Shown one piece after another: positions 1 to 64,000 of a DNA stretch of 64,000 nucleotides. The first letter of the stretch is position 1. Each line of letters begins with the position of its first letter. The stretch covers positions 1 through 64,000 of the forward strand of contig CAJXZG010000003.1 of assembly GCA_913063265.1 (NCBI GenBank), in the 5' to 3' direction. Source of the DNA: an uncultured Prolixibacteraceae bacterium (GTDB lineage Bacteria; Bacteroidota; Bacteroidia; Bacteroidales; Prolixibacteraceae). The position numbers were made by a program, and so were the translations under genes. The notes below the pieces were generated by a model, which saw only the letters and a list, made by a program, of their open reading frames with translations, did no database searches and was not told where the DNA came from.

Positions 1-2
1 AC

Positions 3-305
3 TTTGGCGTCGATTTGGTAAGTGATCCAAATGCAAGAATATCTTCAGTTCTGGGTGGAACAGTAATTTTTTCCGGATGGACACTGGAAACAGGTTATGT
101 GATTTATATCCAGCACGATGCAGATTTGGTTTCGGTATATAAACACAATGCGGAACTTTTAAAATCTGCGGGAGATAAAGTCAGGGCAGGAGAAGCAATT
201 GCCATTATTGGTAATTCCGGAGAACTTTCAACCGGGCCACATTTGCATTTCGAACTCTGGCACAGAGGTACTGCCATTAATCCTGAACAGTATATTGTTT
301 TTTAA
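3..305 (+). CDS. M23 family metallopeptidase (LytM domain), C-terminal part
   Basis: Partial gene entering from the left edge; 100 codons of the C-terminal catalytic domain are present. The first visible residues are FGVD, which fits the second half of the HxGxD zinc motif of LytM/M23 peptidases, and the HLHFELW stretch near the end carries the second zinc motif (HxH). VYKHN matches the conserved His before the active site. The family cleaves peptide cross-links of peptidoglycan in the periplasm; some members are inactive activators of amidases. It ends 3 bases before dxr, so the two are probably cotranscribed. The N-terminus, with any signal peptide or coiled coil, lies outside the window. 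Confidence 0.88.
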   Translation, partial: FGVDLVSDPNARISSVLGGTVIFSGWTLETGYVIYIQHDADLVSVYKHNAELLKSAGDKVRAGEAIAIIGNSGELSTGPHLHFELWHRGTAINPEQYIVF

Positions 306-308
306 ACT

Positions 309-1469
309 ATGAAGAAACGTATTGCCATACTTGGTTCAACAGGATCTATAGGAACACAGGCTCTTGAGGTAATCAGTCAAAATCAGGATATTTTTGAGGT
401 TGAAGTGCTTACTGCAAATAATAATGTTGATATTTTAATTCAGCAGGCCAAAGCTTTTCAGCCCAATGTAGTGGTTATTGCCAACCAAGAAAAATATTCA
501 TTTGTTTCTGAAGCTCTAAAAGACGAACCCATAAAGGTGTATGCCGGTGCCGATGCTTTAAGTCAGGTTGTTCAAATGGATACGGTTGATTTGGTATTGA
601 CTGCTATGGTAGGATATTCGGGATTATTACCTACCTACAATGCTATTAAAGCAAAAAAGAATATCGCTCTTGCCAATAAAGAAACTATGGTGGTTGCAGG
701 AGAGATCATTACCAAAGCGGCAATAGAAAATAAGGTGGAAATTCTTCCGGTAGATTCAGAACATTCGGCTATTTTCCAGTGTCTTGTAGGTGAATTTATG
801 AATCCTATTGAGAAAATTTATCTTACCTGTTCCGGTGGTCCGTTTAGGGGAAAATCAGAAAAAGAACTACAAAATGTAACAGTAGACAAGGCCTTAAACC
901 ATCCCAACTGGGATATGGGAGCTAAAATCACCATCGACTCAGCTACTCTGATGAACAAAGGTTTTGAGATGATGGAAGCCTGCTGGCTTTTTGGATTACC
1001 TGCTTCCAAAATAGAAGTAATTATCCATCCGCAATCAATTATTCATTCAATAGTTCAGTTTGAAGATGGTTCGATGAAAGCACAAATGGGATTACCTGAT
1101 ATGAAACTCCCAATACAATATGCCCTTGGATTTCCACAAAGGATAAAAAACGATTTTCCCCGATTTAATTTCTTTGATTACCCAAGGCTTGATTTTGAAC
1201 CACCAAATACAAAAATTTTTCGTAACCTTGCACTCTCTTTTGAAGCCATGAAAATGGGAGGCAATATGCCTTGTATTTTAAATGCTGCAAATGAGATTGT
1301 TGTAGAGGCATTTTTAAATAGAAAAATTGCTTTTCTACAAATGCCGGAAATTATTGAAAAAGCCATGCAAAAAGCCGCTTTTATAAAAAAGCCAACGCTT
1401 GATGATTTAATTCAATCAAATTCCGAAACAAGAGGCATAACAACACTGTTGATAGAAAATAAAAATTAG
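309..1469 (+). CDS. dxr: 1-deoxy-D-xylulose 5-phosphate reductoisomerase
   Basis: Converts DXP to 2-C-methyl-D-erythritol 4-phosphate with NADPH, the first committed step of the MEP isoprenoid pathway, in the cytosol. The 386-residue length is normal. The N-terminal nucleotide fold shows GSTGSIG (residues 9-15), and the catalytic and metal-binding segment is the PVDSEHSAIFQC stretch, followed by the SGGPFR substrate loop and the conserved NHPNWDMG and MNKG motifs. The gene starts 3 bases after the M23 peptidase and ends 14 bases before rseP. Coupling of dxr with rseP is a common bacterial arrangement. Confidence 0.97.
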   Translation: MKKRIAILGSTGSIGTQALEVISQNQDIFEVEVLTANNNVDILIQQAKAFQPNVVVIANQEKYSFVSEALKDEPIKVYAGADALSQVVQMDTVDLVLTAMVGYSGLLPTYNAIKAKKNIALANKETMVVAGEIITKAAIENKVEILPVDSEHSAIFQCLVGEFMNPIEKIYLTCSGGPFRGKSEKELQNVTVDKALNHPNWDMGAKITIDSATLMNKGFEMMEACWLFGLPASKIEVIIHPQSIIHSIVQFEDGSMKAQMGLPDMKLPIQYALGFPQRIKNDFPRFNFFDYPRLDFEPPNTKIFRNLALSFEAMKMGGNMPCILNAANEIVVEAFLNRKIAFLQMPEIIEKAMQKAAFIKKPTLDDLIQSNSETRGITTLLIENKN

Positions 1470-1483
1470 AAGAGAAGATTTTA

Positions 1484-2821
1484 ATGGAGACGATATTAGT
1501 AAAAACAGCTCAGTTACTTTTAAGCCTTTCAATTCTTGTGGTACTTCACGAGTTTGGGCATTTTATGTTTGCACGCCTTTTTAAAACCAGAGTAGAAAAG
1601 TTTTATTTGTTTTTCGACCCCTGGTTTTCACTTTTTAAAGTAAAAAAAGGAGATACTGAATATGGAGTAGGATGGCTGCCTTTGGGAGGATATGTAAAGA
1701 TTTCGGGAATGATTGATGAATCGATGGATAAAGAAGCCATGAAACTGCCGGCAAAATCCTGGGAGTTTCGTTCAAAACCTGCATGGCAAAGACTGTTGAT
1801 TATGTTGGGAGGAGTATTGATGAATTTTGTTTTTGCAATGGTAATCTACATCGGTATTCTTTACGCCTGGGGCGAATCTTACCTGCCCACGGAAAATTTA
1901 AAATACGGTATTGAAGTATCAGAAATTGGTGCAGAAGTAGGATTTCAAAATGGAGACAAAATCTTATCTGTTGATAATCAATACATCGAAAACTTCAGAA
2001 AAATAGTACCTACCATTGTTCTGGAAAATGCAAAAACTGTTCAGGTCGAAAGAAATGGCACCAAAACAGATGTTGATATTAGTGGTGAAGATTTGGCATT
2101 AATGATAAAAAGTAAATCAATTATAGATTTTCGTAAAACATTTGACATAAGCGTAGGTAAAGTAGCCAAGAAATCACCAGCAGACAAAGCCGGCTTAAAA
2201 AAAGGCGATGTTTTTGAAACTGTTGACGGACAGAGTTTTGAGTTTTATGATGAATTTTCTGATTACCTCAAAACCAAAAAGGGTCAGAATATTGAACTGG
2301 GATTGTTGCGCGAAGGACAAAAAATTTCCAAAGAAGTTGAAGTGGATGAAGACGGAAAGATAGGTTTTTATGCCTCTTTTAACAATATTGATTTTGTTGA
2401 ATTCAAAAGTATAAAATACGGATTCTTTGAATCTATACCGGCAGGAATTAAAAGAGGTTTTGAAACTACCAAAGATTATTTAAAACAGTTTAGATTAATT
2501 TTTAACAAGGAAACCGAAGGTTATAAATCTTTGGGAGGATTTGCAACAATAGGGAATATTTTCCCCGGTACATGGGACTGGTACTCATTCTGGAATATGA
2601 CCGCATTTATTTCAATTATTCTTGCAATAATGAATCTGTTACCTATTCCTGCACTCGACGGAGGGCACGTAATGTTTTTAATGGGTGAAATTATTACAGG
2701 ACGCAAACCAGGGGAAAAGTTTATGGAATATGCACAAATTACAGGAATGATTCTTCTTTTGGCTTTGGTGCTTTATGCTAATGCCAACGATATAATTAAA
2801 ATGATAAACGGGACGTTCTAA
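1484..2821 (+). CDS. rseP: RIP metalloprotease RseP (site-2 protease)
   Basis: Inner-membrane zinc protease that cuts transmembrane segments, classically of anti-sigma factors, and clears signal-peptide remnants. The 445-residue protein has HEFGH (residues 22-26) in the first membrane helix and the third zinc ligand in the LDGGH motif of a C-terminal helix. Between them lie two PDZ-like segments, with GFQNGDKILSVD in the first and AGLKKGDVFETVDG in the second. It sits 14 bases after dxr and is followed by a new promoter for tatA, so it probably ends the M23-dxr-rseP unit. Confidence 0.96.
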   Translation: METILVKTAQLLLSLSILVVLHEFGHFMFARLFKTRVEKFYLFFDPWFSLFKVKKGDTEYGVGWLPLGGYVKISGMIDESMDKEAMKLPAKSWEFRSKPAWQRLLIMLGGVLMNFVFAMVIYIGILYAWGESYLPTENLKYGIEVSEIGAEVGFQNGDKILSVDNQYIENFRKIVPTIVLENAKTVQVERNGTKTDVDISGEDLALMIKSKSIIDFRKTFDISVGKVAKKSPADKAGLKKGDVFETVDGQSFEFYDEFSDYLKTKKGQNIELGLLREGQKISKEVEVDEDGKIGFYASFNNIDFVEFKSIKYGFFESIPAGIKRGFETTKDYLKQFRLIFNKETEGYKSLGGFATIGNIFPGTWDWYSFWNMTAFISIILAIMNLLPIPALDGGHVMFLMGEIITGRKPGEKFMEYAQITGMILLLALVLYANANDIIKMINGTF

Positions 2822-2833
2822 TTAAAAAATTTC

Positions 2834-2841
2834 TATTTTTG
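2834..2841 (+). promoter_or_regulatory. Bacteroidota -7 element before tatA
   Basis: TATTTTTG matches the TAnnTTTG -7 consensus of the Bacteroidota primary sigma factor exactly and lies 27 bases before the tatA start. No good TTTG -33 element is seen at the usual 19-20 bp spacing, so the call is moderate. Confidence 0.45.
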
Positions 2842-2867
2842 TAACAAATCAATTTAACATTAAAGAC

Positions 2868-3065
2868 ATGAATTTATTTATAATAGCAGGTTTCATCGGA
2901 CCACAGGAAATAATAATCATACTTATAATCGTTCTTTTATTGTTTGGTGGTAAAAAAATACCTGAATTAATGAAAGGGCTGGGAAAAGGGATGAAAGAAT
3001 TTAAGAATGCCAGTAAAGAGGAAGCCGGTGAGAATGCTTCTGACACTGACAAAATAGAAAAATAA
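2868..3065 (+). CDS. tatA: Sec-independent translocase subunit TatA/TatB family
   Basis: Small 65-residue protein with one N-terminal membrane helix (about residues 10-27), the FG hinge ([11 protein letters not shown]), an amphipathic helix ([14 protein letters not shown]) and a charged tail. This is the standard TatA/Hcf106 layout. It forms the pore of the twin-arginine pathway, which exports folded proteins. A likely client is encoded in this window: the amidohydrolase at 49315-51252 has an RRRFVK signal. It has its own promoter and terminator and is probably monocistronic. Confidence 0.93.
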
Positions 3066-3083
3066 TTTTGCACAAATAATATT

Positions 3084-3124
3084 AAAAATCCTGTTTCCGA
3101 ATTTTTTGGATGCAGGATTTTTTT
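3084..3124 (+). terminator. Rho-independent terminator after tatA
   Basis: AAAAATCCTG and CAGGATTTTTTT form a stem of about 10 bp with a 19-base loop and a T-run, 18 bases after the tatA stop. Confidence 0.8.
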
Positions 3125-3179
3125 ATGGTAAAGTTTTTGTTATGATTTTTGACATCGAAAACTAAAAAAACTAATAAAG

Positions 3180-4214
3180 ATGAAAAGAAAATTTATCTAC
3201 CTGTTCTCTATCATTATTTCTGTAATCATTTTACAATCATGTTCAACCGAACCTGTACTTCATACAAATATCACCGGAAATGCCAATGAGGTTGTAGTTG
3301 TTGTATCAAACGAATCATGGGAAGGGAAACCCGGAGAAGCTTTACGCGAAACACTTGGACAGTCACATTTGGCACTACCGCAAAGTGAACCGGTTTTTGA
3401 TTTAATAAATGTACCACCACAGGCATTTAAAAAAATTTTCCGTACAGCACGAAATATTGTTCAAACTTCAATAGCCTCGACGAATGACACAACCAGAGTA
3501 ATTTTTAAGGATGATGTTTGGGCTTATCCGCAGGCAACTGTAAGAATCGAAGCTAAAAATGCAGAAGAATTTATTAAGGTTTTTAATAAAAACAGCGACC
3601 GCATCATCTCATATTTCTTAAAAGCGGAAAAAGAAAGGTTCACAAAGAATTACAAAAAATATTATGAGAAAGTAGTGTACAATACTTTAAACGAAAACTA
3701 TGGATTAACGATGACCGTACCTCCCGGATTTAAAGTTTCGCGTCAGAAAAAAAACAGTATCTGGGTTAGATACGAAACTCCGGAAATCTCTCAGGGTATC
3801 GTTGTTTATACTTTCCCCTATACATCAGACTCTACTTTTACAGCAGACTACCTGGTAGCACAAACCGATAGTGTACTTGAAATAGACATACCCGGGCCAA
3901 CCGCAGGAAGTTATATGGCAATTGAAAAAAGGCTTGACCAGATTTTTAATATCACAGAGCACAATAAAAACTATGCTGCGGAAATGAGAGGATTGTGGAG
4001 GATGGAAAATGATTTTATGGGTGGCCCATATGTTGCACTGGCTGAACTGGATGCAAGCAACCAAAGAATAGTTGTAGCTTTTGGTTACGTTTTTGCTCCG
4101 AGTAAGGATAAACGTAATTTATTACAACAGGTTGAGGCAATGATTTATTCTTTAGCATTGAACGACCAGGCAAAGAACGATAAAATTAACAGCCAGGTTA
4201 AAATGGGTAATTAA
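3180..4214 (+). CDS. DUF4837 family lipoprotein
   Basis: 344 residues with a lipoprotein signal peptide (hydrophobic segment at residues 8-20, lipobox ending LQSC). The rest matches the general pattern of DUF4837, a Bacteroidota family of unknown function, including the GNANEVVVVVSNESW start of the mature domain. Lipidation implies an envelope location. It follows tatA after a terminator and is convergent with metF. No catalytic residues can be proposed from the sequence. Confidence 0.82.
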   Translation: MKRKFIYLFSIIISVIILQSCSTEPVLHTNITGNANEVVVVVSNESWEGKPGEALRETLGQSHLALPQSEPVFDLINVPPQAFKKIFRTARNIVQTSIASTNDTTRVIFKDDVWAYPQATVRIEAKNAEEFIKVFNKNSDRIISYFLKAEKERFTKNYKKYYEKVVYNTLNENYGLTMTVPPGFKVSRQKKNSIWVRYETPEISQGIVVYTFPYTSDSTFTADYLVAQTDSVLEIDIPGPTAGSYMAIEKRLDQIFNITEHNKNYAAEMRGLWRMENDFMGGPYVALAELDASNQRIVVAFGYVFAPSKDKRNLLQQVEAMIYSLALNDQAKNDKINSQVKMGN

Positions 4215-4267
4215 AACCGTCCTATGTCTGTCACAGGCAGGTAAATTCTTGCAGAGAATTACAAATG

Positions 4268-4302
4268 ATTAGGCACGTAATTTTTGAAATTACGGGCCTA
4301 AT
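4268..4302. terminator. bidirectional terminator between DUF4837 and metF
   Basis: ATTAGGCACGTAATTT and AAATTACGGGCCTAAT pair over about 15 bp with a short loop and one mismatch, between two convergent genes. It could serve both strands. Confidence 0.75.
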
Positions 4303-4326
4303 TTATTCAATATAAAGTCTAATTTT

Positions 4327-5280
4327 TTAAAACGCTGCCTTTATAATTTCACTAACATTATCACCAATACCATAAGTGTAGATATGAAGCGAAGGAGCAT
4401 TATTCGCTACCAGATCTTTTGACTGGAAAATTGCCCACTCAGTACCTACCCTTTTGGCTTCTTCGTTGTTTTTACATTTAGCCAGTTCATTTGCCAGTTC
4501 GCCGGGTAAATCGATACTAAAAATCTTTGGTAAAACTGTAAGTTGATTTTTCAGATTTATCGGTTTAATACCCGGGATAATCGGAACGGTTATTCCTATA
4601 TCCCGACATTTTTTAACAAAATCATAGTAAATCTGATTATCAAAAAACATTTGTGTTACAATGTAATCGGCACCTGTATCTACTTTTTGTTTCAGGTACT
4701 GAAGATCCATGTCCAGGTTTGGTGATTCAAAGTGCTTTTCTGGATAGCCCGCCACGCCAATACAAAAATCGAGTGGTGTATTATTTTTCAAATCCGGCTC
4801 CAGGTATTTTCCTTTTTGCAGGTCTTTAATCTGTCCGACTAATTCGTTCGCATTGGCATGGCCATTTGGATCGGGCTTAAAAACATGTTGATTTTTTACT
4901 CCGTCACCACGCAAAGCAAGTACATTTTCAATTCCAAGGAAATTCAAATCAATTAAAACATGTTCGGTTTCGCTTTTGGTAAAACCGCCACATAAAATAT
5001 GAGGTACCACCGGAATTCCGTATTTATGCTGAATATCGGCGGCAATAGCAACTGTACCCGGCCGTTTTCGAACTGTACGTTTTACAATGGTTCCATCCTC
5101 CATTTCTTTAAACTCCAACTCATCGCGATGAGTAGTAATGTTGATGTATTTTGGATCGAAATCTGTTAAACTTTCAATAGTTTGATACATTCTGCCGGTA
5201 TCATTACCTTTAAGTGGAGGCAGAAGTTCAAAAGAAAATACCGTACTTTTTGCCTTATCAATAATGTCAATTACTTTCAT
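4327..5280 (-). CDS. metF: 5,10-methylenetetrahydrofolate reductase
   Basis: Reduces methylene-THF to methyl-THF, the methyl donor for methionine synthesis. The 317-residue TIM-barrel flavoprotein shows the N-terminal FSFELLPP motif with the catalytic Glu, NITTHRDEL, the HILCGG loop, NVLALRGDG and the C-terminal PIIPGIKPI motif. Length is normal. Its start codon overlaps by one base the stop codon of a 51-codon upstream ORF (TAATG), which suggests translational coupling. Confidence 0.96.
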   Translation of the reverse strand: MKVIDIIDKAKSTVFSFELLPPLKGNDTGRMYQTIESLTDFDPKYINITTHRDELEFKEMEDGTIVKRTVRKRPGTVAIAADIQHKYGIPVVPHILCGGFTKSETEHVLIDLNFLGIENVLALRGDGVKNQHVFKPDPNGHANANELVGQIKDLQKGKYLEPDLKNNTPLDFCIGVAGYPEKHFESPNLDMDLQYLKQKVDTGADYIVTQMFFDNQIYYDFVKKCRDIGITVPIIPGIKPINLKNQLTVLPKIFSIDLPGELANELAKCKNNEEAKRVGTEWAIFQSKDLVANNAPSLHIYTYGIGDNVSEIIKAAF

Positions 5281-5435
5281 TATTTAAAAATGTTTTCAAT
5301 TTTGCGTTGTGCTTTTTTACTCTCACGATCAATTTTTGTTTCAATTGAGTTATTGAAATGAAACAGCATATCCAAAATCAACATTATCAATGCTCCTAAA
5401 ATCAAATATATTAGTTTGGTTTTTAAATTTTTCAT
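5280..5435 (-). CDS. small membrane protein, unknown, coupled to metF
   Basis: 51-codon ORF starting MKNLKTKLIYLILG and ending QRKIENIFK. Residues 8-25 form one hydrophobic segment that could span the membrane; the C-terminal half is charged and likely helical. The stop overlaps the metF start (TAATG), so it is in the right place and frame to be the first cistron of the metF transcript. It resembles no family that I recognise. Support comes from the overlap and coherent membrane-plus-charged composition; it could still be a chance leader ORF. Confidence 0.55.
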   Translation of the reverse strand: MKNLKTKLIYLILGALIMLILDMLFHFNNSIETKIDRESKKAQRKIENIFK

Positions 5436-5595
5436 AACAGTTTTTAAAGTGCGCTAAAAATACAAAAAAGTATGTTTTTCTAATCAGTCTTAAAACCACA
5501 TCTTTGATTTTCAACAATCGAATTAACATTTTACTTTGAAGTTCAAAAATAGAACTTTAGATTTTCAAGGCACATTGGATGATGTTACAATAAAT

Positions 5596-5623
5596 GAATC
5601 GCGGTTTGGAAACCGCGAGACCC
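5596..5623. repeat. palindrome with CGCGAGACCC tail, dispersed intergenic element copy 1
   Basis: CGCGGTTT-gg-AAACCGCG is a perfect 8-bp hairpin followed by AGACCC. The same tail (CCGCGAGACCC) on the same strand follows a hairpin at 30481-30528 in the his leader, and each lies beside a terminator hairpin. Confidence 0.6.
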
Positions 5624-5632
5624 GGAAAACAG

Positions 5633-5659
5633 GGTGGTTATCAAAAACCACCTTTTTTT
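5633..5659 (+). terminator. Rho-independent terminator upstream of the lar operon
   Basis: GGTGGTT and AACCACC pair around a 6-base loop, followed by seven T. It lies upstream of the promoter at 5696, so it may insulate the lar operon or end a short upstream transcript. No + strand gene precedes it, since metF and its small ORF are on the other strand. Confidence 0.7.
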
Positions 5660-5695
5660 GTGATCAATCTAAAAATTTACCAATTCATATTTTTT

Positions 5696-5703
5696 TATAT
5701 TTG
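5696..5703 (+). promoter_or_regulatory. -7 promoter element of the lar operon
   Basis: TATATTTG is an exact TAnnTTTG match, 33 bases before the ATG at 5737. It argues that the open frame upstream (from 5536) is not translated, because that region lies before the expected transcription start and contains a terminator. Confidence 0.55.
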
Positions 5704-5736
5704 CATGATAATACTTTTTTTAAAATTGGTGTTACT

Positions 5737-6138
5737 ATGGCTGTTTCCAGAATAGGTGTTTCCTTAGAAAAAGAGTTGCTTGATGCACTCGATGAATATG
5801 TTCATGCAAATAAATTTGCTAACAGATCTCAGGCAATCAGGCATTTGGTAAATAAAAATACAGTGGAGCAAAAGTGGCAATGTAATAATTATGTTGCCGG
5901 TTCGGTAACTTTAATTTACGATCTAAACAGAAGGGAAATTCAAAATCAAATATCTGAAATTCAGATAGGTTACTATCAGGAAATTTTGTCAACCCAGCGT
6001 GTAATTCTTGATAAGACAAAACACATGGAAGTAATTGCTATTAAAGGCATTGCCAGCAGGTTAACAGAATTGGCTGATAAATTAATATCAATAAAAGGAA
6101 TGCAAAACGGTAAGTTAACCATGAGTCGTGCAGATTAA
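5737..6138 (+). CDS. NikR-like ribbon-helix-helix regulator without nickel ligands
   Basis: 133 residues, the usual NikR length, with an N-terminal ribbon-helix-helix DNA-binding domain (about residues 3-45, including SRIGVSLEKELLDALDEY and the NRSQAIRHLV helix) and a C-terminal ACT-like domain. NikR represses nickel uptake genes when Ni(II) binds. An ungapped alignment from memory with E. coli NikR puts Ile77, Arg88, Ile90 and His96 in place of ligands His76, His87, His89 and Cys95, so the classical square-planar site is missing. The start at 5737 is preferred over the longer frame from 5536, because the promoter and terminator lie in that extension. The gene is 69 bases before larE. It probably controls this operon, but its effector is unknown. 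Confidence 0.85.
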   Translation: MAVSRIGVSLEKELLDALDEYVHANKFANRSQAIRHLVNKNTVEQKWQCNNYVAGSVTLIYDLNRREIQNQISEIQIGYYQEILSTQRVILDKTKHMEVIAIKGIASRLTELADKLISIKGMQNGKLTMSRAD

Positions 6139-6207
6139 ATACGTCAATAAAATAGTGTTATCATTTGTAAAATAATTGCTAGCGAAAAGTAATCAAAAAA
6201 GTTAAAG

Positions 6208-7032
6208 ATGAGTGAATTGAATCAGGAACTTCAAAACAAATTAGATAAGCTGGATGTGTGGTTTACACGCCGGGAAGGGTCCATAGTGGCATTTTCAGGA
6301 GGAATAGATTCTACTTTGGTATTATTTCTTGCAAGAAAGTTCCAGGGAAAAGAGAAGGCTATTGGTGTTATTTCTAATTCAGAAAGTTTAAAAGCCAAAG
6401 ATTTTAATCTGGCTAAGGATTTTTGTAATCGATTTGATATAAATCTTGAGATAATCAAGACCCGGGAATTAACAGATGAACGTTATAATCAAAATCCCGA
6501 AAACCGTTGCTACTTCTGTAAAGAACATTTGTTTCACGATTTGCAGTCAATAAAAGATAAATACCCTGAATTTGACGTATTAAGCGGCACCAATCATGAT
6601 GATTTAGGAGATTACCGTCCGGGATTACAAGCGGCAGCAAAATATAAAGTCCTGTCGCCTATGGTAGATTGTAATATTACAAAAGATGAATTAAGGCAAA
6701 TAGCAAAATATTTTGGTCTTCCCAACTGGAATAAACCGGCCAGTCCTTGTTTAAGTTCCAGAATTCCGTACAACCATCAGATTACCAGAGAAAAATTACA
6801 ACAGGTAGAAGACGCAGAAAATATCCTGAATGATTTTGGTTTTAGAGATGTACGTGTACGTCACTATGGAGCATACGGGCAAATAGAAGTTCAGAAAGAT
6901 GAACTGGAGAAATTGCTTCAGCTTGAAGATGAGGTGATTAATAAGATAAAAAAGGTTGGATTTGCTGACCTGAAAATCGATAAAGAGGGATTGGTTTCGG
7001 GAAAATTAAACCGTGTGCTAAAGAATATATAG
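6208..7032 (+). CDS. larE: LarE sulfur transferase for nickel-pincer cofactor
   Basis: PP-loop ATPase that adenylates and sulfurises the pyridinium carboxylates of the nickel-pincer nucleotide (NPN) precursor. The 274-residue protein has the P-loop SGGIDST (residues 30-36). It has Cys in NRCYFCK (101 and 104) and in PCLSSRIPY (181). Cys181 corresponds to the sacrificial cysteine of the Lactiplantibacillus enzyme. Proteins with three such cysteines have been reported to hold a [4Fe-4S] cluster and work catalytically, so this may be that type. First enzyme of the larE-larC-larB unit; 4 bases before larC. Confidence 0.93.
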   Translation: MSELNQELQNKLDKLDVWFTRREGSIVAFSGGIDSTLVLFLARKFQGKEKAIGVISNSESLKAKDFNLAKDFCNRFDINLEIIKTRELTDERYNQNPENRCYFCKEHLFHDLQSIKDKYPEFDVLSGTNHDDLGDYRPGLQAAAKYKVLSPMVDCNITKDELRQIAKYFGLPNWNKPASPCLSSRIPYNHQITREKLQQVEDAENILNDFGFRDVRVRHYGAYGQIEVQKDELEKLLQLEDEVINKIKKVGFADLKIDKEGLVSGKLNRVLKNI

Positions 7033-7036
7033 GACA

Positions 7037-8215
7037 ATGAAGATATTATATTACGATTGTTTTGCAGGTATAAGCGGAGATATGAATCTTGGCGCACTTA
7101 TCGATTTGGGAGTGGATGCCGCGTATCTAAAATCAGAATTAAAAAAATTAAATATCGAGGGCTTTCACCTTGATGTTAAGATTGATCAAAGAAAAGGGAT
7201 TTCTGGTACCAAGGCAGATGTTGTCATTGAAAACCAGGAAAATGAAAAACACCGTCATTTACGGCATGTAGAGGAAATTGTAAATGGAAGTTCATTGCCC
7301 GAACAGGTAAAATCAAATGCTTTAAAGATTTTTGATTTAATAGCCGTAGCTGAAGCTAAAATTCATAATATATCAAAAGAAAAAGTACACTTTCACGAGG
7401 TAGGTGCACTCGATTCGATTGCGGATATTGTAGGAGCTGCAATTTGTTTGGATTATTTAAAAGTGGATAAAGTGATGTCTGCGCCAATCCAGTTGGGTGG
7501 GGGAACCGTAAAATGTGCGCATGGAATTATGCCTGTTCCGGCACCTGCAACCGCTGAGATTGTTAAAAACATTCCTATAAAAACGGGTCTTGTAAATCAT
7601 GAAGCCACTACACCAACAGGAGCCGCAATTTTGGTGGCAACCGTTGATGAATTTTCCGATAAATTAGATTTTCCAATTGTAAAAACAGGTTATGGAATTG
7701 GAAACAGAGACAGCGAGGTGCCCAATGTGCTAAGAGTATATTTGTGTGAAGATACTCAACCCACAAAAGATGTAAATTCAGAAGAGGCTTTGGTTTTGGA
7801 AAGTAATATTGATGATATGAATCCGGAACACTACGATTTTCTTCTTGAAAAACTATTTCTGGAGGGTGCGAGTGATGCGTGGTTAAAACCTGTTTTAATG
7901 AAAAAATCAAGACCGGCAGTAACACTTTCTGTTTTGTGTAAAGAAGAAATAGCAGCGAAATTAAAGGAAATGATCTTTAAGCACAGCACATCGCTAGGCA
8001 TTCGCCAATACAAAGTAAGAAAAGATATGCTGCGACGTGAAGAATATGATGTTAAAACAAAATATGGCCGGGTAAGAATAAAACAAAGTTATTTTAACGG
8101 AAATCTTGTAAGAACAAAACCTGAGTATGAAGATTGCAAAAAACTGGCTGAAAAACATCAGATAACAATTTCGAAAATAGAGAATGAGGTAACCAAAATT
8201 ATTTCAAATCAATGA
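7037..8215 (+). CDS. larC: LarC nickel insertase (cyclometallase), unsplit
   Basis: CTP-dependent nickel insertion into the pincer cofactor. The 392-residue protein has the N-terminal YYDCFAGISGDMNLGAL motif, a His-rich region (residues 74-79, with HRH), the HFHEVGALDSIADIVG motif and the C-terminal nucleotide-binding domain. In Lactiplantibacillus plantarum the gene is split into larC1/larC2 joined by programmed frameshifting. Here it is one continuous frame. Its stop overlaps the larB start by 4 bases (ATGA). Confidence 0.95.
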   Translation: MKILYYDCFAGISGDMNLGALIDLGVDAAYLKSELKKLNIEGFHLDVKIDQRKGISGTKADVVIENQENEKHRHLRHVEEIVNGSSLPEQVKSNALKIFDLIAVAEAKIHNISKEKVHFHEVGALDSIADIVGAAICLDYLKVDKVMSAPIQLGGGTVKCAHGIMPVPAPATAEIVKNIPIKTGLVNHEATTPTGAAILVATVDEFSDKLDFPIVKTGYGIGNRDSEVPNVLRVYLCEDTQPTKDVNSEEALVLESNIDDMNPEHYDFLLEKLFLEGASDAWLKPVLMKKSRPAVTLSVLCKEEIAAKLKEMIFKHSTSLGIRQYKVRKDMLRREEYDVKTKYGRVRIKQSYFNGNLVRTKPEYEDCKKLAEKHQITISKIENEVTKIISNQ

Positions 8216-8949
8216 TGTTAGAAGAGATTCTGGAAAAGTATAAAAACGGTGAGATAGAACTTTCTGAAGCTTTGGAACAATTTCCGGGTAAGGGAATAGA
8301 AGAAATGGGATTTGCAACTATCGATACTGATCGCAGGCACAGAACCGGACTGCCTGAAGTAATATATGCATCGGGAAAAACAGTGGAACAAGTAAAGCAA
8401 ATTGCTGAACGGATGTTTAATAAGGGAATTGATGTTTTGGCAACGCGGGTTACTGCAGAAATGGCTGAAGCTGTACAATCCATTATTCCTGAAGCGGAAT
8501 ATAATCCTATTGCCAAAACTATCTGTTATCGAAAAATTGAAACGGAAAATTCTAAAGGTTATATTGCTGTTGTTGCAGCGGGAACTTCCGATATGCCTGT
8601 TGCTGAAGAAGCTGCTGTTACAGCCAGGTTTTTAGGCAACAAGGTTGAAACCACATATGATGTAGGTGTTGCCGGAATTCACCGACTGTTTAATAAACTT
8701 GAATTGATACGAAATGCCCGGGTGATTATTGTTGTAGCCGGTATGGAGGGAGCGCTGGGAAGTGTAATTGGTGGATTAGTAAGTAAACCTGTTATCGGGG
8801 TCCCAACCAGTGTAGGCTATGGCGCTAATTTTCAGGGACTTTCGGCGTTGCTTTCAATGTTAAACAGTTGTGCCAGTGGAATTAGTGTTGTAAATATAGA
8901 CAATGGTTTTGGTGCTGCATGCCAGGCCTCTTTAATAAACCAGTTATAA
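8212..8949 (+). CDS. larB: LarB, nicotinic acid adenine dinucleotide carboxylase/hydrolase
   Basis: Carboxylates NaAD and hydrolyses it to pyridinium-3,5-biscarboxylic acid mononucleotide, the first step of NPN synthesis. 245 residues: N-terminal helical domain, then a PurE-like domain with VAAGTSDMPVAEEAA, the YDVGVAGIHRL motif and the GMEGALGSVIGGL and GVPTSVGYGA loops. Starts within the larC stop codon (ATGA), so it is translationally coupled. Confidence 0.95.
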   Translation: MMLEEILEKYKNGEIELSEALEQFPGKGIEEMGFATIDTDRRHRTGLPEVIYASGKTVEQVKQIAERMFNKGIDVLATRVTAEMAEAVQSIIPEAEYNPIAKTICYRKIETENSKGYIAVVAAGTSDMPVAEEAAVTARFLGNKVETTYDVGVAGIHRLFNKLELIRNARVIIVVAGMEGALGSVIGGLVSKPVIGVPTSVGYGANFQGLSALLSMLNSCASGISVVNIDNGFGAACQASLINQL

Positions 8950-8960
8950 GAATTGAAAAA

Positions 8961-9659
8961 ATGAATGAATTGTATTTACTTTTTGGATCGGCAGCCACGT
9001 TTGGTTTTGTACACACCATATTAGGACCCGATCATTATTTGCCATTTATTGTATTAAGTAAAGCCAGAAACTGGTCAGGAAATAAAACCATGTGGATTAC
9101 CTTTTTCTCAGGAGTAGGCCACGTGGCAAGTTCGGTACTGATTGGTATGATTGGAATTGCGCTTGGAATAAGCTTAAATAAGCTGGAGTTTATAGAATCG
9201 TTTCGCGGTGAGATGGTAGGCTGGATGTTGTTTGCCTTTGGTATAGGGTATACCATTTACGGAATTTACAAATATTTAAATAGTACACATCATTTTCATT
9301 TACCCGATTTTTTGGTTCCCAAAAAGGTTCGTGATTTGCGGCATTTGCCTGTAGAAAATCAAAAGGAGGATAATACAAAACTTACTCCATGGATTCTTTT
9401 TTTAATTTTTGTGTTTGGGCCTTGTGAAGTTTTGATTCCATTACTGATTTTCCCGGCATATGAAAGCAGTACTTTCGGAATGATTGCCGTAGCATTGATA
9501 TTTGGAATTACAACAGTTCTTACAATGATGTTGGCTGTATATATTGGTTATAAAGGTTTTTCACTGGTTAAATTTAAAAAACAGGAAAGCTATCTCCATT
9601 TAGTTGCAGGAATGTTGATTTTGGTAAGTGCAAGCGGTATTCTGTTTTTTGGGTGGTAG
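8961..9659 (+). CDS. membrane transporter, UreH/NiCoT-like, probable nickel uptake
   Basis: 232-residue integral membrane protein with about six hydrophobic segments and a His-rich cytoplasmic loop (STHHFHLPDF). The motif FGFVHTILGPDHYLPF in the first helix resembles the HX(n)DH metal signature of NiCoT/UreH-type nickel-cobalt carriers. FGPCEVLIPLL is a repeated-type motif in the second half. The start at 8961 is chosen over one 42 bases upstream that would overlap the larB stop. Position behind larECB suggests it brings nickel for the pincer cofactor. The substrate is inferred from motif and context only. Confidence 0.7.
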   Translation: MNELYLLFGSAATFGFVHTILGPDHYLPFIVLSKARNWSGNKTMWITFFSGVGHVASSVLIGMIGIALGISLNKLEFIESFRGEMVGWMLFAFGIGYTIYGIYKYLNSTHHFHLPDFLVPKKVRDLRHLPVENQKEDNTKLTPWILFLIFVFGPCEVLIPLLIFPAYESSTFGMIAVALIFGITTVLTMMLAVYIGYKGFSLVKFKKQESYLHLVAGMLILVSASGILFFGW

Positions 9660-9673
9660 GTTTTGAAAAGCCC

Positions 9674-9748
9674 GAAGTCAGAAGCCCGAAGTTAGAAGCC
9701 CGAAGCTGGAAGAGCAATTCTGACTTCCGACTTCGAGCTTCGAGCTTC
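9674..9748. repeat. period-7 inverted tandem array (GAAGNNN/CTTCNNN), copy A
   Basis: GAAG recurs exactly every 7 bases at 9674, 9681, 9688, 9695, 9702 and 9709. After an 11-base spacer CTTC recurs every 7 bases at 9724, 9731, 9738 and 9745. The two arms can pair as an interrupted hairpin. It sits between the stops of two convergent genes. The same 6 + 4 unit architecture occurs at 32826-32902. Confidence 0.85.
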
Positions 9749-9763
9749 AAACCATATTTTACA

Positions 9764-10633
9764 TTACCCTTTCGGTCCATCCCAATCGGAAATACCCATT
9801 CCTTCCAATCCGGCTTTTCTGATGGGATCTGTAACATCATTAAATGCCTGAAAACCAAAATCCAGTCCTCCGATTGTACGTAATGGACGACTGCCTGCAG
9901 GTTTATTAATCAGGTCTTCAAATATTTTTACTATCACCATGGAATCAGTAGGGGCATTTTCATCAGCAAAAAGGCCCTGAACAGTTTTTCCAAAACCATC
10001 GAAAAATTCACCAACATGCTGATATGCTGCTGCTACTTTTTCGTCGCCTGCATTTACAATGTTACCAAAGAAATTGGTGTCAAACGGGCCGGGTTCAACA
10101 ATAACCACATCTATTCCTAGTGGGGCAAGTTCGTAACGCAAAGCTTCACTCATTCCTTCCAGTCCCCATTTACTGGCATGATAAACACTAAAACCCGGAA
10201 AAGCGGCTCTTCCCGCAGTAGAACTTACCTGGATAATTAATCCCGATTTTTTTGCACGCATACCTGGAAGTACTGCTTTAGCCGTTCTCATAGTCCCGAC
10301 AATATTTAAATCCAGCTGGTCCATAACCTGTTCAGATGTAAACGCTTCAAGGGCACCACCATAACCAAGACCTGCATTATTTATTAATACATCAACTTCG
10401 GGAATTTGCGATACAGCTGCATTAACACTTTCATCGGAGGTCACATCCATTTCGAAAACATCAATTTTCAAATTGTTTGCTTTTGCAAACTCTTTTAGTT
10501 CTGATGCCGGTTTTGTATTTTTTCCTGCGATATTTCGCATGGTTGCATAAACATGATGTCCTTTCTTGGCAAGATATTTTGAAGAATCATATCCAAATCC
10601 TGAGCTGCATCCCGTAATTAAAATTTTTTTCAT
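9764..10633 (-). CDS. SDR family NAD(P)-dependent oxidoreductase
   Basis: Classical short-chain dehydrogenase of 289 residues. The nucleotide-binding motif TGCSSGFG is at residues 7-14, NNAG lies in the middle, and the catalytic Ser with YHASK follows in the SSTAGRAAFPGFSVYHASK region. The substrate cannot be told from the sequence. The start at 10633 (MKKILITG) is preferred to a longer frame, since the Rossmann fold begins there. It stands alone, convergent with the lar operon. Confidence 0.9.
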   Translation of the reverse strand: MKKILITGCSSGFGYDSSKYLAKKGHHVYATMRNIAGKNTKPASELKEFAKANNLKIDVFEMDVTSDESVNAAVSQIPEVDVLINNAGLGYGGALEAFTSEQVMDQLDLNIVGTMRTAKAVLPGMRAKKSGLIIQVSSTAGRAAFPGFSVYHASKWGLEGMSEALRYELAPLGIDVVIVEPGPFDTNFFGNIVNAGDEKVAAAYQHVGEFFDGFGKTVQGLFADENAPTDSMVIVKIFEDLINKPAGSRPLRTIGGLDFGFQAFNDVTDPIRKAGLEGMGISDWDGPKG

Positions 10634-10784
10634 AACAGTATTTTTATGGTGAGAAAATATTAAAGACATATATGACTTTTATTTTGTCTTTTAATTCCAA
10701 ACCATAAAAAGATACCTTTGTTCATTCCAATAAAATAATTGGTGAACAGTTTGTCGGAAATGTAAGATATCTCCTGAAAAAGTT

Positions 10785-13700
10785 TTAGTTTTTGATTTCT
10801 TTTACATTTCTGTTCGAAAAATATGCAGCAATAACGGTCATAAACACAAGAACCACAGCTACATAAACTCCGGTTGGTACAGGTGCAGGTTCTCCCTGTG
10901 CATAGGAATGAAGCCCTGATAAATAATAGTTTACACCAAAATAGGTCATTAATACCGAGCTAAATCCCACTAAGGCTGCTGCACTTTTTGCAAAGTTTCC
11001 TTTAAATCCGGGTATTTTATGCATATGGCTGATAAAAGTGTAAACCAAAACGGTAACCAATGCCCAGGTTTCTTTTGGGTCCCATCCCCAATAACGACCC
11101 CACGATTCGTTGGCCCAAACACCTCCCAGGAAGGAACCAAGGGTTACCATAATCAGTCCGATTATTAATGCAATGTCGATTATATTCACAAGCTCTTTTA
11201 GGGTTAAGTCTACCCTTGCTGCATTACTTTTACTTCTAAAAATCATTAGCAAAAGATTTAGAAGTCCCAGTAGAGCCCCTACACCCAAAAATCCATAACT
11301 TGAAACTATGACCGCAACGTGCACAATCAACCAGTACGATTTTAACACAGGAACAAGATTAGTAATTTCAGGACTCATCCAGCTAAAACCTGCAACCAAC
11401 AAAGTTAATCCTGCAAGAATGGTGGTCATAGAAAGTGTGATTTCGGAACGATTGGCAAAAATCAAACCTGCCAAACAGGTAGCCCAACTGACAAACACCA
11501 TCGATTCGTAACCGTTACTCCATGGGGCATGTCCGGATATGTACCAGCGTAGCCCTAATCCAAAGGAATGAATTATAAAAAGTATAAATACAACTGAAAG
11601 TGAAACCTTTTTTAAAACAGTTAATTTTACTGTTGGTTTAAAAACAGGGAAAAGACTGATAACCAGCATTATTAATCCCAGCAACATATACACCTTGGAG
11701 AGTTTGCTGAATATATTAAGATTATTATATAATACCTCAGATTTAATTTTGGCCAGGGTAGGAATAACTTCAGCACCGGTACTTTTCTGGTATTCCTTTA
11801 ATTTATCCAGTAAGATATTTGCCGAAGCCACATCTTTGTTTTGTATTGCTGACAGGTAACTGCTTATGGTTGTTTTTGCAAATGCTTCTCCTTCCTGTCC
11901 TAATAAATTTGCATCGCGCACAGAAATCCATTTGTGATTTTCATCATTCGGCACCGGGAAAATTGTTAAGTAATCTCCCATAAATACCTGCATCATAATA
12001 TTGGCACGTTCATCAACATTTATTACTTCTTTGTCATATTTATTACGCTGATTTGCGTTTTTCCCATAAGCGTTATTAACCACCTGGTTTAATTTATAAC
12101 TTCCGTTTGCCGGATTAAATAAACCATTAAATGAAATATAATTTCCTCTTGCATTTAGCATGTTTCTTAAATCTGAATTTCCAACTTTGATAATTGGAAT
12201 ATTTTTCCATTTTTCAGGATTTGCATGCATGTCAAGAAAAACCTCTGCTGAAGATAATCCTTCCCAATTATTTTTTTTGGCAACTTTTCTTAATACTTCC
12301 GAGGCCAGCGTATTTACAGGTTCTATTCTTCCTTTTGGACTAAGAACGATCAGTTCGCTAAATTCAGAAATATGCTCTTTATTGATTTTTTGGTTTTGTG
12401 CATTTGTGCTAAAACCTAAAAACATACCCAGAATTAAAATCACAAATAGTTTTTTTCTTTCCTCACGCAGTTTGGCTGAAGCTTTTATAAGTGCTTTTAT
12501 CCGGCTGTTTTTATTAAAAAATATCCATACCATTCCCAATGCCATCAGTAAATATCCAATATAAGTAACTGTAGTTCCCAAGGCATCGCTGTTTACCGAT
12601 AAAATTGTTCCTTTTTCATCGGGATCATACGAGGATTGGAAAAATCTAAAACCATTATACTTTAGTATATTATTCATGTATATTCTGAATGGCTTTTCAA
12701 TATCCTGGCTTTTTAAAATAACTTCGCTGGCGAAAGAAGACGGGCTGTTGGAACCCGGATATCTGTCAAGTTGAAAATCTTTCAAATAAATTGAAAACGG
12801 AAGTTCGATGAGTTTGGAGCCATAACTAACGGCAACATTAACACCATTAATACTGGTAATATAATCGTTGCCAACCAATCCTTTTGTTCCAAAAACATTA
12901 ACGACTTTTGAGGTATTACCAATAGTCACTTCAGCCTGAATAGCATCAAGATTTGCACTTCCGTTTTGATTGCCAACATAGTTTAATTTTGATAAACCTT
13001 TAGATAAATATTGTTTTACGGCAAAACTTACATTACCGACAGTATAGGCGTTTTGAGTGTTAATCTCAATTTCAGTACCGGGGGCAAAAACAACTGGTTC
13101 CTGATCCATCATTTCCATAACAGAAACTGAATCGCTGGCTTTTGCAAATAACTTTCCACTTGTCAAATAAAAACTTATTCCTTTAATAACTTCCTGTTTT
13201 TCAAAGGTAAAGGCAACATTGCCCAGGCTCTTAACATCTCCCGGGTTCAGAAGGAAATCGGTCCTGTTACTTTCGTCAGCAACAGCCAAAACAGATACAA
13301 TGGAAGAACCATTTGGATCAGCAACCAGTACTTCCTCTGCTGAGGGTACATAATTGATATTTTTCACAGATACTTTTTGCCCTGCAATTTCCAGATTCTC
13401 AGAATAACGATTGGCAGTATAAGGGGAAAACATTACTTGTTTTTCCTTAATAATTTCCTGTCCGTTTGTTTGTGCCTTTACCGTAACAAATGTCGATTCG
13501 GAAATAAGGTTGTTTGACGAGGCTCCTTCGCGTATATGCATTGTGCCTTCATATCCTATATATCTGGTTAAAGCGGAACCAATAAAAATAATAACAAATG
13601 AAAAATGAAGAATTACTCCGGCCCATCTTTTTTTTCCTATTAAATTGTGTGTAAAAACACTTGCTATCAAATTGATACACAATACAAGCAAAAGTATTTC

Positions 13701-13850
13701 AAACCAAAGCGCATTATAAACAAGGATTTTTGCAGTAATTGTACCATAATCATTTTCGATAAATGTTGCGTAAGCTATTGCAATTGTAAATATTACAACT
13801 AATAAACCTGTAAAAAACATGGAGGAAAAAATTGAAGCAATTTTTTTCAT
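10785..13850 (-). CDS. cytochrome c biogenesis protein, ResB-CcsA fusion
   Basis: About 1021 residues. The N-terminal half has ResB-like membrane helices and a large periplasmic region. The C-terminal half is a CcsA-type heme handler with the WWD signature WGRYWGWDPKETW and conserved His residues near the ends of the last helices. It exports heme and attaches it to CxxCH apocytochromes (system II). It lies just downstream of a block of multiheme cytochromes that would need it. An alternative start 30 bases upstream (13880) is possible. A terminator separates it from the cytochrome gene upstream. Confidence 0.92.
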   Translation of the reverse strand: MKKIASIFSSMFFTGLLVVIFTIAIAYATFIENDYGTITAKILVYNALWFEILLLVLCINLIASVFTHNLIGKKRWAGVILHFSFVIIFIGSALTRYIGYEGTMHIREGASSNNLISESTFVTVKAQTNGQEIIKEKQVMFSPYTANRYSENLEIAGQKVSVKNINYVPSAEEVLVADPNGSSIVSVLAVADESNRTDFLLNPGDVKSLGNVAFTFEKQEVIKGISFYLTSGKLFAKASDSVSVMEMMDQEPVVFAPGTEIEINTQNAYTVGNVSFAVKQYLSKGLSKLNYVGNQNGSANLDAIQAEVTIGNTSKVVNVFGTKGLVGNDYITSINGVNVAVSYGSKLIELPFSIYLKDFQLDRYPGSNSPSSFASEVILKSQDIEKPFRIYMNNILKYNGFRFFQSSYDPDEKGTILSVNSDALGTTVTYIGYLLMALGMVWIFFNKNSRIKALIKASAKLREERKKLFVILILGMFLGFSTNAQNQKINKEHISEFSELIVLSPKGRIEPVNTLASEVLRKVAKKNNWEGLSSAEVFLDMHANPEKWKNIPIIKVGNSDLRNMLNARGNYISFNGLFNPANGSYKLNQVVNNAYGKNANQRNKYDKEVINVDERANIMMQVFMGDYLTIFPVPNDENHKWISVRDANLLGQEGEAFAKTTISSYLSAIQNKDVASANILLDKLKEYQKSTGAEVIPTLAKIKSEVLYNNLNIFSKLSKVYMLLGLIMLVISLFPVFKPTVKLTVLKKVSLSVVFILFIIHSFGLGLRWYISGHAPWSNGYESMVFVSWATCLAGLIFANRSEITLSMTTILAGLTLLVAGFSWMSPEITNLVPVLKSYWLIVHVAVIVSSYGFLGVGALLGLLNLLLMIFRSKSNAARVDLTLKELVNIIDIALIIGLIMVTLGSFLGGVWANESWGRYWGWDPKETWALVTVLVYTFISHMHKIPGFKGNFAKSAAALVGFSSVLMTYFGVNYYLSGLHSYAQGEPAPVPTGVYVAVVLVFMTVIAAYFSNRNVKEIKN

Positions 13851-14018
13851 AAGAGAAATTGTTTTATAATCTGTAATCATTTTAAATTTTAATAAAAATC
13901 ATCTCAAATAAATAAGGATAAATATGTTTATTCAAATTCTTGAAAATGACCTCATTTAATTTTATTTTGATTCCTTAAAATCTTCCGCAAAGAAAGTAAT
14001 TGTTATTAATTAATGCAT

Positions 14019-14056
14019 AAAAAAATCCTTTGTTTTAATTAAAACAAAGGATTTTT
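14019..14056 (-). terminator. strong palindromic terminator after the cytochrome c554-like gene
   Basis: A perfect inverted repeat (AAAAATCCTTTGTTTTAA and its complement) ends in T/A runs on both strands, 16 bases beyond the stop of the gene at 14073. Confidence 0.85.
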
Positions 14057-14072
14057 TAGTGGATTTACTGTA

Positions 14073-14579
14073 TTACTTTTTTAAAGTAGGATCGGGATGA
14101 TTTATTTGTGAGTAGAACTCTTCAAAATTCCATGGTTTTTTGGCTGCCGGATGCCCCTCAGGTTTTTTACCTTCATGACAGTTTTTACAGGTTTCTTCAT
14201 TAGGAATTACCATACCTCTTTCCAGTGCCTTCTCTCTGTTTTTCATAACTGCAGCCGATTTATACATGCTACCCGGGCCATGACATGATTCACATCCTAC
14301 ACCTTCGTCTACTTTTAAGGTTGCAATTAATCCCTTACTTACGCTTCCTGCTGTTGAATGACATGCCAAACATTCCGGATTTTTTTTGCCGGCATCATCC
14401 AGTTTGCTGTAAGCTTTTGAATGAGTTGTTTCTTGCCATTGTTTAAATTGTGCTCCCTTAGCAGGTTTGTTATGACACATTTTACAGGCATTTGACCCAA
14501 TGTATTTAGGTTGAGAAAATGATACAGAACTAATTGCAATTGCACACCCTAATACAAATAGAAATTTTAAATACTTCAT
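14073..14579 (-). CDS. tetraheme cytochrome c, c554-like
   Basis: 168 residues with an N-terminal signal peptide (cleavage after about residue 22) and four CxxCH motifs at residues 32, 70, 96 and 131. GCESCHGPGS and the spacing of the motifs resemble the cytochrome c554 family. It is a periplasmic electron carrier. As the last gene of the block it may shuttle electrons between the membrane cytochrome complex upstream and a terminal acceptor. Heme ligation beyond the proximal His cannot be assigned from sequence alone. Confidence 0.9.
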   Translation of the reverse strand: MKYLKFLFVLGCAIAISSVSFSQPKYIGSNACKMCHNKPAKGAQFKQWQETTHSKAYSKLDDAGKKNPECLACHSTAGSVSKGLIATLKVDEGVGCESCHGPGSMYKSAAVMKNREKALERGMVIPNEETCKNCHEGKKPEGHPAAKKPWNFEEFYSQINHPDPTLKK

Positions 14580-14713
14580 TGTTTTTGATTTTTAGATTTA
14601 TCTTTTGTTTTACAATTTTTAAGCCAAAATCAATCAAAATTTAGTTTTAGTTTGAGAATCTAAATATGCATCAAATTCATCATTTCTCAAAAAGAAATTG
14701 ATTCTTTTTACAA

Positions 14714-16216
14714 TTAATATAGTGCTGAGTGGCACATTGAACAAAGCTCGGTTTGCCACATGTCACCAATATCCATTGGATGATTAAATTCCAGAGATTG
14801 TCTCGTGCCTGCAAAAGTAATGCTGTCTCCAATTCCTTGTGCAACTATGTTATGGCACAAATTACAATCCTTGGAAATAACTTTACCGGTTTTGGTAGCA
14901 TGCCGATCGTTATGACAACGGTAGCAACCATCGGTTTCCATATGTCCCAGATTGTTTGGATAAACCCTCCAGTCGGCTTTCATAAAAGGGAAAATATTAT
15001 TTGAATATCCAGCCTGAATTTCAGAAATGGCATCTTTGATGTCTGTATTTCGGCTTTCCCAAATTTCAGGATAACCCTGTTTGTAATATTCATTGATGAC
15101 AGAATCAATTGCCATAAAGGCACTGTCTTTTGTTGAATAATCAGGAATCAAGACTTGCATTGCCAACATCTTAATTTCAGGCAGGGATTTAGATATTTTC
15201 CCGTTTTTAATAGACTTGTCTATAAAATTTTGAGGTGCAAGATAATCATGCGATGGCCTGTTGTGGCAATCCAGACAATCCATTACCCGTGTTTCCAATG
15301 AGTCAATTTGTTCTGCACTTAATCCCAAATCGTTGTCTGTATAAATATAACTTTCTCCGGTTTTTGTGTTAGTGTATTTAACCCATGGAATTTCCTGTCT
15401 GCTTGAATTCGATGTTTTATATTCTATAATTACATCAGGACTAATATGCTGGTGGATTCCTTTTTCAATTCCATTCAATGTATGCTTGGTACTCGTTTTT
15501 ATCAGCATGTGCAAAATTACCTCACTATTTTCTTCATCAGCTAAATATGAATTTTTTATGCGTCTTTTATCGTCATAGAATTTTTCAGGCCAGTGACAAT
15601 GTTCACAGGTCTCCTGCGCCGGACGAAGATTTGCAATAGGAGTGGGAATAGGTTGCGGATATTTTTTTGCCATTACAGAATAAACCTGGTACAATCCGGA
15701 TAACTTACTTTTTACATACCAACTTGCCCCTGAACCAACATGACATTCAACACAGGCAACACGTTCATGGGCAGAACCATAATACGTAGTATATTCCGGT
15801 TCCATTACCTGGTGACATAATTTTCCGCAAAATTCAACAGATTCAGTATAATGGAATGCTTCGTAACTTCCTACAGAAGATATGATAAGTAAAAAAACTG
15901 TACCCACTGCAAAAATGATTGTAGCATTTCGCGTAGAAGTTTTGTTAAAATCAAGTATTGGCCAGTCAGGTTCCCTGCCTTCCAGTTCTGCCTTTCTCAA
16001 TTTTTTACGGTGAATCCGCATTCCTATTGGAATCAGGATAAGGCCGAAAACCATAAAGGCAGGAAGCACAATGAAAATGATTAAACCAATGTAACTTCCG
16101 CCAAAACCAAAAAGAGATGATAGCAGTGCAAGAGACAAAATTGTGGCAAGATTAAATAATGCCAGAACAGCGCCAAAAATCGAAATTCCGTTTTTTACTG
16201 ATGATGGTAACTTCAT
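14714..16216 (-). CDS. membrane-anchored heptaheme cytochrome c (NapC/NirT-like)
   Basis: 500 residues. Three predicted membrane helices (about 13-35, 43-65, 98-116) are followed by a periplasmic part. It carries seven heme motifs: one CX3CH (CGKLCH, residue 130) and six CxxCH (155, 204, 314, 431, 451, 492). The PEYTTYYGSAHERVACVECH segment resembles NapC-type quinol dehydrogenases, and the NLRPAQETCEHCHWPEKF segment is typical of long multiheme relatives. Likely receives electrons from the cytochrome b encoded next to it. The CX3CH spacing is verified at the DNA level and is not a frameshift. Confidence 0.9.
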   Translation of the reverse strand: MKLPSSVKNGISIFGAVLALFNLATILSLALLSSLFGFGGSYIGLIIFIVLPAFMVFGLILIPIGMRIHRKKLRKAELEGREPDWPILDFNKTSTRNATIIFAVGTVFLLIISSVGSYEAFHYTESVEFCGKLCHQVMEPEYTTYYGSAHERVACVECHVGSGASWYVKSKLSGLYQVYSVMAKKYPQPIPTPIANLRPAQETCEHCHWPEKFYDDKRRIKNSYLADEENSEVILHMLIKTSTKHTLNGIEKGIHQHISPDVIIEYKTSNSSRQEIPWVKYTNTKTGESYIYTDNDLGLSAEQIDSLETRVMDCLDCHNRPSHDYLAPQNFIDKSIKNGKISKSLPEIKMLAMQVLIPDYSTKDSAFMAIDSVINEYYKQGYPEIWESRNTDIKDAISEIQAGYSNNIFPFMKADWRVYPNNLGHMETDGCYRCHNDRHATKTGKVISKDCNLCHNIVAQGIGDSITFAGTRQSLEFNHPMDIGDMWQTELCSMCHSALY

Positions 16217-16258
16217 AATTTATAGATTTTAAAGTCACCGGAAGTTTGTCACTTTCTC

Positions 16259-16876
16259 CTAAACGTGGTGCCAGCCACTTACAATACTTTTAAAGTTTTC
16301 AGCGGGCGATTTTCCAATTGAAGCAATATAAAGATGAATAATTAAAAATATAGCGATAAAAAAGCCAAGAGCAGTATGGAATACCGCAGTTAGAAAAATA
16401 CCGCTTAAATTGTAAACTTCTTCAATAATTAATTCAGGAAAAAGTAATGCAATTCCGGTAAAAATGGTTAGTGGTAAAACAATGTACATTACCATTATGT
16501 ACGTATATTTCTGTAGCGGATTAAATTTTCTGTTTTTAGAAAGCGGGTAGGGGGCCTTTTCTCCCTTAAACATTCCGTAAATATAATAACGGGCTTGTTT
16601 CATTGGTCTTTTCAAAAAACCCTTGGGTTTAACGATATAAAATTTGCCATTATTCGTAAATAAATTTCCTGCCAGATACAACAAATAGCTTAACGTTACC
16701 AATACGCCTGCAACATTATGAACGCTCACTGCTGTGGAGAATTCGATAAAAGAAGATTCAACACCCGATTGCATTGAATATCCTGTAATACTCAGTGCAA
16801 TAATTCCAATGGCATTTAGTCCGTGCCAAATTCTTAACCAAACAGGGTAGAAGTAGATTTTATTATTTTTTTCCAT
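16259..16876 (-). CDS. cytochrome b (Ni-Fe hydrogenase/thiosulfate reductase b-subunit type)
   Basis: 205 residues with four membrane helices. His residues in WLRIWHGLNAIG, VSVHNVAG, VFHTALGFF and FLIIHLYIAS are placed as heme b ligands of the Ni_hydr_CYTB fold. The family moves electrons between the quinone pool and periplasmic partners. It starts 5 bases after the stop of the heptaheme gene at 16882 and precedes the NapC-like gene, so the three are one unit. Confidence 0.9.
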   Translation of the reverse strand: MEKNNKIYFYPVWLRIWHGLNAIGIIALSITGYSMQSGVESSFIEFSTAVSVHNVAGVLVTLSYLLYLAGNLFTNNGKFYIVKPKGFLKRPMKQARYYIYGMFKGEKAPYPLSKNRKFNPLQKYTYIMVMYIVLPLTIFTGIALLFPELIIEEVYNLSGIFLTAVFHTALGFFIAIFLIIHLYIASIGKSPAENFKSIVSGWHHV

Positions 16877-16881
16877 CCGGA

Positions 16882-17817
16882 TTATTTTTTTAAAATTCTA
16901 AAAGTTGCATGAACGATTATGCCAGCTACAGCCATCAAAAATACAATTAACAAGATGCGTTTTAAAACGGGACTTTGATTTGTACCAATAACGTATGACT
17001 GATTTGTAAGCATAGTTTTTAATGCACCATTAGCCGACCTGGCTTGTAGGTTTTCATACTTATATAACGATGCCTGTAACAGAGAATTTCCACTGTGGCA
17101 TTTGGCACAACTTCTTACTGCCTCGGTTTTTGGTAAAATATTGTGAGATACCATTAAACTGTCGACAACGGTAGTGTGACATTCAATACACCTGGTATTT
17201 CTAAAATGCAAATCCTGATTAGGCAGCCAGCTATGCACCTGTACTATTTTAGGATTTTCATGTCCTGCGACCGATTCATACCTGTTCATATCGTCATGGC
17301 AGGAAAGACAAATACCATTACTGTATTCTACAATCTCCATTATTCTTTCACTGTTTCGGGCAGTTGGACGATAAGTATGCTGGTCATGACAACTTTCACA
17401 CGAGAAAATTTCATCTCCAATTTTGGCATGCACACTTTTTTGAAATTCTTCATCAATTTTTTCAAACTGATAAGTAGCATATGTTGGATCATAGCCATGG
17501 CAATCCAGACATGACGGCATTGGTTCTAACTTCAAATTTGCAGGATGCGGATAAGTTTCATACTCATATGAATGGCAATCCATACAATCGAAATTTTGGT
17601 GCACTCCTGTTTTTAAATCCAATGTATCCATAATAAGATATGGATTCATTAGTTTTTTCTGGTCTTTTCCCATAACCTCATTATGAAATGTAATAACATT
17701 AAATGAATGGCATTTAAGACAAGAGTGGTTTTTAGCATCGTCATAAAACGATTGCGCTCCTAAACCCAACGAAGTTGTGAAAAAAATGATTATGATGAAG
17801 ATCAGACGAGTGCTCAT
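16882..17817 (-). CDS. heptaheme cytochrome c with C-terminal membrane anchor
   Basis: 311 residues: signal peptide (to about residue 21), seven CxxCH motifs at residues 33, 78, 103, 140, 170, 210 and 237, then a single C-terminal membrane helix (about 287-306) and a basic tail. Several free His residues lie close to the motifs and could be distal ligands. First gene of the 17817-14073 unit, with a cytochrome b and a NapC-like protein after it. This resembles a quinone-linked electron entry or exit complex. The terminal substrate is not evident. Confidence 0.9.
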   Translation of the reverse strand: MSTRLIFIIIIFFTTSLGLGAQSFYDDAKNHSCLKCHSFNVITFHNEVMGKDQKKLMNPYLIMDTLDLKTGVHQNFDCMDCHSYEYETYPHPANLKLEPMPSCLDCHGYDPTYATYQFEKIDEEFQKSVHAKIGDEIFSCESCHDQHTYRPTARNSERIMEIVEYSNGICLSCHDDMNRYESVAGHENPKIVQVHSWLPNQDLHFRNTRCIECHTTVVDSLMVSHNILPKTEAVRSCAKCHSGNSLLQASLYKYENLQARSANGALKTMLTNQSYVIGTNQSPVLKRILLIVFLMAVAGIIVHATFRILKK

Positions 17818-17850
17818 TTTGTCAGTTCTATATTTAATTATGTTTCAATT

Positions 17851-17889
17851 AAAAATGGTAATATCCGGATTCAGATATTACCATTTTTT
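17851..17889. terminator. bidirectional terminator between beta-barrel and cytochrome genes
   Basis: TGGTAATATC and GATATTACCA pair around an 8-base loop, with A/T runs on both sides. It splits the multiheme block into two transcripts. Confidence 0.8.
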
Positions 17890-17904
17890 CATTATCTCAC
17901 TTGG

Positions 17905-18804
17905 TTAAAAATTCCAAAGTCTTGTTATTGTAAAACCTATTGCAATTCCATCTTTATCAAAGCTCCTTGTATTGTACATCATGTTCTCCTGAGGTACCAT
18001 ACTTGGTGCATTGCTGATATAAATCTGGAAAGCGTGTGTATAAGTGGCAATTTGCCATCCAATAGCCATACTGGGTTTATAATCAGGCATGGTAGGCTGT
18101 TCTGAAATTGCCTCAATTTTTAATGGTTGATTGTAATTGAATGTGATAGAAGACTGCGGACTGATTTTTACTTTTGCCAGTGCATGAGCTCCCCATAGAT
18201 CATGGTTTTCATCCATCTTAACCATATTATAGTGGGTATAACTTCCACCTACCTGAACAGATAACCATTCTGTAAATTTTCTGCTCACCATTACCTGAGA
18301 GAAATAAGACCATCTGTTGGTAAAGGAAATCGCCTGAGGTATGGTATCACTTTTCCCGGGAATAACTGTGCCAGACTCAAAGCTGTCATCACTTCTTCCA
18401 TCAATAGCTAAAACACCATAAACAGCCAAACTTACTGGCACTGAGTTGTCATCAGTTTGTTGGAATATTCTGTATTTGGCACTTAAATCAGTGTACATTT
18501 TAGTTTTTGTGATTCCAATTCCCAGTTGCAAATTCTTAACAGGCACATATTCTAAACCAAGTCTGATATCTCTTCCGGCGCCATAAATACCCCATAAATC
18601 TGAAATGCCATTATTCATGGTTCCAAATTTATGTTGAATTGCATATCCCAAAGTTTTTTTGTCAAAAACCATGGTAGTTTGATCGTCAACAAGATAATTG
18701 CTTTCAAAAACGGTTACAGGATAACTTTCTGTTTCTTCTTCCTGTGCAAAAGAATAACTACACACAAATCCTGTTAATAGTAAAAGTAGTATTGATTTTT
18801 TCAT
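17905..18804 (-). CDS. DUF5777-like outer membrane beta-barrel
   Basis: 299 residues with a signal peptide (cut after SFAQ) and alternating amphipathic strands to the C-terminal Phe, as in outer membrane barrels. The overall pattern fits the DUF5777 beta-barrel family of Bacteroidota. It lies 19 bases after the single-heme lipoprotein gene and near two multiheme units. That makes it a candidate for the barrel of a porin-cytochrome conduit. This role is inference from context. Confidence 0.8.
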   Translation of the reverse strand: MKKSILLLLLTGFVCSYSFAQEEETESYPVTVFESNYLVDDQTTMVFDKKTLGYAIQHKFGTMNNGISDLWGIYGAGRDIRLGLEYVPVKNLQLGIGITKTKMYTDLSAKYRIFQQTDDNSVPVSLAVYGVLAIDGRSDDSFESGTVIPGKSDTIPQAISFTNRWSYFSQVMVSRKFTEWLSVQVGGSYTHYNMVKMDENHDLWGAHALAKVKISPQSSITFNYNQPLKIEAISEQPTMPDYKPSMAIGWQIATYTHAFQIYISNAPSMVPQENMMYNTRSFDKDGIAIGFTITRLWNF

Positions 18805-18823
18805 TTCTTTAACTTTTAATCGG

Positions 18824-19213
18824 TTAGTTATTCATTGCTCCCTGTTCTATCCACCTTAATATTTTTGCTGCTTGTGCAGAATTATATTTTTTCCGCTGGT
18901 GAGTATCAGTATCAGGATGCGGATAGGTATAAATCAAACTCTCTTCGGGTGTCTCTTTGTTAATGTACTTTGCATTATTAATCTCGGCATAAGCATTATC
19001 CGGTGTCAAATCCGGAGGTATATTTCCTGCATGACATGAAGTACAATAATTTCCATCATTAAAGATTGGAATTATTTCTTCGGAAAAACTAACCTTTGTT
19101 GTATCGCCCGGATCTATCGGGGGTACCTCCACGGGCACAATAAAATTGTATTCGCAATTACTAAAAAGTAAAGCTATTACAACCACGGCCATCAGTAATT
19201 TAATGATTTTCAT
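18824..19213 (-). CDS. monoheme cytochrome c lipoprotein
   Basis: 129 residues with a lipoprotein signal (lipobox ending FSNC, Cys20) and one CxxCH (CTSCH, residue 57). It ends in the AAKILRWIEQGA pattern seen in small c-type domains of Bacteroidota (PSD1/c-type cytochrome related). Cotranscribed with the DUF5777-like barrel 19 bases downstream. Lipidation places it on a membrane surface where it can pass single electrons. Confidence 0.85.
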   Translation of the reverse strand: MKIIKLLMAVVVIALLFSNCEYNFIVPVEVPPIDPGDTTKVSFSEEIIPIFNDGNYCTSCHAGNIPPDLTPDNAYAEINNAKYINKETPEESLIYTYPHPDTDTHQRKKYNSAQAAKILRWIEQGAMNN

Positions 19214-19296
19214 TTAGTTATTTTTAGATTATAATTAAACAATATTCAAACTTCTTAATTCAGACTTATGCTTTGTTAATGGTGCTAAAAATAATA

Positions 19297-19328
19297 AAAA
19301 AAGACTTCCTTTTTACCAGAAGTCTTTT
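19297..19328 (-). terminator. terminator after the hexaheme lipoprotein gene
   Basis: On the minus strand AAAGACTTC, a 10-base loop and GAAGTCTTT are followed by a T-run, about 22 bases past the stop at 19350. Confidence 0.8.
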
Positions 19329-19349
19329 CTATATTCATTCTAAATATCT

Positions 19350-20399
19350 TTAAAAATCTTTAAGTGCTTCAATTGAGTTTGTTAGAAGAGCTTTGATGTA
19401 TTTAGGATTGTGAACTCCCATACTTCTGTCTTCTTCTATACCTACCCAGTTAAAGAAAGCACGTGCCTGAGCCATTGGGTATTCACCAACAACAGGGTGG
19501 TAACCTTCTTCTTCATCACCGGCAACAACACCCAATTCAATTAATCTGTCGCGTAATTGAACAAGTTTTTCGTGAACTTCTGTTTGAACACCACCATAAT
19601 TAAAGTCCTCGTCGTTTGATCCATGGCAATTGTTACACGATGCTACTGTTGGATTCCAGGTATGTCCACCGGTTCCTTCTGTATAGTCAGCCATATGACA
19701 ACCGGTACAAGAAGCCATTGAAAGGTGATTAGAACTTCCGGCCTCAGGATATGAAACAGGACCTTCTATTTCAGCAAAACCTACCCCAGCTACAAGATTT
19801 GACTGTGCTCCGTGGTGAGGGCCATAGTGAGAACTTGTAATGTTAAATGTAGGCTCACCAGGATTTGTCATGTTAGGTTCAGCTCTTCTTGACTGGTGAC
19901 AGTTTGCACAAAGGTTACTGTTTCCGTTTAAATCCATTGTTGAAGATGGATCGTATTTCGGATTAATTGGATCTGACAAACGAAGGGCATAGTCATTTCC
20001 TTCGAATGATTTGTGAAGACCATGGCAGGTATTACATTTCCATGCAGTAGGATTTGTAATGTTTCCTAATACATCGCCAAAAGTTGCATACTGTGTAAAT
20101 CCCTCATGAGAGTGACATTCTGCGCAAGAAGCACGGCCACCTGCATAATCTACAGCAACCAAACCTGCACGGTGAACTGACATGGCAAATTCTGCCTGTA
20201 CCTGATCCATACTTGTTCCAGAGTGGCAGGTTAAACAAGTTACCTGACCATCAACACCATCAGCTCCATCGACACCATCAACACCGTCTTTTCCGTCGGC
20301 TCCGGGAGGGCCCATCGGACCTTCTTTTGTACATGATGCTGCAACAAACGCACAAATAAATGCGATTAAAATGAGTTTAAAAATCGAGTTGTATTTCAT
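19350..20399 (-). CDS. hexaheme cytochrome c lipoprotein with collagen-like stalk
   Basis: 349 residues. The lipoprotein signal ends at Cys23 (AASC). Residues 27-53 are nine uninterrupted Gly-X-Y triplets (GPMGPPGADGKDGVDG and on), a collagen-like segment. Six CxxCH motifs follow at residues 55, 92, 122, 164, 231 and 255. The collagen-like part would set the heme domain away from the membrane as a stalk, possibly trimeric. The ATG at 20399 is used because the frame upstream opens only with a TTG. It is the first gene after the Crp/Fnr regulator, with an Fnr-like box 134 bases upstream, and is closed by a terminator. Confidence 0.9.
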   Translation of the reverse strand: MKYNSIFKLILIAFICAFVAASCTKEGPMGPPGADGKDGVDGVDGADGVDGQVTCLTCHSGTSMDQVQAEFAMSVHRAGLVAVDYAGGRASCAECHSHEGFTQYATFGDVLGNITNPTAWKCNTCHGLHKSFEGNDYALRLSDPINPKYDPSSTMDLNGNSNLCANCHQSRRAEPNMTNPGEPTFNITSSHYGPHHGAQSNLVAGVGFAEIEGPVSYPEAGSSNHLSMASCTGCHMADYTEGTGGHTWNPTVASCNNCHGSNDEDFNYGGVQTEVHEKLVQLRDRLIELGVVAGDEEEGYHPVVGEYPMAQARAFFNWVGIEEDRSMGVHNPKYIKALLTNSIEALKDF

Positions 20400-20532
20400 A
20401 ACCAATAAGATTTAAATAAATAAAGTTTTGAGTTTTTTCTTGATGGCTAAAATACTAAGGATTGCAACACCTGAAACATACTTCAAGGTGATATATAAAA
20501 CGGGGTAAAAGTGATAAATGATTAATCAGGAA

Positions 20533-20546
20533 TTGACATATGTCAA
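20533..20546. promoter_or_regulatory. Fnr/Crp-type operator, perfect palindrome
   Basis: TTGACATATGTCAA is a perfect 14-bp palindrome of the TTGAC-N4-GTCAA type, close to the Fnr box TTGAT-N4-ATCAA. It lies at the end of the Crp/Fnr gene and upstream of the hexaheme lipoprotein gene. A weak -7 (TATGTTTC on the minus strand, 20473-20480) would place it near -73. Confidence 0.7.
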
Positions 20547-20547
20547 T

Positions 20548-21279
20548 CTAGCCGTTTCTGCTGATGTGTGTTAAAGAACCTTCGTCCAATATTTCAATCT
20601 CACTGCCCTGAGTTTTAATGATTTCCGATTCTTTAAACTGATGTAATATCCTTACCAGGCTTTCTTTTGTCATGTTAGACATTTCAGCAAGTTCCTGTCT
20701 TGAAAGGTGACTTTTGAACTTCGAATTCTTGTAAATATCGTTTTTTAGATACAGTAAAGTTTCAGCTACTCTACCGGGCATATATTTTTGGGTTAAGCTT
20801 ACCATTTTTGAAAGCAGGTAATTATTTTGTTTGGTATGGTTTCTCATTAATTCAACAGCAAACTGGTTATTTTCAGTAAACAGATTTGTTAATTTGCTGG
20901 AATCAATTAAACAGCAGGTTACAGGAGTTATCGCTGAAATAGTAAAATGCTGAATATTACCGTTAAAAAGTCCTCCACCACTTATAAAATCACCTTTCCC
21001 AATTAATTTAACTATCAGGTTTTTTCCTTTTTCTCCCTCTGTATAAACTTTGGCCAAACCATCTCTCATGCATATTACAAATGTTGACGTTGTATTTTGC
21101 TTAATAATGGTTTCTTTAACCTTGTATTTAATTTGCTGTTTTTTATCGACAAGGAAGCTTAACTCTTGCTCCGAAAGAGGTTTGAATATGTTTGTTTCGC
21201 TTTTACTAAAGCATGTTTGGGCACAACAAACACTTTCTTTACCACAATCTTTGCAATTTTTATTAGAAGTCTCAGTCAT
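20548..21279 (-). CDS. Crp/Fnr family regulator with N-terminal Cys cluster
   Basis: 243 residues: an N-terminal tail with Cys9, 12, 18, 19 and 23, a cyclic-nucleotide-binding-type beta-roll (about 35-150) and a C-terminal winged helix. The recognition helix KESLVRILHQF resembles the Fnr helix (ExxSR, with Ser replaced by Val), which fits a TTGAC/TTGAT half-site. Cysteines in the tail could hold an Fe-S cluster that senses oxygen or NO, as in Fnr, but the spacing is not identical. Matching boxes lie just downstream (20533) and upstream (21366) of the gene, consistent with control of the cytochrome block and of itself. Confidence 0.88.
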   Translation of the reverse strand: MTETSNKNCKDCGKESVCCAQTCFSKSETNIFKPLSEQELSFLVDKKQQIKYKVKETIIKQNTTSTFVICMRDGLAKVYTEGEKGKNLIVKLIGKGDFISGGGLFNGNIQHFTISAITPVTCCLIDSSKLTNLFTENNQFAVELMRNHTKQNNYLLSKMVSLTQKYMPGRVAETLLYLKNDIYKNSKFKSHLSRQELAEMSNMTKESLVRILHQFKESEIIKTQGSEIEILDEGSLTHISRNG

Positions 21280-21365
21280 GTTAATTTATTGTAATTAAGC
21301 AAATTACTTTTGCCGGTTATAAATGGTTTGCCACCTAAATTTAAGACCGTAACATACTAATAATT

Positions 21366-21379
21366 TTGACATTTATCAA
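21366..21379. promoter_or_regulatory. second Fnr-like box upstream of the Crp/Fnr gene
   Basis: TTGACATTTATCAA: a TTGAC half-site and an ATCAA half-site with 4-bp spacing, 87 bases before the regulator start. Suggests autoregulation. Confidence 0.55.
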
Positions 21380-21489
21380 TGATAGAATTGATGTTTTTTT
21401 TGTTTGGAAACTTGTTTTTTGTAAATGTGATTATTCTTAATCAAAAGTGAAGTGTTAAGGATTTGAAAATCAGATTTAAAAGGGAAGGT

Positions 21490-22257
21490 TTAAATTAGTC
21501 GTGTTCCACGACCTGTACTTATATTTTCAGGATTTGTAATCAGTACTTCTTTTACCCCTTTTCTTTTTGCCCTGAAACCATTTTCCAGTTTTGGTATCAT
21601 TCCGGCATTTATTGTCCCGTCTGTTATGTATTCTTCCATCAGTTTTGAATCCAGTTCGTAAATAAGTGAAGATTCATCATCCTGGTTTAGCAGTACTCCT
21701 TTTTTTTCAAAACAGTAAAACAGAAAGGTGCTGTAATATGATGCCAGTTCACCAGCAATTTCAGCAGCAATGGTATCGGCATTCGTATTTAAAAGTTGTC
21801 CGTTTCCATCATGAGTCAGCGGGGCAATCACCGGAATTACATTTTCATCAATTAACAGGCGCAGTTCCCGCGAGTTTACATCCTCTACATCGCCAACATA
21901 ACCGTAATCAATATCTTTTACTTCTCTTTTTTTGGCCTGAATAAGTCCCAGGTCAGCACCGGTTAATCCCAACGCATTGCAGTTTCTGGCTTGTAGTCCG
22001 GCTACTACTTTTTTATTTACCAGGCCGGCGTAAACCATGATAACCACATCAAGTGTTTCCTTATTGGTAATCCTTCGTCCGTCAACCATTTTTATTTTTA
22101 TCCCTAATTTTTTCGAGATTTCAGTTGCCGTCCGGCCACCCCCATGAATTAAAAGTTTATGACCTGAAATTTTATTAAACTGGTCGAGTAAATCATTTAA
22201 AGATTTTTCATCTTCAACAACCTTACCACCTACTTTTATTATTGTTAGCCTATCCAT
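21490..22257 (-). CDS. argB: acetylglutamate kinase
   Basis: Phosphorylates N-acetylglutamate in arginine synthesis. The 255-residue amino-acid kinase shows IKVGGKVV at the start, HGGGRTATEISKKLG, LGLTGADLG and the NTNADTIAAEIAGEL substrate/nucleotide motif, and ends GRGTRLI. It follows hisH by 16 bases, in the place where hisA is usually found, and no other arg gene is near. Sequence motifs support ArgB rather than another kinase of the fold; substrate is inferred from family. Confidence 0.9.
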   Translation of the reverse strand: MDRLTIIKVGGKVVEDEKSLNDLLDQFNKISGHKLLIHGGGRTATEISKKLGIKIKMVDGRRITNKETLDVVIMVYAGLVNKKVVAGLQARNCNALGLTGADLGLIQAKKREVKDIDYGYVGDVEDVNSRELRLLIDENVIPVIAPLTHDGNGQLLNTNADTIAAEIAGELASYYSTFLFYCFEKKGVLLNQDDESSLIYELDSKLMEEYITDGTINAGMIPKLENGFRAKRKGVKEVLITNPENISTGRGTRLI

Positions 22258-22273
22258 GGTTTTATAGTTACGG

Positions 22274-22873
22274 TCAAATTTTTAAAAAGTTCTCTAATAT
22301 TTTAGCTCCAACTGTTCCGCTTTTTTCAGGGTGAAACTGGGTAGCATAGAAGTTATCTTTGTGCAAAGCAGCACTAAAAGGATTTATATAATTACATTCA
22401 GCAATGGTATGCTTACTTTTTTCAGCATAATAAGAGTGAACGAAATAAACATACTGGTTTTCTATTTCTTTTGTAAAAAGATCACTTTTCAGATTGCTTA
22501 TGGAATTCCAGCCCATATGCGGAACCTTTGTAATATATTCCTTCCCCGGTTCAGGAATAAAGCGCAAAACTTTTTCATCAAAAATCCCCAAACATTTTGT
22601 GTCGTTTTCTTCGGAATATGAACACATCAGTTGTAATCCAAGACATATTCCCAATACTGGTTGTTTTAAAGATGTAATTAGCTTGTCAAGTTTTCGTTCA
22701 CGCAAATAATTCATTGTGGTGCTTGCTTCCCCAACCCCAGGGAAAATAACCTTATCTGCATTTTGTATTTTATCCGGATTACCTGTAATCTCAGCACTTA
22801 CGCCCAATCGCATTAGTGCATTATTCACCGATTCTATATTTCCTGCATTATATTTAATAATTACAATTTTCAT
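22274..22873 (-). CDS. hisH: imidazole glycerol phosphate synthase, glutaminase subunit
   Basis: Class I glutamine amidotransferase that feeds ammonia to HisF. 199 residues with the nucleophile Cys in GICLGLQLM, the early NAGNIESV loop, PGVGEAS, and the His-Glu of QFHPEKSG. The partner subunit HisF is not in this window. It is 16 bases before argB and 55 bases after the thioredoxin-like gene. Confidence 0.95.
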   Translation of the reverse strand: MKIVIIKYNAGNIESVNNALMRLGVSAEITGNPDKIQNADKVIFPGVGEASTTMNYLRERKLDKLITSLKQPVLGICLGLQLMCSYSEENDTKCLGIFDEKVLRFIPEPGKEYITKVPHMGWNSISNLKSDLFTKEIENQYVYFVHSYYAEKSKHTIAECNYINPFSAALHKDNFYATQFHPEKSGTVGAKILENFLKI

Positions 22874-22928
22874 TTTAGGATGCTGGATTTTAATTTCTGG
22901 ATTCCGGATATTTGATACACAATAAAAG

Positions 22929-23474
22929 CTACTTCAGGAGGAAATCTATCACCTCTTTCATTTCATTAAACTCATCTTCTTTAAAAAGACGCGTCATGTA
23001 GGCTATTTTTCCATCTTTATCTATTATAATATTACGTGTTACACCGGCTTTAGGAGCAGCAAATGTATAGAAGATTTTTGCCCCTGGATCCAACGCCAAA
23101 GGATAGGAGATATTCATGTCTTTGGCAAACTTTTTTACTTTATCCACCGGTTCATCCATATCCACTCCAAACAGCGCAAAATTTTCATTCTTTTTGTGTT
23201 TCTGCCAAATATCCTTTTCAATATGCGGCATTTCTTTTCTGCACACCGAGCACCAACTGGCCGTAAATTGTAGCATCACAACTTTGCCCTTTAAATCGCT
23301 TGTTGTTATTTTAGTTCCATCAGTTAATTCCAAAACCAAATCGGGCATTTTATCACCTTGTTTTACAATGTATCCGTATTCTTTAGGAATATTTTGTTTC
23401 GGAACCTCATTTAGCTGGGCAAAACAGACTGAACTTAAAATAAGGCTTATAAGAATCGCAAATGTAAGTTTCAT
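22929..23474 (-). CDS. TlpA/ResA-like thioredoxin-family protein
   Basis: 181 residues with a signal peptide (to about FAQ, residue 19) and an AhpC/TSA-Redoxin domain. The active site is WCSVCRKEMPH, with Pro-Leu near PLALDPG as the cis-Pro region. Acts in the periplasm as a thiol-disulfide reductase. It lies between purU and hisH, 8 bases after purU, inside the his transcript. No link to histidine synthesis is evident; a job in cytochrome c maturation is possible. Confidence 0.88.
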   Translation of the reverse strand: MKLTFAILISLILSSVCFAQLNEVPKQNIPKEYGYIVKQGDKMPDLVLELTDGTKITTSDLKGKVVMLQFTASWCSVCRKEMPHIEKDIWQKHKKNENFALFGVDMDEPVDKVKKFAKDMNISYPLALDPGAKIFYTFAAPKAGVTRNIIIDKDGKIAYMTRLFKEDEFNEMKEVIDFLLK

Positions 23475-23482
23475 ATTTCTTT

Positions 23483-24367
23483 CTAATTAAAAACAACGGT
23501 CCTGTTTTTAAAGACAAGGATTTTTCGTTGAAGGTGTTTATAAACTGCCTGCGAAAGTACAATTTTTTCCAAATCGCGCCCTTTTCTTACTAATTTTTGT
23601 ACAGTATCAACATGGCTGCATCTTGTAACATCCTGTTCTATTATCGGTCCGGCATCAAGTTCTGATGTTACATAATGGCTGGTTGCCCCAATAATTTTCA
23701 CTCCTCTTTCGTGTGCTGCATGATAGGGTTTTGCACCTGCAAAGGCGGGCAGGAACGAGTGATGGATATTGATAATTTTATTGGGATATTTTTTTACAAA
23801 ATCTTCTGAAAGAATTTGCATATATCTTGCTAAAACAACAAAATCAATATTGTATTTTTTTAGCAAATCAAATTCTGCTTTCTCTTGTTCTGCTTTATTT
23901 TCCCTGTTTATTGGGAAATATTGAAAATCGATTCCAAATCTTTCAGCTACCGGTTTAAGTGTTTCATGATTGCTTACAATTACCGGAATTTCCACATCCC
24001 ATTCTCCTGCCGTGTAACGTGCCAGAATATCAAATAAACAGTGTGGCATTTTTGATACAAACAGTGCCATTCTTGGAGTGTCATCAGAGAAATACAGCTT
24101 CCAGTTCATTTGAAGCGGCGCTGCTATTAATGTTTCAAAGTATTCACCGATTTTATCTGCAGGAATGGCAAAACCATCCAGCTCCCATTCTACACGCATA
24201 TAAAATATTTTTTCCTGTCTGTCCACATGTTGGTCGAGGTAGATAATATTTCCCTTGTTTTTATTGAGAAATTCTGTTACCGTTGCCAGAATTCCCTGTT
24301 TATCCGGGCAGTGAATCAGCAAAATTGCCGTGTTCTTTTTTTCGCGTAAAGTTTTTATAGTTTTCAT
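23483..24367 (-). CDS. purU: formyltetrahydrofolate deformylase
   Basis: Hydrolyses 10-formyl-THF to THF and formate, balancing the one-carbon pool and supplying formate for purine synthesis. 294 residues: N-terminal ACT domain (about 14-95) and a C-terminal formyltransferase-type domain with NIHHSFLPAF, GAKPYHAAHERGVK and TSELDAGPIIEQD. The conserved Asn-His-Asp set of the family is present. Its presence in a his operon has a logic: histidine synthesis drains ATP carbon through AICAR, which returns via formyl-THF. Confidence 0.94.
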   Translation of the reverse strand: MKTIKTLREKKNTAILLIHCPDKQGILATVTEFLNKNKGNIIYLDQHVDRQEKIFYMRVEWELDGFAIPADKIGEYFETLIAAPLQMNWKLYFSDDTPRMALFVSKMPHCLFDILARYTAGEWDVEIPVIVSNHETLKPVAERFGIDFQYFPINRENKAEQEKAEFDLLKKYNIDFVVLARYMQILSEDFVKKYPNKIINIHHSFLPAFAGAKPYHAAHERGVKIIGATSHYVTSELDAGPIIEQDVTRCSHVDTVQKLVRKGRDLEKIVLSQAVYKHLQRKILVFKNRTVVFN

Positions 24368-24371
24368 AGGT

Positions 24372-24496
24372 TAAGCCCCCTAAATCCCCCAGGGGGGACT
24401 TTATTTCCGAAGGGTGCGGTTCTATTATTAGTATTTATTTTTGTCATTCGTAAATCACTTTCCTCCCCTTTGGGAAGGTTAGGAGGGGCTTTATAG
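24372..24496. repeat. GC-rich palindromic intergenic repeat pair
   Basis: Two palindromes flank an AT-rich core: GCCCCCTAAATCCCCCAGGG with a following GGGACTTT at the left, and CCTCCCCTTTGGGAAGGTTA with following GGAGGGGC at the right. The outer sequences are inverted relative to each other. It is noncoding and lies between hisB and purU. C-rich blocks stand out in an otherwise AT-rich segment. Confidence 0.6.
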
Positions 24497-25615
24497 TTTT
24501 CCCTTGGTTGAAGGAAGTTCAAAATTAAAAATATCTCTTTTTACAGCCATTTTTATGGCTTTTGCAAGGGCTTTAAAAATAGCTTCAATTTTATGATGTT
24601 CATTTTTGCCTTCAGCTTTAATATTTAAATTGCAGGCAGCTGCATCGGAAAATGATTTAAAGAAATGCATAAACATTTCAGTAGGCATATCACCAACTTT
24701 TTCACGTTTAAAATCAGCATCCCACACCAGCCACGGCCGGCCTCCAAAATCTATGGCAGCCATTGCCAGACAATCGTCCATTGGCAGACAAAAGCCATAT
24801 CGTTCCATACCAATTTTGTCTCCAACAGCAGTTTTAAAAGCCTCACCCAAAGCAAGTGCGGTATCTTCTATGGTGTGATGTTCATCTACTTCCAAATCTC
24901 CTTTTACCTTAATTTCCAAATCAACACCCGAATGACGTCCTATTTGATTTAACATGTGGTCGAAAAAGTTCAAGCCCGATGAGATATTACAAACTCCTGT
25001 TCCATCCAGGTTTAGTTTTACGGAAATATCTGTTTCTCTGGTCGTACGAACTACTTCTGCTGTTCTTTGCGGCGATGCAACACAGGCATAAATATCATCC
25101 CAGTCATCAGAAACCAAAACGCAGGATTCAGACAATTCCTGTTTTTCCAACTCATCAACCAAATCCCCGTTATTGATCAGGATACCTTTAGTATACAGAT
25201 TTTTAGCCAGTTGGATATCCGTTAATCTGTCACCAATAACAAAACTGTTTTCAAGGTCGTATTCACCACTCATATATTTGGTAAACATTGCAATTCCCGG
25301 TTTTCGGCCAGGAAGATTCTCATGCGGAAAACTTTTGTCGATTAATATATCGTCGAAAACAACCCCTTCATTTTCAAAAGCCTGAAGCATTTTATTGTGA
25401 ACTGGCCAAAAAGTATCTTCCGGAAAAGATTCAGTTCCCAATCCATCCTGGTTGGTTACAATCACTAATTCATAATCCAGGTTTTTTTGAATTTGGTGCA
25501 GGTTTCTGAAAACTTTTGGTAAAAATTCCAGTTTTTCCAGCGAATCAACTTGTTCATCTTCAGGTTCTTTTATTAAAGTTCCGTCACGGTCAATAAAAAG
25601 TGCCTTTTTCTTCAT
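24491..25615 (-). CDS. hisB: bifunctional histidinol-phosphatase / IGP dehydratase
   Basis: 374 residues. The N-terminal HAD phosphatase has DRDGTL (residues 9-14), VTNQDG and the GDRLTD motif. The C-terminal imidazoleglycerol-phosphate dehydratase has [20 protein letters not shown] and [11 protein letters not shown] His-rich metal motifs. It carries out steps 6 and 8 of histidine synthesis. The gene is in his operon order after hisC. Confidence 0.96.
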
Positions 25616-25677
25616 ATATCTCTTAAATATTTTTATATGTTTTTTCCTTTTTCCTTTTCACTTTTTCTTAACAACAA

Positions 25678-26709
25678 CTAAATATAATCTTTTAATGCCT
25701 GAATTAATACATTATCCTCTTCCATGCTTCCTATGGTTATTCTCAGGCTGTTTTCACATAAATGAACTTTGGAGCGGTCGCGAACAATTATCCCGCTTTC
25801 AACCAGATAATTGTAAATGGCTTTGGCATTCTTCATGGAAACCAAAAGAAAATTGGCGTCAGAAGGATGAACCTTTGTAACAAAATACAATTTTGAAAAG
25901 TATTTTGCCATTTTCTCCCTTTCTTCAATAAGTTTTTTTACCCACACATTTACCTGTTTTTCATTATCCAGAAGTTCCATTGCTTTTTGTTGAGTAAGAA
26001 TATTCAAATTATATGGGTATTTAATTTTATTCAGGACATTAATGATTTCTACAGATGCAAATGCCATTCCCAGTCTTATTCCGGCCATACCCCATGCTTT
26101 TGAAAAAGTTTGCAGAATAACAAGATTGGGGTATTTTTCCAATACAGGGAGCAATGATTTTCCGGGTGCGAAATCAATGTAAGCTTCGTCGATAATAACC
26201 AATCCGTTAAATCCATTTATAACTTTCAATATTTCATTTTTGTCCAAACTATTACCACTTGGATTGTTAGGTGAACAAAGAAAAATTAGTTTGGTACTAT
26301 CGTTTACTGCTTGAAGCAATTTTTCGCCATCCAGTTCAAATTCAGAAGTAAGTGAAACTTTTATCACTTCCACATTGTTTATATCGGCTGCCACCTGGTA
26401 CATTCCGTATGTTGGATTAATCGTGACAATATTTTCAACTCCGGGTTCACAAAAAGCACGGATTAACAAGTCAATAGGTTCATCACTGCCATTGCCCAAA
26501 AAAATGTTGTTTGAAGGAATGTTCTTTAATTTTGATATCTTTTGTTTTAACTCTTTTTGAATAGGATCCGGATATCTGTTATACGGTTCTCTGTAAGGAT
26601 TTTCATTGGCATCTAAAAAAACCATTGCTTCCCCGGAAAACTCGTCACGAGCTGATGAATAGGGTTTTAGTGTTCTTATATTTTTTCGAAGTAGTTTATT
26701 AAGTTCCAT
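25678..26709 (-). CDS. hisC: histidinol-phosphate aminotransferase
   Basis: PLP-dependent class I/II aminotransferase of 343 residues. PLP Lys lies in TFSKAWGMAGIRLG; FLCSPNNPSGN and IIDEAYIDF are also typical. The ATG at 26709 (MELNKLL) is chosen over a longer frame reaching 26772, because the extra residues overlap the palindromic repeat at 26768-26793. Confidence 0.95.
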   Translation of the reverse strand: MELNKLLRKNIRTLKPYSSARDEFSGEAMVFLDANENPYREPYNRYPDPIQKELKQKISKLKNIPSNNIFLGNGSDEPIDLLIRAFCEPGVENIVTINPTYGMYQVAADINNVEVIKVSLTSEFELDGEKLLQAVNDSTKLIFLCSPNNPSGNSLDKNEILKVINGFNGLVIIDEAYIDFAPGKSLLPVLEKYPNLVILQTFSKAWGMAGIRLGMAFASVEIINVLNKIKYPYNLNILTQQKAMELLDNEKQVNVWVKKLIEEREKMAKYFSKLYFVTKVHPSDANFLLVSMKNAKAIYNYLVESGIIVRDRSKVHLCENSLRITIGSMEEDNVLIQALKDYI

Positions 26710-26767
26710 GATAATCTTTTTTCTTAGACCACGAAACAAGTTTAGGTTGACGCTAATAACTATGGAC

Positions 26768-26793
26768 GTCATGCTGAACTTGTTTCAGCATCT
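26768..26793. repeat. GTCATGCTGAA palindrome, 3' side of the GIY-YIG gene
   Basis: ATGCTGAA and TTCAGCAT pair around a short loop, preceded by GTC. Relatives occur at 27101, 27162, 35408 and 57330. It ends 3 bases from the GIY-YIG stop codon. Confidence 0.75.
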
Positions 26794-26796
26794 ATT

Positions 26797-27096
26797 TTAT
26801 CTTATTTCCCAATATAAATCTTTCATATCCGGATTAATTGATTTTATCAAATTTATTTTCCATTCTCTATGCCAATTTTTTAATTGCTTTTCTCTGTCAA
26901 TAGCTTGGTAAATGTCAGGGAAATCTTCATAATACATCAAATCTATTAATTTATATTTTGAAGTAAAATTAGAGCCTTTCCCATTTTTATGGTTAGCAAT
27001 TCTTGTTTTTAAATCACTAGTAACACCAATGTAAAATGTTGTTCTATTCTGGTTACTCATAATATAAACATATCCTCCTATAGACATTTGTTTCAT
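26797..27096 (-). CDS. small GIY-YIG nuclease family protein
   Basis: 99 residues with the GIY-YIG domain of the UvrC/YhbQ-like single-domain type: GYVYIMSNQNRTTFYIGVTSDL has the Tyr pair and the Arg follows in TRIANHKNG. KFTSKYKLIDLMYYEDF-like spacing then leads to the catalytic Glu in REKQLKNWHREWK. It is inserted between hisD and hisC with palindromes of one family touching both ends (4 bases before the start codon, 3 bases after the stop). This arrangement recalls transposases that move REP palindromes. Activity and role are unproven. Confidence 0.88.
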   Translation of the reverse strand: MKQMSIGGYVYIMSNQNRTTFYIGVTSDLKTRIANHKNGKGSNFTSKYKLIDLMYYEDFPDIYQAIDREKQLKNWHREWKINLIKSINPDMKDLYWEIR

Positions 27097-27100
27097 TTAG

Positions 27101-27127
27101 ACCCTGAAATAAATTCAGGGTGACGTT
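27101..27127. repeat. palindrome with TGACG tail, 5' side of the GIY-YIG gene
   Basis: ACCCTGAA and TTCAGGGT pair around AATAAA-like loop bases, followed by GACGTT. It abuts the GIY-YIG start codon and leaves no room for a separate promoter. Confidence 0.75.
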
Positions 27128-27161
27128 CAAGTTTTATTTTGTATTATAAGATTCTATTTAA

Positions 27162-27191
27162 CCGTCATGCCGAATTTATTTCGGCATCTGA
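27162..27191. repeat. inverted copy of the GTCATGCNGAA palindrome
   Basis: GTCATGCCGAA and TTCGGCATCTGA form a hairpin in the orientation opposite to the copy at 27101. Compensatory changes (CCG/CGG) keep the stem relative to the CTG/CAG copies. Confidence 0.7.
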
Positions 27192-27245
27192 TTTAGTTTT
27201 AGCATCCAATGTTTTAATCTTCGTTTCAAATAACTTGAAACCATT

Positions 27246-28544
27246 TTAGCTGAAATCCATTTCTTGTATTTCTTTTAGTCTTAATGTTACTGCATTTTTA
27301 TGCGCATCAAGTTCTTCTGCTTCGGCCATTTTTTCTATTGCCGGTCCAATATTTTTTAGTCCCTCTTTACTGATTTCCTGAAAAGTTATCATTTTTGTAA
27401 AACTATCCAGATTTACTCCACTATACGATTTTGCCCAACCATTTGTTGGCAGGGTATGATTTGTACCCGACGCATAATCACCGGCACTTTCCGGTGTATA
27501 CTCTCCTAAAAATACAGATCCCGCATTCATTATTTTATCAATGTATTTTGTGTAATTTTTTGTACTAATTATCAAATGTTCCGGGGCATATTCATTGATT
27601 AAATCAATTTGATCTTCAAAATTTTCCTGTATTACAAATACGCTGTTTTTTAGCGCTTTACATGCTGTCTTCCCACGTGGTAAATATTTAACCTGGTTTT
27701 CTATCTCTGTTAAAACCTTTTCAGCGACATCAATTTTGTTTGTTATTAAAACCACCTGGCTGTCTATTCCATGTTCTGCCTGTGAAAGTAAATCGGATGC
27801 AACAAACGCAGGATTTGAGGTTTCGTCTGCTACAACCAAAACCTCTGAAGGTCCTGCAGGCATATCGATTGAAACATCATTCATGCTTACCAATTGTTTA
27901 GCTGCCATAACATATTGATTACCGGGACCAAATATTTTATAGCTTGCCGGAACTGTTTCTGTACCGTATGCCATTGCTCCAATTGCCTGAACTCCTCCGA
28001 GTTTATAAATTTGAGTTACACCGGCTACTTTCGCAGCATATAAAATTGCAGGATGAATTTTACCATTTTTATCAGGTGGTGAACACAATAGAATTTCTTT
28101 ACATCCGGCAATTTTCGCAGGTAAGGCAAGCATCAGGACTGTAGAAAACAGGGGGGCAGTACCCCCCGGAATGTATAAACCTACTTTTTCAATAGGAACA
28201 GCTTTTTGCCAACAAGTAACTCCTTTTTGTGTTTCGATCTTTTTGATTTCGGATTTTTGTGAGCTATGAAACTTTGAAATGTTTTCGATTGCAAGTTGTA
28301 TTGCATTTTTTAATTCTGAATCGACCAAACGATTTGCTTCCTCAATTTCTTCATTGCTAACCAGAAATGAATCCAACTGAACATTATCAAATTGAAGCGT
28401 ATATTTTCTTAAAGCTTTGTCTCCTTCTGTCCTTATTTCATTTAAAACAGATTGTACTTTTTCGTAGAGTTCCGAAACATCGAATAAAGGACGTTTTAAT
28501 ATTTCAGCCCAACTTTCCTTTGGTGGATTTTCGTATCGAATCAT
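27246..28544 (-). CDS. hisD: histidinol dehydrogenase
   Basis: Zinc enzyme that oxidises L-histidinol to L-histidine in two NAD steps. The 432 residues show YIPGGTAPLFSTVLMLALPA, GPGNQYV, MPAGPSEVLV, the zinc-binding QAEHGIDSQ and the EYAPEHL motif. Its ATG overlaps the stop of the transporter gene upstream (ATGA). Confidence 0.97.
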   Translation of the reverse strand: MIRYENPPKESWAEILKRPLFDVSELYEKVQSVLNEIRTEGDKALRKYTLQFDNVQLDSFLVSNEEIEEANRLVDSELKNAIQLAIENISKFHSSQKSEIKKIETQKGVTCWQKAVPIEKVGLYIPGGTAPLFSTVLMLALPAKIAGCKEILLCSPPDKNGKIHPAILYAAKVAGVTQIYKLGGVQAIGAMAYGTETVPASYKIFGPGNQYVMAAKQLVSMNDVSIDMPAGPSEVLVVADETSNPAFVASDLLSQAEHGIDSQVVLITNKIDVAEKVLTEIENQVKYLPRGKTACKALKNSVFVIQENFEDQIDLINEYAPEHLIISTKNYTKYIDKIMNAGSVFLGEYTPESAGDYASGTNHTLPTNGWAKSYSGVNLDSFTKMITFQEISKEGLKNIGPAIEKMAEAEELDAHKNAVTLRLKEIQEMDFS

Positions 28545-29434
28545 TGTGTTGTTTTTTTTGTTTTAAACCGAAGTGCCAGGATATTTCCTGAAAATAGTAA
28601 AACTATACCCAGAAATGCGAATAAATCCCACTGGTAACCTTCGAATATTGTTGAAATTAACATTGCTATCGCCGGTGTTATCAATGCAATATATACGGAG
28701 CGATCGGGGCCAATTTCACCCAATAATTTTAAATAAGTTGAAAATGCTACAATTGAACCAAAAATTGCAAGGTAAATCAATGAAATAATGTAGCTTGTTG
28801 AATTATCAAAATCAATGGGTTTGCCCAAAACAAGTGAAATAAAAAACATGGTTAATCCTCCATATAACATTCCAAATGCATTGGCTTGAATTACCGGTAT
28901 TTTTTTTCTCTGTTTATAAGCTGAAAGAATATTTCCCAAAGAAGCTGATACCAGGCCGCCGAGGCATAACAGAAAAACAACAGTGTCTTTACTGTTTAAA
29001 CTAAATGAACTCATTTCATTTCTGAACAGAAAGAAAGTTCCTGAAACTCCCAAAACAGCAGCAAAAACTACATCAGCTTTTATTTTTCCTTTTAAGAGAA
29101 CAGCATTAAAGAAAATATTAAAAAATATTATCAATGAGAAAATTACAGCAACCACCCCACTGGTTAACATGGTTTCCGCTTCGTAAACAAACCAGTAATT
29201 TATGCCAAACAAACTCAAGCCTAAAAGAAAAATCAAAAAGTGTTCTTTTTTTGAAAACTTCAAACTTCTCCCGGTTGCCAAACTGAAAGAAATTAAAATA
29301 ACTCCGGCCAGAATAAATCGAAAAGCCACCGAAACCAAAGGATCAACTACTCCAAGTTGAAATTTTATGGCATACCAGGTTGAGCCCCAAATCAGGGATG
29401 GAATTGCAAATAATATGTATTGGCGTGTAGTCAC
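28541..29434 (-). CDS. DMT superfamily (EamA) transporter
   Basis: 297 residues with about ten hydrophobic segments in two EamA repeats; PSLIWGSTWYAIKF near the start is a typical first-helix motif. Family members export amino acids and metabolites. It lies between hisG and hisD and overlaps hisD by 4 bases. That makes histidine or a pathway intermediate a plausible substrate, but this is context only. Confidence 0.88.
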   Translation of the reverse strand: MTTRQYILFAIPSLIWGSTWYAIKFQLGVVDPLVSVAFRFILAGVILISFSLATGRSLKFSKKEHFLIFLLGLSLFGINYWFVYEAETMLTSGVVAVIFSLIIFFNIFFNAVLLKGKIKADVVFAAVLGVSGTFFLFRNEMSSFSLNSKDTVVFLLCLGGLVSASLGNILSAYKQRKKIPVIQANAFGMLYGGLTMFFISLVLGKPIDFDNSTSYIISLIYLAIFGSIVAFSTYLKLLGEIGPDRSVYIALITPAIAMLISTIFEGYQWDLFAFLGIVLLFSGNILALRFKTKKTTQ

Positions 29435-29456
29435 TACGTTTTATGTTTAAAGTTCA

Positions 29457-29574
29457 AAGTTTGTACCCCTGTTTCGGCCAGGAACTCCTTCGGAGTATCC
29501 TGCCTCTACTGTCCCCTGTAGGGGGACAAACGGAATCTGTAACTTCGCAGAAGTACAGAGCGGAGATAGGGGAT
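29457..29574. repeat. palindrome-rich intergenic repeat before the transporter gene
   Basis: Several short perfect hairpins in series: ACTCCTTCGGAGT, CCCCTGTAGGGG and ACTTCGCAGAAGT. They lie between the hisG stop and the transporter start. GC content is raised over the neighbourhood. No ORF is seen. Confidence 0.55.
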
Positions 29575-30432
29575 CTAGAAAATCATTTTTTCAATTGGTA
29601 CAACTAAAATTCCTTCGGCACCTGCTTTTTTAAGCTTACCTATAACTTCCCAAAAAGTATCTTCTTCTATTACCGAGTGCATCGAACTCCACCCTTCTTT
29701 TGCCAAAGGTACCAAAGTTGGTGCTTTCATTCCGGGAAGCAATTCAATTATTTTATCTATTTTTTCATCAGGTACATTTAACAGGATGTATTTTTTTCCT
29801 TCTGCTCTTTGTACAGATTCGATACGGAAAATTAATTCATCCAGGATTTCTTTCTTTTCTGCCGATAGATCTGGATTGGCCACCAAAACAGCTTCCGATT
29901 TCATCACTACTGCCACCTCTTTTAAACGGTTACTGACCAATGTAGATCCGGAACTTACGATGTCAAAAATGGCGTCTGCCAAACCTATTCCCGGGGCAAT
30001 CTCAACAGAACCTGTAATTACATGTATTTCTGCAGTTATATTGTTTTTATCTAAATATTTTTTCAGAATAACAGGGTAGGAGGTGGCAATTTTTTTTCCA
30101 TTAAAATATTGAATCCCCGGATAATCCACTGTTTTAGGAATTGCAAGCGAAAGCCGGCATTTGCTAAAACCCAGTCGTTTGGCAATTACCACATTTTCAT
30201 CTTTTTCTGCCATTTCATTTTCCCCAACTATTCCAATATCGGCAACATTGTCGGCAACGGTTTGCGGGATATCATCATCACGAAGAAACAATGCTTCCAT
30301 TGGAAAATTTTTAGCTTCGGCAACCAGTTTTCGTTTTCCGACACTTAACCCGATTCCCGCTTCATTTATCAGATTCATGGAATCTTCATTTAATCTTCCT
30401 TTAGTTTGAATAGCAATTTTAAGTTTTTCCAT
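29575..30432 (-). CDS. hisG: ATP phosphoribosyltransferase, long form
   Basis: First enzyme of histidine synthesis, joining ATP and PRPP. 285 residues, the long form with a C-terminal ACT-like regulatory domain (about 205-285) that binds histidine. Motifs include QTKGRLNEDS, RDDDIPQ, DIGIVGENE and GIGLADAIFDIVSSGSTL (PRPP loop). It follows the leader peptide and attenuator, so feedback works at both enzyme and transcript level. Confidence 0.96.
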   Translation of the reverse strand: MEKLKIAIQTKGRLNEDSMNLINEAGIGLSVGKRKLVAEAKNFPMEALFLRDDDIPQTVADNVADIGIVGENEMAEKDENVVIAKRLGFSKCRLSLAIPKTVDYPGIQYFNGKKIATSYPVILKKYLDKNNITAEIHVITGSVEIAPGIGLADAIFDIVSSGSTLVSNRLKEVAVVMKSEAVLVANPDLSAEKKEILDELIFRIESVQRAEGKKYILLNVPDEKIDKIIELLPGMKAPTLVPLAKEGWSSMHSVIEEDTFWEVIGKLKKAGAEGILVVPIEKMIF

Positions 30433-30477
30433 TTTCGTTTATTTAAAAATGTTTATTTGTTTATTTTTTTCGGGTTC

Positions 30478-30528
30478 AGCGAATTCCGATTCGCTGCTAT
30501 TAATCGCAGATCGGAATCCGCGAGACCC
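30478..30528. repeat. palindrome with CGCGAGACCC tail, dispersed element copy 2
   Basis: ATTCCGATTCGCTGCT and the facing AATCGCAGATCGGAAT pair imperfectly as a long hairpin and are followed by CCGCGAGACCC, the tail also seen at 5596-5623. It lies between the attenuator and hisG. Confidence 0.6.
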
Positions 30529-30533
30529 AACAA

Positions 30534-30563
30534 AAAAGGCTTACCAAATCGGTAAGCCTTTAA
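30534..30563 (-). terminator. his operon attenuator hairpin
   Basis: On the minus strand AAAGGCTTACC, a short GATTT loop and GGTAAGCCTTT are followed by a T-run. It stands 17 bases after the stop of the His leader peptide and 102 bases before hisG, the expected place for a transcription attenuator. Confidence 0.85.
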
Positions 30564-30579
30564 AATTATATCTTTTTAA

Positions 30580-30654
30580 TCAGGATAAAACAATTACAGC
30601 CTACCTAAGGGTTGGTTCCAGTGATGGCCGTGATGTACTAGTCCTAAAATCATT
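30580..30654 (-). CDS. histidine operon leader peptide
   Basis: 24-residue peptide beginning MILGLVHHGHHW; His codons are at residues 7, 8, 10 and 11, and it ends AVIVLS. It is followed by an intrinsic terminator and then hisG. Slow translation of the His codons when charged tRNA-His is scarce would change folding downstream and let transcription into the operon. The mechanism is inferred from the classic enterobacterial his leader. The competing antiterminator stem was not worked out. Confidence 0.85.
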
Positions 30655-30669
30655 TTGTTAATTTTTATG

Positions 30670-30701
30670 CAAGTATAATTATAAAATTGAATTGAACAAT
30701 A
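30670..30701 (-). promoter_or_regulatory. probable his operon promoter
   Basis: On the minus strand TATACTTG (7 of 8 matches to TAnnTTTG, 30670-30677) follows TATTG (30697-30701) at 19-bp spacing. It would start transcription about 10 bases before the leader peptide ATG. Confidence 0.5.
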
Positions 30702-30819
30702 ACTTTTGACGTTAAATTAAAATTAAGCTTAACAATAGAGTTATTTATTGATTTAATGATTGTTGGACCAGGAATCTCATTTTTACATATAATTAATTGT
30801 TACGATTTTTGATGATTGT

Positions 30820-30850
30820 TTTGAAAATTGCAATCGATTGCATAAATTTG
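30820..30850 (+). promoter_or_regulatory. promoter of the GH105 gene
   Basis: TTTG (30820-30823), 19 bases, TAAATTTG (30843-30850): both elements match the Bacteroidota consensus at ideal spacing, 50 bases before the start codon. The best promoter in the window. Confidence 0.75.
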
Positions 30851-30900
30851 GCAAAACAAAATTTTAACTATTAATAAATCAACAAAATAAACTTAATCAG

Positions 30901-32004
30901 ATGAACAAAATCATTTCAATTTTTATTACTCTGTTTTTAATTGCAGGTTCCGTTTCAGCACAAAAGGCCGCTAACGAAAAGCTTTTTAAAAGTTCAACAA
31001 TTAAAAAGACCATGAAAAAGGCTTTGGACTGGCAATTAAAAAATCCAAAACATAAATTATACGATTGGACTAACGGAGCTTTTTATGCCGGTGTTTTTGC
31101 CGCATATGAAACAACAGGCTCAAAAAAAATATGGAAGGCAATGTATGAAATGGGAGAGACAACCGGGTGGAAACCCGGACCACGTTTACATCACGCCGAC
31201 GACCATGCTATTTGCCAGACCTATATTGATATGTACAGAATTGCCGGGGAGGAGAAAATGATTCAGCCTTTTATTAAAACCATGGATGAATTTATGGCGA
31301 CACCTTACGAAACAGGAGGAATTAGAAAAATTACCTGGTGGTGGTGCGATGCTTTGTTTATGGGACCGGCTGCTTTTGTAAAACTTGGTGTTACACTCGA
31401 TGATGATAAATACATTAAACTAAACGATAAATTATGGAAAGAGTGTTATGATTTACTCTATGATAAAGAAGAAGATTTATATGCCCGCGATATTAACTAC
31501 AAGTGGAATGAGCCCGGAATTGAAACAATAAAAGAAGCCAATGGCAAAAAAATATTCTGGTCGAGAGGAAATGGTTGGGTAATGGGAGGATTGGTTCGGA
31601 CCATTTCTGAATTACCTGAAGATTATCCAACAAAGGATTTTTATATTCAGAATTATAAAGAAATGGCAGCTAAAATTGTAAGTCTTCAACAAGAAGATGG
31701 TTTGTGGCGTGCCAGTTTACTCGATCCTGAATCATATCCCGGTGGAGAAGCAAGCGGTTCAGGCTTTTACTGTTATGCACTGGCCTGGGGAATTAATAAC
31801 GGAATTTTGGATAAAGAAACTTATTTGCCCGCAGTTGAAAAAGCATGGGTAGGATTAAACGGATTAATTCAACCTGATGGCAGAGTTGGATGGGTACAAC
31901 CCATTGGTGCCGATCCAAAAAAGAATTTTAAAGCCGAAAGTTGGGAAGTTTATGGTACTGGTGCATTTTTGCTTGCAGGAAGTGAGGTAATTAAACTTCA
32001 ATAA
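30901..32004 (+). CDS. glycoside hydrolase family 88/105, unsaturated glucuronyl/rhamnogalacturonyl hydrolase
   Basis: 367 residues with a signal peptide (cleavage after SVSAQ, about residue 21) and an (alpha/alpha)6 barrel. HHADDHA and WWWCDALFMGP carry the Asp pair that corresponds to the catalytic residues of YteR-type enzymes; FWSRGNGWVMGGL and WRASLLDPESYPGG are also family motifs. It removes unsaturated uronic acids from oligosaccharides released by polysaccharide lyases, in the periplasm. It is a single gene with its own promoter, with no PUL (SusC/D) around it. Confidence 0.9.
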   Translation: MNKIISIFITLFLIAGSVSAQKAANEKLFKSSTIKKTMKKALDWQLKNPKHKLYDWTNGAFYAGVFAAYETTGSKKIWKAMYEMGETTGWKPGPRLHHADDHAICQTYIDMYRIAGEEKMIQPFIKTMDEFMATPYETGGIRKITWWWCDALFMGPAAFVKLGVTLDDDKYIKLNDKLWKECYDLLYDKEEDLYARDINYKWNEPGIETIKEANGKKIFWSRGNGWVMGGLVRTISELPEDYPTKDFYIQNYKEMAAKIVSLQQEDGLWRASLLDPESYPGGEASGSGFYCYALAWGINNGILDKETYLPAVEKAWVGLNGLIQPDGRVGWVQPIGADPKKNFKAESWEVYGTGAFLLAGSEVIKLQ

Positions 32005-32080
32005 TTTCTAATTGACATTATAAAATTTTAGAATAGCTGTTTTAAAAAATTAACAAATCAAAATTGATTTATATATCTTA

Positions 32081-32166
32081 CTTGGTGAAGCTTTGTGTGT
32101 CCTTTGTGAATCTCTGTGCTATTGCTAATTCAGAGTTGCACAAAGTAGTCACAGAGTTTCACAAAG
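32081..32166. repeat. inverted array of CTTTGTG/CACAAAG units, period about 10-11
   Basis: Left arm units CTTGGTGAAG, CTTTGTGTGTC, CTTTGTGAATC, TCTGTG; right arm GCACAAAGTA, GTCACAGAGTTT, CACAAAG. The arms are complementary (CTTTGTGAATCTCTGTG faces CACAGAGTTTCACAAAG) around a spacer of about 18 bases. Similar in design to the period-7 arrays. Confidence 0.75.
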
Positions 32167-32199
32167 TTCTTTTAAACATCTATTTAGATTGGTTATAAG

Positions 32200-32820
32200 T
32201 CAATCAAAAATTGCTTCAGTAATTTCTCCACGATGATATTGAAACATTTTACTGACCTGACTGATTGTATTTCTGGGTGTTGAAAGCGGGGGGATTTTAT
32301 TTTCTTTAAACCAACCTACATCGCTTGTTTCCGAGCCCACAGAAATGTTGTTGTCGAGTTTTTTACACAATAAAAAAATCTTGTAAACATACTCAAAGGC
32401 AGGTGGCATATTTTGTTTTTGTTTATCCAGAACAGCCAGTAATCTTATCGCTTTTACTTTTAATCCGGCTTCCTCAAAACATTCCTTTTCTGCCACTTCA
32501 GCCGGACTAAAAGAAATATCAGACCAACCTCCCGGCATAGCCCATAAGCCATCTACTTTTTCCTGAATAAGAAGTATTTCGTCCTTTTCATTAAAGACTA
32601 CTGCGCGAACATCGACTTTTGGGGTTTTGTAGCCATTCTTTTCTTCAATTACAGGAATAATTTTTTCAACAGGAACATTGGTCATTTCTTCCAAAAGTTC
32701 GAGACTGATTTCCTGAATCTCCCGGTATCGCTCAATATCAAAACTATTGTCGCAATATTGCAGGCCTATTTCTGCCAGGGCCTGAATTCGTTTAATTTTT
32801 TCAAAATAGAATTTGCTCAT
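32200..32820 (-). CDS. NUDIX hydrolase with X-linked-NDP-hydrolase N-terminal domain
   Basis: 206 residues. The N-terminal helical domain (about 1-60, IQALAEIGLQYCDNSFDIERY) matches the Nudix_hydro_N type, followed by a NUDIX domain. The NUDIX box, starting at GWSDISF and ending EKECFEEAGL, keeps the catalytic ExxEE set; the first Glu of GX5E is Phe and the Arg of RE is Lys. Likely cleaves an ADP-ribose-like nucleotide diphosphate. The ATG at 32820 is used because further upstream codons lie inside the period-7 repeat. Confidence 0.85.
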   Translation of the reverse strand: MSKFYFEKIKRIQALAEIGLQYCDNSFDIERYREIQEISLELLEEMTNVPVEKIIPVIEEKNGYKTPKVDVRAVVFNEKDEILLIQEKVDGLWAMPGGWSDISFSPAEVAEKECFEEAGLKVKAIRLLAVLDKQKQNMPPAFEYVYKIFLLCKKLDNNISVGSETSDVGWFKENKIPPLSTPRNTISQVSKMFQYHRGEITEAIFD

Positions 32821-32825
32821 ATGAA

Positions 32826-32902
32826 GAAGACGGAAGACCGAAGACCGAAGACGGAAGACCGAAGTAAGAATTACCAACTTCGAGCTTCTAGCTTCGTGCT
32901 TC
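32826..32902. repeat. period-7 inverted tandem array (GAAGNNN/CTTCNNN), copy B
   Basis: GAAG at 32826, 32833, 32840, 32847, 32854 and 32861, then CTTC at 32878, 32885, 32892 and 32899, all at exactly 7-bp period. Same 6 + 4 arrangement as copy A. It begins 6 bases upstream of the NUDIX start codon. Confidence 0.85.
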
Positions 32903-32963
32903 GTGCCAGTTTTTATGTAGTAATTATTTTATTCTTTTTTAATTATTCTTTGAGTTAGCGAAA

Positions 32964-35300
32964 CTACTTCAATTTGTAGTTCGGTTCCGGTCCCATTTCC
33001 AGAATGAGTTCGCCCCCGTTAATTATTTCGTTGTGTTTTAAGTGGGTTCGGTACAAAAGTTTGCCGTTCAATTTGGCCGACTGAATATACATATTCTCTT
33101 TACTGTTATTTTTGGTTATTATTTTAAACGTTTCACCTTTATAATATTTGTCGCTTAAAGAAATGGTTATCTCGTCAAAAATCGGACTACCAATCTGGTA
33201 TTTTGAATTAGGTGTTGCACCGGCATCCAACTGAAATAATCCGATTTTCATTAAAACGGCAAGTGAGCCCATTAAGCCCTGATCTTCATCTCCATTAAAT
33301 CCTGATGCAGGTGAGACTTCTGTATAAACCGAATCGATTACAGCACGGCTCCATTTTTGGGTTAACCAGGGCGTTCCTACTTCGTTAAAGATGAATGCGC
33401 ATTGCATCGAAGGTTGGTTTCCATAATTAATCGGAATATTTCTTACTCTTTTTCTGTTTTCGTCGGAATGAGATTTGCCTGCAGTAAAACCAAGTTGTTG
33501 AGATAGTGCCATTTCATTATCCAATTTACTCGCAAGATATTTTTCTCCTCCCATTAATTCAGCTAATCCTTGATAATCGTGCGGCACAAACCATGTCATC
33601 TGTGCGGCGTTGGATTCAACAAAACCAACGTTTTTATATTCGTAAGGATCATATGGAATTCTCCAGTTTCCGTTTTCATCTTTAGGCCTGGCAAATCCAT
33701 AACTTACATCAAATACATTTTTCCAATTATTTGAACGATTCATAAAATAATCGTAATCATCTGTTTTGCCCAACGCATATGCCAGTTGAGCCAGCGTCCA
33801 GTCCTGAAAAGCATACTCCAAAGTCATTCCTGCACCATCTTTATGAAAACCATAATTTCCCTCTTTGTAGGGATGAGGGACATAACCCAAATCAATGTAA
33901 GGCTCAATTCCACCGGCTTCAGACGAACGGTGTTCATATCCTGCTTTCCCCATAAGACCACCCGGCATGTGATTTTTTTTCATTCCTTCATAAGCCAGGT
34001 CAATGTCAAAATCTTTAATTCCTTTCATCCAGGTACTTACTATAAAAGGAGTTGAAGAAGCTCCGGTCATTACAAAAGTATAATTACCTCCTGAAGGGCC
34101 CCGGGGAATCAATCCTCCATCGCGATAATAATTTAGCATTGAATTACAAAAATCAGAAGCCACTTGCGGATAAACCAGTGGCCAAAGTGTTGAAATGGTC
34201 CATTGGGCACCCCAGAATGAATCGGAATTGTGATGATTAAATTTCGGTTTACGGTTATTATCAAATGGTATATTTTTAATTTTTCTTTCGTCTGTGGTCA
34301 TATCGCAATAAGTACCGCTGGCATCACTGATTATTCGTCTTCCCTGCAAGGCTTTCCATAGGTCAGTATAAAAGCGTATTCTTTCTTTTTTTGTCGCCCC
34401 TTTAACTTCAATTTTACTTAGCCATTCGTTCCATTCGTTTTTTGATTCTTCCACAACCTGTTCAAAATCCCAATGTTTTAATTCTGCTTTGATATTGTTT
34501 TGCGCTTCTTCTTCATTACAATATGAAATGCCAACTTTCATTAAAACCGGTTCTGATAATTTATCGCTGAATGTTAGAAATGCACCCGTGTTTTCTCCTT
34601 CAATTCCTTTACTTTTTGTTGTAAACTTATTTTCTTGCCACACGATTAAATCTTCAGTTGGCTGATTCAATTCGATATAAAAGAAAACCGGTGTTTCCTT
34701 TGGGCGGCGTCGGGTAGGAGCGTTCATTACATACCCGGAAAATTTTTTGGAACTGATTTTTGTGATTTTTCCTTTTGTAATTTCACAGGGGCCATTTGAA
34801 CCGTTTAGTTTAATTCGAATTGCCTTTTTGTTTTGATCATTAAAAACATATTTATGAAATCCAACCCGTGTAGTTGATGTAAGTTCAGTTGTAATTCCAT
34901 ATCTGTCTAATTCAACCTTGTGATAGCCTGGAAAAACTGTTTCTTTTTCATGAGAAAAAACTGAGAAATAATCTTCTTTTAAAGTTTCCAGATCACCATT
35001 AACTGGCATTACCGACAATGCAGAAAGTTGCCAGGCATGCACATGACTAATTCCTTTTACTTCTTCTGTATTGTACCGATATCCGCTTCCCCAGGCACCT
35101 CCCAGTTCTGTATCCGGACTCAAGTTTACCATTCCAAAGGGACGACATGCTGATGAGAAATAGAACCATCGTGAATTGGCAGCGTCTAAAAACGGGTAAA
35201 CCAAATCGACAGGATTTTCCTGGGCTTTGGTCTCAAATCCAAAAACAGAAAACAAAACACAAATCGCAAGTGCAAATTTTTTTGCTGAAGTAATTGTCAT
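32964..35300 (-). CDS. glycoside hydrolase family 92 protein (alpha-mannosidase-like), divergent
   Basis: 778 residues with signal peptide (to about FETKAQ). The layout follows GH92: N-terminal beta-sandwich with DTELGGAWGSGYRYNTEEVKG and SHVHAWQLS, and a C-terminal helical barrel. GH92 exo-alpha-mannosidases use Ca2+ and act on N-glycans in the periplasm or at the surface. The motif usually GNDDxGxMSAWY reads GDEDQGLMGSLAV here and WDTFR-like residues read GAQWTIS. It is a distant subgroup and substrate may differ. Confidence 0.8.
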   Translation of the reverse strand: MTITSAKKFALAICVLFSVFGFETKAQENPVDLVYPFLDAANSRWFYFSSACRPFGMVNLSPDTELGGAWGSGYRYNTEEVKGISHVHAWQLSALSVMPVNGDLETLKEDYFSVFSHEKETVFPGYHKVELDRYGITTELTSTTRVGFHKYVFNDQNKKAIRIKLNGSNGPCEITKGKITKISSKKFSGYVMNAPTRRRPKETPVFFYIELNQPTEDLIVWQENKFTTKSKGIEGENTGAFLTFSDKLSEPVLMKVGISYCNEEEAQNNIKAELKHWDFEQVVEESKNEWNEWLSKIEVKGATKKERIRFYTDLWKALQGRRIISDASGTYCDMTTDERKIKNIPFDNNRKPKFNHHNSDSFWGAQWTISTLWPLVYPQVASDFCNSMLNYYRDGGLIPRGPSGGNYTFVMTGASSTPFIVSTWMKGIKDFDIDLAYEGMKKNHMPGGLMGKAGYEHRSSEAGGIEPYIDLGYVPHPYKEGNYGFHKDGAGMTLEYAFQDWTLAQLAYALGKTDDYDYFMNRSNNWKNVFDVSYGFARPKDENGNWRIPYDPYEYKNVGFVESNAAQMTWFVPHDYQGLAELMGGEKYLASKLDNEMALSQQLGFTAGKSHSDENRKRVRNIPINYGNQPSMQCAFIFNEVGTPWLTQKWSRAVIDSVYTEVSPASGFNGDEDQGLMGSLAVLMKIGLFQLDAGATPNSKYQIGSPIFDEITISLSDKYYKGETFKIITKNNSKENMYIQSAKLNGKLLYRTHLKHNEIINGGELILEMGPEPNYKLK

Positions 35301-35337
35301 TTTAATTGAATTTTATAGTCAATAATCTGTCATTTTG

Positions 35338-35433
35338 AGAACGTCACCCAGTTCGCCAGCTGGCGGATACAGGGTCTTGTTTTTACAGCTTTGCAATAGT
35401 TGCAAAAGATGCTGAATCGAGTTCAGCATACCG
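35338..35433. repeat. palindrome cluster with GTCACCC / ATGCTGAA hairpins
   Basis: Three hairpins in 95 bases: CGCCAGCTGGCG inside CACCC/GGGT, TTTGCAA-tag-TTGCAAA, and ATGCTGAATCGAGTTCAGCAT (a relative of the copies beside the GIY-YIG gene). Upstream of the GH92 start on the minus strand. Confidence 0.65.
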
Positions 35434-35508
35434 TTTTAAAAACAAATATGGCAAAAAAAGAATATTCATTTATTGATTTAGGTAAATCGTTGGCCAGCGA
35501 AAATAATG

Positions 35509-35862
35509 TTATTCTTCTTTTTTTACCAACATAAACTTATTGTTTTCCAGTTCTGAATATCCCTGATCATAGCAGAAGTAATAAATACGGCCGGTTTTGG
35601 TGGTGTAGGTATTGGTAAAATAGTTAAAATTAAATCCTTCTTTTTCCAGTTTGCTTTTAAAAGTAGTGGTTTTTTCTTCAGGGTTTAATTCCTCCAAAAT
35701 CGCATGATTCTTTTTTAAAATACGGTTGATTTTTCGTATAAAATTGCTTGAGCCACTTAATCTTTTATTATTGTAAGAATTCCGGCACGAGTCGTTGCAG
35801 AATTTTTGGTCGGCCCTACCGCGAAGCCGTTCACCACAATCCAAACATACTCTTTGTTCCAT
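35509..35862 (-). CDS. DUF2116-type zinc-ribbon protein
   Basis: 117 residues. The N-terminal CLDCGERLRGRADQKFC and NDSCRN form a four-Cys zinc ribbon (Cys6, 9, 22 and 26 approximately), followed by a helical and beta region ending with YYFCYDQGY. Common small Bacteroidota protein of unknown function; the ribbon could bind nucleic acid or protein. Confidence 0.8.
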   Translation of the reverse strand: MEQRVCLDCGERLRGRADQKFCNDSCRNSYNNKRLSGSSNFIRKINRILKKNHAILEELNPEEKTTTFKSKLEKEGFNFNYFTNTYTTKTGRIYYFCYDQGYSELENNKFMLVKKEE

Positions 35863-35888
35863 AGTTTTTGGTTTATTTGAAAGTTAAA

Positions 35889-36416
35889 TTAATCTGAGTC
35901 TTTTTCAATTTTATAAAGTAACAATTCAACGTCATCATCTGGAAGTATTGTTGTTCCTGACTGTTTAAATTCCAGCTTTTCCAAAAGTTTTTGCGATGCA
36001 AAATTGTCTTTGGTAGTTATTGCATTTATAGTTGTAATTCCAAAATCTTCAAAAGCAGCATTTTTTAATGTTTCAGCAGCTTCAAATCCATAGCCCATCC
36101 CTTCGTATTCAGGAAGAAAAGCAAAGCCAATATCTATTCCTTCCAATCCGGGGCGGTCAAATAAACCACAGGTTCCGATTTTCTGATTTTCTTTTTTTGT
36201 AATTAAAGTATAGTTGGCATAACCCAGTCTTTCCAGTTGAGAAAGCATTTTTTCTTTGATATAATTTTTTGCTGCCGTTTTTGTTTTAACATTTCTGTCG
36301 CCAATATATTTTAACCATTTTGGAGTGTTCAAAAGCTCCAGAATAAAACCAGCATCTTCGGTATTTGTTGGTCTGATTATTAGTCGTTTTGTTTCGAATG
36401 TAAGGTACTTTTCCAT
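35889..36416 (-). CDS. GNAT family N-acetyltransferase (RimJ/RimL-like)
   Basis: 175 residues with LTFETKRLIIRPTNTEDAGF at the start and the acetyl-CoA region around FAFLPEYEGMGYGFEAAETL, typical of the Acetyltransf_3 group that modifies N-terminal or side-chain amines. The ATG at 36416 is preferred to one 42 bases upstream, which would overlap the neighbouring gene. Substrate unknown. Confidence 0.88.
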   Translation of the reverse strand: MEKYLTFETKRLIIRPTNTEDAGFILELLNTPKWLKYIGDRNVKTKTAAKNYIKEKMLSQLERLGYANYTLITKKENQKIGTCGLFDRPGLEGIDIGFAFLPEYEGMGYGFEAAETLKNAAFEDFGITTINAITTKDNFASQKLLEKLEFKQSGTTILPDDDVELLLYKIEKDSD

Positions 36417-36432
36417 CAAATAGTTTTTACGT

Positions 36433-36783
36433 TTACTTTTTATAATACTCCAACACATTCATCGCAAATCGTGCCGATGCTGTTCCGGGGCCACCGCTCA
36501 TTTCAATACCAACTTCAATGGCTTCAATAATTTCATTTTCTGAAGCTCCATCATCTAAAGCTTGTTTGATGTGCCATTCCATGCACGATTCACAATCGAT
36601 TACCACAGAAATTCCAATCGCAATCAACTCCTTTTGCTTTTTACTTAAAGTTCCGTCTTTATATGTATTTTGCTCCATATCTACAAAGGACTGGTAGACC
36701 TTTGATTTTTTCATATAGAAAGAATGAGCTTTCTTTCTTGTTTTTACAAGCTTTTCAATTTTGTCTTTATCTAAGTTTTCCAT
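36433..36783 (-). CDS. carboxymuconolactone decarboxylase family (AhpD-like)
   Basis: 116 residues with the AhpD-type CxxC motif DCESCMEWHIKQAL, including the His three residues after the second Cys. That pattern marks peroxidase-like members rather than true decarboxylases. Likely a small thiol redox protein. It ends 16 bases before the GNAT start and follows the cysteine hydrolase gene by 24 bases. Confidence 0.9.
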   Translation of the reverse strand: MENLDKDKIEKLVKTRKKAHSFYMKKSKVYQSFVDMEQNTYKDGTLSKKQKELIAIGISVVIDCESCMEWHIKQALDDGASENEIIEAIEVGIEMSGGPGTASARFAMNVLEYYKK

Positions 36784-36807
36784 TATTTTTCTGGTTCGTG
36801 ATTTAAT

Positions 36808-37356
36808 TCAATAATCCTCTGTTATTTCTTCAAAAGATTTTACCTCAATTTTACCTTTGGTTGGAATCATATTTTGCCAAATCCAGTTATAATGTTCTAT
36901 TACCTGTTCAGCTTTTAAATGTGGTCTGTCTCCTGTTGTATGTCCGTTTGAAACCACAGTGATGTTATAATCTTTTGTTAACGCTGACTGAACTGTGGAT
37001 TCAACACAAAAATCGGTTGCACAACCTGTAATCAGTATTTCGCTTATATTTAATTCGTCTAATGTCGATTGCAGTTTTGAATTATAAAATACATCGTTTG
37101 CATATTTGTCTGTTAAAATATCGCCTGATTCAACAATCAGACTATCCAGGTTTTCCCATTCCCATGTATTTTTTTCGAATTCACCGGTTCCGGTTCCATC
37201 ATGCTGAATAAATATCACATGCATTTCCTGTTTTCTGAAAATGGCAGCCAATTTATTAATTCTATTCACTACACCCTGAGTATCAAACCGCGGTGTTTCG
37301 GACGTGAATGAACCTTTTTGCATGTCGATGATTAGCAGGGCTTTATTGGATTTCAT
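36808..37356 (-). CDS. isochorismatase-like cysteine hydrolase
   Basis: 182 residues. The triad is visible as Asp in LLIIDMQKG, Lys in DKYANDVF and Cys in GCATDFCVEST. The family hydrolyses nicotinamide, isochorismate and related amides or ethers. Substrate is not clear. First gene of a small unit with the AhpD-like and GNAT genes. Confidence 0.9.
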   Translation of the reverse strand: MKSNKALLIIDMQKGSFTSETPRFDTQGVVNRINKLAAIFRKQEMHVIFIQHDGTGTGEFEKNTWEWENLDSLIVESGDILTDKYANDVFYNSKLQSTLDELNISEILITGCATDFCVESTVQSALTKDYNITVVSNGHTTGDRPHLKAEQVIEHYNWIWQNMIPTKGKIEVKSFEEITEDY

Positions 37357-37566
37357 AGATTTGTATCTTTGTATTCTGTGCTTTTTACATTGTTATACAC
37401 AATATTTGTTCTTCAAAGTTTAAATCCCGTTCTAAATATCAAATTATTTAATTATTATCATATCATTTTAATATCCAGGGAGTCATATTTACCGCCAAAA
37501 TTTATAATTGTAATAGTTCATATTCAAATCCAAACCTAAATGTGAAAATTGAATCTTTTCTTGCCG

Positions 37567-37983
37567 CTATTTTTCAATATTCTTTTCATAATTATGTTTG
37601 TCAATTACAAATAAGGGGATAAGTATTGAAACATATGCAAGCAAATCAAATGCATCAAAAGTCGAATCATAGATTTCAAAATACTGTATGGTTTCAATTC
37701 CAAAACAGACGATTAAAAAAATAAGCAAAGTTCTGTTTGGTGTGAAAAAACGAGTCCATAAATTATCAGCTTTTGATGTAAATAATCCTCTGAATAAAAT
37801 ATAATTCCATGCCGGTCCTGTCATATCCAAAACATAACCTTTCCAAAATGTTCCCAAATCAATCCAAATTGTTGACAATCCCAGTGTTCCTAAAATAAAA
37901 AGTCCCATAGCCCAGTATGGTGCATTTCTATTATGTTTTTCGCTCCTTACATTCCTGCTTATGTGTTTTTGACCAAATGCCAC
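37567..37983 (-). CDS. hypothetical membrane protein
   Basis: 138 residues with hydrophobic segments at about 23-45, 85-102 and 111-126, and polar ends. It resembles small DoxX- or VanZ-like membrane proteins only in general character. It stands alone between the isochorismatase-like gene and the phosphatase, with about 200 bases of featureless AT-rich sequence upstream of the former. Confidence 0.7.
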   Translation of the reverse strand: MAFGQKHISRNVRSEKHNRNAPYWAMGLFILGTLGLSTIWIDLGTFWKGYVLDMTGPAWNYILFRGLFTSKADNLWTRFFTPNRTLLIFLIVCFGIETIQYFEIYDSTFDAFDLLAYVSILIPLFVIDKHNYEKNIEK

Positions 37984-38110
37984 AAGGTGATATAATTACT
38001 TTATTATGATAAGCTAAAATGAATCTGTTTGGTTTAAGCATCTAAAATACAAAAAACTATCCGTTTACAAATGTTTATAATTGAGTATTGTTAAGATAAA
38101 TAAGAATTGA

Positions 38111-38656
38111 CTATTCAATAGAAATAAACTTCTCACCATAACGTAATAAAACCGTGTTTACTTTTCCTTTTTTATCAAAAGTTAAAATATATAATCTGTC
38201 GTATTCATTGTCTTCCACGATAGGAGAGCCGGGGTTTCCACCTAATAGTTCAACCAGCTCTGGTGTTGTGTTGCTATGGCCTACTACCAAATGGCGGCCC
38301 GAAGATTTTTTTAATTTTCTGGCAAAGGATTTCAGGTTGTCCGGGTTATAAATTTCAATCTCCAAATCAAAGAGTTGAGCTGTAGGTTTGGCGGTATTTA
38401 CGGTTCGAATATAATCTGTGCTGTGAATGAATTGAATATCTGAACTTATCAGTGTTTTTGAAAGTTCTGCTGCCCGCTGTTTTCCTATCTCTGATAACTC
38501 AGGATCACGTCTGTTGTCCACTTTTTCGGCATGACGAACCAGAAAAATTGTAAGTTGATTTTTTTCAGCAAGGTTTTGTGCATCAAGAGGAAAAACATAA
38601 ATTAACAGAACGGCAATAAGTGAATATTTTTTTAGCATGAATCTAAAATACTTCAT
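38111..38656 (-). CDS. histidine phosphatase family protein, secreted
   Basis: 181 residues with signal peptide and the RHAEK catalytic motif (FLVRHAEKVDNR), then LSEIGKQRAAEL, and a second His in VVGHSNTTPELVELLGG. SixA/phosphoglycerate-mutase-type phosphatase, periplasmic. The first 38 codons lie inside the left 134-bp repeat, so they are duplicated at 39353-39467. An internal ATG at 38638 (MLKKYSLIA) gives a neater signal peptide and may be the true start. Confidence 0.88.
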   Translation of the reverse strand: MKYFRFMLKKYSLIAVLLIYVFPLDAQNLAEKNQLTIFLVRHAEKVDNRRDPELSEIGKQRAAELSKTLISSDIQFIHSTDYIRTVNTAKPTAQLFDLEIEIYNPDNLKSFARKLKKSSGRHLVVGHSNTTPELVELLGGNPGSPIVEDNEYDRLYILTFDKKGKVNTVLLRYGEKFISIE

Positions 38657-38675
38657 TTATACCAAAATAAAAACC
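38542..38675. repeat. 134-bp direct repeat, left copy
   Basis: Identical, by reading, to 39353-39486. It covers the 5' end of the phosphatase gene and the last codons of the outer-membrane gene's 3' end. Confidence 0.95.
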
Positions 38676-39352
38676 TCCCCTGTCTTCGACAATGGGACAC
38701 CTAAATATTCTTTTTCCTTAAAAATAAGATGTAAATATTGATGCTCATCTAAAACTGCTCGAAACTATCCTGAAAATGGTTCTAATCCAAAACTTTCATA
38801 ACATTCTTTTTGTTTTTTCAGACGGAAAATACTTTTTCCTTTAGCTGAAAAAGTATTCAAAAAAGCCACCGCTGACGATAAAAAGCTAAAAATAAATTCC
38901 TTTCACTAAAATCAAAAAACTCCTCCTTTTAGCCCTTCGTCCCTCAGGTCTAACGAGCGTCAAACAGCTTTGATTTTTTAACGTTCTTTACATTTATTTT
39001 CTTAACGCTTTTTCTCGTAGGCGGGAGTGGGAGCAAAGAGTTGTGCGGGCGTGTCAAAAATCCGTCATTCGGGCTAACCCGTTACATTGAAATAACGCAG
39101 AGGTTATTTTTGACGAGATTTTTGTATCCTTTTCATCGAATGGAAAAGGATGAGCCCCGTCTGGCTTGAAGACAAAAACTTTTTTTAAGAATATTTTTCC
39201 ATCAATCGACAAAAACCAAGTTAGTAATGGCATTCAAGTTCTACAAAATCTTCAAAAATTGGTCGGGTCACCAAAATTTATCAAAACATCCAGGATATCA
39301 TACTGACTATTAATCTCTTAAATTTATTGCCAGAAATTTGTGTTGAAGACAG
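38676..39352. mobile_element. 677-bp noncoding insert with short terminal inverted repeats
   Basis: Lies between two perfect 134-bp direct repeats. CCTGTCTTCGACA (38679-38691) and TGTTGAAGACAGG (39341-39353) form 13-bp terminal inverted repeats with one mismatch. No ORF of any length fits it. The core (39053-39114) can fold: GTCAAAAAT pairs with ATTTTTGAC and encloses CGGG-ctaa-CCCG or the alternative CGTTA/TAACG stem. A hairpin TCCTTTTCAT/ATGGAAAAGGA follows at 39127-39150. GC-richer than its flanks around 39015-39080. Best read as a MITE-like or decayed mobile element, or the product of integration by recombination. Confidence 0.6.
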
Positions 39353-39467
39353 GAAAAATTGTAAGTTGATTTTTTTCAGCAAGGTTTTGTGCATCAAGAG
39401 GAAAAACATAAATTAACAGAACGGCAATAAGTGAATATTTTTTTAGCATGAATCTAAAATACTTCAT
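39324..39467 (-). pseudogene. truncated duplicate of the phosphatase 5' end
   Basis: The duplicated start codon and first 38 codons of the phosphatase gene run into the insert and stop after nine foreign codons (47 residues in all). It overlaps the stop of the outer-membrane gene just as the intact gene must have done before the duplication. Confidence 0.75.
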
Positions 39468-39486
39468 TTATACCAAAATAAAAACC
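39353..39486. repeat. 134-bp direct repeat, right copy
   Basis: Identical to 38542-38675, offset 811 bases. It holds the real 3' end of the outer-membrane protein gene and a truncated copy of the phosphatase 5' end. Confidence 0.95.
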
Positions 39487-40680
39487 ACCGGCTCCGTATT
39501 TTCCAAAGGCATAATCCAGTGAAAGGTTAGCACGCGATTTTTTATTCACCATAATTCTGAGTCCTGCGCCATACGCATAATCGAGGTATTTAAAAAGATT
39601 AATATCGGCGTTTCTGTTACTTGCCGTTGTAGCATTTACAAACACAACTCCACCAAAAGTCTCTTTTTGTTTTTGCAGTGGAAATCTGTATTCTATTTCG
39701 CCATACATCAGGTCTTCGCCACGAAATCTTCCCTGGGTATAGGCACGCCCCGAACGGCCAAACTGGTCCCAACCCACTGCGGGCAAATCCATGTATGGCA
39801 AATTACCCGAAGTAACAAACCAGCCATAGGTCCAAAAACCAATTAAATGCCGGGGACGTTCGGAATCGAGATGCAGATAATCACGGTATTCGAGCCATAA
39901 AATTGATGAGCTTTGTGAACTTCCCAGAAAAGTTGGATTTACCCTGATATTGACAAAGGCATACCGGCCACTGTATGGATTAACTGCATTATCGCGACTA
40001 TCCAATAAAGCATTAAATGATATTCCTGAAGTGGTGTATTTTGTGGTTGAAAAACCGTTTATAGTTTGATAGCCATAATGACTGGTAATCACCGGAGGTA
40101 CTGTATCCAAATCGAGCAGGTTGTCTTTAATGCCGGAATGAATATCAAGGTGATATCCAAGTCCTAAAAAATAGCGTGTGTCACCAATTCGTTTTAAAAA
40201 TGTTTCGTGAAAACGCAAGTAATTAAAATCCATCATTTGTGCATCGGGGATGGGTTGGCTAAAATTTCCTTCACCAAAGTCAATTCCCGAGCCAACCGGT
40301 TTTCCCGATTGTGGCCCGGTACCCAAACCATAAGTAGGTTGCGAAGTAATAAAGTAACGCCAGTCGCCCATTAAATTCCAATTATCTCCTTCAAGAAAAA
40401 CATTGGTTTTGGCGGTAAACAGGAATTGTTTTTTCGTAGTATAAATCAAGGTTCCCAAACCTGATGAAATACTGGTGTTTTCCGGATTTCCCATAAACCA
40501 GCTTGCCCCGGGTGCTACACCCAGCATCCAGCCATTTGAAGGGGAATAGGCAATGGCAGGTAATGGAATTATAGATAGGCTTTTATCGGATTTTTCCTTT
40601 TTTTCTTTCTTTTCTTTTTCACTGGCAAAGGAAATTGCCGTTATTAAAATTAAAATTAGCAGGAGTTGTGTTTTTTTCAT
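39454..40680 (-). CDS. BamA/TamA-family (Omp85-like) outer membrane protein
   Basis: 408 residues: signal peptide, a charged stretch (KEKKEKKEKSDKS) and a beta-barrel with the typical pattern to the C-terminal Phe. RFRGEDLMYGEIEYRFPL resembles the lid-lock region (VRGF/Y-type motif and following strand) of Omp85 proteins. No POTRA domains are present, as in bacterial surface antigen (D15)-only members. The stop codon overlaps the ancestral start region of the phosphatase gene, now displaced by the insert. Confidence 0.85.
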   Translation of the reverse strand: MKKTQLLLILILITAISFASEKEKKEKKEKSDKSLSIIPLPAIAYSPSNGWMLGVAPGASWFMGNPENTSISSGLGTLIYTTKKQFLFTAKTNVFLEGDNWNLMGDWRYFITSQPTYGLGTGPQSGKPVGSGIDFGEGNFSQPIPDAQMMDFNYLRFHETFLKRIGDTRYFLGLGYHLDIHSGIKDNLLDLDTVPPVITSHYGYQTINGFSTTKYTTSGISFNALLDSRDNAVNPYSGRYAFVNIRVNPTFLGSSQSSSILWLEYRDYLHLDSERPRHLIGFWTYGWFVTSGNLPYMDLPAVGWDQFGRSGRAYTQGRFRGEDLMYGEIEYRFPLQKQKETFGGVVFVNATTASNRNADINLFKYLDYAYGAGLRIMVNKKSRANLSLDYAFGKYGAGGFYFGINEVF

Positions 40681-40796
40681 TGTTGATGTTTTTAAAGTTT
40701 AAAAAAAATTGTCCCGATTATATTGAATTAACCACTATTACAGTACAATCTAAAATATGAACAGAGATGCATTTACGAGTACAGCACCCTGTTTTT

Positions 40797-41867
40797 TCAA
40801 GGTGAATTTTCCTTAACTCGTTCTTCTATATTTTCCAAAATTTCTTCCTGTAAAACCGAGTTAGTCAACAGGTAATCGTGTCCAAGACCCGCAGTCATAT
40901 CTTTCCCGGTAATTATATCTTTTATATCGTGGATTTTAATGTATCCCGGGAGTTTATCCGGATTTTTAGGCCCTTTATTTCCCATCCTGTTTTTGAAATG
41001 AGCTATGCTTGACAGTTTCAGGAGTACATCTTTTGAGTTTACATAAACATATACAGTATCGGCAAGTTCGTCGAGATTATAAAATGCCTTTCCTTTTTCG
41101 AAAGCATTGCGCGGGGCTACACTCCCAAAAAATGCAATATTGTTATAAACTTTTTTTAGCGGAATACCCTGCTGGGCCCTTCTTTCCATGTATTCTTTAA
41201 ATAAATTGTTCCCCATTGATGAGAACATGATGTTAAGTTTAAAATCATCGGGGTGTGTTTTAAAGTACTCGGTATCGCTAATAAACTCTTCCAACATATG
41301 CTGAAAAATGGCAAAATCGTTTGCACCATTTTTCGATTTTCGAACAGCATTGTAGTATTGGTAGGCATCTTCTTCAGTTCCCCAGGCATAAATCGTGATC
41401 GAGGCTTTTCCAAATAGTTCATCGCAATACTTATTTTTCAGGCGTTGCATATAACTGTTTATCTGTTTATTAAACGATTTGCCGTAGCCACCTACAACAA
41501 TATAAAAATCTTTTATTCCCCTCTTCAACCGGGCATATTCATATATTTCGTAAATGAGGTTGTGTTTTATAGGCTCAGTAGGATATTTATCGGATAAATT
41601 AATGGCCCGGTAATTCACCTCTATCGAATCGGTATCGAAGTTGTAATTACAGAAATACAGGGTATTGGTTTTTTTTGTCGAACTGTTTTTAAAGCTAATT
41701 GTATTGTCTTCCTCAATAACAATGGGCCGGTTGGTAAAAAATGGCACCTTGTGTTCACCTGCCTTAGCGTTGGCATTTAAAATTGTATTTTCGATTTGAG
41801 CATGAAGGTTTGAAACGAATAAAAAGGCTAATGATAACAAGAATGCTGCTTTTATACTTTGTTTCAT
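40797..41867 (-). CDS. secreted alpha/beta-hydrolase-like protein
   Basis: 356 residues with a signal peptide (to about HAQ). VPFFTNRP, NTLYFCNY, FYIVVGGYGKSF, then FSSMGNNLF (nucleophile-elbow position, usually HSMGN) and GLGHDYLL near the end suggest a DUF900-like serine hydrolase fold with Ser, Asp and His available. The residue before the nucleophile is Ser rather than His. Function unknown; about 116 bases upstream of the barrel gene on the same strand. Confidence 0.65.
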   Translation of the reverse strand: MKQSIKAAFLLSLAFLFVSNLHAQIENTILNANAKAGEHKVPFFTNRPIVIEEDNTISFKNSSTKKTNTLYFCNYNFDTDSIEVNYRAINLSDKYPTEPIKHNLIYEIYEYARLKRGIKDFYIVVGGYGKSFNKQINSYMQRLKNKYCDELFGKASITIYAWGTEEDAYQYYNAVRKSKNGANDFAIFQHMLEEFISDTEYFKTHPDDFKLNIMFSSMGNNLFKEYMERRAQQGIPLKKVYNNIAFFGSVAPRNAFEKGKAFYNLDELADTVYVYVNSKDVLLKLSSIAHFKNRMGNKGPKNPDKLPGYIKIHDIKDIITGKDMTAGLGHDYLLTNSVLQEEILENIEERVKENSP

Positions 41868-42067
41868 GATAATAAAGTTAGATTATTTGTTTTATTGTAA
41901 TTTGCATCATCGGGTTAAAATGGTTTAATATTTAAATATCTTCATCCAACTTGTTGAAATATAATGAAAAAGAATATTATAAAAGCCATTATTACAATTA
42001 AACCATAAGCTATGCAAAGTATTTATCAGTTGGTTGAAACGTTTTACGAAAATGAATTGAAAACCTT

Positions 42068-44392
42068 TCAATCTTTTTTCGAAAGTTCTTTTTCTATGAT
42101 AACTCCCGATTCAACACGAAAAATCGGAACATCAAATTCGGGTCTGTAGTTTAATAAATCTGTTGTACGCACTTCTACTCTCGATTTATTAATTTCCAGA
42201 TCTTCAAGCAGATATTTCTTTACAGCTTCATTTCTTTTCTTTATTAGAGCATACATCTGGTTCGTCAATTTATCATCTCCAACCAAAGCCACGCATTTAT
42301 CTTCAAACCCCAGGTTTTCAGGTTTTACAGGAATTTTATTCATATATTTTATTAATCCGCTGTTGGTATTTCGTTCTTCCAGCAGCTTTGTAATCTTCTT
42401 CAGACTATCTGCCTGCGATACAGGTTTTAATTCTTTTAGCATATATTCCAGGCAAATAATTTGCACGGCCAGTTCTTTTTTTTCCTTTTCTATGAGGGGT
42501 TCCTGGGTAAGGACAAAATAAAGTTGTTCAATTTCCTTTTTCTTCCTGCTTTGTTTTCTGTCCTCTTTTTTAAATATCTTATCGATGTGCTCGAGTATCT
42601 TCTTATTCTTTTCTATTAGCTCTTGCTGAGCTAATTCCAGCTTTATTTTCTCTATTTTATTGGGATTTTTCCCAAATAAGTGTGGTCTTATTTTTTTTGG
42701 TTTTGCAGCAATTTTTCCGAAAAAACCTGAAAATGTGCCCCATATAATTTTTCCGGTATCAAAATCGGGATCGGAAGGATTACCATTTATTGGCACATGC
42801 ATTTCTACATTATCATTTTTATCTTTCAATATATTAAGTGCTAACCTAATCGGGGTATTGATCCTTTTTTCATTATTTACTAATTCTCCGAATTCAAGTT
42901 CCCTCATCCAAAAATCATTCTGAACTATTATTGTATCTCTTGTCATTTCCACATCACCGGAATAGACCATTCTTCCCTGATGAACCGGCCTGGATATAAA
43001 ATATTCTGAATAAGGTGAGAAACTGACCATATCCAGCTTTCTCAGGTCAATAGATGCATCAATATCCAAAGGATTTTTTATACTGAAGCCCGCTGTTATT
43101 TTAAGTTCTCCTTCCTCTTGAAACCGCATGCTTACGGCTGCCGGAATTCTGTCGGCTGTGTTATCAATATCCGTAACGCTAACATTTATTTTATCCAGTT
43201 TATAGTAAAAATTCCGGTCTAACGATTTATCAATAAATGAAACTTCTCCATTAACCAGCAATAAAGAATCAACCAGATAAATCATTGGGTTTTCAGCATC
43301 TTCCTTAATATCTATAGAATCTGTTTCAACTATGTATGTCGTATCATTAGGAGCGGCATCAACAGAACCGACTTCAGCTACTGAAGAAGAATCCGGCTCT
43401 GGGGATGCAATCAATTCCGAAATATTATTATGCACTGAATCAAATTTTTCGTAATGTATAAACGGCTCTATTAGTTTTACAGCTCCCACATGGTAATATT
43501 GGTTTAGAACATCGACAGAATCCAAACGAATGTAAAGTTCTTCTATCTTAAAAATCGAGTCGCCTTTATTATCATTTAAAACAAGATCCTTTAGACTGGC
43601 ATTGCCTGAAACAACTACATTGGCGTTTTCACCTAACGATCCATGTATATTAAAACTGTTATGAAATATCCCGTGGATATCGCTTGTGTTTATATATGAG
43701 CTAATATATCCGGCAAGTGGATTGATTAACATTGAATCTACTTGAGCTTTCACCCAATATTCTTTTGCTTTCTGGTCAAAATCTGCGTCTATCGATAAAC
43801 CTCCCTGTCTGCCAAAATCAATATTAAAACCTGCTTCCGACTTTCTGTTATTCCATGCTAATATGGGTATATTAAGATTTAGATTTGTTCCGGAAATTGT
43901 ATTGTTTAATCTGGTGTCTTCTACCACATAACTACCATTCACAATGTTTATGTTTTCTATAGAAAATTGAATTTCCTTTTTCTCTTTATTTGAAGGTTCT
44001 TCCGTGGTAGTTGAATCCTGTTCTGCAATCAAATCATCGAAATTAAACTTTTCACCATCATAATTAACAGACACATGCAAACCATCCCAGAAAAACTCAG
44101 ATAGAGCATACTCCTTCTTTAAAAGCTTCCATGGTTCCATATTTATTCTTAAAGTTTTAAACGACACAAAAGGATCAGTACCGTTTTCTTCATATAAAAC
44201 AAAGTCGTCTATGGAAATTGTAACGGTGGCATAATTTAAATCAAGATCACCAATGGTTATTTTCCGGCCAATTAGATTTTCGCTCTTGTTTTCTATAATC
44301 TTATGCGCTGCAAAAGGTAGAACAAGCAATATAACAGCCAAAACTATAAATAAGGCGATTATTACCCTGATAAGAATAAATTTAAGCTTCAT
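42068..44392 (-). CDS. DUF748 / AsmA-like envelope protein
   Basis: 774 residues: one N-terminal membrane helix (about 8-28), then a long beta-rich periplasmic region with DUF748/AsmA-type repeats. A highly charged helical segment (about 580-640, rich in Lys and Glu) follows, and a C-terminal stretch (KRNEAVKKYLLEDLEI and on) recalls OmpA-like ends. AsmA-like proteins are now linked with lipid transport across the periplasm. Stands alone, with an unusual double-stem sequence upstream. Confidence 0.8.
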   Translation of the reverse strand: MKLKFILIRVIIALFIVLAVILLVLPFAAHKIIENKSENLIGRKITIGDLDLNYATVTISIDDFVLYEENGTDPFVSFKTLRINMEPWKLLKKEYALSEFFWDGLHVSVNYDGEKFNFDDLIAEQDSTTTEEPSNKEKKEIQFSIENINIVNGSYVVEDTRLNNTISGTNLNLNIPILAWNNRKSEAGFNIDFGRQGGLSIDADFDQKAKEYWVKAQVDSMLINPLAGYISSYINTSDIHGIFHNSFNIHGSLGENANVVVSGNASLKDLVLNDNKGDSIFKIEELYIRLDSVDVLNQYYHVGAVKLIEPFIHYEKFDSVHNNISELIASPEPDSSSVAEVGSVDAAPNDTTYIVETDSIDIKEDAENPMIYLVDSLLLVNGEVSFIDKSLDRNFYYKLDKINVSVTDIDNTADRIPAAVSMRFQEEGELKITAGFSIKNPLDIDASIDLRKLDMVSFSPYSEYFISRPVHQGRMVYSGDVEMTRDTIIVQNDFWMRELEFGELVNNEKRINTPIRLALNILKDKNDNVEMHVPINGNPSDPDFDTGKIIWGTFSGFFGKIAAKPKKIRPHLFGKNPNKIEKIKLELAQQELIEKNKKILEHIDKIFKKEDRKQSRKKKEIEQLYFVLTQEPLIEKEKKELAVQIICLEYMLKELKPVSQADSLKKITKLLEERNTNSGLIKYMNKIPVKPENLGFEDKCVALVGDDKLTNQMYALIKKRNEAVKKYLLEDLEINKSRVEVRTTDLLNYRPEFDVPIFRVESGVIIEKELSKKD

Positions 44393-44489
44393 ATAAGTAT
44401 CTATTCTCCACGTAATGATTTAATAATTATAATCGGAAAAATTTATATCGGCAAACTGTATGAGCAGCTACAGCTTGATTGCTATTTTC

Positions 44490-44545
44490 CTTTCAAACTG
44501 TTAAATAGTTTGAAAGTGCACAAAATTTTGACATTTAGCACTTTC
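44490..44545. promoter_or_regulatory. two mutually exclusive stems upstream of the DUF748 gene
   Basis: CTTTCAAACT (44490) pairs with AGTTTGAAAG (44507). The end of that second arm, GAAAGTGC (44512), can instead pair with GCACTTTC (44538). The overlap of arms is what a switching leader or terminator would show. No T-run follows. Confidence 0.4.
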
Positions 44546-44581
44546 ACAACCGTTTCTTGTACAAGTTATTTTTGACACTAC

Positions 44582-46558
44582 TCATTCTGTTTCTTGTTTA
44601 CTATTCTCTAACATTACTGAATAAGCCTGTAAGATTTGATTTACCACACAGGCATCCATATGATGTTCGTGTCCGCAATCAGAAGAATGATTTGAGCTTA
44701 AGGCATATTGCTCCCAAATATCACTGCCAGTGTCAGGTAGAAGCGCCATTCCTTTTGCTTGTTTTTTAATTGGAAAAGCCTTTCCTTCATAAACTGTGCT
44801 GAGTATCTTCATGTCTTTTAACTGCTCAGGATTGGTCTTTAACGGGTTTTCTTCAAAAACCACAAAGTTCGCTTTTTTACCGATTTCAATGCTACCGATC
44901 TCATCTTCTCTTTGCATGGCATAAGCAGCATCGATGGTTACTGCTCTAAAAGCTTCCTCTACAGTAACTCTTTCCTGCGGTCCTAAAACCTTCTCTCCGG
45001 ATAATCCGAAACGATTCACAGCCGCCCAAATCAGGAACATGGGGCGTGCCGGTGCCATGGGAGCGTCAGAATGAAAAGATAACTTAATTCCTGCATCCAG
45101 AACGGTTTTACCTCGTGCCATTTCTTCGGCTCTTTCCGGGCCGATACCTACTTTGCTGTATTGCTCTCCAAGAACGTGTGTATAAAACGGATTTGAACTG
45201 ATAAGGGCACCGTATTTAGCTGCATGCTGCACCTGTTGTACCTCGGAGAAAGCAAAATGGTCCATCCTGTAGCGATGGTCGTGGCGTGGATATCGGTCCA
45301 TCATACTTTCCAGGGTATTGATACACACTTCCATTCCCAGGTCTCCATTTTGGTGGATGATAATCTGGTAATCATTTTTCCAGAAAGCCCAGGCACAATT
45401 AGCAAAATCCTCTGGTTTTTGTATCCACTCGCCTTTGTGTCCATCAAGGTAACCGTATTTCATTTGCATTAGCTGAGAAAATACCGCCCCATCGGTAAAA
45501 AGTTTTACCTGGCCGGTTTCCCATTTTACTTTTTCACCATTGAGTTCCTTAACCATCTCTTTAGCCTGAGTAACAGCCAGGTCAGCATCCTTACCATTCG
45601 TATCATAAAAAGTGTTTCCTGCGGGAATCATGTAGTAGTCAAAAGCCATGGTGCCATCTTCAATTACCCTAATCATTTGCTTTATCATATCTTTGGATCC
45701 CTGAACACCAGGGTCGGCAGCAGTGGTTATTCCTCCGGCATGCACGTATTCGCTGGTTCTTTTCAGTCCTTTCTCAAACAATTCAGGCGATGCTATTATT
45801 GGGAACAGCTGTTTCATAACCAGGTACATACCAACTTCCCATACATGCCCTTCCTCCCAGCTGGCCATCTCTGAAGATTGGCCTTTACCTTGCCAGTCGG
45901 ATTCCTTCAGACCCATCATTTCAAGTGATTTAGTATTGAAATAAAATTCATGACACGAACGATGCCATATTACAATAGGACGTTTAGATGAAATTTCGTC
46001 AAGCATGGCACGAGTTAGTTCTCCATGAAAAGCCGCGTGGTACCCCCAGGTGAGGAGTAGTTCATCAGGGGTTTCCAAGTTACTTTCTATCTCCTTTAAA
46101 CGAGCGGCATATTCTTTTTGCCCGACAACACCTTTGACATCGCCCCAGGGAAGTTGCCAATCGGCGGGTGTAATAAAATGAGCATTTGAAACCATAGCAA
46201 ATAGCCAGAAGTGCAAATGTGGGTCAATGAATCCGGGTGTTAAAACCTTATCTTTATAAGTATCATCAAATTCAACGTTCTTTTCACTTTTAAATTTCGC
46301 TAAAAGTGTTTCCTTATCTCCCACATCAATTATCCTCCCATCGCGGACTGCAATTGCGGTTGCCGATTTTAAGGTTGGCGACATGGTTACAATTTCTTTT
46401 GCAACAAAAACGGTTACACCCTTGGGTGGGGATAAGGGCTTTTCAAAAAGACTTTGAAGAGATTTTGTACCCGTTGTTGTTTCTTCTTTTTCCTCTTGTG
46501 CCTGACTTGAAAATGCTATAAATGCAATTACAAGCAGCATGCAAATTCTGTTTTTCAT
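44582..46558 (-). CDS. YtcJ-like amidohydrolase, secreted
   Basis: 658 residues with signal peptide (to about SSQAQ). Metal-dependent amidohydrolase of the Amidohydro_3 group: PGFIDPHLHFW (HxH), the later IIHQNGDLGMEV and LSFHSDAPMAPARPMFLIW Asp motif, and the ending GKKANFVVFEENPL. Catalytic lysine is often absent in this group. Related to the gene at 49315. Hydrolyses an amide or similar bond of unknown substrate in the envelope. Confidence 0.9.
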   Translation of the reverse strand: MKNRICMLLVIAFIAFSSQAQEEKEETTTGTKSLQSLFEKPLSPPKGVTVFVAKEIVTMSPTLKSATAIAVRDGRIIDVGDKETLLAKFKSEKNVEFDDTYKDKVLTPGFIDPHLHFWLFAMVSNAHFITPADWQLPWGDVKGVVGQKEYAARLKEIESNLETPDELLLTWGYHAAFHGELTRAMLDEISSKRPIVIWHRSCHEFYFNTKSLEMMGLKESDWQGKGQSSEMASWEEGHVWEVGMYLVMKQLFPIIASPELFEKGLKRTSEYVHAGGITTAADPGVQGSKDMIKQMIRVIEDGTMAFDYYMIPAGNTFYDTNGKDADLAVTQAKEMVKELNGEKVKWETGQVKLFTDGAVFSQLMQMKYGYLDGHKGEWIQKPEDFANCAWAFWKNDYQIIIHQNGDLGMEVCINTLESMMDRYPRHDHRYRMDHFAFSEVQQVQHAAKYGALISSNPFYTHVLGEQYSKVGIGPERAEEMARGKTVLDAGIKLSFHSDAPMAPARPMFLIWAAVNRFGLSGEKVLGPQERVTVEEAFRAVTIDAAYAMQREDEIGSIEIGKKANFVVFEENPLKTNPEQLKDMKILSTVYEGKAFPIKKQAKGMALLPDTGSDIWEQYALSSNHSSDCGHEHHMDACVVNQILQAYSVMLENSKQETE

Positions 46559-46726
46559 TATTTTTTGATTTGAAGTTATTGGTCAATCTTAATGTACTTA
46601 ATATTACTTGTACCTCGTTTGGTGAATGTAAATAGCTATTTAATAGCTGGTGATGTTTTTTTTAAAGCTTGCAACAATAAAAATTGCAAACAGGAATAAA
46701 TAAGAATTGCCGGTAAACATTTACAA

Positions 46727-47158
46727 TTATTCTTCTTCTTTTGTTTGTCGTTTTTTACCCCAGATTTCAACCTTAGCTCTTTTGGTCATGGCAATATTTC
46801 CGGCCGAGTCGTAATCAATTTCAATTTCCTTCAGTTTGGTGTCTTTTCCCGGTAGTTGAAAAGCAAACGACGACATGCCTTTTGAAAATAAACCTGTACC
46901 TTTGGGGCTGAATTCTTCTTTTGTTCCATCCGACATTTTTACACGCACCTTTTTTAGTTTCACCGTACCCTGGATACAGGTTAATTTAATTTTCGACAGG
47001 TTTTGTTTTTTTCCCAGCATGTTTATCTTATCTGTTTCAGGTTTGTAGGCTACTGTTCTTTCGGCAAGTTTTACCCAGCCGTCTTTTTCCGATTGGGCTA
47101 TAGATTGCAATCCAAAGGCAACAATCAATAACAGGAAAACAAATATTTTTTTTTGCAT
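46727..47158 (-). CDS. secreted protein, DUF2541-like
   Basis: 143 residues with a signal peptide (to about SIAQ, residue 22). The mature part starts WVKLAERTVAYKPETDKI, which resembles the DUF2541/YaaI-type beta-sandwich. It ends in a basic tail. Function unknown. It is 22 bases after the small lipoprotein gene at 47181. Confidence 0.7.
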   Translation of the reverse strand: MQKKIFVFLLLIVAFGLQSIAQSEKDGWVKLAERTVAYKPETDKINMLGKKQNLSKIKLTCIQGTVKLKKVRVKMSDGTKEEFSPKGTGLFSKGMSSFAFQLPGKDTKLKEIEIDYDSAGNIAMTKRAKVEIWGKKRQTKEEE

Positions 47159-47180
47159 CTCATAAAAACTTTATTATTAC

Positions 47181-47360
47181 TTACAATTTACCTCCACTAT
47201 ACAGATCAAGATCAACATGAGGATTTAATTTTGGTCCATTTGGACCAAACCGAATATCAACACCAGCATTGGCTCCCCAACGCATATTTGCGCATGCCGA
47301 TAAGGCAAAACTGGCTGCTATCACCAGTAAAATCAAAATTATTTTAACTTTTCTTTTCAT
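47181..47360 (-). CDS. small lipoprotein
   Basis: 59 residues from the ATG at 47360. A lipoprotein signal peptide ends at FALSAC, and the short mature part contains GVDIRFGPNGPKLNPHVDL. Repeated Gly-Pro and the Arg/Phe pattern are seen in short Bacteroidota lipoproteins of unknown role. A longer frame to 47381 overlaps the VOC gene and is not needed. It sits between the VOC lipoprotein (5 bases) and the DUF2541-like gene (22 bases). Confidence 0.7.
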   Translation of the reverse strand: MKRKVKIILILLVIAASFALSACANMRWGANAGVDIRFGPNGPKLNPHVDLDLYSGGKL

Positions 47361-47365
47361 AACAA

Positions 47366-48229
47366 TTATTTTAATATCCATTGCTGAACAGTTATTTGTC
47401 CTCCAGTAGGATCTAAAAAAACAGCAACAGTACCTTTTCGAATGCCAGGATTTGGTTCCATCATTATATAAGCTCCTGCTTTTTTTGCTTTTTGTACCGT
47501 TTCCTTCACATCTTTTACTTTAACATAGGGCATCCAGGCACTTCGGGCTCCTTCAACAGGATTACCAATCACACCCGACAAAACTTTGTCGTTCTTTTTA
47601 AAAAGATAATATGGGCGTTTGCTGTTTTTTACTTCTTCCGTTTTGTAAACAACAAGTCCTTTGTAATATTCAATGGAACCATTTATGTCAGTTGTCCATA
47701 GCTCATTCCATAGCCACGAATCGAAAGGGATATCAGCAGCCCGAATTAAATCAGGATCACCTCCTTCTGCTTTCAGCAAAGCTAAAAATGCACCCTGCGG
47801 ATCCTGTACTAAAGCTGTTTCTCCACGACCGTTAAAAACCGATTTATTAAATATTGTCTTTCCTCCCATTGAAGTATTGTTGTCAATAGCGGCACCAACA
47901 TCGTTAACCGATATCGAGCTTATCCATTCTGCCGTATTCCCGTATTTATCTGCAAGTTTGAAAATCCCTCCAATGGTCTTTCCCTTGTTTTTAATTACGT
48001 GGTAGGCTTTTTCACCAGAACCCAGTGTTTCATATTCCCATCCAAACACTTTCGCATAAAAATCCATGGCAACAGTCGGGTCAGAGGTTGCCAGATCGTG
48101 CCATACAAACTGGCCATGATTATGCTTTCCGTCTCCGTTTTCCGACACCCCCGGAAACGTAATTCCTGTGCAGGAACTAATCATTAAGAAAATGAAGAGT
48201 AAACCTGTAAGTTGCATTGCTTGTTTCAT
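47366..48229 (-). CDS. VOC family lipoprotein (two glyoxalase-like modules)
   Basis: 287 residues with a lipoprotein signal (ISSC). Two vicinal-oxygen-chelate modules follow: the first starts FVWHDLATSDPTVAMDFYAKVFGW, and the second SWLWNELWTTDINGSIEYYKGL. Unusual for VOC proteins, it is exported and lipidated. Metal ligand positions (His in VWHD, Glu in NELW) are partly kept. Substrate unknown. Confidence 0.85.
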   Translation of the reverse strand: MKQAMQLTGLLFIFLMISSCTGITFPGVSENGDGKHNHGQFVWHDLATSDPTVAMDFYAKVFGWEYETLGSGEKAYHVIKNKGKTIGGIFKLADKYGNTAEWISSISVNDVGAAIDNNTSMGGKTIFNKSVFNGRGETALVQDPQGAFLALLKAEGGDPDLIRAADIPFDSWLWNELWTTDINGSIEYYKGLVVYKTEEVKNSKRPYYLFKKNDKVLSGVIGNPVEGARSAWMPYVKVKDVKETVQKAKKAGAYIMMEPNPGIRKGTVAVFLDPTGGQITVQQWILK

Positions 48230-48251
48230 ATCAATTTTCTTTATGTTTATA

Positions 48252-49268
48252 TTAATCTGTTTTTTTTAATAACATTAGCACTTTTCCCTGTTCATCAAGC
48301 AAAGTCAGGTTTAATCCAAAAATTTTATATTGTTTCACCTGTATCAATGCCTGGTTGAATTTATCCGGAACAGTCATATCCATACAAGCTTTTTTTGTTG
48401 AGGCCAGCGGAGCAAAAACCAGTTCTTTGTTGGTAAGTATTTTAATTTTTCCGGTAAAATTATTACAGCCATCGGTACCCATGGCTTCCATTTTTTTGAT
48501 GTTAACTTCAAGGCGTGGAGCGTTAGTTTTGTCTTTTATAGCTTTGCCGTCTATAATTTCAGCTATCCAAATATCGTTTAGCAAAACTTTGGCTACCACT
48601 CCTTTGTTAAACTCAATTAATTCAAAGCCATCCTCTGACAGGAAAAATAATTTATCGTTTTCCACCCTAAACCTTTTTACCTCGTTCATGGCTTTGTTAA
48701 ATGAGTCGGCAATGGTCATGTCCGGGCACATTTTGTTAGTTACAGCAATGGGACCAAATTCAACAGTATTTTCCTTAATACTTTTAATGCTTCCACTTAC
48801 GTTATTACAGCCGTCAATTCCGCTTAACTGCATTTGTTGAATGTCTATTTCAATATTCGGGATGATTCCGGCACCACGCGTTCGTGCCAGTTTAATTACC
48901 GAGCCATTTATTTTTAAGGCATCCCATTTTCCGTTTAACAATGGAGCATCATCCTGCTTTTTCTCCAGCACTTCCATTAAAGTGAATTTAATTGATGAAG
49001 CATCAGCCGGGACATTTTCCAGATTTTCCTCTTTTACCTTTAGCTTATAGATAAATCCCGGTTCGTATTCAAATCCTTCTATTTTCGAATAGAAAAATTC
49101 CCACTGCCCTTCGGCAATCACTTCGCCTTTTTGTACGAGCATACATTTCATTGGGCCAACGCCCATACAATCTACTTTGTATGAGTTAACCCAGTAAATT
49201 GTTCCTTTTTCTGTTGGTAAACAAGCAGAAAACCATACAACCAATCCGACAATTATTAAACTTTTCAT
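48252..49268 (-). CDS. lipoprotein with DUF4377 and two META domains
   Basis: 338 residues: lipoprotein signal (WFSAC), then a DUF4377-type domain (about 20-105, with DCMGVGPMKCMLVQ), then two META domains, each with the DGCNNxxG motif (GIDGCNNVSGSIK, GTDGCNNFTGKIK). META (HslJ-type) lipoproteins are linked with heat-inducible envelope stress and novobiocin resistance. Start at 49268 (MKSLIIVG) chosen over a longer frame for signal-peptide quality. Confidence 0.85.
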   Translation of the reverse strand: MKSLIIVGLVVWFSACLPTEKGTIYWVNSYKVDCMGVGPMKCMLVQKGEVIAEGQWEFFYSKIEGFEYEPGFIYKLKVKEENLENVPADASSIKFTLMEVLEKKQDDAPLLNGKWDALKINGSVIKLARTRGAGIIPNIEIDIQQMQLSGIDGCNNVSGSIKSIKENTVEFGPIAVTNKMCPDMTIADSFNKAMNEVKRFRVENDKLFFLSEDGFELIEFNKGVVAKVLLNDIWIAEIIDGKAIKDKTNAPRLEVNIKKMEAMGTDGCNNFTGKIKILTNKELVFAPLASTKKACMDMTVPDKFNQALIQVKQYKIFGLNLTLLDEQGKVLMLLKKTD

Positions 49269-49314
49269 TTTTATTTTTTTATATCTGTGGTGCATTAGTG
49301 ATAAATATTAATGC

Positions 49315-51252
49315 TTACGACCTAAAAACACTCTTTCCTTCTTTAATCGTTTCCATTACTTTAATATCCCTTATTTTCATGGGTTCAATCGCCAGCGGAT
49401 CGTCGGAAAGTATCACCAGGTCGGCCAGTTTGCCCACTTCCAGCGTACCTTTCCTATCTTCATCAAAAATTTGCCAGGCAGCATCTGCCGTAATAGCGCG
49501 TAACGCTTCAAAAGGTGTTATTTTTTCTTCCGGCCCCAGGTCTTTTCCCCCCGAAGTTACCCGGTTAACAGCTGTCCATGCCACGGTTAACATTTCGATT
49601 CCGGCAATAGGGGCATCATGGTGCAAGGTTATTTTCATGCCGCGGTCCAGGGCTGAACGGGAAGGACTGATTTTTGCAGCCCTGTCAGGCCCGAGGAATT
49701 TTTCTATATGGCGGTCGCCCCAGAAGAAAACGTGAATGGGGAAGAACGATGGCGTAAGGCCGTGTTCTGCTGCCACATCAAGCTGGTCTTTTCGCATGGT
49801 TTGTGCATGAATAATAGTGGTTCTTAAATCGGGCCTGTAATTATTCCCCCTGATTTTTTTCACCGCTTCAATCAACATGTCGGTTGCTCCGTCACCATTT
49901 GTATGACACTGTATTTGAATGTTTTTTTCATCACAACGTTTCAACCATGTTTCTATCTCTTCCTGTTTCATATTTGGATAGCCCCGGTGCAATTCGTCCC
50001 AGTTTTCGGGCAAATCAGGTGTCGATACTTCTGTTTCGTTACTCATGAAAATATGCTCAGCCGGGCTGGTAAAGCATTTATCGCAAATGGGTTTGATTTC
50101 TCCCGGCTGCACGTAATAGGGTTTGGAGAGGTATGCCGTATAACCTTGTATGGAACCGTCCACAGCTAGTTTTATTCCACCACGCCGGAGGCGGCCTCGT
50201 CTTTTCAGGTCAGCCTGTACTTTTTCAATATCTTCATCATCGGCAGCCGCAAAGCTTGGCCATACAATGACATCAATCGGCAGCATCCCCTGACTTTCCA
50301 TGGCTTCGAGCAGCTTTACTGCTCCTTTCCCGGTGGCACAATCCTGGGCTGTTGTTATTCCTGCCCGGGCATAGAAATCCAGTCCCACCTCCAGCATTTT
50401 CATAGCTTTTTCAGGGCTTGGCATGGGCAGATCTTTCATAACCAGCAACATGGCCATCTCTTCCAGAACACCTTCAGGCTGTTTGCTCCCTTTCTCGCGG
50501 CGAATTACTCCTCCATCAGGATCCGGTGTTTCAGCAGTAATGTTGAGCGCTTCCAGCATTTTGGTATTTCCGGTCATAAAATGGGCCGAAATGTGCATTA
50601 ATAAAATGGGGTGGTCTGTAGATACTTCATCCAGGTCTTTACGGGAAGGATGACGTTGTTCTTCAATACCTGTATCGTCGTAACCCCAGCCAATGACCCA
50701 CTTGCCCGGTTCAATTTGTTTCTCTTTTATCCAGTCTTTCAATATCTGTTTAATATCATCCATACTACCCGCCGTTCCTATGGGAATGGGATCGAGATTA
50801 GCCGTGGCAAATTTGGCAGATTGCATAACCAGGTGAGAGTGAGGATCGATAAAACCTGGCATCATACATTTTCCATCCAGCTCGATAATTTTTGTAGCAT
50901 CTCCTTTGGTTTTCATTACCTCGGTGAGGCTTCCGGCAGCAAGAATGTTTCCATCTTTTATGGCAAGGGCTTCCACTTTTTCGTCTTCAGCTGCCATTGT
51001 TAGAATTGGCCCTCCTTTATAAATACTGTCGGCTTTTAACTCCTGAGCACTATTGCAGCCTGAAAGAAGAGAACTTGTTATTCCCCCGGCAGCTACAAGC
51101 GTTCCGACGGCAGTCATGTTTTTTACAAACCTGCGCCTCGACAATTCCTGTCCGGCCTGTTCTATCATTTTTACAAATAATTCGGGAACGCATCCACAAC
51201 CTGCGTGGTGGTTATGAACGGTAATGGTTTTTAATGTTTTTGATTTTTTCAT
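49315..51252 (-). CDS. YtcJ-like amidohydrolase with Tat lipoprotein signal
   Basis: 645 residues. Unusual N-terminus: HNHHAGCGCVPEL, then a twin-arginine signal SRRRFVKNM with hydrophobic core and lipobox LLSGC. The Amidohydro_3 domain has PGFIDPHSHLVMQ (HxH), QIQCHTNGDGATDMLI and ITLHHDAPIAGIE, and ends GKLADLVILSDDPLA. A Tat route fits a metal-loaded enzyme folded in the cytoplasm; tatA is at 2868. A paralogue of the Sec-type enzyme at 44582. The His/Cys-rich tip before the signal may bind metal. Confidence 0.88.
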   Translation of the reverse strand: MKKSKTLKTITVHNHHAGCGCVPELFVKMIEQAGQELSRRRFVKNMTAVGTLVAAGGITSSLLSGCNSAQELKADSIYKGGPILTMAAEDEKVEALAIKDGNILAAGSLTEVMKTKGDATKIIELDGKCMMPGFIDPHSHLVMQSAKFATANLDPIPIGTAGSMDDIKQILKDWIKEKQIEPGKWVIGWGYDDTGIEEQRHPSRKDLDEVSTDHPILLMHISAHFMTGNTKMLEALNITAETPDPDGGVIRREKGSKQPEGVLEEMAMLLVMKDLPMPSPEKAMKMLEVGLDFYARAGITTAQDCATGKGAVKLLEAMESQGMLPIDVIVWPSFAAADDEDIEKVQADLKRRGRLRRGGIKLAVDGSIQGYTAYLSKPYYVQPGEIKPICDKCFTSPAEHIFMSNETEVSTPDLPENWDELHRGYPNMKQEEIETWLKRCDEKNIQIQCHTNGDGATDMLIEAVKKIRGNNYRPDLRTTIIHAQTMRKDQLDVAAEHGLTPSFFPIHVFFWGDRHIEKFLGPDRAAKISPSRSALDRGMKITLHHDAPIAGIEMLTVAWTAVNRVTSGGKDLGPEEKITPFEALRAITADAAWQIFDEDRKGTLEVGKLADLVILSDDPLAIEPMKIRDIKVMETIKEGKSVFRS

Positions 51253-51421
51253 GATATATGTTGATGGTTTAATTTTGATTGCCAGAATAAAAAGTTCGGA
51301 AAAATTTTTGGAATATCAGCAAATATTTGCCAACTATTTGCTACGTATTTATCTGATTACGAATTAATATTGACCTTTTTTAAAACAGAAAAAATTGTGA
51401 TATTGAATTTAAAGGATTACT

Positions 51422-52432
51422 TTATTCAACTATCGGTAAAGTATAAGTCCCATCCAAAACCGATTGGCCAGGGCGATAAATTCTGAACAGAAAATTCCAT
51501 CCTTCAGGTGCATCCAGTCGGTTTGGCACATCACCACAAACTTCCTTAGCGCCAAAATGCACGGTAAAAGTTCCGTCATCGTTAAGTTTAACATTCGATT
51601 GATTAAGCAATGCGTTTTCAGTTTTTATATAGCCATCATTGCCATAAACTGTTATCGACCAGAATCCATCATTTTCCGGGACTGAATAAGTAGCTTTTAA
51701 ACAGGTACCTTCAGGAAATTCCTTTGGTTTATAATTTAGATAAGTGGCATCTTTTTCAGGCAATAATCCCCAGGCTGCGGCCGCAGCAATATGGCGTGTT
51801 TCTTCATTTACTTCACCGCGCTTACCCATCATCCCTTCCCAACTGGCAAATTTAGCACTCTCTTTGTTGTATAGAGAGCGCAATGAATCAAGCGATTCAG
51901 AGCCCCACATCAATGGGGGAAATTCTTCATTACTTAACGATTTTACGATAAACTTATCCTGAAGCGCATTAACCATTGTGATTTCTTCTTTGTTATTTGC
52001 TTCATAAACCTGAATTCTGACAATGATGTACAAAAACCTGGTGTTCCCTTTGAGTTCATATTCGCCGGGTTTGTAGTAAATTTCCTGCACATAATGGTCG
52101 TTATCTATAACATACACCGAAGCATAACGCGCATCGGGCATGTCAGGGAAAATAATCTCCAGACCACCTTTTGCATCAAAAACACCACCAGAGTATAGTA
52201 CATCGCGGTTCATGCGAATAACTGTCTGATTGTCCAAGGGTGTAGGTGTTCTAAAATGAAAAAACTTGTTGGTCCCTCCCGCATTTTTTATCATATGAAC
52301 AAACATGTTATCTGTTTCTGCCCGGATAAATGTTTCGGAGCTTACTTTTTGAAGTTTAGTTTCTTTTTGATTGTTACAACCCAAAAAAAGTATAAAAAGT
52401 AAAGATATTATTATGAAATTTTTTTGATACAT
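51422..52432 (-). CDS. DUF1254/DUF1214-type lipoprotein
   Basis: 336 residues with a lipoprotein signal (LFLGC). FIRAETDNMFVHMIK and the VIRMNRDVLYSGGVFD segment match the DUF1254 pattern, and the C-terminal FWSITVYGNDGYIKTENALLN and NFLFRIYRPGQSVLDG match DUF1214. Function unknown. An outer-membrane protein gene is upstream by 105 bases. Confidence 0.85.
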   Translation of the reverse strand: MYQKNFIIISLLFILFLGCNNQKETKLQKVSSETFIRAETDNMFVHMIKNAGGTNKFFHFRTPTPLDNQTVIRMNRDVLYSGGVFDAKGGLEIIFPDMPDARYASVYVIDNDHYVQEIYYKPGEYELKGNTRFLYIIVRIQVYEANNKEEITMVNALQDKFIVKSLSNEEFPPLMWGSESLDSLRSLYNKESAKFASWEGMMGKRGEVNEETRHIAAAAAWGLLPEKDATYLNYKPKEFPEGTCLKATYSVPENDGFWSITVYGNDGYIKTENALLNQSNVKLNDDGTFTVHFGAKEVCGDVPNRLDAPEGWNFLFRIYRPGQSVLDGTYTLPIVE

Positions 52433-52537
52433 TTTTCTTTAATATATAATGTAACTTCAACATTAACAAAAGGTTCAGCAGAATTAATATGAATCACTTT
52501 AATATAAAACCCAAATACTTTATTTATAATTCTTTTG

Positions 52538-53329
52538 TTAGTCGGGTGATCCAATAAACTGAAGATTAATTCCTGTAAACAATTGAAACTGGGGTTGTGT
52601 TCCGTTATGTAGCATCGAATATTGTGGTTCAATAAAAAGGTTAAAAACTGTATTTCCCACTTTTACCACTTTGCCAATTCCTAAAGCAATGGGAGTATGA
52701 AAAGCCTCATTCTCTATGTCGAAAGCCCAGATTGGGGCTCCACGTAAATAGGTTCCTTTGCCCAGCTGAAAAAAGTAAAAAGGTTGAAAAGCAGCCAAGT
52801 TAGTATTACCACGATTTTCATCACCAGCAAAAGAGGTTTGCCAGGTTACCAGGGCTCCATACTGTACAACCGGAGATTTTGCAATAAATGCAACAAAGGC
52901 CAATCCGCCCTGCCATTTACCCGAACCCAAAGCATCTTCTGAAGCGGTAGGTGCAGCCAATAAGGGGCCTATACCTATTGTTTTTGTTGGCTCTGAAATA
53001 AAACTGTAAGAAAGAAAAGCATTGATATCTCCCAATCCGTTTTTAGAATCTACTGAACTCATTTCAGAAGGCATTGCCACCGTATTCATTGGCACCGATA
53101 AGCGGAACAAAAGTTTCCCTTTGGCCATGGGTTTTGCAAACCTAATCCAGGTAGTATTTAAATACGCATCAGAAGGGGCGTCTGTAAGTTTTGGAACATA
53201 GTAGTTGTGAAAATTTAAGGCGGTCATGTTAGCCAGAGGATTATTTGCCTGGGCAGCGTTATTGTCCTGACCGCTTGAATTGAGAGCGCTCAAATAGCTA
53301 ACAATTATAAATAGAATTAATGTTCTCAT
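52538..53329 (-). CDS. outer membrane beta-barrel protein, MetA-pathway-like
   Basis: 263 residues with a signal peptide (to about SSGQ) and strands typical of a small barrel of the phenol-degradation/MetA or transporter-like type (GIGPLLAAPTASEDALGSGKW, YFFQLGKGTYLRGAP). The barrel motif GxGDxxxxxxY is seen as GLGDINAFLSY. Divergent from ssb. Role unknown. Confidence 0.75.
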   Translation of the reverse strand: MRTLILFIIVSYLSALNSSGQDNNAAQANNPLANMTALNFHNYYVPKLTDAPSDAYLNTTWIRFAKPMAKGKLLFRLSVPMNTVAMPSEMSSVDSKNGLGDINAFLSYSFISEPTKTIGIGPLLAAPTASEDALGSGKWQGGLAFVAFIAKSPVVQYGALVTWQTSFAGDENRGNTNLAAFQPFYFFQLGKGTYLRGAPIWAFDIENEAFHTPIALGIGKVVKVGNTVFNLFIEPQYSMLHNGTQPQFQLFTGINLQFIGSPD

Positions 53330-53509
53330 TTTATTTTTTCCTTTTTGTTTATGATGCTAAAAGTTCGGGAAAATTTTGTTTCAATCATATTTAAATAATA
53401 AAATTCTTAAATGGTATTTATTAGATTTTGCCTAAAACAGATTTTGTAAATCAAAATCGTAATTTATAACATGCATTAAATCAGTATAATATCAGTTTGT
53501 AAACACTTG

Positions 53510-53538
53510 CAAACGTTTATTGTCGGATACAAACGTTT
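53510..53538. promoter_or_regulatory. two CAAACGTTT sites 20 bp apart before ssb
   Basis: CAAACGTTT at 53510-53518 and 53530-53538, each with the palindrome AAACGTTT. Spacing of exactly 20 bp puts them on one face of the helix. A CG-centred site of this kind is typical of LacI-family operators. Lies in the 306-base gap between divergent genes. Confidence 0.5.
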
Positions 53539-53567
53539 AAATACCGAATAAGCTGAAGGTGCCATTC

Positions 53568-53575
53568 TACCTTTG
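53568..53575 (+). promoter_or_regulatory. -7 promoter element of ssb
   Basis: TACCTTTG is an exact TAnnTTTG match, 60 bases before the ssb ATG. No clear -33 element at the usual spacing. Confidence 0.5.
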
Positions 53576-53635
53576 AATCAACGTTTCGTTCAGGAGTGCA
53601 AAACTCCAACAATTATTAACTAAAAAATAAATATC

Positions 53636-53977
53636 ATGAATGCATTAAGAAACAGTGTCAGGCTTATCGGTAATCTGGGAGACGACCCAAAAGTAAGAAA
53701 GTTAGACAGCGGAAAAACAGTTGCTAATTTTAGTATAGCAACCAACGAAATTTATCGCGATCAAAAAGGAGAAAAACAAAGTGAAACTACATGGCATCGT
53801 TTGGTTGCCTGGGGCAAACAAGCAGAAATTATTGAGTCGTATGTAAAAAAAGGATCTGAAATAGCCATTGAAGGTAAACTTACCAATCGTTCATACGATG
53901 ATAAAAATGGTGATAAACAATACATTACTGAAATATTGGTAAACCAGGTTTTGTTGTTTGATAAAACGAAAAACTAA
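53636..53977 (+). CDS. ssb: single-stranded DNA-binding protein, short form
   Basis: 113 residues, an OB-fold SSB with MNALRNSVRLIGNLGDDPKV, FSIATNEIYRDQKGEKQ, TTWHRLVAWGKQAEI and VKKGSEIAIEGKL. It lacks the acidic C-terminal tail (DDDIPF type) by which housekeeping SSB recruits partners. So this is likely an accessory SSB, used in recombination, competence or mobile-element biology, rather than the sole replicative one. It stands alone with its own promoter and terminator. Confidence 0.93.
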   Translation: MNALRNSVRLIGNLGDDPKVRKLDSGKTVANFSIATNEIYRDQKGEKQSETTWHRLVAWGKQAEIIESYVKKGSEIAIEGKLTNRSYDDKNGDKQYITEILVNQVLLFDKTKN

Positions 53978-54003
53978 AAAGACTCTTGTTAAAACCCAAA
54001 TTT

Positions 54004-54036
54004 AAAGGTTGCACTGTACTACAGTGTGGCCTTTTT
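54004..54036 (+). terminator. Rho-independent terminator after ssb
   Basis: AAAGG..CACTGT-act-ACAGTG..CCTTTTTT forms a stem with a bulge and T-run, 27 bases after the stop. Confidence 0.85.
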
Positions 54037-54180
54037 TATTTTTTTAATGCCGAGTATAGATGTAACTGTTAGATTGTATTTAAATTGTTGAATACCTTAT
54101 TTTTAGCTTATTATAAAAGAATAATTGAATCTGGTTTTCTTTTACCCTGGGAATCCATTTTAAAATCTCATTAATCTCAA

Positions 54181-55155
54181 TTATAACCTAAAATATACTG
54201 AAACGGTTCCCCATCCATGTTTTTCACCCAGTTCAAATTCCTTTGATTTCCAGTTTAACCTTGCGCTGGCTCCCATAAATTTATAATTTATAAAAATTCC
54301 CCCATAAACTTCGCCAACTATATTTTCAATTTCGTTAAAAGCAAAATAATGATTTTCCCCGGGAGGAATTATTCCACCCATAAGTGTTGCATTGTAAAGA
54401 ACAGCCGATAAATTAAAACCGCCATACAAATAGGCCTGCAAATCTTTTTCTTCAGCATATTTTTTATTCGAGAGAAAATGTCCTTTAAAATGGTTGTTTA
54501 ACCTTCCGATTCTTACTTTTCCGCCAACTTTCAAATCATCATGAATATTTCCTATTCTTAAACGGGTATCTGCCATAACATCTAATTTTCCCGGAACCAG
54601 AATTGCGCCTTTTTCGATTTGCAGATTGTAGTTAATATAGGGGCGGTTTTCTATTTGAAAATCCCAACCATTGGGCCATCCTAAATCAAGCCATTCATGT
54701 ATATACCTTTGTGCCTGGTATGCACCTGCCAATGGACCCATAACCCCAATATCAAATTGTGACGTTAATTTAAGAAGCTTCTTAGGATTTGATGAAACTG
54801 AAAAAGATCGCAGAAACAAAGTACCTGCATAAGGCCTGTCAACCAGGTTCAGCAGTGTATCGGTAATATCTTTAGGAGTATAAATTTCCTGTATCAATCC
54901 AAGGCCATAGTAATTGTCAGCATTTTTTAGACGAAAAAGAATATGATTCGCAGGATTCTTCCTTAGGGAAGGATTGACGTAATAAAAAAAAGCACCCTGA
55001 GTGTAGTAAAAATCTTTGAAAAGAAAAAGGTCGTTATCCCAGTGTAAATAGAATTCTTTATGTTCGGTGTAGCTTAAACTATCCAGCTTTTTTGCCGATA
55101 ATCCCAATTGACAAAATACTATTGATATGAATAATAAAAATGCTTTTTTCACCAA
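54181..55155 (-). CDS. lipid A deacylase LpxR family protein
   Basis: 324 residues with signal peptide and a barrel. HWDNDLFLFKDFYYTQGAF holds the Asn-Asp and Thr of the active site, DRPYAGTLFL is the second family motif, and AQRYIHEWLDL the catalytic His. LpxR cleaves the 3'-acyloxyacyl group of lipid A in the outer membrane, which lowers TLR4 signalling. Ends 4 residues after the last strand. Convergent with ssb. Confidence 0.88.
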   Translation of the reverse strand: MVKKAFLLFISIVFCQLGLSAKKLDSLSYTEHKEFYLHWDNDLFLFKDFYYTQGAFFYYVNPSLRKNPANHILFRLKNADNYYGLGLIQEIYTPKDITDTLLNLVDRPYAGTLFLRSFSVSSNPKKLLKLTSQFDIGVMGPLAGAYQAQRYIHEWLDLGWPNGWDFQIENRPYINYNLQIEKGAILVPGKLDVMADTRLRIGNIHDDLKVGGKVRIGRLNNHFKGHFLSNKKYAEEKDLQAYLYGGFNLSAVLYNATLMGGIIPPGENHYFAFNEIENIVGEVYGGIFINYKFMGASARLNWKSKEFELGEKHGWGTVSVYFRL

Positions 55156-55206
55156 ACGCTGTTTTATAAGGAGTCGCGAAAATATAAATATCAGTTAATT
55201 AATTGG

Positions 55207-55246
55207 TTATCAATTGTAAAAATTAGGAATTTTTAATAATTGATAA
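55207..55246. terminator. long AT-rich inverted repeat after the CAP gene
   Basis: TTATCAATT faces AATTGATAA, with AAAAATT/AATTTTT inside: two nested stems in 40 bases. It lies 17 bases past the CAP gene stop and 51 bases before lpxR on the minus strand. It may terminate the CAP transcript or serve as an operator. Confidence 0.5.
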
Positions 55247-55262
55247 GATTGTATCAAAGAAA

Positions 55263-55940
55263 TTAGTTATCGGTAAAAGAACCAGCTAATTCAATTACAC
55301 ACATGGTTTCATATTCGGGATGATAACCTGAAGCCACACCTACAGTTTTAAATTCCGGAATCAGAAAATTTTTTCTGTGACCACGGTTATAAACACCATC
55401 GTCAACTAAAAGATATATCACTATTTGTCGGGCTGAAATACCACCATAGGCGATGTTCTCTGCAATTCGTTCGTGCCATTCCCCGTATCGTTCAATTCTT
55501 GTTTTTGCATTGGAACGATCTTTACCATAATGTCCCGTTTTACCTGTTTTTGACTGGTCATTTACGTGGTCTTCCGCAGCTTTTGTTAATCCGGGTTTTG
55601 GATAAACAATCGAAAGTTGTTTTGCTTTTTTAAGTTCGCGCACACACTCGTTTAAGGCACGCACTCCTTCTTTTGTTTTTAATGGTTTGTCGTTGGGATA
55701 ATAAAGCATTTTCCCTTTATAATTTTTGGACAGCGGTGCAATATAGTTTTTTGCATATTGGGAAGGATTGGAACGAAAAAGGTTAATTTCGTAAATGATT
55801 TCTTTTTCGAATGGAGAAAGATAGTTAACATTTTCTGCGGTATTCAACCGATTGTCGTTTCCTGTTTTTTTGGCCAATACAGAATTAAAAAACAAAGAAA
55901 AAATAATTAATGTGAGGATTTTTGTTTTCAAACTTTCCAT
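55263..55940 (-). CDS. CAP domain-containing secreted protein
   Basis: 225 residues with a signal peptide (to about VLAK). The CAP/SCP fold is seen from FEKEIIYEINLFRSNPSQYA, through GHYGKDRSNAKTRIERYG, ERIAENIAYGG and HRKNFLIPEFKTVGVA. Two His residues (in GHYG and GHRKN) and the Glu in RIAENI could form the conserved tetrad. Bacterial CAP proteins are mostly uncharacterised; cell-wall or lipid roles are suggested. Confidence 0.9.
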   Translation of the reverse strand: MESLKTKILTLIIFSLFFNSVLAKKTGNDNRLNTAENVNYLSPFEKEIIYEINLFRSNPSQYAKNYIAPLSKNYKGKMLYYPNDKPLKTKEGVRALNECVRELKKAKQLSIVYPKPGLTKAAEDHVNDQSKTGKTGHYGKDRSNAKTRIERYGEWHERIAENIAYGGISARQIVIYLLVDDGVYNRGHRKNFLIPEFKTVGVASGYHPEYETMCVIELAGSFTDN

Positions 55941-56029
55941 GTTTTAAAAGAAACAATAGCTTCATTAGTTTATGAACGAAAATTGTTTCTTTTTATTCAA
56001 ACAAATTAGAAAATCTCAAACAATTTTTT

Positions 56030-57217
56030 TTAGAAATTCCATTTTAAACGGGCGTATGCCACATTGGAGCCTGACCGGATATTTTCAATTTCAAGATTAA
56101 AATACTGGTACATCAGTGAAAAATAGAGATTTGAACTAATAGAAAAATCGATAGCAGGCATTAAAAAAAATCCCTGATAGTCAGGGTAGTACATTCCAGC
56201 AAGATTGGCTGTTAATATTGGACTTACGAGATAAGATAAATTGGCAAAGAGGTTATATTCGCTAAACGACAAACTTTTTGATGTAGAAGGTGCCTGAAAT
56301 ATTGCTGTTGGATTTTGATTAATGTCTATAAGTGTTTTTGGATCGTTGTATAAAAATTCCCATTGAATGGTCAGTTTATTTCCTACTAAATAATCGAATC
56401 CTACGCTGGCTAAAAATACACCACTTGTATCCGCAAAGCTTTCCTGAGAACGATAATAGTTTGCTTCTCCGCGAAATGCAACACTTCCAATATTTCCTTC
56501 CCAGCCTGTGCCAATTACAAAATCCTGTCCGTCAACATAACCTCCTAAAAACTGAATATCGTAACTCCATTTATTAAATTTATATAAACCGGCCAGGGAA
56601 AGATTTGATGCACTGTCGAGTTTAGTAACCAATTCTGCTGCAGAAGCAGTTCCAAAGTAATATTTCATTCTGAATGCATCGGAACCCGGACGTTCCATGT
56701 AATCTACATCGTAATAGGAAAAGGCGTTAAAAATGTCGTTAGGATTCCAAACCAAAGAGCGACCCCAGTTTACCCTTTGACGACCCACACTCAGTTCAAG
56801 ATTGTTATACATATATTCAATATAAGCCCTGTCAAACTGTGTATTCATAAAATTGTTACTGCCTTCCCACCAGTTAAAATTTAATCCAAAAAATCCTCGA
56901 TCTTTGGCAAAATTTCCGGCATAACCCGGGAAGTTTTTTACAGTTTGCCCCCAGATAAACTGATTGCGAAACTGAACATGAAAAGTAAAATTGTCGTTGG
57001 CATAGTAAGCCAGATTGATCCGGTTATGAAAAATATAATCGCTTAAAAACTGGTAATTGTCATTTTGGTCTTTTGCAAAACTGCTTTGGCCCATGTTTGA
57101 AATATATCCGTTAAAATCCAGTTTCGATTGAGACCACGTATAAACTGGGTACAACAGAAAAGAAATTACTAAGATTAGAATCAAATTTTTACTTATTATT
57201 TTTAAAATATATGCCAC
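56030..57217 (-). CDS. outer membrane beta-barrel (DUF1302-like)
   Basis: 395 residues with signal peptide (to about YTWSQ) and barrel strands to a final Phe. VGRQRVNWGRSLVWNPNDIFNAFSYY is the hallmark of the DUF1302/alginate-export-like barrels that accompany lipid export systems. It is the last gene of the TetR-LolA-FtsX-ATPase cluster, 182 bases after the ATPase, with dispersed palindromes between them. It may be the outer-membrane part of that system. Confidence 0.75.
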   Translation of the reverse strand: MAYILKIISKNLILILVISFLLYPVYTWSQSKLDFNGYISNMGQSSFAKDQNDNYQFLSDYIFHNRINLAYYANDNFTFHVQFRNQFIWGQTVKNFPGYAGNFAKDRGFFGLNFNWWEGSNNFMNTQFDRAYIEYMYNNLELSVGRQRVNWGRSLVWNPNDIFNAFSYYDVDYMERPGSDAFRMKYYFGTASAAELVTKLDSASNLSLAGLYKFNKWSYDIQFLGGYVDGQDFVIGTGWEGNIGSVAFRGEANYYRSQESFADTSGVFLASVGFDYLVGNKLTIQWEFLYNDPKTLIDINQNPTAIFQAPSTSKSLSFSEYNLFANLSYLVSPILTANLAGMYYPDYQGFFLMPAIDFSISSNLYFSLMYQYFNLEIENIRSGSNVAYARLKWNF

Positions 57218-57258
57218 TTTTTGTTGTATTTTGAATTTTACTTAATCATAAGTTCAGT

Positions 57259-57360
57259 GTCACCCTGTCCCGATAGCTATCGGGATTAGTTCAGGATCTT
57301 ATGAACATAGACTTGCTTTATCTTCAAAGAGATACTGAAATAAATTCAGCATGACGTTCT
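57259..57360. repeat. palindromes GTCACCCTG / TCCCGATAGC and ACTGAAATAAATTCAG
   Basis: TCCCGATAGCTATCGGGA is a perfect 18-bp palindrome (57269-57286), preceded by GTCACCCTG. ACTGAAATAAATTCAGCATG with the tail ACG (57333-57355) is a relative of the copy next to the GIY-YIG gene. Together they fill the ATPase-barrel gap. Confidence 0.65.
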
Positions 57361-57399
57361 AAAGATGTATCTGACAAATTACGATATTAATATTATGTG

Positions 57400-58107
57400 T
57401 TAATTATTAATTTTTTCTCCGCCGTTTTTACGGATATCGCTGATGATTTTTCCGTCCTCGATAGTTATTACTCGTCGTGCTTTCTTTACTACACGGGCAT
57501 CGTGGGTACTAAATACAAAGGTGATATTTTCTTCTTTATTGAGTTTTTCCATTATATCCAAAAGGGTTTCGGTAGATGTTGAATCCAGGTTAGCCGTAGG
57601 CTCATCAGCCAAAATGAATTTGGGTTTACTTGCCAGTGCCCGTGCCACTGCAACTCTTTGTTGCTGGCCACCAGACAGTTTTGCCGGACGTGCATTCATT
57701 CTTTCTCCCAGCCCGACTGATTTTAACAATTCCTCGGTGCGGGCATCGCAGTCTCTTGCAGATTTTCCCTGCAGCCGCATTACAAATTCTGTGTTTTCTT
57801 TAGCGGTTAAAACCGGAATAAGATTATATGACTGGAATACAAAACCGATGTTATTCAGACGAAAATCTGTTAATGCTTCACCTTTAAGTTCATTCATTTT
57901 GGTGCCGCCAACAAATACTTCACCTGAAGTAGGATCGTCTAATCCACCCACCATATTAAGCAAGGTGGTTTTACCGGAACCTGATGGGCCAACAATAGCA
58001 GCAAACTCACCTTCTTCGAAATCTAAAGTAACTCCATTAACTGCGTGTACTTTCACTTCTGATTCATTGTATGTTTTTCTTAAATCTTTTATTTCTATGA
58101 CTTTCAT
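57400..58107 (-). CDS. ABC transporter ATP-binding protein (LolD/MacB type)
   Basis: 235 residues. Walker A GPSGSGKTTLL (about residue 39), Q-loop NNIGFVFQSYNLIP, signature LSGGQQQRVAVARAL, Walker B FILADEPTANLD and H-loop STHD. Drives the two FtsX-type permeases encoded upstream. Systems of this type extract lipids or lipoproteins or act on cell-envelope proteins. Confidence 0.95.
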   Translation of the reverse strand: MKVIEIKDLRKTYNESEVKVHAVNGVTLDFEEGEFAAIVGPSGSGKTTLLNMVGGLDDPTSGEVFVGGTKMNELKGEALTDFRLNNIGFVFQSYNLIPVLTAKENTEFVMRLQGKSARDCDARTEELLKSVGLGERMNARPAKLSGGQQQRVAVARALASKPKFILADEPTANLDSTSTETLLDIMEKLNKEENITFVFSTHDARVVKKARRVITIEDGKIISDIRKNGGEKINN

Positions 58108-58179
58108 TTTATGTAGTATTATTTGTTGTTCTTTCTTTATAAATCACTTTTCATAACCAGTTTTTACTTCTTGACGGAA

Positions 58180-58203
58180 GTTGTTGGTTATTGGTTGTTG
58201 GTT
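58180..58203. repeat. period-7 tandem array TTGGTTN, one arm beside four-helix gene 1
   Basis: TTGG recurs at 58184, 58191 and 58198. On the coding (minus) strand the unit reads AACCAAC and lies directly after the stop codon. It faces the CAAACAA array at 58598 in inverted sense. Confidence 0.8.
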
Positions 58204-58569
58204 TTATGTTTTCCAGTTATTTTCAACATACTGTATAAACTTGTTGATTTTAGAACCTAAAACTTCAAATTTGTCAATTAATTCACAAAGTGGATTTTCT
58301 TCGAAATAAATTTCGCTGATCATTGTTAACTGAGAAGTAGTTTCATTACAGGAAGCTTGAGCGTAGGTTAAAAATTTTATAAATTCTGCTTTATATCTTT
58401 TTCGTCCATAACCTTCCGCAATTGTATCTTTAATACTTTTTGACGAACGACGAACCTGACTACCTTGCTCAAATAACTCAAATTTTGGTAATTTTAAACT
58501 AATATGATGAACTTCAATTGCCTGTTTATATGCAATCTTGTAAATGTCTAAATCTTTATAACTACTCAT
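58204..58569 (-). CDS. four-helix bundle protein (S23/bIVS family), copy 1
   Basis: 121 residues, all-helical. YKDLDIYKIAYKQAIEV, LPKFELFEQGSQVRRSSKSI and IAEGYGRKRYKAEF are the family motifs of S23-like proteins coded within intervening sequences of 23S rRNA genes, and related to Avd of diversity-generating retroelements. It is inserted between a permease and its ATPase, on the operon strand. It is bracketed by 7-bp-period arrays that are complementary. The nucleic-acid-binding role is inferred from the family. Confidence 0.9.
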   Translation of the reverse strand: MSSYKDLDIYKIAYKQAIEVHHISLKLPKFELFEQGSQVRRSSKSIKDTIAEGYGRKRYKAEFIKFLTYAQASCNETTSQLTMISEIYFEENPLCELIDKFEVLGSKINKFIQYVENNWKT

Positions 58570-58597
58570 AACTTATATTTTTAAGGTTAACTAATTT

Positions 58598-58626
58598 CAA
58601 ACAACAAACAACAAACAACAAACAAC
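58598..58626. repeat. period-7 tandem array CAAACAA, other arm beside four-helix gene 1
   Basis: CAAACAA starts at 58598, 58605, 58612 and 58619, exactly 7 apart. On the coding strand it reads TTGTTTG upstream of the gene. It is complementary, with one mismatch per unit, to the array after the gene. Confidence 0.8.
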
Positions 58627-58633
58627 TCTGATT

Positions 58634-60061
58634 TTATTCTGTTCTCAACGCATCGATTGGTTTAAGTTTTAAGGCTCTTCGTGCCGGCCCGATTGATGAC
58701 AATACACCAACAAGAATTACAAGTACAATAATTCCAAAGAAGAAATTAATTTCAATATTGGGATAAACAATCGCTGCGTAGCCTACAGCTTCAAAGCCTT
58801 CACCTACCGATGAAAAATCCAGTCCGGTGTGTCCTGTAATTTTCAGAACCAAAGCACCTAAAACCATTCCTATGACACTACCTGTGAAGGTCAGAAATAC
58901 AGTTTCAAGCATAATCATCAGAAAGACTTTCCTTTTACTCATGCCTATAGCCATAAGCATTCCCAGTTCTTTTATTCTTTCCATAATTGCCATTAACATG
59001 GTATTTACTATTCCGAATGCAAGAGCAAGAAAAATAATTCCCATTATGATAAAATAGTAAACATCCATAATGTCAGCCAACATTGCAGCATCCGGAGCCA
59101 ATTCTCTCCAGGTCATTACACTTGTTTCAGGAAATGTTGTACTAAGGGCAATTTGAACATCTTTCTCTGTTGTTTTATCGAGTTGAATAAGGGTTCCAAT
59201 TTCGTGATAATCATTTGGTCCAAATCCGGCTACTTTAGCCAAATCATCATGGAGTACAAAAGCATTCTGAACGTCGAATCCTGTATTGCTGGTTTTGTAA
59301 ATTCCACAAACCCTGTAAGATTGGTACGTCATCTCACCATTCATATCGGTGAACGTAAAAACAATTTTCGAACGCATTTGATAATTCTTGGCTAATTCAG
59401 TAATCAGGGTACCATATTTTCTTGCATCTATTGTACTGAGTTCCTTTTCAAAAGCTTTTCTGAATTTTGTTTTGGAGTAAAATCGTCGTCCTTCATATTC
59501 TTCAGCAACCTTCAAAACAGTGTCCGGTACTTGCAATGATTTTAGACTATCAATCAATTCAGAAGTAATTCGGAATGTTTTTATTCTTAATTGTTCAGCA
59601 GTTTTATCACTGATAACAATAGGATTTTGGTGTGTTACATCAAAGAAACTACCGGCACCTTCAACAATAAACTCATGTACATTTGAAACCAATTTTTCTT
59701 CTTCAAGTTGAATGCCTTTTAAAGTAACACTCGTATTTCCACGTGATGTAGCGGCCATCGCCACCACTTTTGAACGGCTTGTGTGGGCTTTAATACCCGA
59801 CATTGTGTCGATATATTGAATTACATTTTCGTATTTGGGAATGGTTAGCGTAATTTCTTCGTTGTTAAGATACTCCGGATTTTGAACTTTTAAATGCGAG
59901 GCCTCTGTAAAAATGGCTGCATTAACTCTTTGGTCAGACCATCCTTTCATTAATCCGGCCACAAAAACCCCTGCAACGGTTCCTAGCGTCACTGCGATAA
60001 TTACAATCAGGCTGCGGTGCTTGTTACGCCAAACGTTTTTCCATGAAATTGAACTTATCAT
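58634..60061 (-). CDS. FtsX/LolE-type ABC permease 1
   Basis: 475 residues. N-terminal helix after WKNVWRNKHRSLIVIIAV, a MacB-like periplasmic domain (about 40-330) and a C-terminal FtsX domain with three helices (GIVNTMLMAIMERIKELGMLMAIG is the coupling-helix region). Ends KLKPIDALRTE, typical of LolE/C relatives. Pairs with the permease at 60673. Confidence 0.93.
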   Translation of the reverse strand: MISSISWKNVWRNKHRSLIVIIAVTLGTVAGVFVAGLMKGWSDQRVNAAIFTEASHLKVQNPEYLNNEEITLTIPKYENVIQYIDTMSGIKAHTSRSKVVAMAATSRGNTSVTLKGIQLEEEKLVSNVHEFIVEGAGSFFDVTHQNPIVISDKTAEQLRIKTFRITSELIDSLKSLQVPDTVLKVAEEYEGRRFYSKTKFRKAFEKELSTIDARKYGTLITELAKNYQMRSKIVFTFTDMNGEMTYQSYRVCGIYKTSNTGFDVQNAFVLHDDLAKVAGFGPNDYHEIGTLIQLDKTTEKDVQIALSTTFPETSVMTWRELAPDAAMLADIMDVYYFIIMGIIFLALAFGIVNTMLMAIMERIKELGMLMAIGMSKRKVFLMIMLETVFLTFTGSVIGMVLGALVLKITGHTGLDFSSVGEGFEAVGYAAIVYPNIEINFFFGIIVLVILVGVLSSIGPARRALKLKPIDALRTE

Positions 60062-60150
60062 TGTTTTGTTTTATTTATTTGTTTGTTTATTTATGAGTGA
60101 TTTGTTTATGTGAATTGAAATTCGATTTATTCTCTTTTTTGGTTGAAAAT

Positions 60151-60191
60151 GATTGATGCTTCGCAGATTGATTGAGATTGAAGAAGATTGA
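60151..60191. repeat. period-10 array GATTGANNNN, one arm beside four-helix gene 2
   Basis: GATTGA at 60166, 60176 and 60186 (period 10), with another at 60151. It follows the four-helix gene on the coding strand, where the unit reads TCAATC. Confidence 0.75.
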
Positions 60192-60217
60192 TTTTATTTA
60201 AAGCTTTCTGTTTCATT

Positions 60218-60583
60218 TTAACTTAGTTTTTTTCTCATTGAAGCAAGGATTTTGAGTAACTCAATACTTTCTTTATGCAAATTTCGGATAAGTTTTGTTT
60301 CAGATATTTTTGAACAAATCAATAAATCGAGCCACATTTCTGTTTCATCTGCTTCTTCAACAGATATTGATAATTTGGCAAAGAATTCCGCTTTTGATCG
60401 ACCTCTTAATGCGGCCCTGTAATTTGCATAAGTTGATGAGCCAGATCTGGTTATTTGGCGATTAAGAATACGACCACGTTCAGATTTTGGCAAAGTTTCT
60501 GACAATTCCAAAATATCCAAAGCAAAAACTTTAAGCCTTTCTTTAATTTGCTTTTTATATTCTATCCAGCTATTATTATCCAT
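60218..60583 (-). CDS. four-helix bundle protein (S23/bIVS family), copy 2
   Basis: 121 residues, all-helical, from a subfamily different from copy 1. RILNRQITRSGSSTYANYRAALRGRSKAEFFAKL and EEADETEMWLDLL are the motifs of the other common four-helix subfamily. Inserted between permease 2 and permease 1 on the operon strand and flanked by 10-bp-period inverted arrays. The two genes share little sequence, so separate arrivals are likelier than a duplication. Confidence 0.9.
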   Translation of the reverse strand: MDNNSWIEYKKQIKERLKVFALDILELSETLPKSERGRILNRQITRSGSSTYANYRAALRGRSKAEFFAKLSISVEEADETEMWLDLLICSKISETKLIRNLHKESIELLKILASMRKKLS

Positions 60584-60614
60584 TGTTTATATTTTAATCA
60601 ACTTCAATGCTTAA

Positions 60615-60660
60615 TCTATCTCCATCAATCTCCCTCAATCTCCCTCAATCTCCCTCAATC
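60615..60660. repeat. period-10 array TCAATCTCCC, other arm beside four-helix gene 2
   Basis: TCAATC at 60625, 60635, 60645 and 60655 with near-identical TCCC between. On the coding strand it reads GATTGAGGGA, upstream of the gene, and can pair with the array downstream. Confidence 0.8.
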
Positions 60661-60672
60661 CATTCAAACTTC

Positions 60673-62079
60673 CTAAGCTCTCAGAGCTTTCATTAATTTC
60701 AGTTTTCTTATACTTTTTAACGGGAAAAAACTTGCACCAATAACCATCAATACAACTATAACAGCCTGCCACCAGAAGTATGGATCAAAACTTGCCATTG
60801 GCATAACCGCCTCATATCCCATTTCTTCGTACATTTTTGCTGTTTCTCCGCTTAATTGAATCGGAAACTTATTTCCGAGATATACAAGAGGGGAGGAGGC
60901 AATCATTCCGGTTATGGCTCCCAGCGCACCAATAAAAACCATCTCAATAATTACCACATACATCAACAGGCGCTTTTTCATTCCGATGGCATTCAGAACT
61001 CCAAATTCACGTTTACGTTCTGCAATCATCATTAATACTGTTCCAAAAATTCCAAAGAATACAATTACATACAAAATGACTATAAATACCACTCCTCCAA
61101 CACTGTCACCCTCAATGGTTTGTTTTAATATCGGATTAAATTCTTCCCAGTTTTTTACCACATATTTATTATTATCCAAATTAGAACTTAAGGATTTTTG
61201 GACTACCAACATTTCACTGTTATCATGCAAATTTATGGCCAAAGTGGTAAGCATATTTTCCATGCCATAAAATTCCTGGGCTCTTGTTAATGACATATAA
61301 ACCAATTTGTTATCAAGTTCAGGCGATGGTATTTTAACGATACCGCGAACAGGGAATAATCCTGCTGCAGTAGAACCGTGATATCCGGTTCCCATCAGAA
61401 CAAGTGTGTCTCCAATTTCCAGTTGCATAAATTTTGATAACCGGTCTGAAACCAATATTCCATCGTCATTTTCTTTTAAGTATGAACCTTCAAATGCAGT
61501 GATTTTTCCTATTTTTTCAAGTATTTCCTGATCATCAATCCCGCAATTCAAACTGATTTTATTGAGCGAATTAAATGATGCGTTTTCATAAATTTTCAGA
61601 TTGTCAATTTCGTCTTCAGTAAGACCGAGAATTTTATATACCTCATCCATTATTTTACTATCGAATCTGTAACGAACCAGATTTCTCTCAGGATCAGACA
61701 ACCGGGCTTCTTTTTCTACATCGATTCCATTCACCATAATACCTTTTGACTTTACTCCAATTGATGCCAGTGCAAAAGATTCAACCCGCGGCACTGCAAT
61801 TTTTACTTCCGGATGATTGTTAATACTGTTTAGCAATTCATCACTATATTCAAAAGAGTTATCCAGACCAGGCTCATCGAAATAATCAGGACTTTGCAGT
61901 TGGAGAAAACCTGTATAAGTTTCTATACTTTGATGAATCATATGGTCATATGTGCCCAGCTGAAATGAGCGCATAACAATGGCAAAAAATATAGCAAAAA
62001 ATATTGAAGCCGAAGTTATTATTGTACGTTTCCGGTTACGCCAGATATTTCGCCATGCCATTTGTGTTATTCGTTTCAT
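60673..62079 (-). CDS. FtsX/LolC-type ABC permease 2
   Basis: 468 residues. MAWRNIWRNRKRTIITSASIFFAIFFAIV at the N-terminus, a periplasmic MacB-like domain, then three C-terminal helices with GTVLMMIAERKREFGVLNAIGM in the coupling region, ending SIRKLKLMKALRA. Partner of permease 1 and the ATPase at 57400. The first cistron after the LolA-like gene, 117 bases away across a repeat tract. Confidence 0.93.
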   Translation of the reverse strand: MKRITQMAWRNIWRNRKRTIITSASIFFAIFFAIVMRSFQLGTYDHMIHQSIETYTGFLQLQSPDYFDEPGLDNSFEYSDELLNSINNHPEVKIAVPRVESFALASIGVKSKGIMVNGIDVEKEARLSDPERNLVRYRFDSKIMDEVYKILGLTEDEIDNLKIYENASFNSLNKISLNCGIDDQEILEKIGKITAFEGSYLKENDDGILVSDRLSKFMQLEIGDTLVLMGTGYHGSTAAGLFPVRGIVKIPSPELDNKLVYMSLTRAQEFYGMENMLTTLAINLHDNSEMLVVQKSLSSNLDNNKYVVKNWEEFNPILKQTIEGDSVGGVVFIVILYVIVFFGIFGTVLMMIAERKREFGVLNAIGMKKRLLMYVVIIEMVFIGALGAITGMIASSPLVYLGNKFPIQLSGETAKMYEEMGYEAVMPMASFDPYFWWQAVIVVLMVIGASFFPLKSIRKLKLMKALRA

Positions 62080-62130
62080 TTGTAATATATTTAGTACAGC
62101 GTATTTTATAATTAGCAGTTTGAAAAATCG

Positions 62131-62190
62131 CAGTCTCGGTTTCCAGTCTCAGTTTTCAGTTAACAAAAAACCAACAACCAACAACCAATT
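62131..62190. repeat. adjacent solo repeat arms, CAGTCTCNGTTT and CCAACAA
   Basis: CAGTCTCGGTTTC and CAGTCTCAGTTTT (13-bp period) run to about 62160. CCAACAA then repeats every 7 bases at 62171, 62178 and 62185. No complementary arm and no gene are present: these look like single arms left over, or a start of the same architecture. Confidence 0.6.
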
Positions 62191-62196
62191 CTTCAT

Positions 62197-62946
62197 CTAT
62201 CTTACTCTTTTCATATTTTGTTGTGAAAAGAAATTCTCTTTAATATCTACATCGAACTCAATAAAGTCGATGGTAATAATCGTTCTGTTTTCCGGTTCTT
62301 CTGCAGGAATAATTTCAATTACTGAGGGTAACTCCCGCCCATCAAAACTTTTTACATCTATTCCCAGTTCGGTTCGAACCAAAAACTCCTCCTCATCGTA
62401 ATATTCGCTTTTAAGGTTGATATATTTTTTTTTATCGACCCATGTTAAAATTTTTCCCCAAACTACATTGGCATCACTGTTGGGAACCATCTGTATGTTG
62501 TAGCATTCTCTTCCATCAATTACCTCTTCTCCAATAATTGTATGGGTGTAGTCGTTTACAATCGATGATTGTTTTACCAAATCATCATTGGTATAATCAG
62601 AACCCATCCAACCTTGCGACATCATGCTTGGTGGCAGTTTTATCATTCGGTTGATTGACGGAGTATAGCTCCACATCTCTTTTTTATATTTCATCGAAAC
62701 CATGCCCTTGTCTTTCGACGGGGCAGTCACATAGGTCATAAAATAATCACGTCCCAGACTCCAGTTTTTAAAAGCAATTGTGCGTGTATATTTCGGTCGA
62801 ACAATGGTCATTTTCATTTCACTTTTATTGGAATCGCCCTGAAGTTTATCATCCATTTTTTTGATAATTTCACGTGCATCCTGAGCACTGGATTGTAATG
62901 TAAATCCTGAAATAATCAGGATAAAAATGATTTGATTTATTGTCAT
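62197..62946 (-). CDS. LolA-like outer membrane lipoprotein-sorting protein
   Basis: 249 residues, signal peptide to about SSAQ. The domain from DAREIIKKMDDKLQGDSNKSEMKMTIV, with GRDYFMTYVTAPSKDKGMVSMKY and the MWSYTPSINRMIKLPPSMM hydrophobic pocket region, matches the uncharacterised LolA-like (PF17131) group, half LolA barrel. Acts as a periplasmic carrier for the permease pair. Start at 62946 (MTINQII) chosen for signal peptide. Confidence 0.88.
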   Translation of the reverse strand: MTINQIIFILIISGFTLQSSAQDAREIIKKMDDKLQGDSNKSEMKMTIVRPKYTRTIAFKNWSLGRDYFMTYVTAPSKDKGMVSMKYKKEMWSYTPSINRMIKLPPSMMSQGWMGSDYTNDDLVKQSSIVNDYTHTIIGEEVIDGRECYNIQMVPNSDANVVWGKILTWVDKKKYINLKSEYYDEEEFLVRTELGIDVKSFDGRELPSVIEIIPAEEPENRTIITIDFIEFDVDIKENFFSQQNMKRVR

Positions 62947-62977
62947 TCTGTGTAATTTTCTGCAATTGAACATTTTT

Positions 62978-63568
62978 TTATTTTTTTAAAATTTTAAAAC
63001 ATGCATCGATAACTTTATCGTCAAGTTTTTCCCTGGTAAATATTTTAGGTGCGGTAACACCGGTGATGTATGCACCTTTTAGCAATGAAGAAATTACTAA
63101 TAGGTCAGATTCAGGATCTTTACTACCTGAATTGATTATAAACTGGTAGAACATTTTGAATATTTTTTGAGTTGATTCGCTGTAATCGTGTTGAAATGAC
63201 TCAGTTACTTTAGGTTGAAACATTAAAGAAAAATATAATTTCCAAAATTCTGTATTTTCCCGCATGATATCAAAAGAATGTTTTACAAAATGCCTGAATT
63301 CATCTTCACTTAAAACACCATCGTTGTTTAAATCAAAGTCTGAATAAATGGAATTAAATCCTTTTTTGATAATTTCATCTAGAATATCCCTTTTACTTTC
63401 AAAGTAGTTGTAAGTAAGGCCTTTTGATATTTTTGCTTTTTTGGCAATCTGACTAATTGAAGTGGCATGGAACCCGTTTTCTGCGAATAATTCCAATGCC
63501 ACATTCAATATAAGTTCTTTTTTCTGTGTTCTGATGTCGTTGAATTGTTCTGCACTCTTTGGAGACAT
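62978..63568 (-). CDS. TetR family regulator with an EF-hand loop
   Basis: 196 residues. N-terminal HTH (about 16-62, ATSISQIAKKAKISKGLTYNYF). Directly after it, residues 79-90 (DLNNDGVLSEDE) match the EF-hand calcium loop at every consensus position: D1, N3, D5, G6, hydrophobic 8, S9, E12. The rest is a helical ligand domain. It heads the export operon and likely represses it. Two boxes with CGRTTGGTCAA lie upstream (63789, 63854). Calcium as effector is a proposal from sequence. Confidence 0.9.
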   Translation of the reverse strand: MSPKSAEQFNDIRTQKKELILNVALELFAENGFHATSISQIAKKAKISKGLTYNYFESKRDILDEIIKKGFNSIYSDFDLNNDGVLSEDEFRHFVKHSFDIMRENTEFWKLYFSLMFQPKVTESFQHDYSESTQKIFKMFYQFIINSGSKDPESDLLVISSLLKGAYITGVTAPKIFTREKLDDKVIDACFKILKK

Positions 63569-63641
63569 GGCTTTGTAGCTTGTTAATGTTTAAATTCTAT
63601 CCATCATAAAAAAAATGGTCACTAAGATCTAATTTTTGTTT

Positions 63642-63718
63642 GAAGCTCGAAGGCAGAAAACCGAAGTTTGTTAGTGTTTCTTTCTTGTTTTTCTTCAGAC
63701 TTCGAACTTTCACCTTCA
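63642..63718. repeat. period-7 inverted tandem array (GAAGNNN/CTTCNNN), copy C
   Basis: GAAG at 63642, 63649 and 63663 with GAAA at 63656; CTTC at 63693, 63700 and 63714 with CTTT at 63707. All starts are 7 bases apart. Spacer of 23 bases. It is a shorter and partly degenerate relative of copies A and B. It lies in a 431-base region with no gene upstream of the TetR start. Confidence 0.8.
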
Positions 63719-63788
63719 GACCAATTTATATTTTTTAGAACTTTTTTCCGTCTTTACATTATAGTGTATTGTTGGTATAAAAACAATA

Positions 63789-63868
63789 TTGACTGAACGG
63801 TTGGTCAAAGATAAATCAAGAATTTTTAATAAACAAGTTATTTTGTAAAAAAATGACCGATTGGTCAA
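63789..63868. promoter_or_regulatory. two probable TetR operators
   Basis: TTGACTGAACGGTTGGTCAA (63789-63808) and TGACCGATTGGTCA (63854-63867). They share CGRTTGGTCAA, and TGACC/GGTCA of the second is a near-perfect dyad. They lie 220 and 285 bases before the TetR start; a divergent gene beyond the right edge may be the main target. Confidence 0.55.
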
Positions 63869-64000
63869 TTTTGTTGGATTGGTATAAAACTGCAATGATT
63901 TAATTATTGCCCCGCCATGCTTTTACATATCTTTTTTCAGATAGGATGTTTACTTACATAGTAATTTGCACATTCACTTTGTAATTTAGATATCAATCGA

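Follow-up and report, generated by a model that had tools for sequence, protein, structure and literature searches.

S23 proteins are known from inserts in rRNA, and we know of no established role for them; intervening sequences (IVS) of 23S rRNA also occur in forms without an open reading frame (ORF). For Coxiella, the passages of the source on this element describe a 23S IVS with complementary ends, an S23 ORF inside and cutting by RNase III (PMC4990558). The window analyzed here, a stretch of 64,000 nucleotides from an uncultured Prolixibacteraceae bacterium, contains two S23-like genes located between permease and ATPase genes and not in 23S rRNA, each bracketed by complementary arrays of short words.

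S23 cassettes of the window and their host operon

The features of the operon, as defined by the ORF list, Pfam and Tandem Repeats Finder (TRF), are as follows:

62131..62188, minus strand, arrays without a gene in the following spacer; GGTTGTT array and then ACTGnnn array (other word type), as read on the coding strand (TRF, sequence)
60673..62079, minus strand, FtsX-type permease 1 of the host operon (PF02687)
60618..60660, minus strand, 5' arm of the S23-A cassette; four GATTGAGGGA decads on the coding strand (TRF, arm score 36)
60218..60583, minus strand, S23-A, S23/IVP four-helix-bundle gene, 121 aa (ORF, PF05635 E 7.3e-15, TIGR02436)
60165..60193, minus strand, 3' arm of the S23-A cassette; TCAATC units on the coding strand (TRF, arm alignment)
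58634..60061, minus strand, FtsX-type permease 2 of the host operon (PF02687; orthologues L040-L042)
58598..58626, minus strand, 5' arm of the S23-B cassette; four TTGTTTG heptads on the coding strand (TRF, arm alignment score 30)
58204..58569, minus strand, S23-B, S23/IVP four-helix-bundle gene, 121 aa (ORF, PF05635 E 8.9e-24, TIGR02436)
58180..58203, minus strand, 3' arm of the S23-B cassette; three heptads of the AACCAAC type on the coding strand (TRF, arm alignment)
57400..58107, minus strand, ABC ATPase of the host operon (PF00005)

The S23-like identity of both genes, proposed in an earlier note from the sequence alone, was confirmed by matches over the curated cut-offs of PF05635 (84.2 bits for S23-B and 55.5 for S23-A; cut-off 33.8) and of the NCBIfam model TIGR02436 (85.1 and 78.4 bits for the two genes; cut-off 24). 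The closest solved structure to S23-B by sequence is 2gsc (XCC0516; E 5.4e-4). Pfam also bears out that the two genes split a permease/permease/ATPase order, with FtsX-type domains in both permeases. The coordinates and arrays of both copies given in that note agree with the ORF list and TRF, including the equal period within each copy: (i) in copy 1 (S23-B), CAAACAA x4.1 at 58598-58626 and GTTGTTG x3.4 at 58180-58203, both of period 7, and (ii) in copy 2 (S23-A), ATCTCCCTCA x4.3 at 60618-60660 and AGATTGATTA x2.9 at 60165-60193, both of period 10. The arms of each copy are complementary, as had been claimed. The score of copy 2 (36) was reached by 0 of 2000 dinucleotide shuffles and that of copy 1 (30) by 18 of 2000, so that copy 1 by itself is only moderately significant and the family-wide statistics carry the case.

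In each cassette an array of short G-rich words lies 5' of the S23 gene and one of the complementary C-rich words 3' of it. The whole fits between the stop and start codons of consecutive operon genes and reads in the operon sense. Between the window arms the S23 gene is the only ORF (limit 80 aa). No nuclease, transposase or reverse transcriptase gene is encoded in the cassette, which counts against its being a selfish element, and Rfam gave no match in positions 57000-64000 of the window or in 20 of the 30 S23 loci L211-L240. The third spacer of the operon, between a LolA-like gene and permease 1 (62131-62188), carries arrays with no gene between them, and a GGTTNNN pattern match lies inside it (62169-62186).

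S23 loci and arrays in other genomes

Examination of S23 flanks for inverted arrays across genomes, a check named in the earlier note, established complementary flanking arrays well outside the window. In the main set of 145 non-redundant S23 loci, with 215 small non-S23 genes of the same loci as controls, flank complementarity of at least 34 was found at 60 S23 loci vs. 0 control genes, and of at least 30 at 72 loci vs. 6 control genes; flanks in direct orientation reached 30 at 14 of the 145 loci. The remaining 73 loci score below 30, which weighs against the cassette reading. By source, a score of at least 30 was obtained for 6/9 own loci, 23/57 loci of relatives, 11/25 of a draw from the phylum and 32/54 named loci; in a second set, from genomes filed outside Bacteroidota, 17 of 23 further S23 loci reached 30. 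Complementary arrays flanking S23 genes are a frequent layout of the family in several bacterial phyla. A period of 7 or 14 prevails in strong arrays, both upstream (46/69) and downstream (43/61). The sense orientation is equally established, as the S23 gene is in sense to both neighbors at 124 of 139 loci and antisense at 3 (in the second set, sense at 22 of 24). A contrary result is that, when an arm is compared with its own partner and with the arms of 25 other S23 loci, the partner scores best in only 62 of 132 cases, because words recur between elements.

Specificity for ABC exporters was considered and rejected, since most other S23 genes of the genome adjoin unrelated genes. The hosts of S23 cassettes include argG/argC, tpiA, pyruvate:ferredoxin oxidoreductase, kbl and a TRAP permease.

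Relatives were also compared for empty sites, another check of the earlier note, and the same spacers were found empty, remnant and filled. Across eight related genomes sharing one ABC operon, and likewise across four copies of the window operon, spacers occur filled, empty, one-armed (remnant) or gene-less; the f3-f2 spacer of the ABC operon carries S23 in 8/8 genomes. Target-site duplications were not obvious by eye at empty vs. filled spacers, the relatives being too diverged for a firm test. In two near relatives the whole cassette, arms and S23 gene together, has been replaced between adjoining genes that are 88-100% identical (pS 0.19 and 0.15 for the flanking host genes, 0.76 for S23). 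This supports gene and arms behaving as one exchangeable unit. The extra synonymous differences extend about 18 nt into the upstream gene, so that a relative's copy of this spacer, imported by homologous recombination, would also account for the replacement. S23 itself is under purifying selection, with omega at 0.05-0.19 in all five pairs for which dS was usable.

The array words follow the S23 subfamily in a strand-specific manner (Mantel r 0.47, 0/2000 permutations), also among pairs below 60% identity (r 0.34, 0/2000) and among 37 named loci (r 0.51, 0/2000). Within the locus stretches examined, relatives of S23-B sit elsewhere, since none of the 64 named loci has a match to either window permease. 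Of three orthologous spacers, two have cognate arms that are no better matched to each other than to the arms of orthologues, which weighs against the cassette reading.

Arrays without S23 are common. The GAAG-heptad class has 170 matches in this genome, the first 100 of which form 45 clusters, one of them at an S23 gene; the control pattern for this count carried no information, GAAG being identical in reverse. Six of the 45 clusters have strict arrays on each strand, and in all six the G-rich arm comes first. Moreover, 15 of 20 unique array loci in the genome have no complementary arm scoring at least 26 within about 600 bases; this result and the cluster count argue against the cassette. 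The earlier note had named genome-wide arrays with no association with these genes as evidence against its proposal, and this is half borne out: arrays of the kind do abound without S23. An S23 gene is strongly associated with flanking arrays, but arrays show no such tie to S23 genes. Sharing of words between gene-less hairpins and the S23 cassette of the same genome, examined in 7 of 8 genomes with two spacers shortened by start-codon choice, was not significant (22.5 vs. 18.5; 1280/20000 permutations). Gene-less hairpins are undercounted, as the spacer scan missed those of the window at 9667 and 32826.

At a separate locus (L197), a 198-aa ORF is present as a second cargo between CAGT/ACTG arms. 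It has no Pfam, PADLOC or PHROG match and occurs in 1 of 101 genomes, its own.

Possible nature of the cassettes

We regard it as fairly probable that arms and S23 gene together form a mostly selfish, IVS-like element that resides in mRNA spacers. Such an element would rely on read-through transcription from the host operon. Its arms would pair in the transcript and place the S23 gene in a loop, the S23 oligomer may recognize its own arms, which would account for the words following the protein subfamily, and harm to the host operon would be limited by a nuclease, RNase III or another, that processes the stem. Relatives are seen to have exchanged the cassette within one spacer, and its spread to unrelated operons is implied. 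The IVS-like proposal of the earlier note gains from the bracketed layout, the sense orientation, the empty, remnant and filled spacers and the exchange as a unit; its suggestion that the mRNA is cut or the insert looped out was not supported. RNA pairing between the arms is predicted in 45 of 50 cases, vs. 17 of 50 with one arm shuffled, but arm mismatches show no preference for G-U (92 G-U vs. 79 A-C, p 0.36), so that selection for RNA pairing is not shown by these data.

The strand symmetry of the mismatches suits an alternative in which the arms act at the DNA level, as inverted tandem binding sites comparable to transposon terminal inverted repeats, with S23 accessory, the unit moved by a nuclease in trans and the gene-less hairpins being MITE-like derivatives. 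It agrees with the existence of gene-less arrays of the same kind, including the six two-strand clusters, and with finding one S23 subfamily, together with similar words, at sites that are unrelated. We nevertheless judge it unlikely in view of the strong sense bias, which is unusual for a DNA transposon, the lack of a nuclease gene in the unit and, as far as such diverged relatives can show it, the spacers without visible target-site duplication. Host-domesticated regulatory or mRNA-stability modules, whose hairpin would tune the neighboring operon genes while S23 binds it as an autoregulator, would explain the purifying selection, the sense position between operon genes and the constant presence at the f3-f2 spacer; erratic presence at other spacers of that operon, hosts of unrelated functions and replacement of alleles between near relatives make this quite improbable.

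The heptad arrays might also be generic slippage products in the spacers of these genomes, with S23 genes merely among them. The abundance of the GAAG class is in keeping with this, as is the report that heptamers are the top class of long simple repeats in most surveyed genomes (Mrazek, 2007, as cited in a passage of PMC4679880). The control genes without complementary flanks, the words that follow the S23 subfamily across species and the joint replacement of arms and gene all oppose it. Generic slippage is already disfavored by the flank-control and word-subfamily results, and we give it hardly any credence.

Returning to the IVS-like element, a wider version, which we offer tentatively and think somewhat doubtful, is a class of selfish elements widespread in the mRNA spacers of many phyla, both gene-bearing and gene-less, in which S23 recognizes its own word-specific heptad arms and the rRNA IVS are the first-noticed members. 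The fast word change, matched in both arms, would then reflect co-evolution of S23 oligomer and arms. If a mobile operon-spacer cassette with matching heptad arms is a main home of S23, the arms become a testable partner of the protein, part of the scattered bacterial heptad repeats gains an origin, and operon spacers would be the habitat of an element class that annotation now shows as a 'four helix bundle protein' next to repeats left without annotation.

Relation to described systems

Among the best-ranked matches of longer literature lists, no paper linked S23-type genes to such arrays, which is weak evidence of absence. The cassettes resemble the Avd component of diversity-generating retroelements in the related four-helix bundle and differ from the system, as outlined in the relevant part of the source, in lacking a reverse transcriptase (PMC10053308); in L197, two S23 proteins have additional matches to Pfam bAvd that stay under its cut-off. 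The TAACTGA and other heptamer direct repeats of Beggiatoaceae, Bacteroidetes and Geobacter are likewise 7-nt arrays, mostly intergenic and in part from Bacteroidetes, whereas the TAACTGA sets, as far as these sources describe them, consist almost entirely of direct repeats, the majority of them lying upstream of start codons; the terms 'four helix' and '23S' are absent from the available text of both papers (PMC4679880; PMC2700814).

Closer in form is the P6b region of the cyanobacterial trnL intron, whose description includes stems of complementary 7-nt repeats, set in RNA, that vary in length and in which one repeat class has taken the place of another; unlike S23 cassettes, these stems sit in a group I intron, and the text available from this source mentions no gene in the loop and lacks the term 'open reading frame' (PMC4476775). 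Period-7 arrays pairing with period-7 arrays are found here in window copy 1 and in the majority of the family's strong arrays; copy 2 has period 10. With the 23S rRNA IVS that contain an S23 ORF (Leptospira, Coxiella and others), as presented in the pertinent passages of the source, the cassettes share the S23-family ORF, the complementary, stem-forming ends and the sporadic presence, and gene-less forms exist on both sides; they differ in that their host is the spacer of a protein-coding operon and their arms are tandem arrays of short words (PMC4990558).

Two S23 cassettes and the contents of their spacers

Two genes of the S23/IVP four-helix-bundle family were distinguished in the window, located between the genes of an operon encoding two FtsX-type permeases (permease 1 and permease 2) and an ABC ATPase.

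S23 genes of the window (cut-offs: PF05635, 33.8 bits; TIGR02436, 24 bits)
58204-58569, minus strand: S23-B, four-helix-bundle gene (PF05635 84.2 bits; TIGR02436 85.1 bits)
60218-60583, minus strand: S23-A, four-helix-bundle gene (PF05635 55.5 bits; TIGR02436 78.4 bits)

Each gene lies between a 5' array and a complementary 3' array (arms), and the whole unit is referred to here as a cassette. The positions and periods of the arrays are those described in the earlier note, and comparison with dinucleotide shuffles confirmed its two genes with complementary arrays: the arm score is 36 for S23-A (reached by 0 of 2000 shuffles) and 30 for S23-B (18 of 2000). Taken alone, the complementarity of the S23-B arms is only moderately unlikely to be of chance origin. 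The operon is headed by a gene for a TetR-family regulator (62978-63568), which includes a stretch resembling an EF hand (PF00036, E 9.9e-6; 25.2 bits, just below the cut-off of 25.4), and looser GAAG...CTTC arrays are located upstream of this gene (63640-63730).

Permease 2 has three orthologues in the genus (79-80% identity), in genomes G009, G047 and G007, which allowed the comparison of relatives for empty sites proposed in the earlier note. In this genome and G009, the permease 1/permease 2 spacer is occupied by S23-A (arms of GATTGA type) and the permease 2/ATPase spacer by S23-B. G047 has a different S23 gene, with arms of TTAGAA type, in the first of these spacers and a single gene-less array in the second. 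In G007 the first holds a truncated remnant of S23-A, and the second, of 51 bases, is empty.

A second ABC operon, encoding an outer-membrane efflux protein, HlyD, two ATPases and two ABC-2 permeases, was compared in eight genomes of the genus. Its spacers (named by the adjoining genes, f2 to f6) contain: (i) at f6-f5, S23 in six genomes, a 5' arm remnant in one (L193) and an unrelated 198-aa ORF between arms of the same type in another (L197); (ii) at f5-f4, S23 in five, a single-polarity array in one and no insert in two (12 and 22 bases); (iii) at f4-f3, S23 in one and short gene-less arrays in the other seven, which look inverted by eye but score only 12-23; and (iv) at f3-f2, S23 in all eight. 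By eye, the first heptad often begins with the three letters of the preceding gene's stop codon. Among 101 genomes, the orphan ORF (L197:2770-3366), flanked by CAGT/ACTG heptad arms, was found only in its own; it is a possible alternative cargo of the arms.

Flank complementarity and orientation of S23 loci

S23 loci were collected from this genome, its relatives (S23 gene in 34 of 41 genomes), the phylum (114 of 148 genomes) and named genomes (64 loci), matches being turned into loci only in part, mostly highest score first. From 202 HMM matches, 193 of them full length, 145 loci were retained after removal of 41 near-duplicates, six loci with short flanks and one containing N. The 260 bases upstream of each gene were aligned to the reverse complement of the 260 bases downstream. 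A score of at least 30 was obtained for 72 of the 145 loci and of at least 34 for 60, so half (73) fell below 30; in direct orientation 14 reached 30. Among 215 small non-S23 genes of the same loci, used as controls, six reached 30 and none 34. The shares reaching 30 were 23/57 for relatives, 11/25 for the phylum draw, 32/54 for named genomes and 6/9 for this genome. An earlier, smaller set had a similar outcome (66 of 132 at 30 or more; 92 of 132 above 25 shuffles); the 3' flanks of 25 other S23 loci were all outscored in only 62 of 132 cases, since different elements may share words. Strong short-period arrays were found upstream of 69 and downstream of 61 of the 145 genes (controls: 12 and 9 of 215), the period being 7 or 14 in 46 of the former and 43 of the latter, and G exceeds C on the coding strand of the 5' arm in 56 of 66 cases.

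The nine S23 genes of this genome (5.49 Mb, 190 contigs) all have related words on both sides (by eye); L001, L004, L005, L006, L007 and L009 reach a flank score of 30, and L002, L003 and L008 score 23, 24 and 26, respectively. Ten neighbours, scanned at the seven loci outside the window, are functionally unrelated: triose-phosphate isomerase, a Gfo/Idh-type dehydrogenase, an ABC ATPase, pyruvate:ferredoxin oxidoreductase, glycine C-acetyltransferase, argG on one side with argC on the other, and a TRAP permease. The ABC-export setting named in the title of the earlier note is therefore not general.

Once the pattern was fixed, a second set of 30 loci was drawn from 17 genomes filed outside Bacteroidota (Planctomycetes, Omnitrophota, Deltaproteobacteria, WOR-3, Calditrichia, Cloacimonadota, Aerophobetes, a Thermoplasmata archaeon and a Clostridia bin), each of which had already supplied one locus to the first collection; since all are titled metagenome bins, some labels may be wrong. 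Of 26 loci with enough flank, 17 scored at least 30 and 15 at least 34, with two in direct orientation; without three genes that were already among the first matches (scores 20, 24 and 26), the counts are 17, 15 and one of 23. One locus of this set, L211, scores 76 in direct orientation besides 60 inverted. Two S23 matches (L212, G259:C132:35079-35399, and G259:C128:50706-51026) sit inside long open frames (424 and 363 aa, respectively), and each may be an S23 domain that forms part of a larger fusion protein.

With S23 set rightward, both neighbours point rightward in 124 of 139 loci (six of the 145, lacking a neighbour, were left out), both leftward in three, and the two mixed arrangements account for six each, including L005, which is spurious, being caused by a long antisense ORF that covers the ATPase gene. 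In the second set, 22 of the 24 loci with both neighbours were sense to both. Neighbouring genes of this genome form 250 same-strand, 54 convergent and 51 divergent pairs, and in same-strand spacers a direction-indifferent insert would be expected in the two orientations with about equal frequency. The sense bias points to transcription, but promoter dependence alone could yield the same bias.

The earlier note named, as an observation that would speak against it, arrays of this kind across the genome with no association with these genes beyond chance. Seen from the arrays, which are common without S23, this is the case; seen from the genes, it is not. The pattern GAAGnnnGAAGnnnGAAG has 170 matches in this genome against about one expected (an estimate from even base counts and 12 fixed bases); the 100 matches listed form 45 clusters, one of them at an S23 gene (L003, C44:20164-20255). 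Among these, strict arrays occur on both strands in six of 45 clusters, GAAG coming first in all six. GGTTnnn has 15 matches in this genome, including the S23-B arm (58186) and the next spacer (62169), and CAGTnnn has none. Within about 600 bases of 20 unique array loci (GAAG and GGTT), a complementary arm scoring at least 26 was found in five and one of opposite polarity in none, so most arrays are one-sided by that measure. Across 464 kb of this genome, inverted repeats scoring at least 32 were found in 18 of 248 spacers, two being heptad-like by eye, in a scan that overlooked two gene-less, two-armed heptad hairpins of the window: GAAGnnn/CTTCnnn between convergent ORFs (9667-9748), with words resembling the L003 arms, and GAAG/CTTC beside two minus-strand ORFs (32826-32902).

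Arm words, cassette exchange and selection

Among 86 loci with arms (score at least 28), arm words become more alike as the S23 proteins do: the fraction of locus pairs with arms scoring at least 24 is 0.00-0.01 below 40% identity, 0.05 at 40-50%, 0.17 at 50-60% and 0.46 above 60%, and at most 0.01 for opposite-strand arms. The Mantel r is 0.47 for all loci, 0.34 for pairs below 60% identity and 0.51 for 37 named loci (each 0 of 2000 permutations). Among the loci listed, most relatives of S23-B have GGTT-containing heptads (by eye). Neither permease 1 nor permease 2 was matched near any of the 64 named loci in the available stretch (several contigs being short), and the ATPase was matched weakly at four; the same S23 subfamily with similar words is therefore found at unrelated sites. 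The S23 protein may recognize its own arms.

L191 and L192 are near relatives whose operon proteins are 97% identical. At f3-f2 their adjoining genes are 88-100% identical (60-base steps), whereas the 5' arm, S23 and 3' arm together show 51-87%; synonymous differences per site are 0.19 for f3, 0.15 for f2 and 0.76 for S23. L192 and L193 show the opposite pattern (S23 0.30; host genes 0.45 and 0.49). Species have therefore swapped cassettes, together with their arms, at the same spacer. Extra synonymous differences also occupy the last ~18 nt of f3 in L191/L192, so the exchange may have been homologous import with edges near gene ends. Across the eight genomes, own arms at f3-f2 match better than those of orthologues (32.9 versus 19.5; 1 of 5000 permutations); no such preference was found at f6-f5 (1361 of 5000) or f5-f4 (1589 of 5000), two spacers with little difference between the words.

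The S23 gene is kept: omega is 0.05-0.19 in five pairs with usable dS (0.04 in one host gene), leaving aside a near-identical, uninformative pair (0.51) and two pairs with saturated dS. The nearest solved structure by sequence is 2gsc (XCC0516), which the title of its paper presents as an assembly of five four-helix bundles.

Possible RNA stems and comparison with known systems

The earlier note read the units as elements resembling the intervening sequences (IVS) of 23S rRNA, folding so that the operon mRNA would be cut or the insert looped out. This reading is supported in part: the data show the architecture and orientation of the cassettes, the coupling of their words to the S23 protein, their presence or absence at a given spacer and their exchange as a block, and RNA stem function, recognition of the arms by S23 and the means of movement are inferred. 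In minimum-free-energy folds of 50 cassettes drawn at random from the 86, at least half of the 5' arm pairs with the 3' arm in 45, and in 17 when the 3' arm is shuffled, an outcome that mostly repeats the arm complementarity. The kind of mismatch is a more telling test: on the coding strand, G-U should be commoner than A-C if the arms are selected to pair as RNA. No G-U excess was found among arm mismatches (92 G-U versus 79 A-C, p 0.36; 138 versus 130 in a looser alignment) or in seven gene-less hairpins (3 versus 8), and these data thus give no sign of such selection. The arms may act as an RNA stem.

Complementary 7-nt repeat stems are described for a cyanobacterial trnL intron (PMC4476775), and heptamer arrays for Beggiatoaceae, Bacteroidetes and Geobacter (PMC4679880, PMC2700814). 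Avd and PF05635 have been treated as homologous (PMC10053308). None of the literature matches listed linked S23-type genes to such arrays. In Flavobacterium columnare 94-081 and ATCC 49512, a four helix bundle gene between the guanylate kinase and nicotinate-nucleotide adenylyltransferase genes is assigned to a predicted phage region, in an account of the gene that does not mention arrays (PMC5524665); this gene could represent a cassette of the type described here. The Coxiella IVS is described as a 428-nt insert of the 23S rRNA that carries an S23 ORF, has a terminal stem of 28 bp and is cleaved in vitro by RNase III (PMC4990558). The cassettes share this plan but not the location in 23S rRNA that defines an IVS. 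They are regarded here as S23 cassettes of operon spacers that are IVS-like and carry word-specific inverted arrays.
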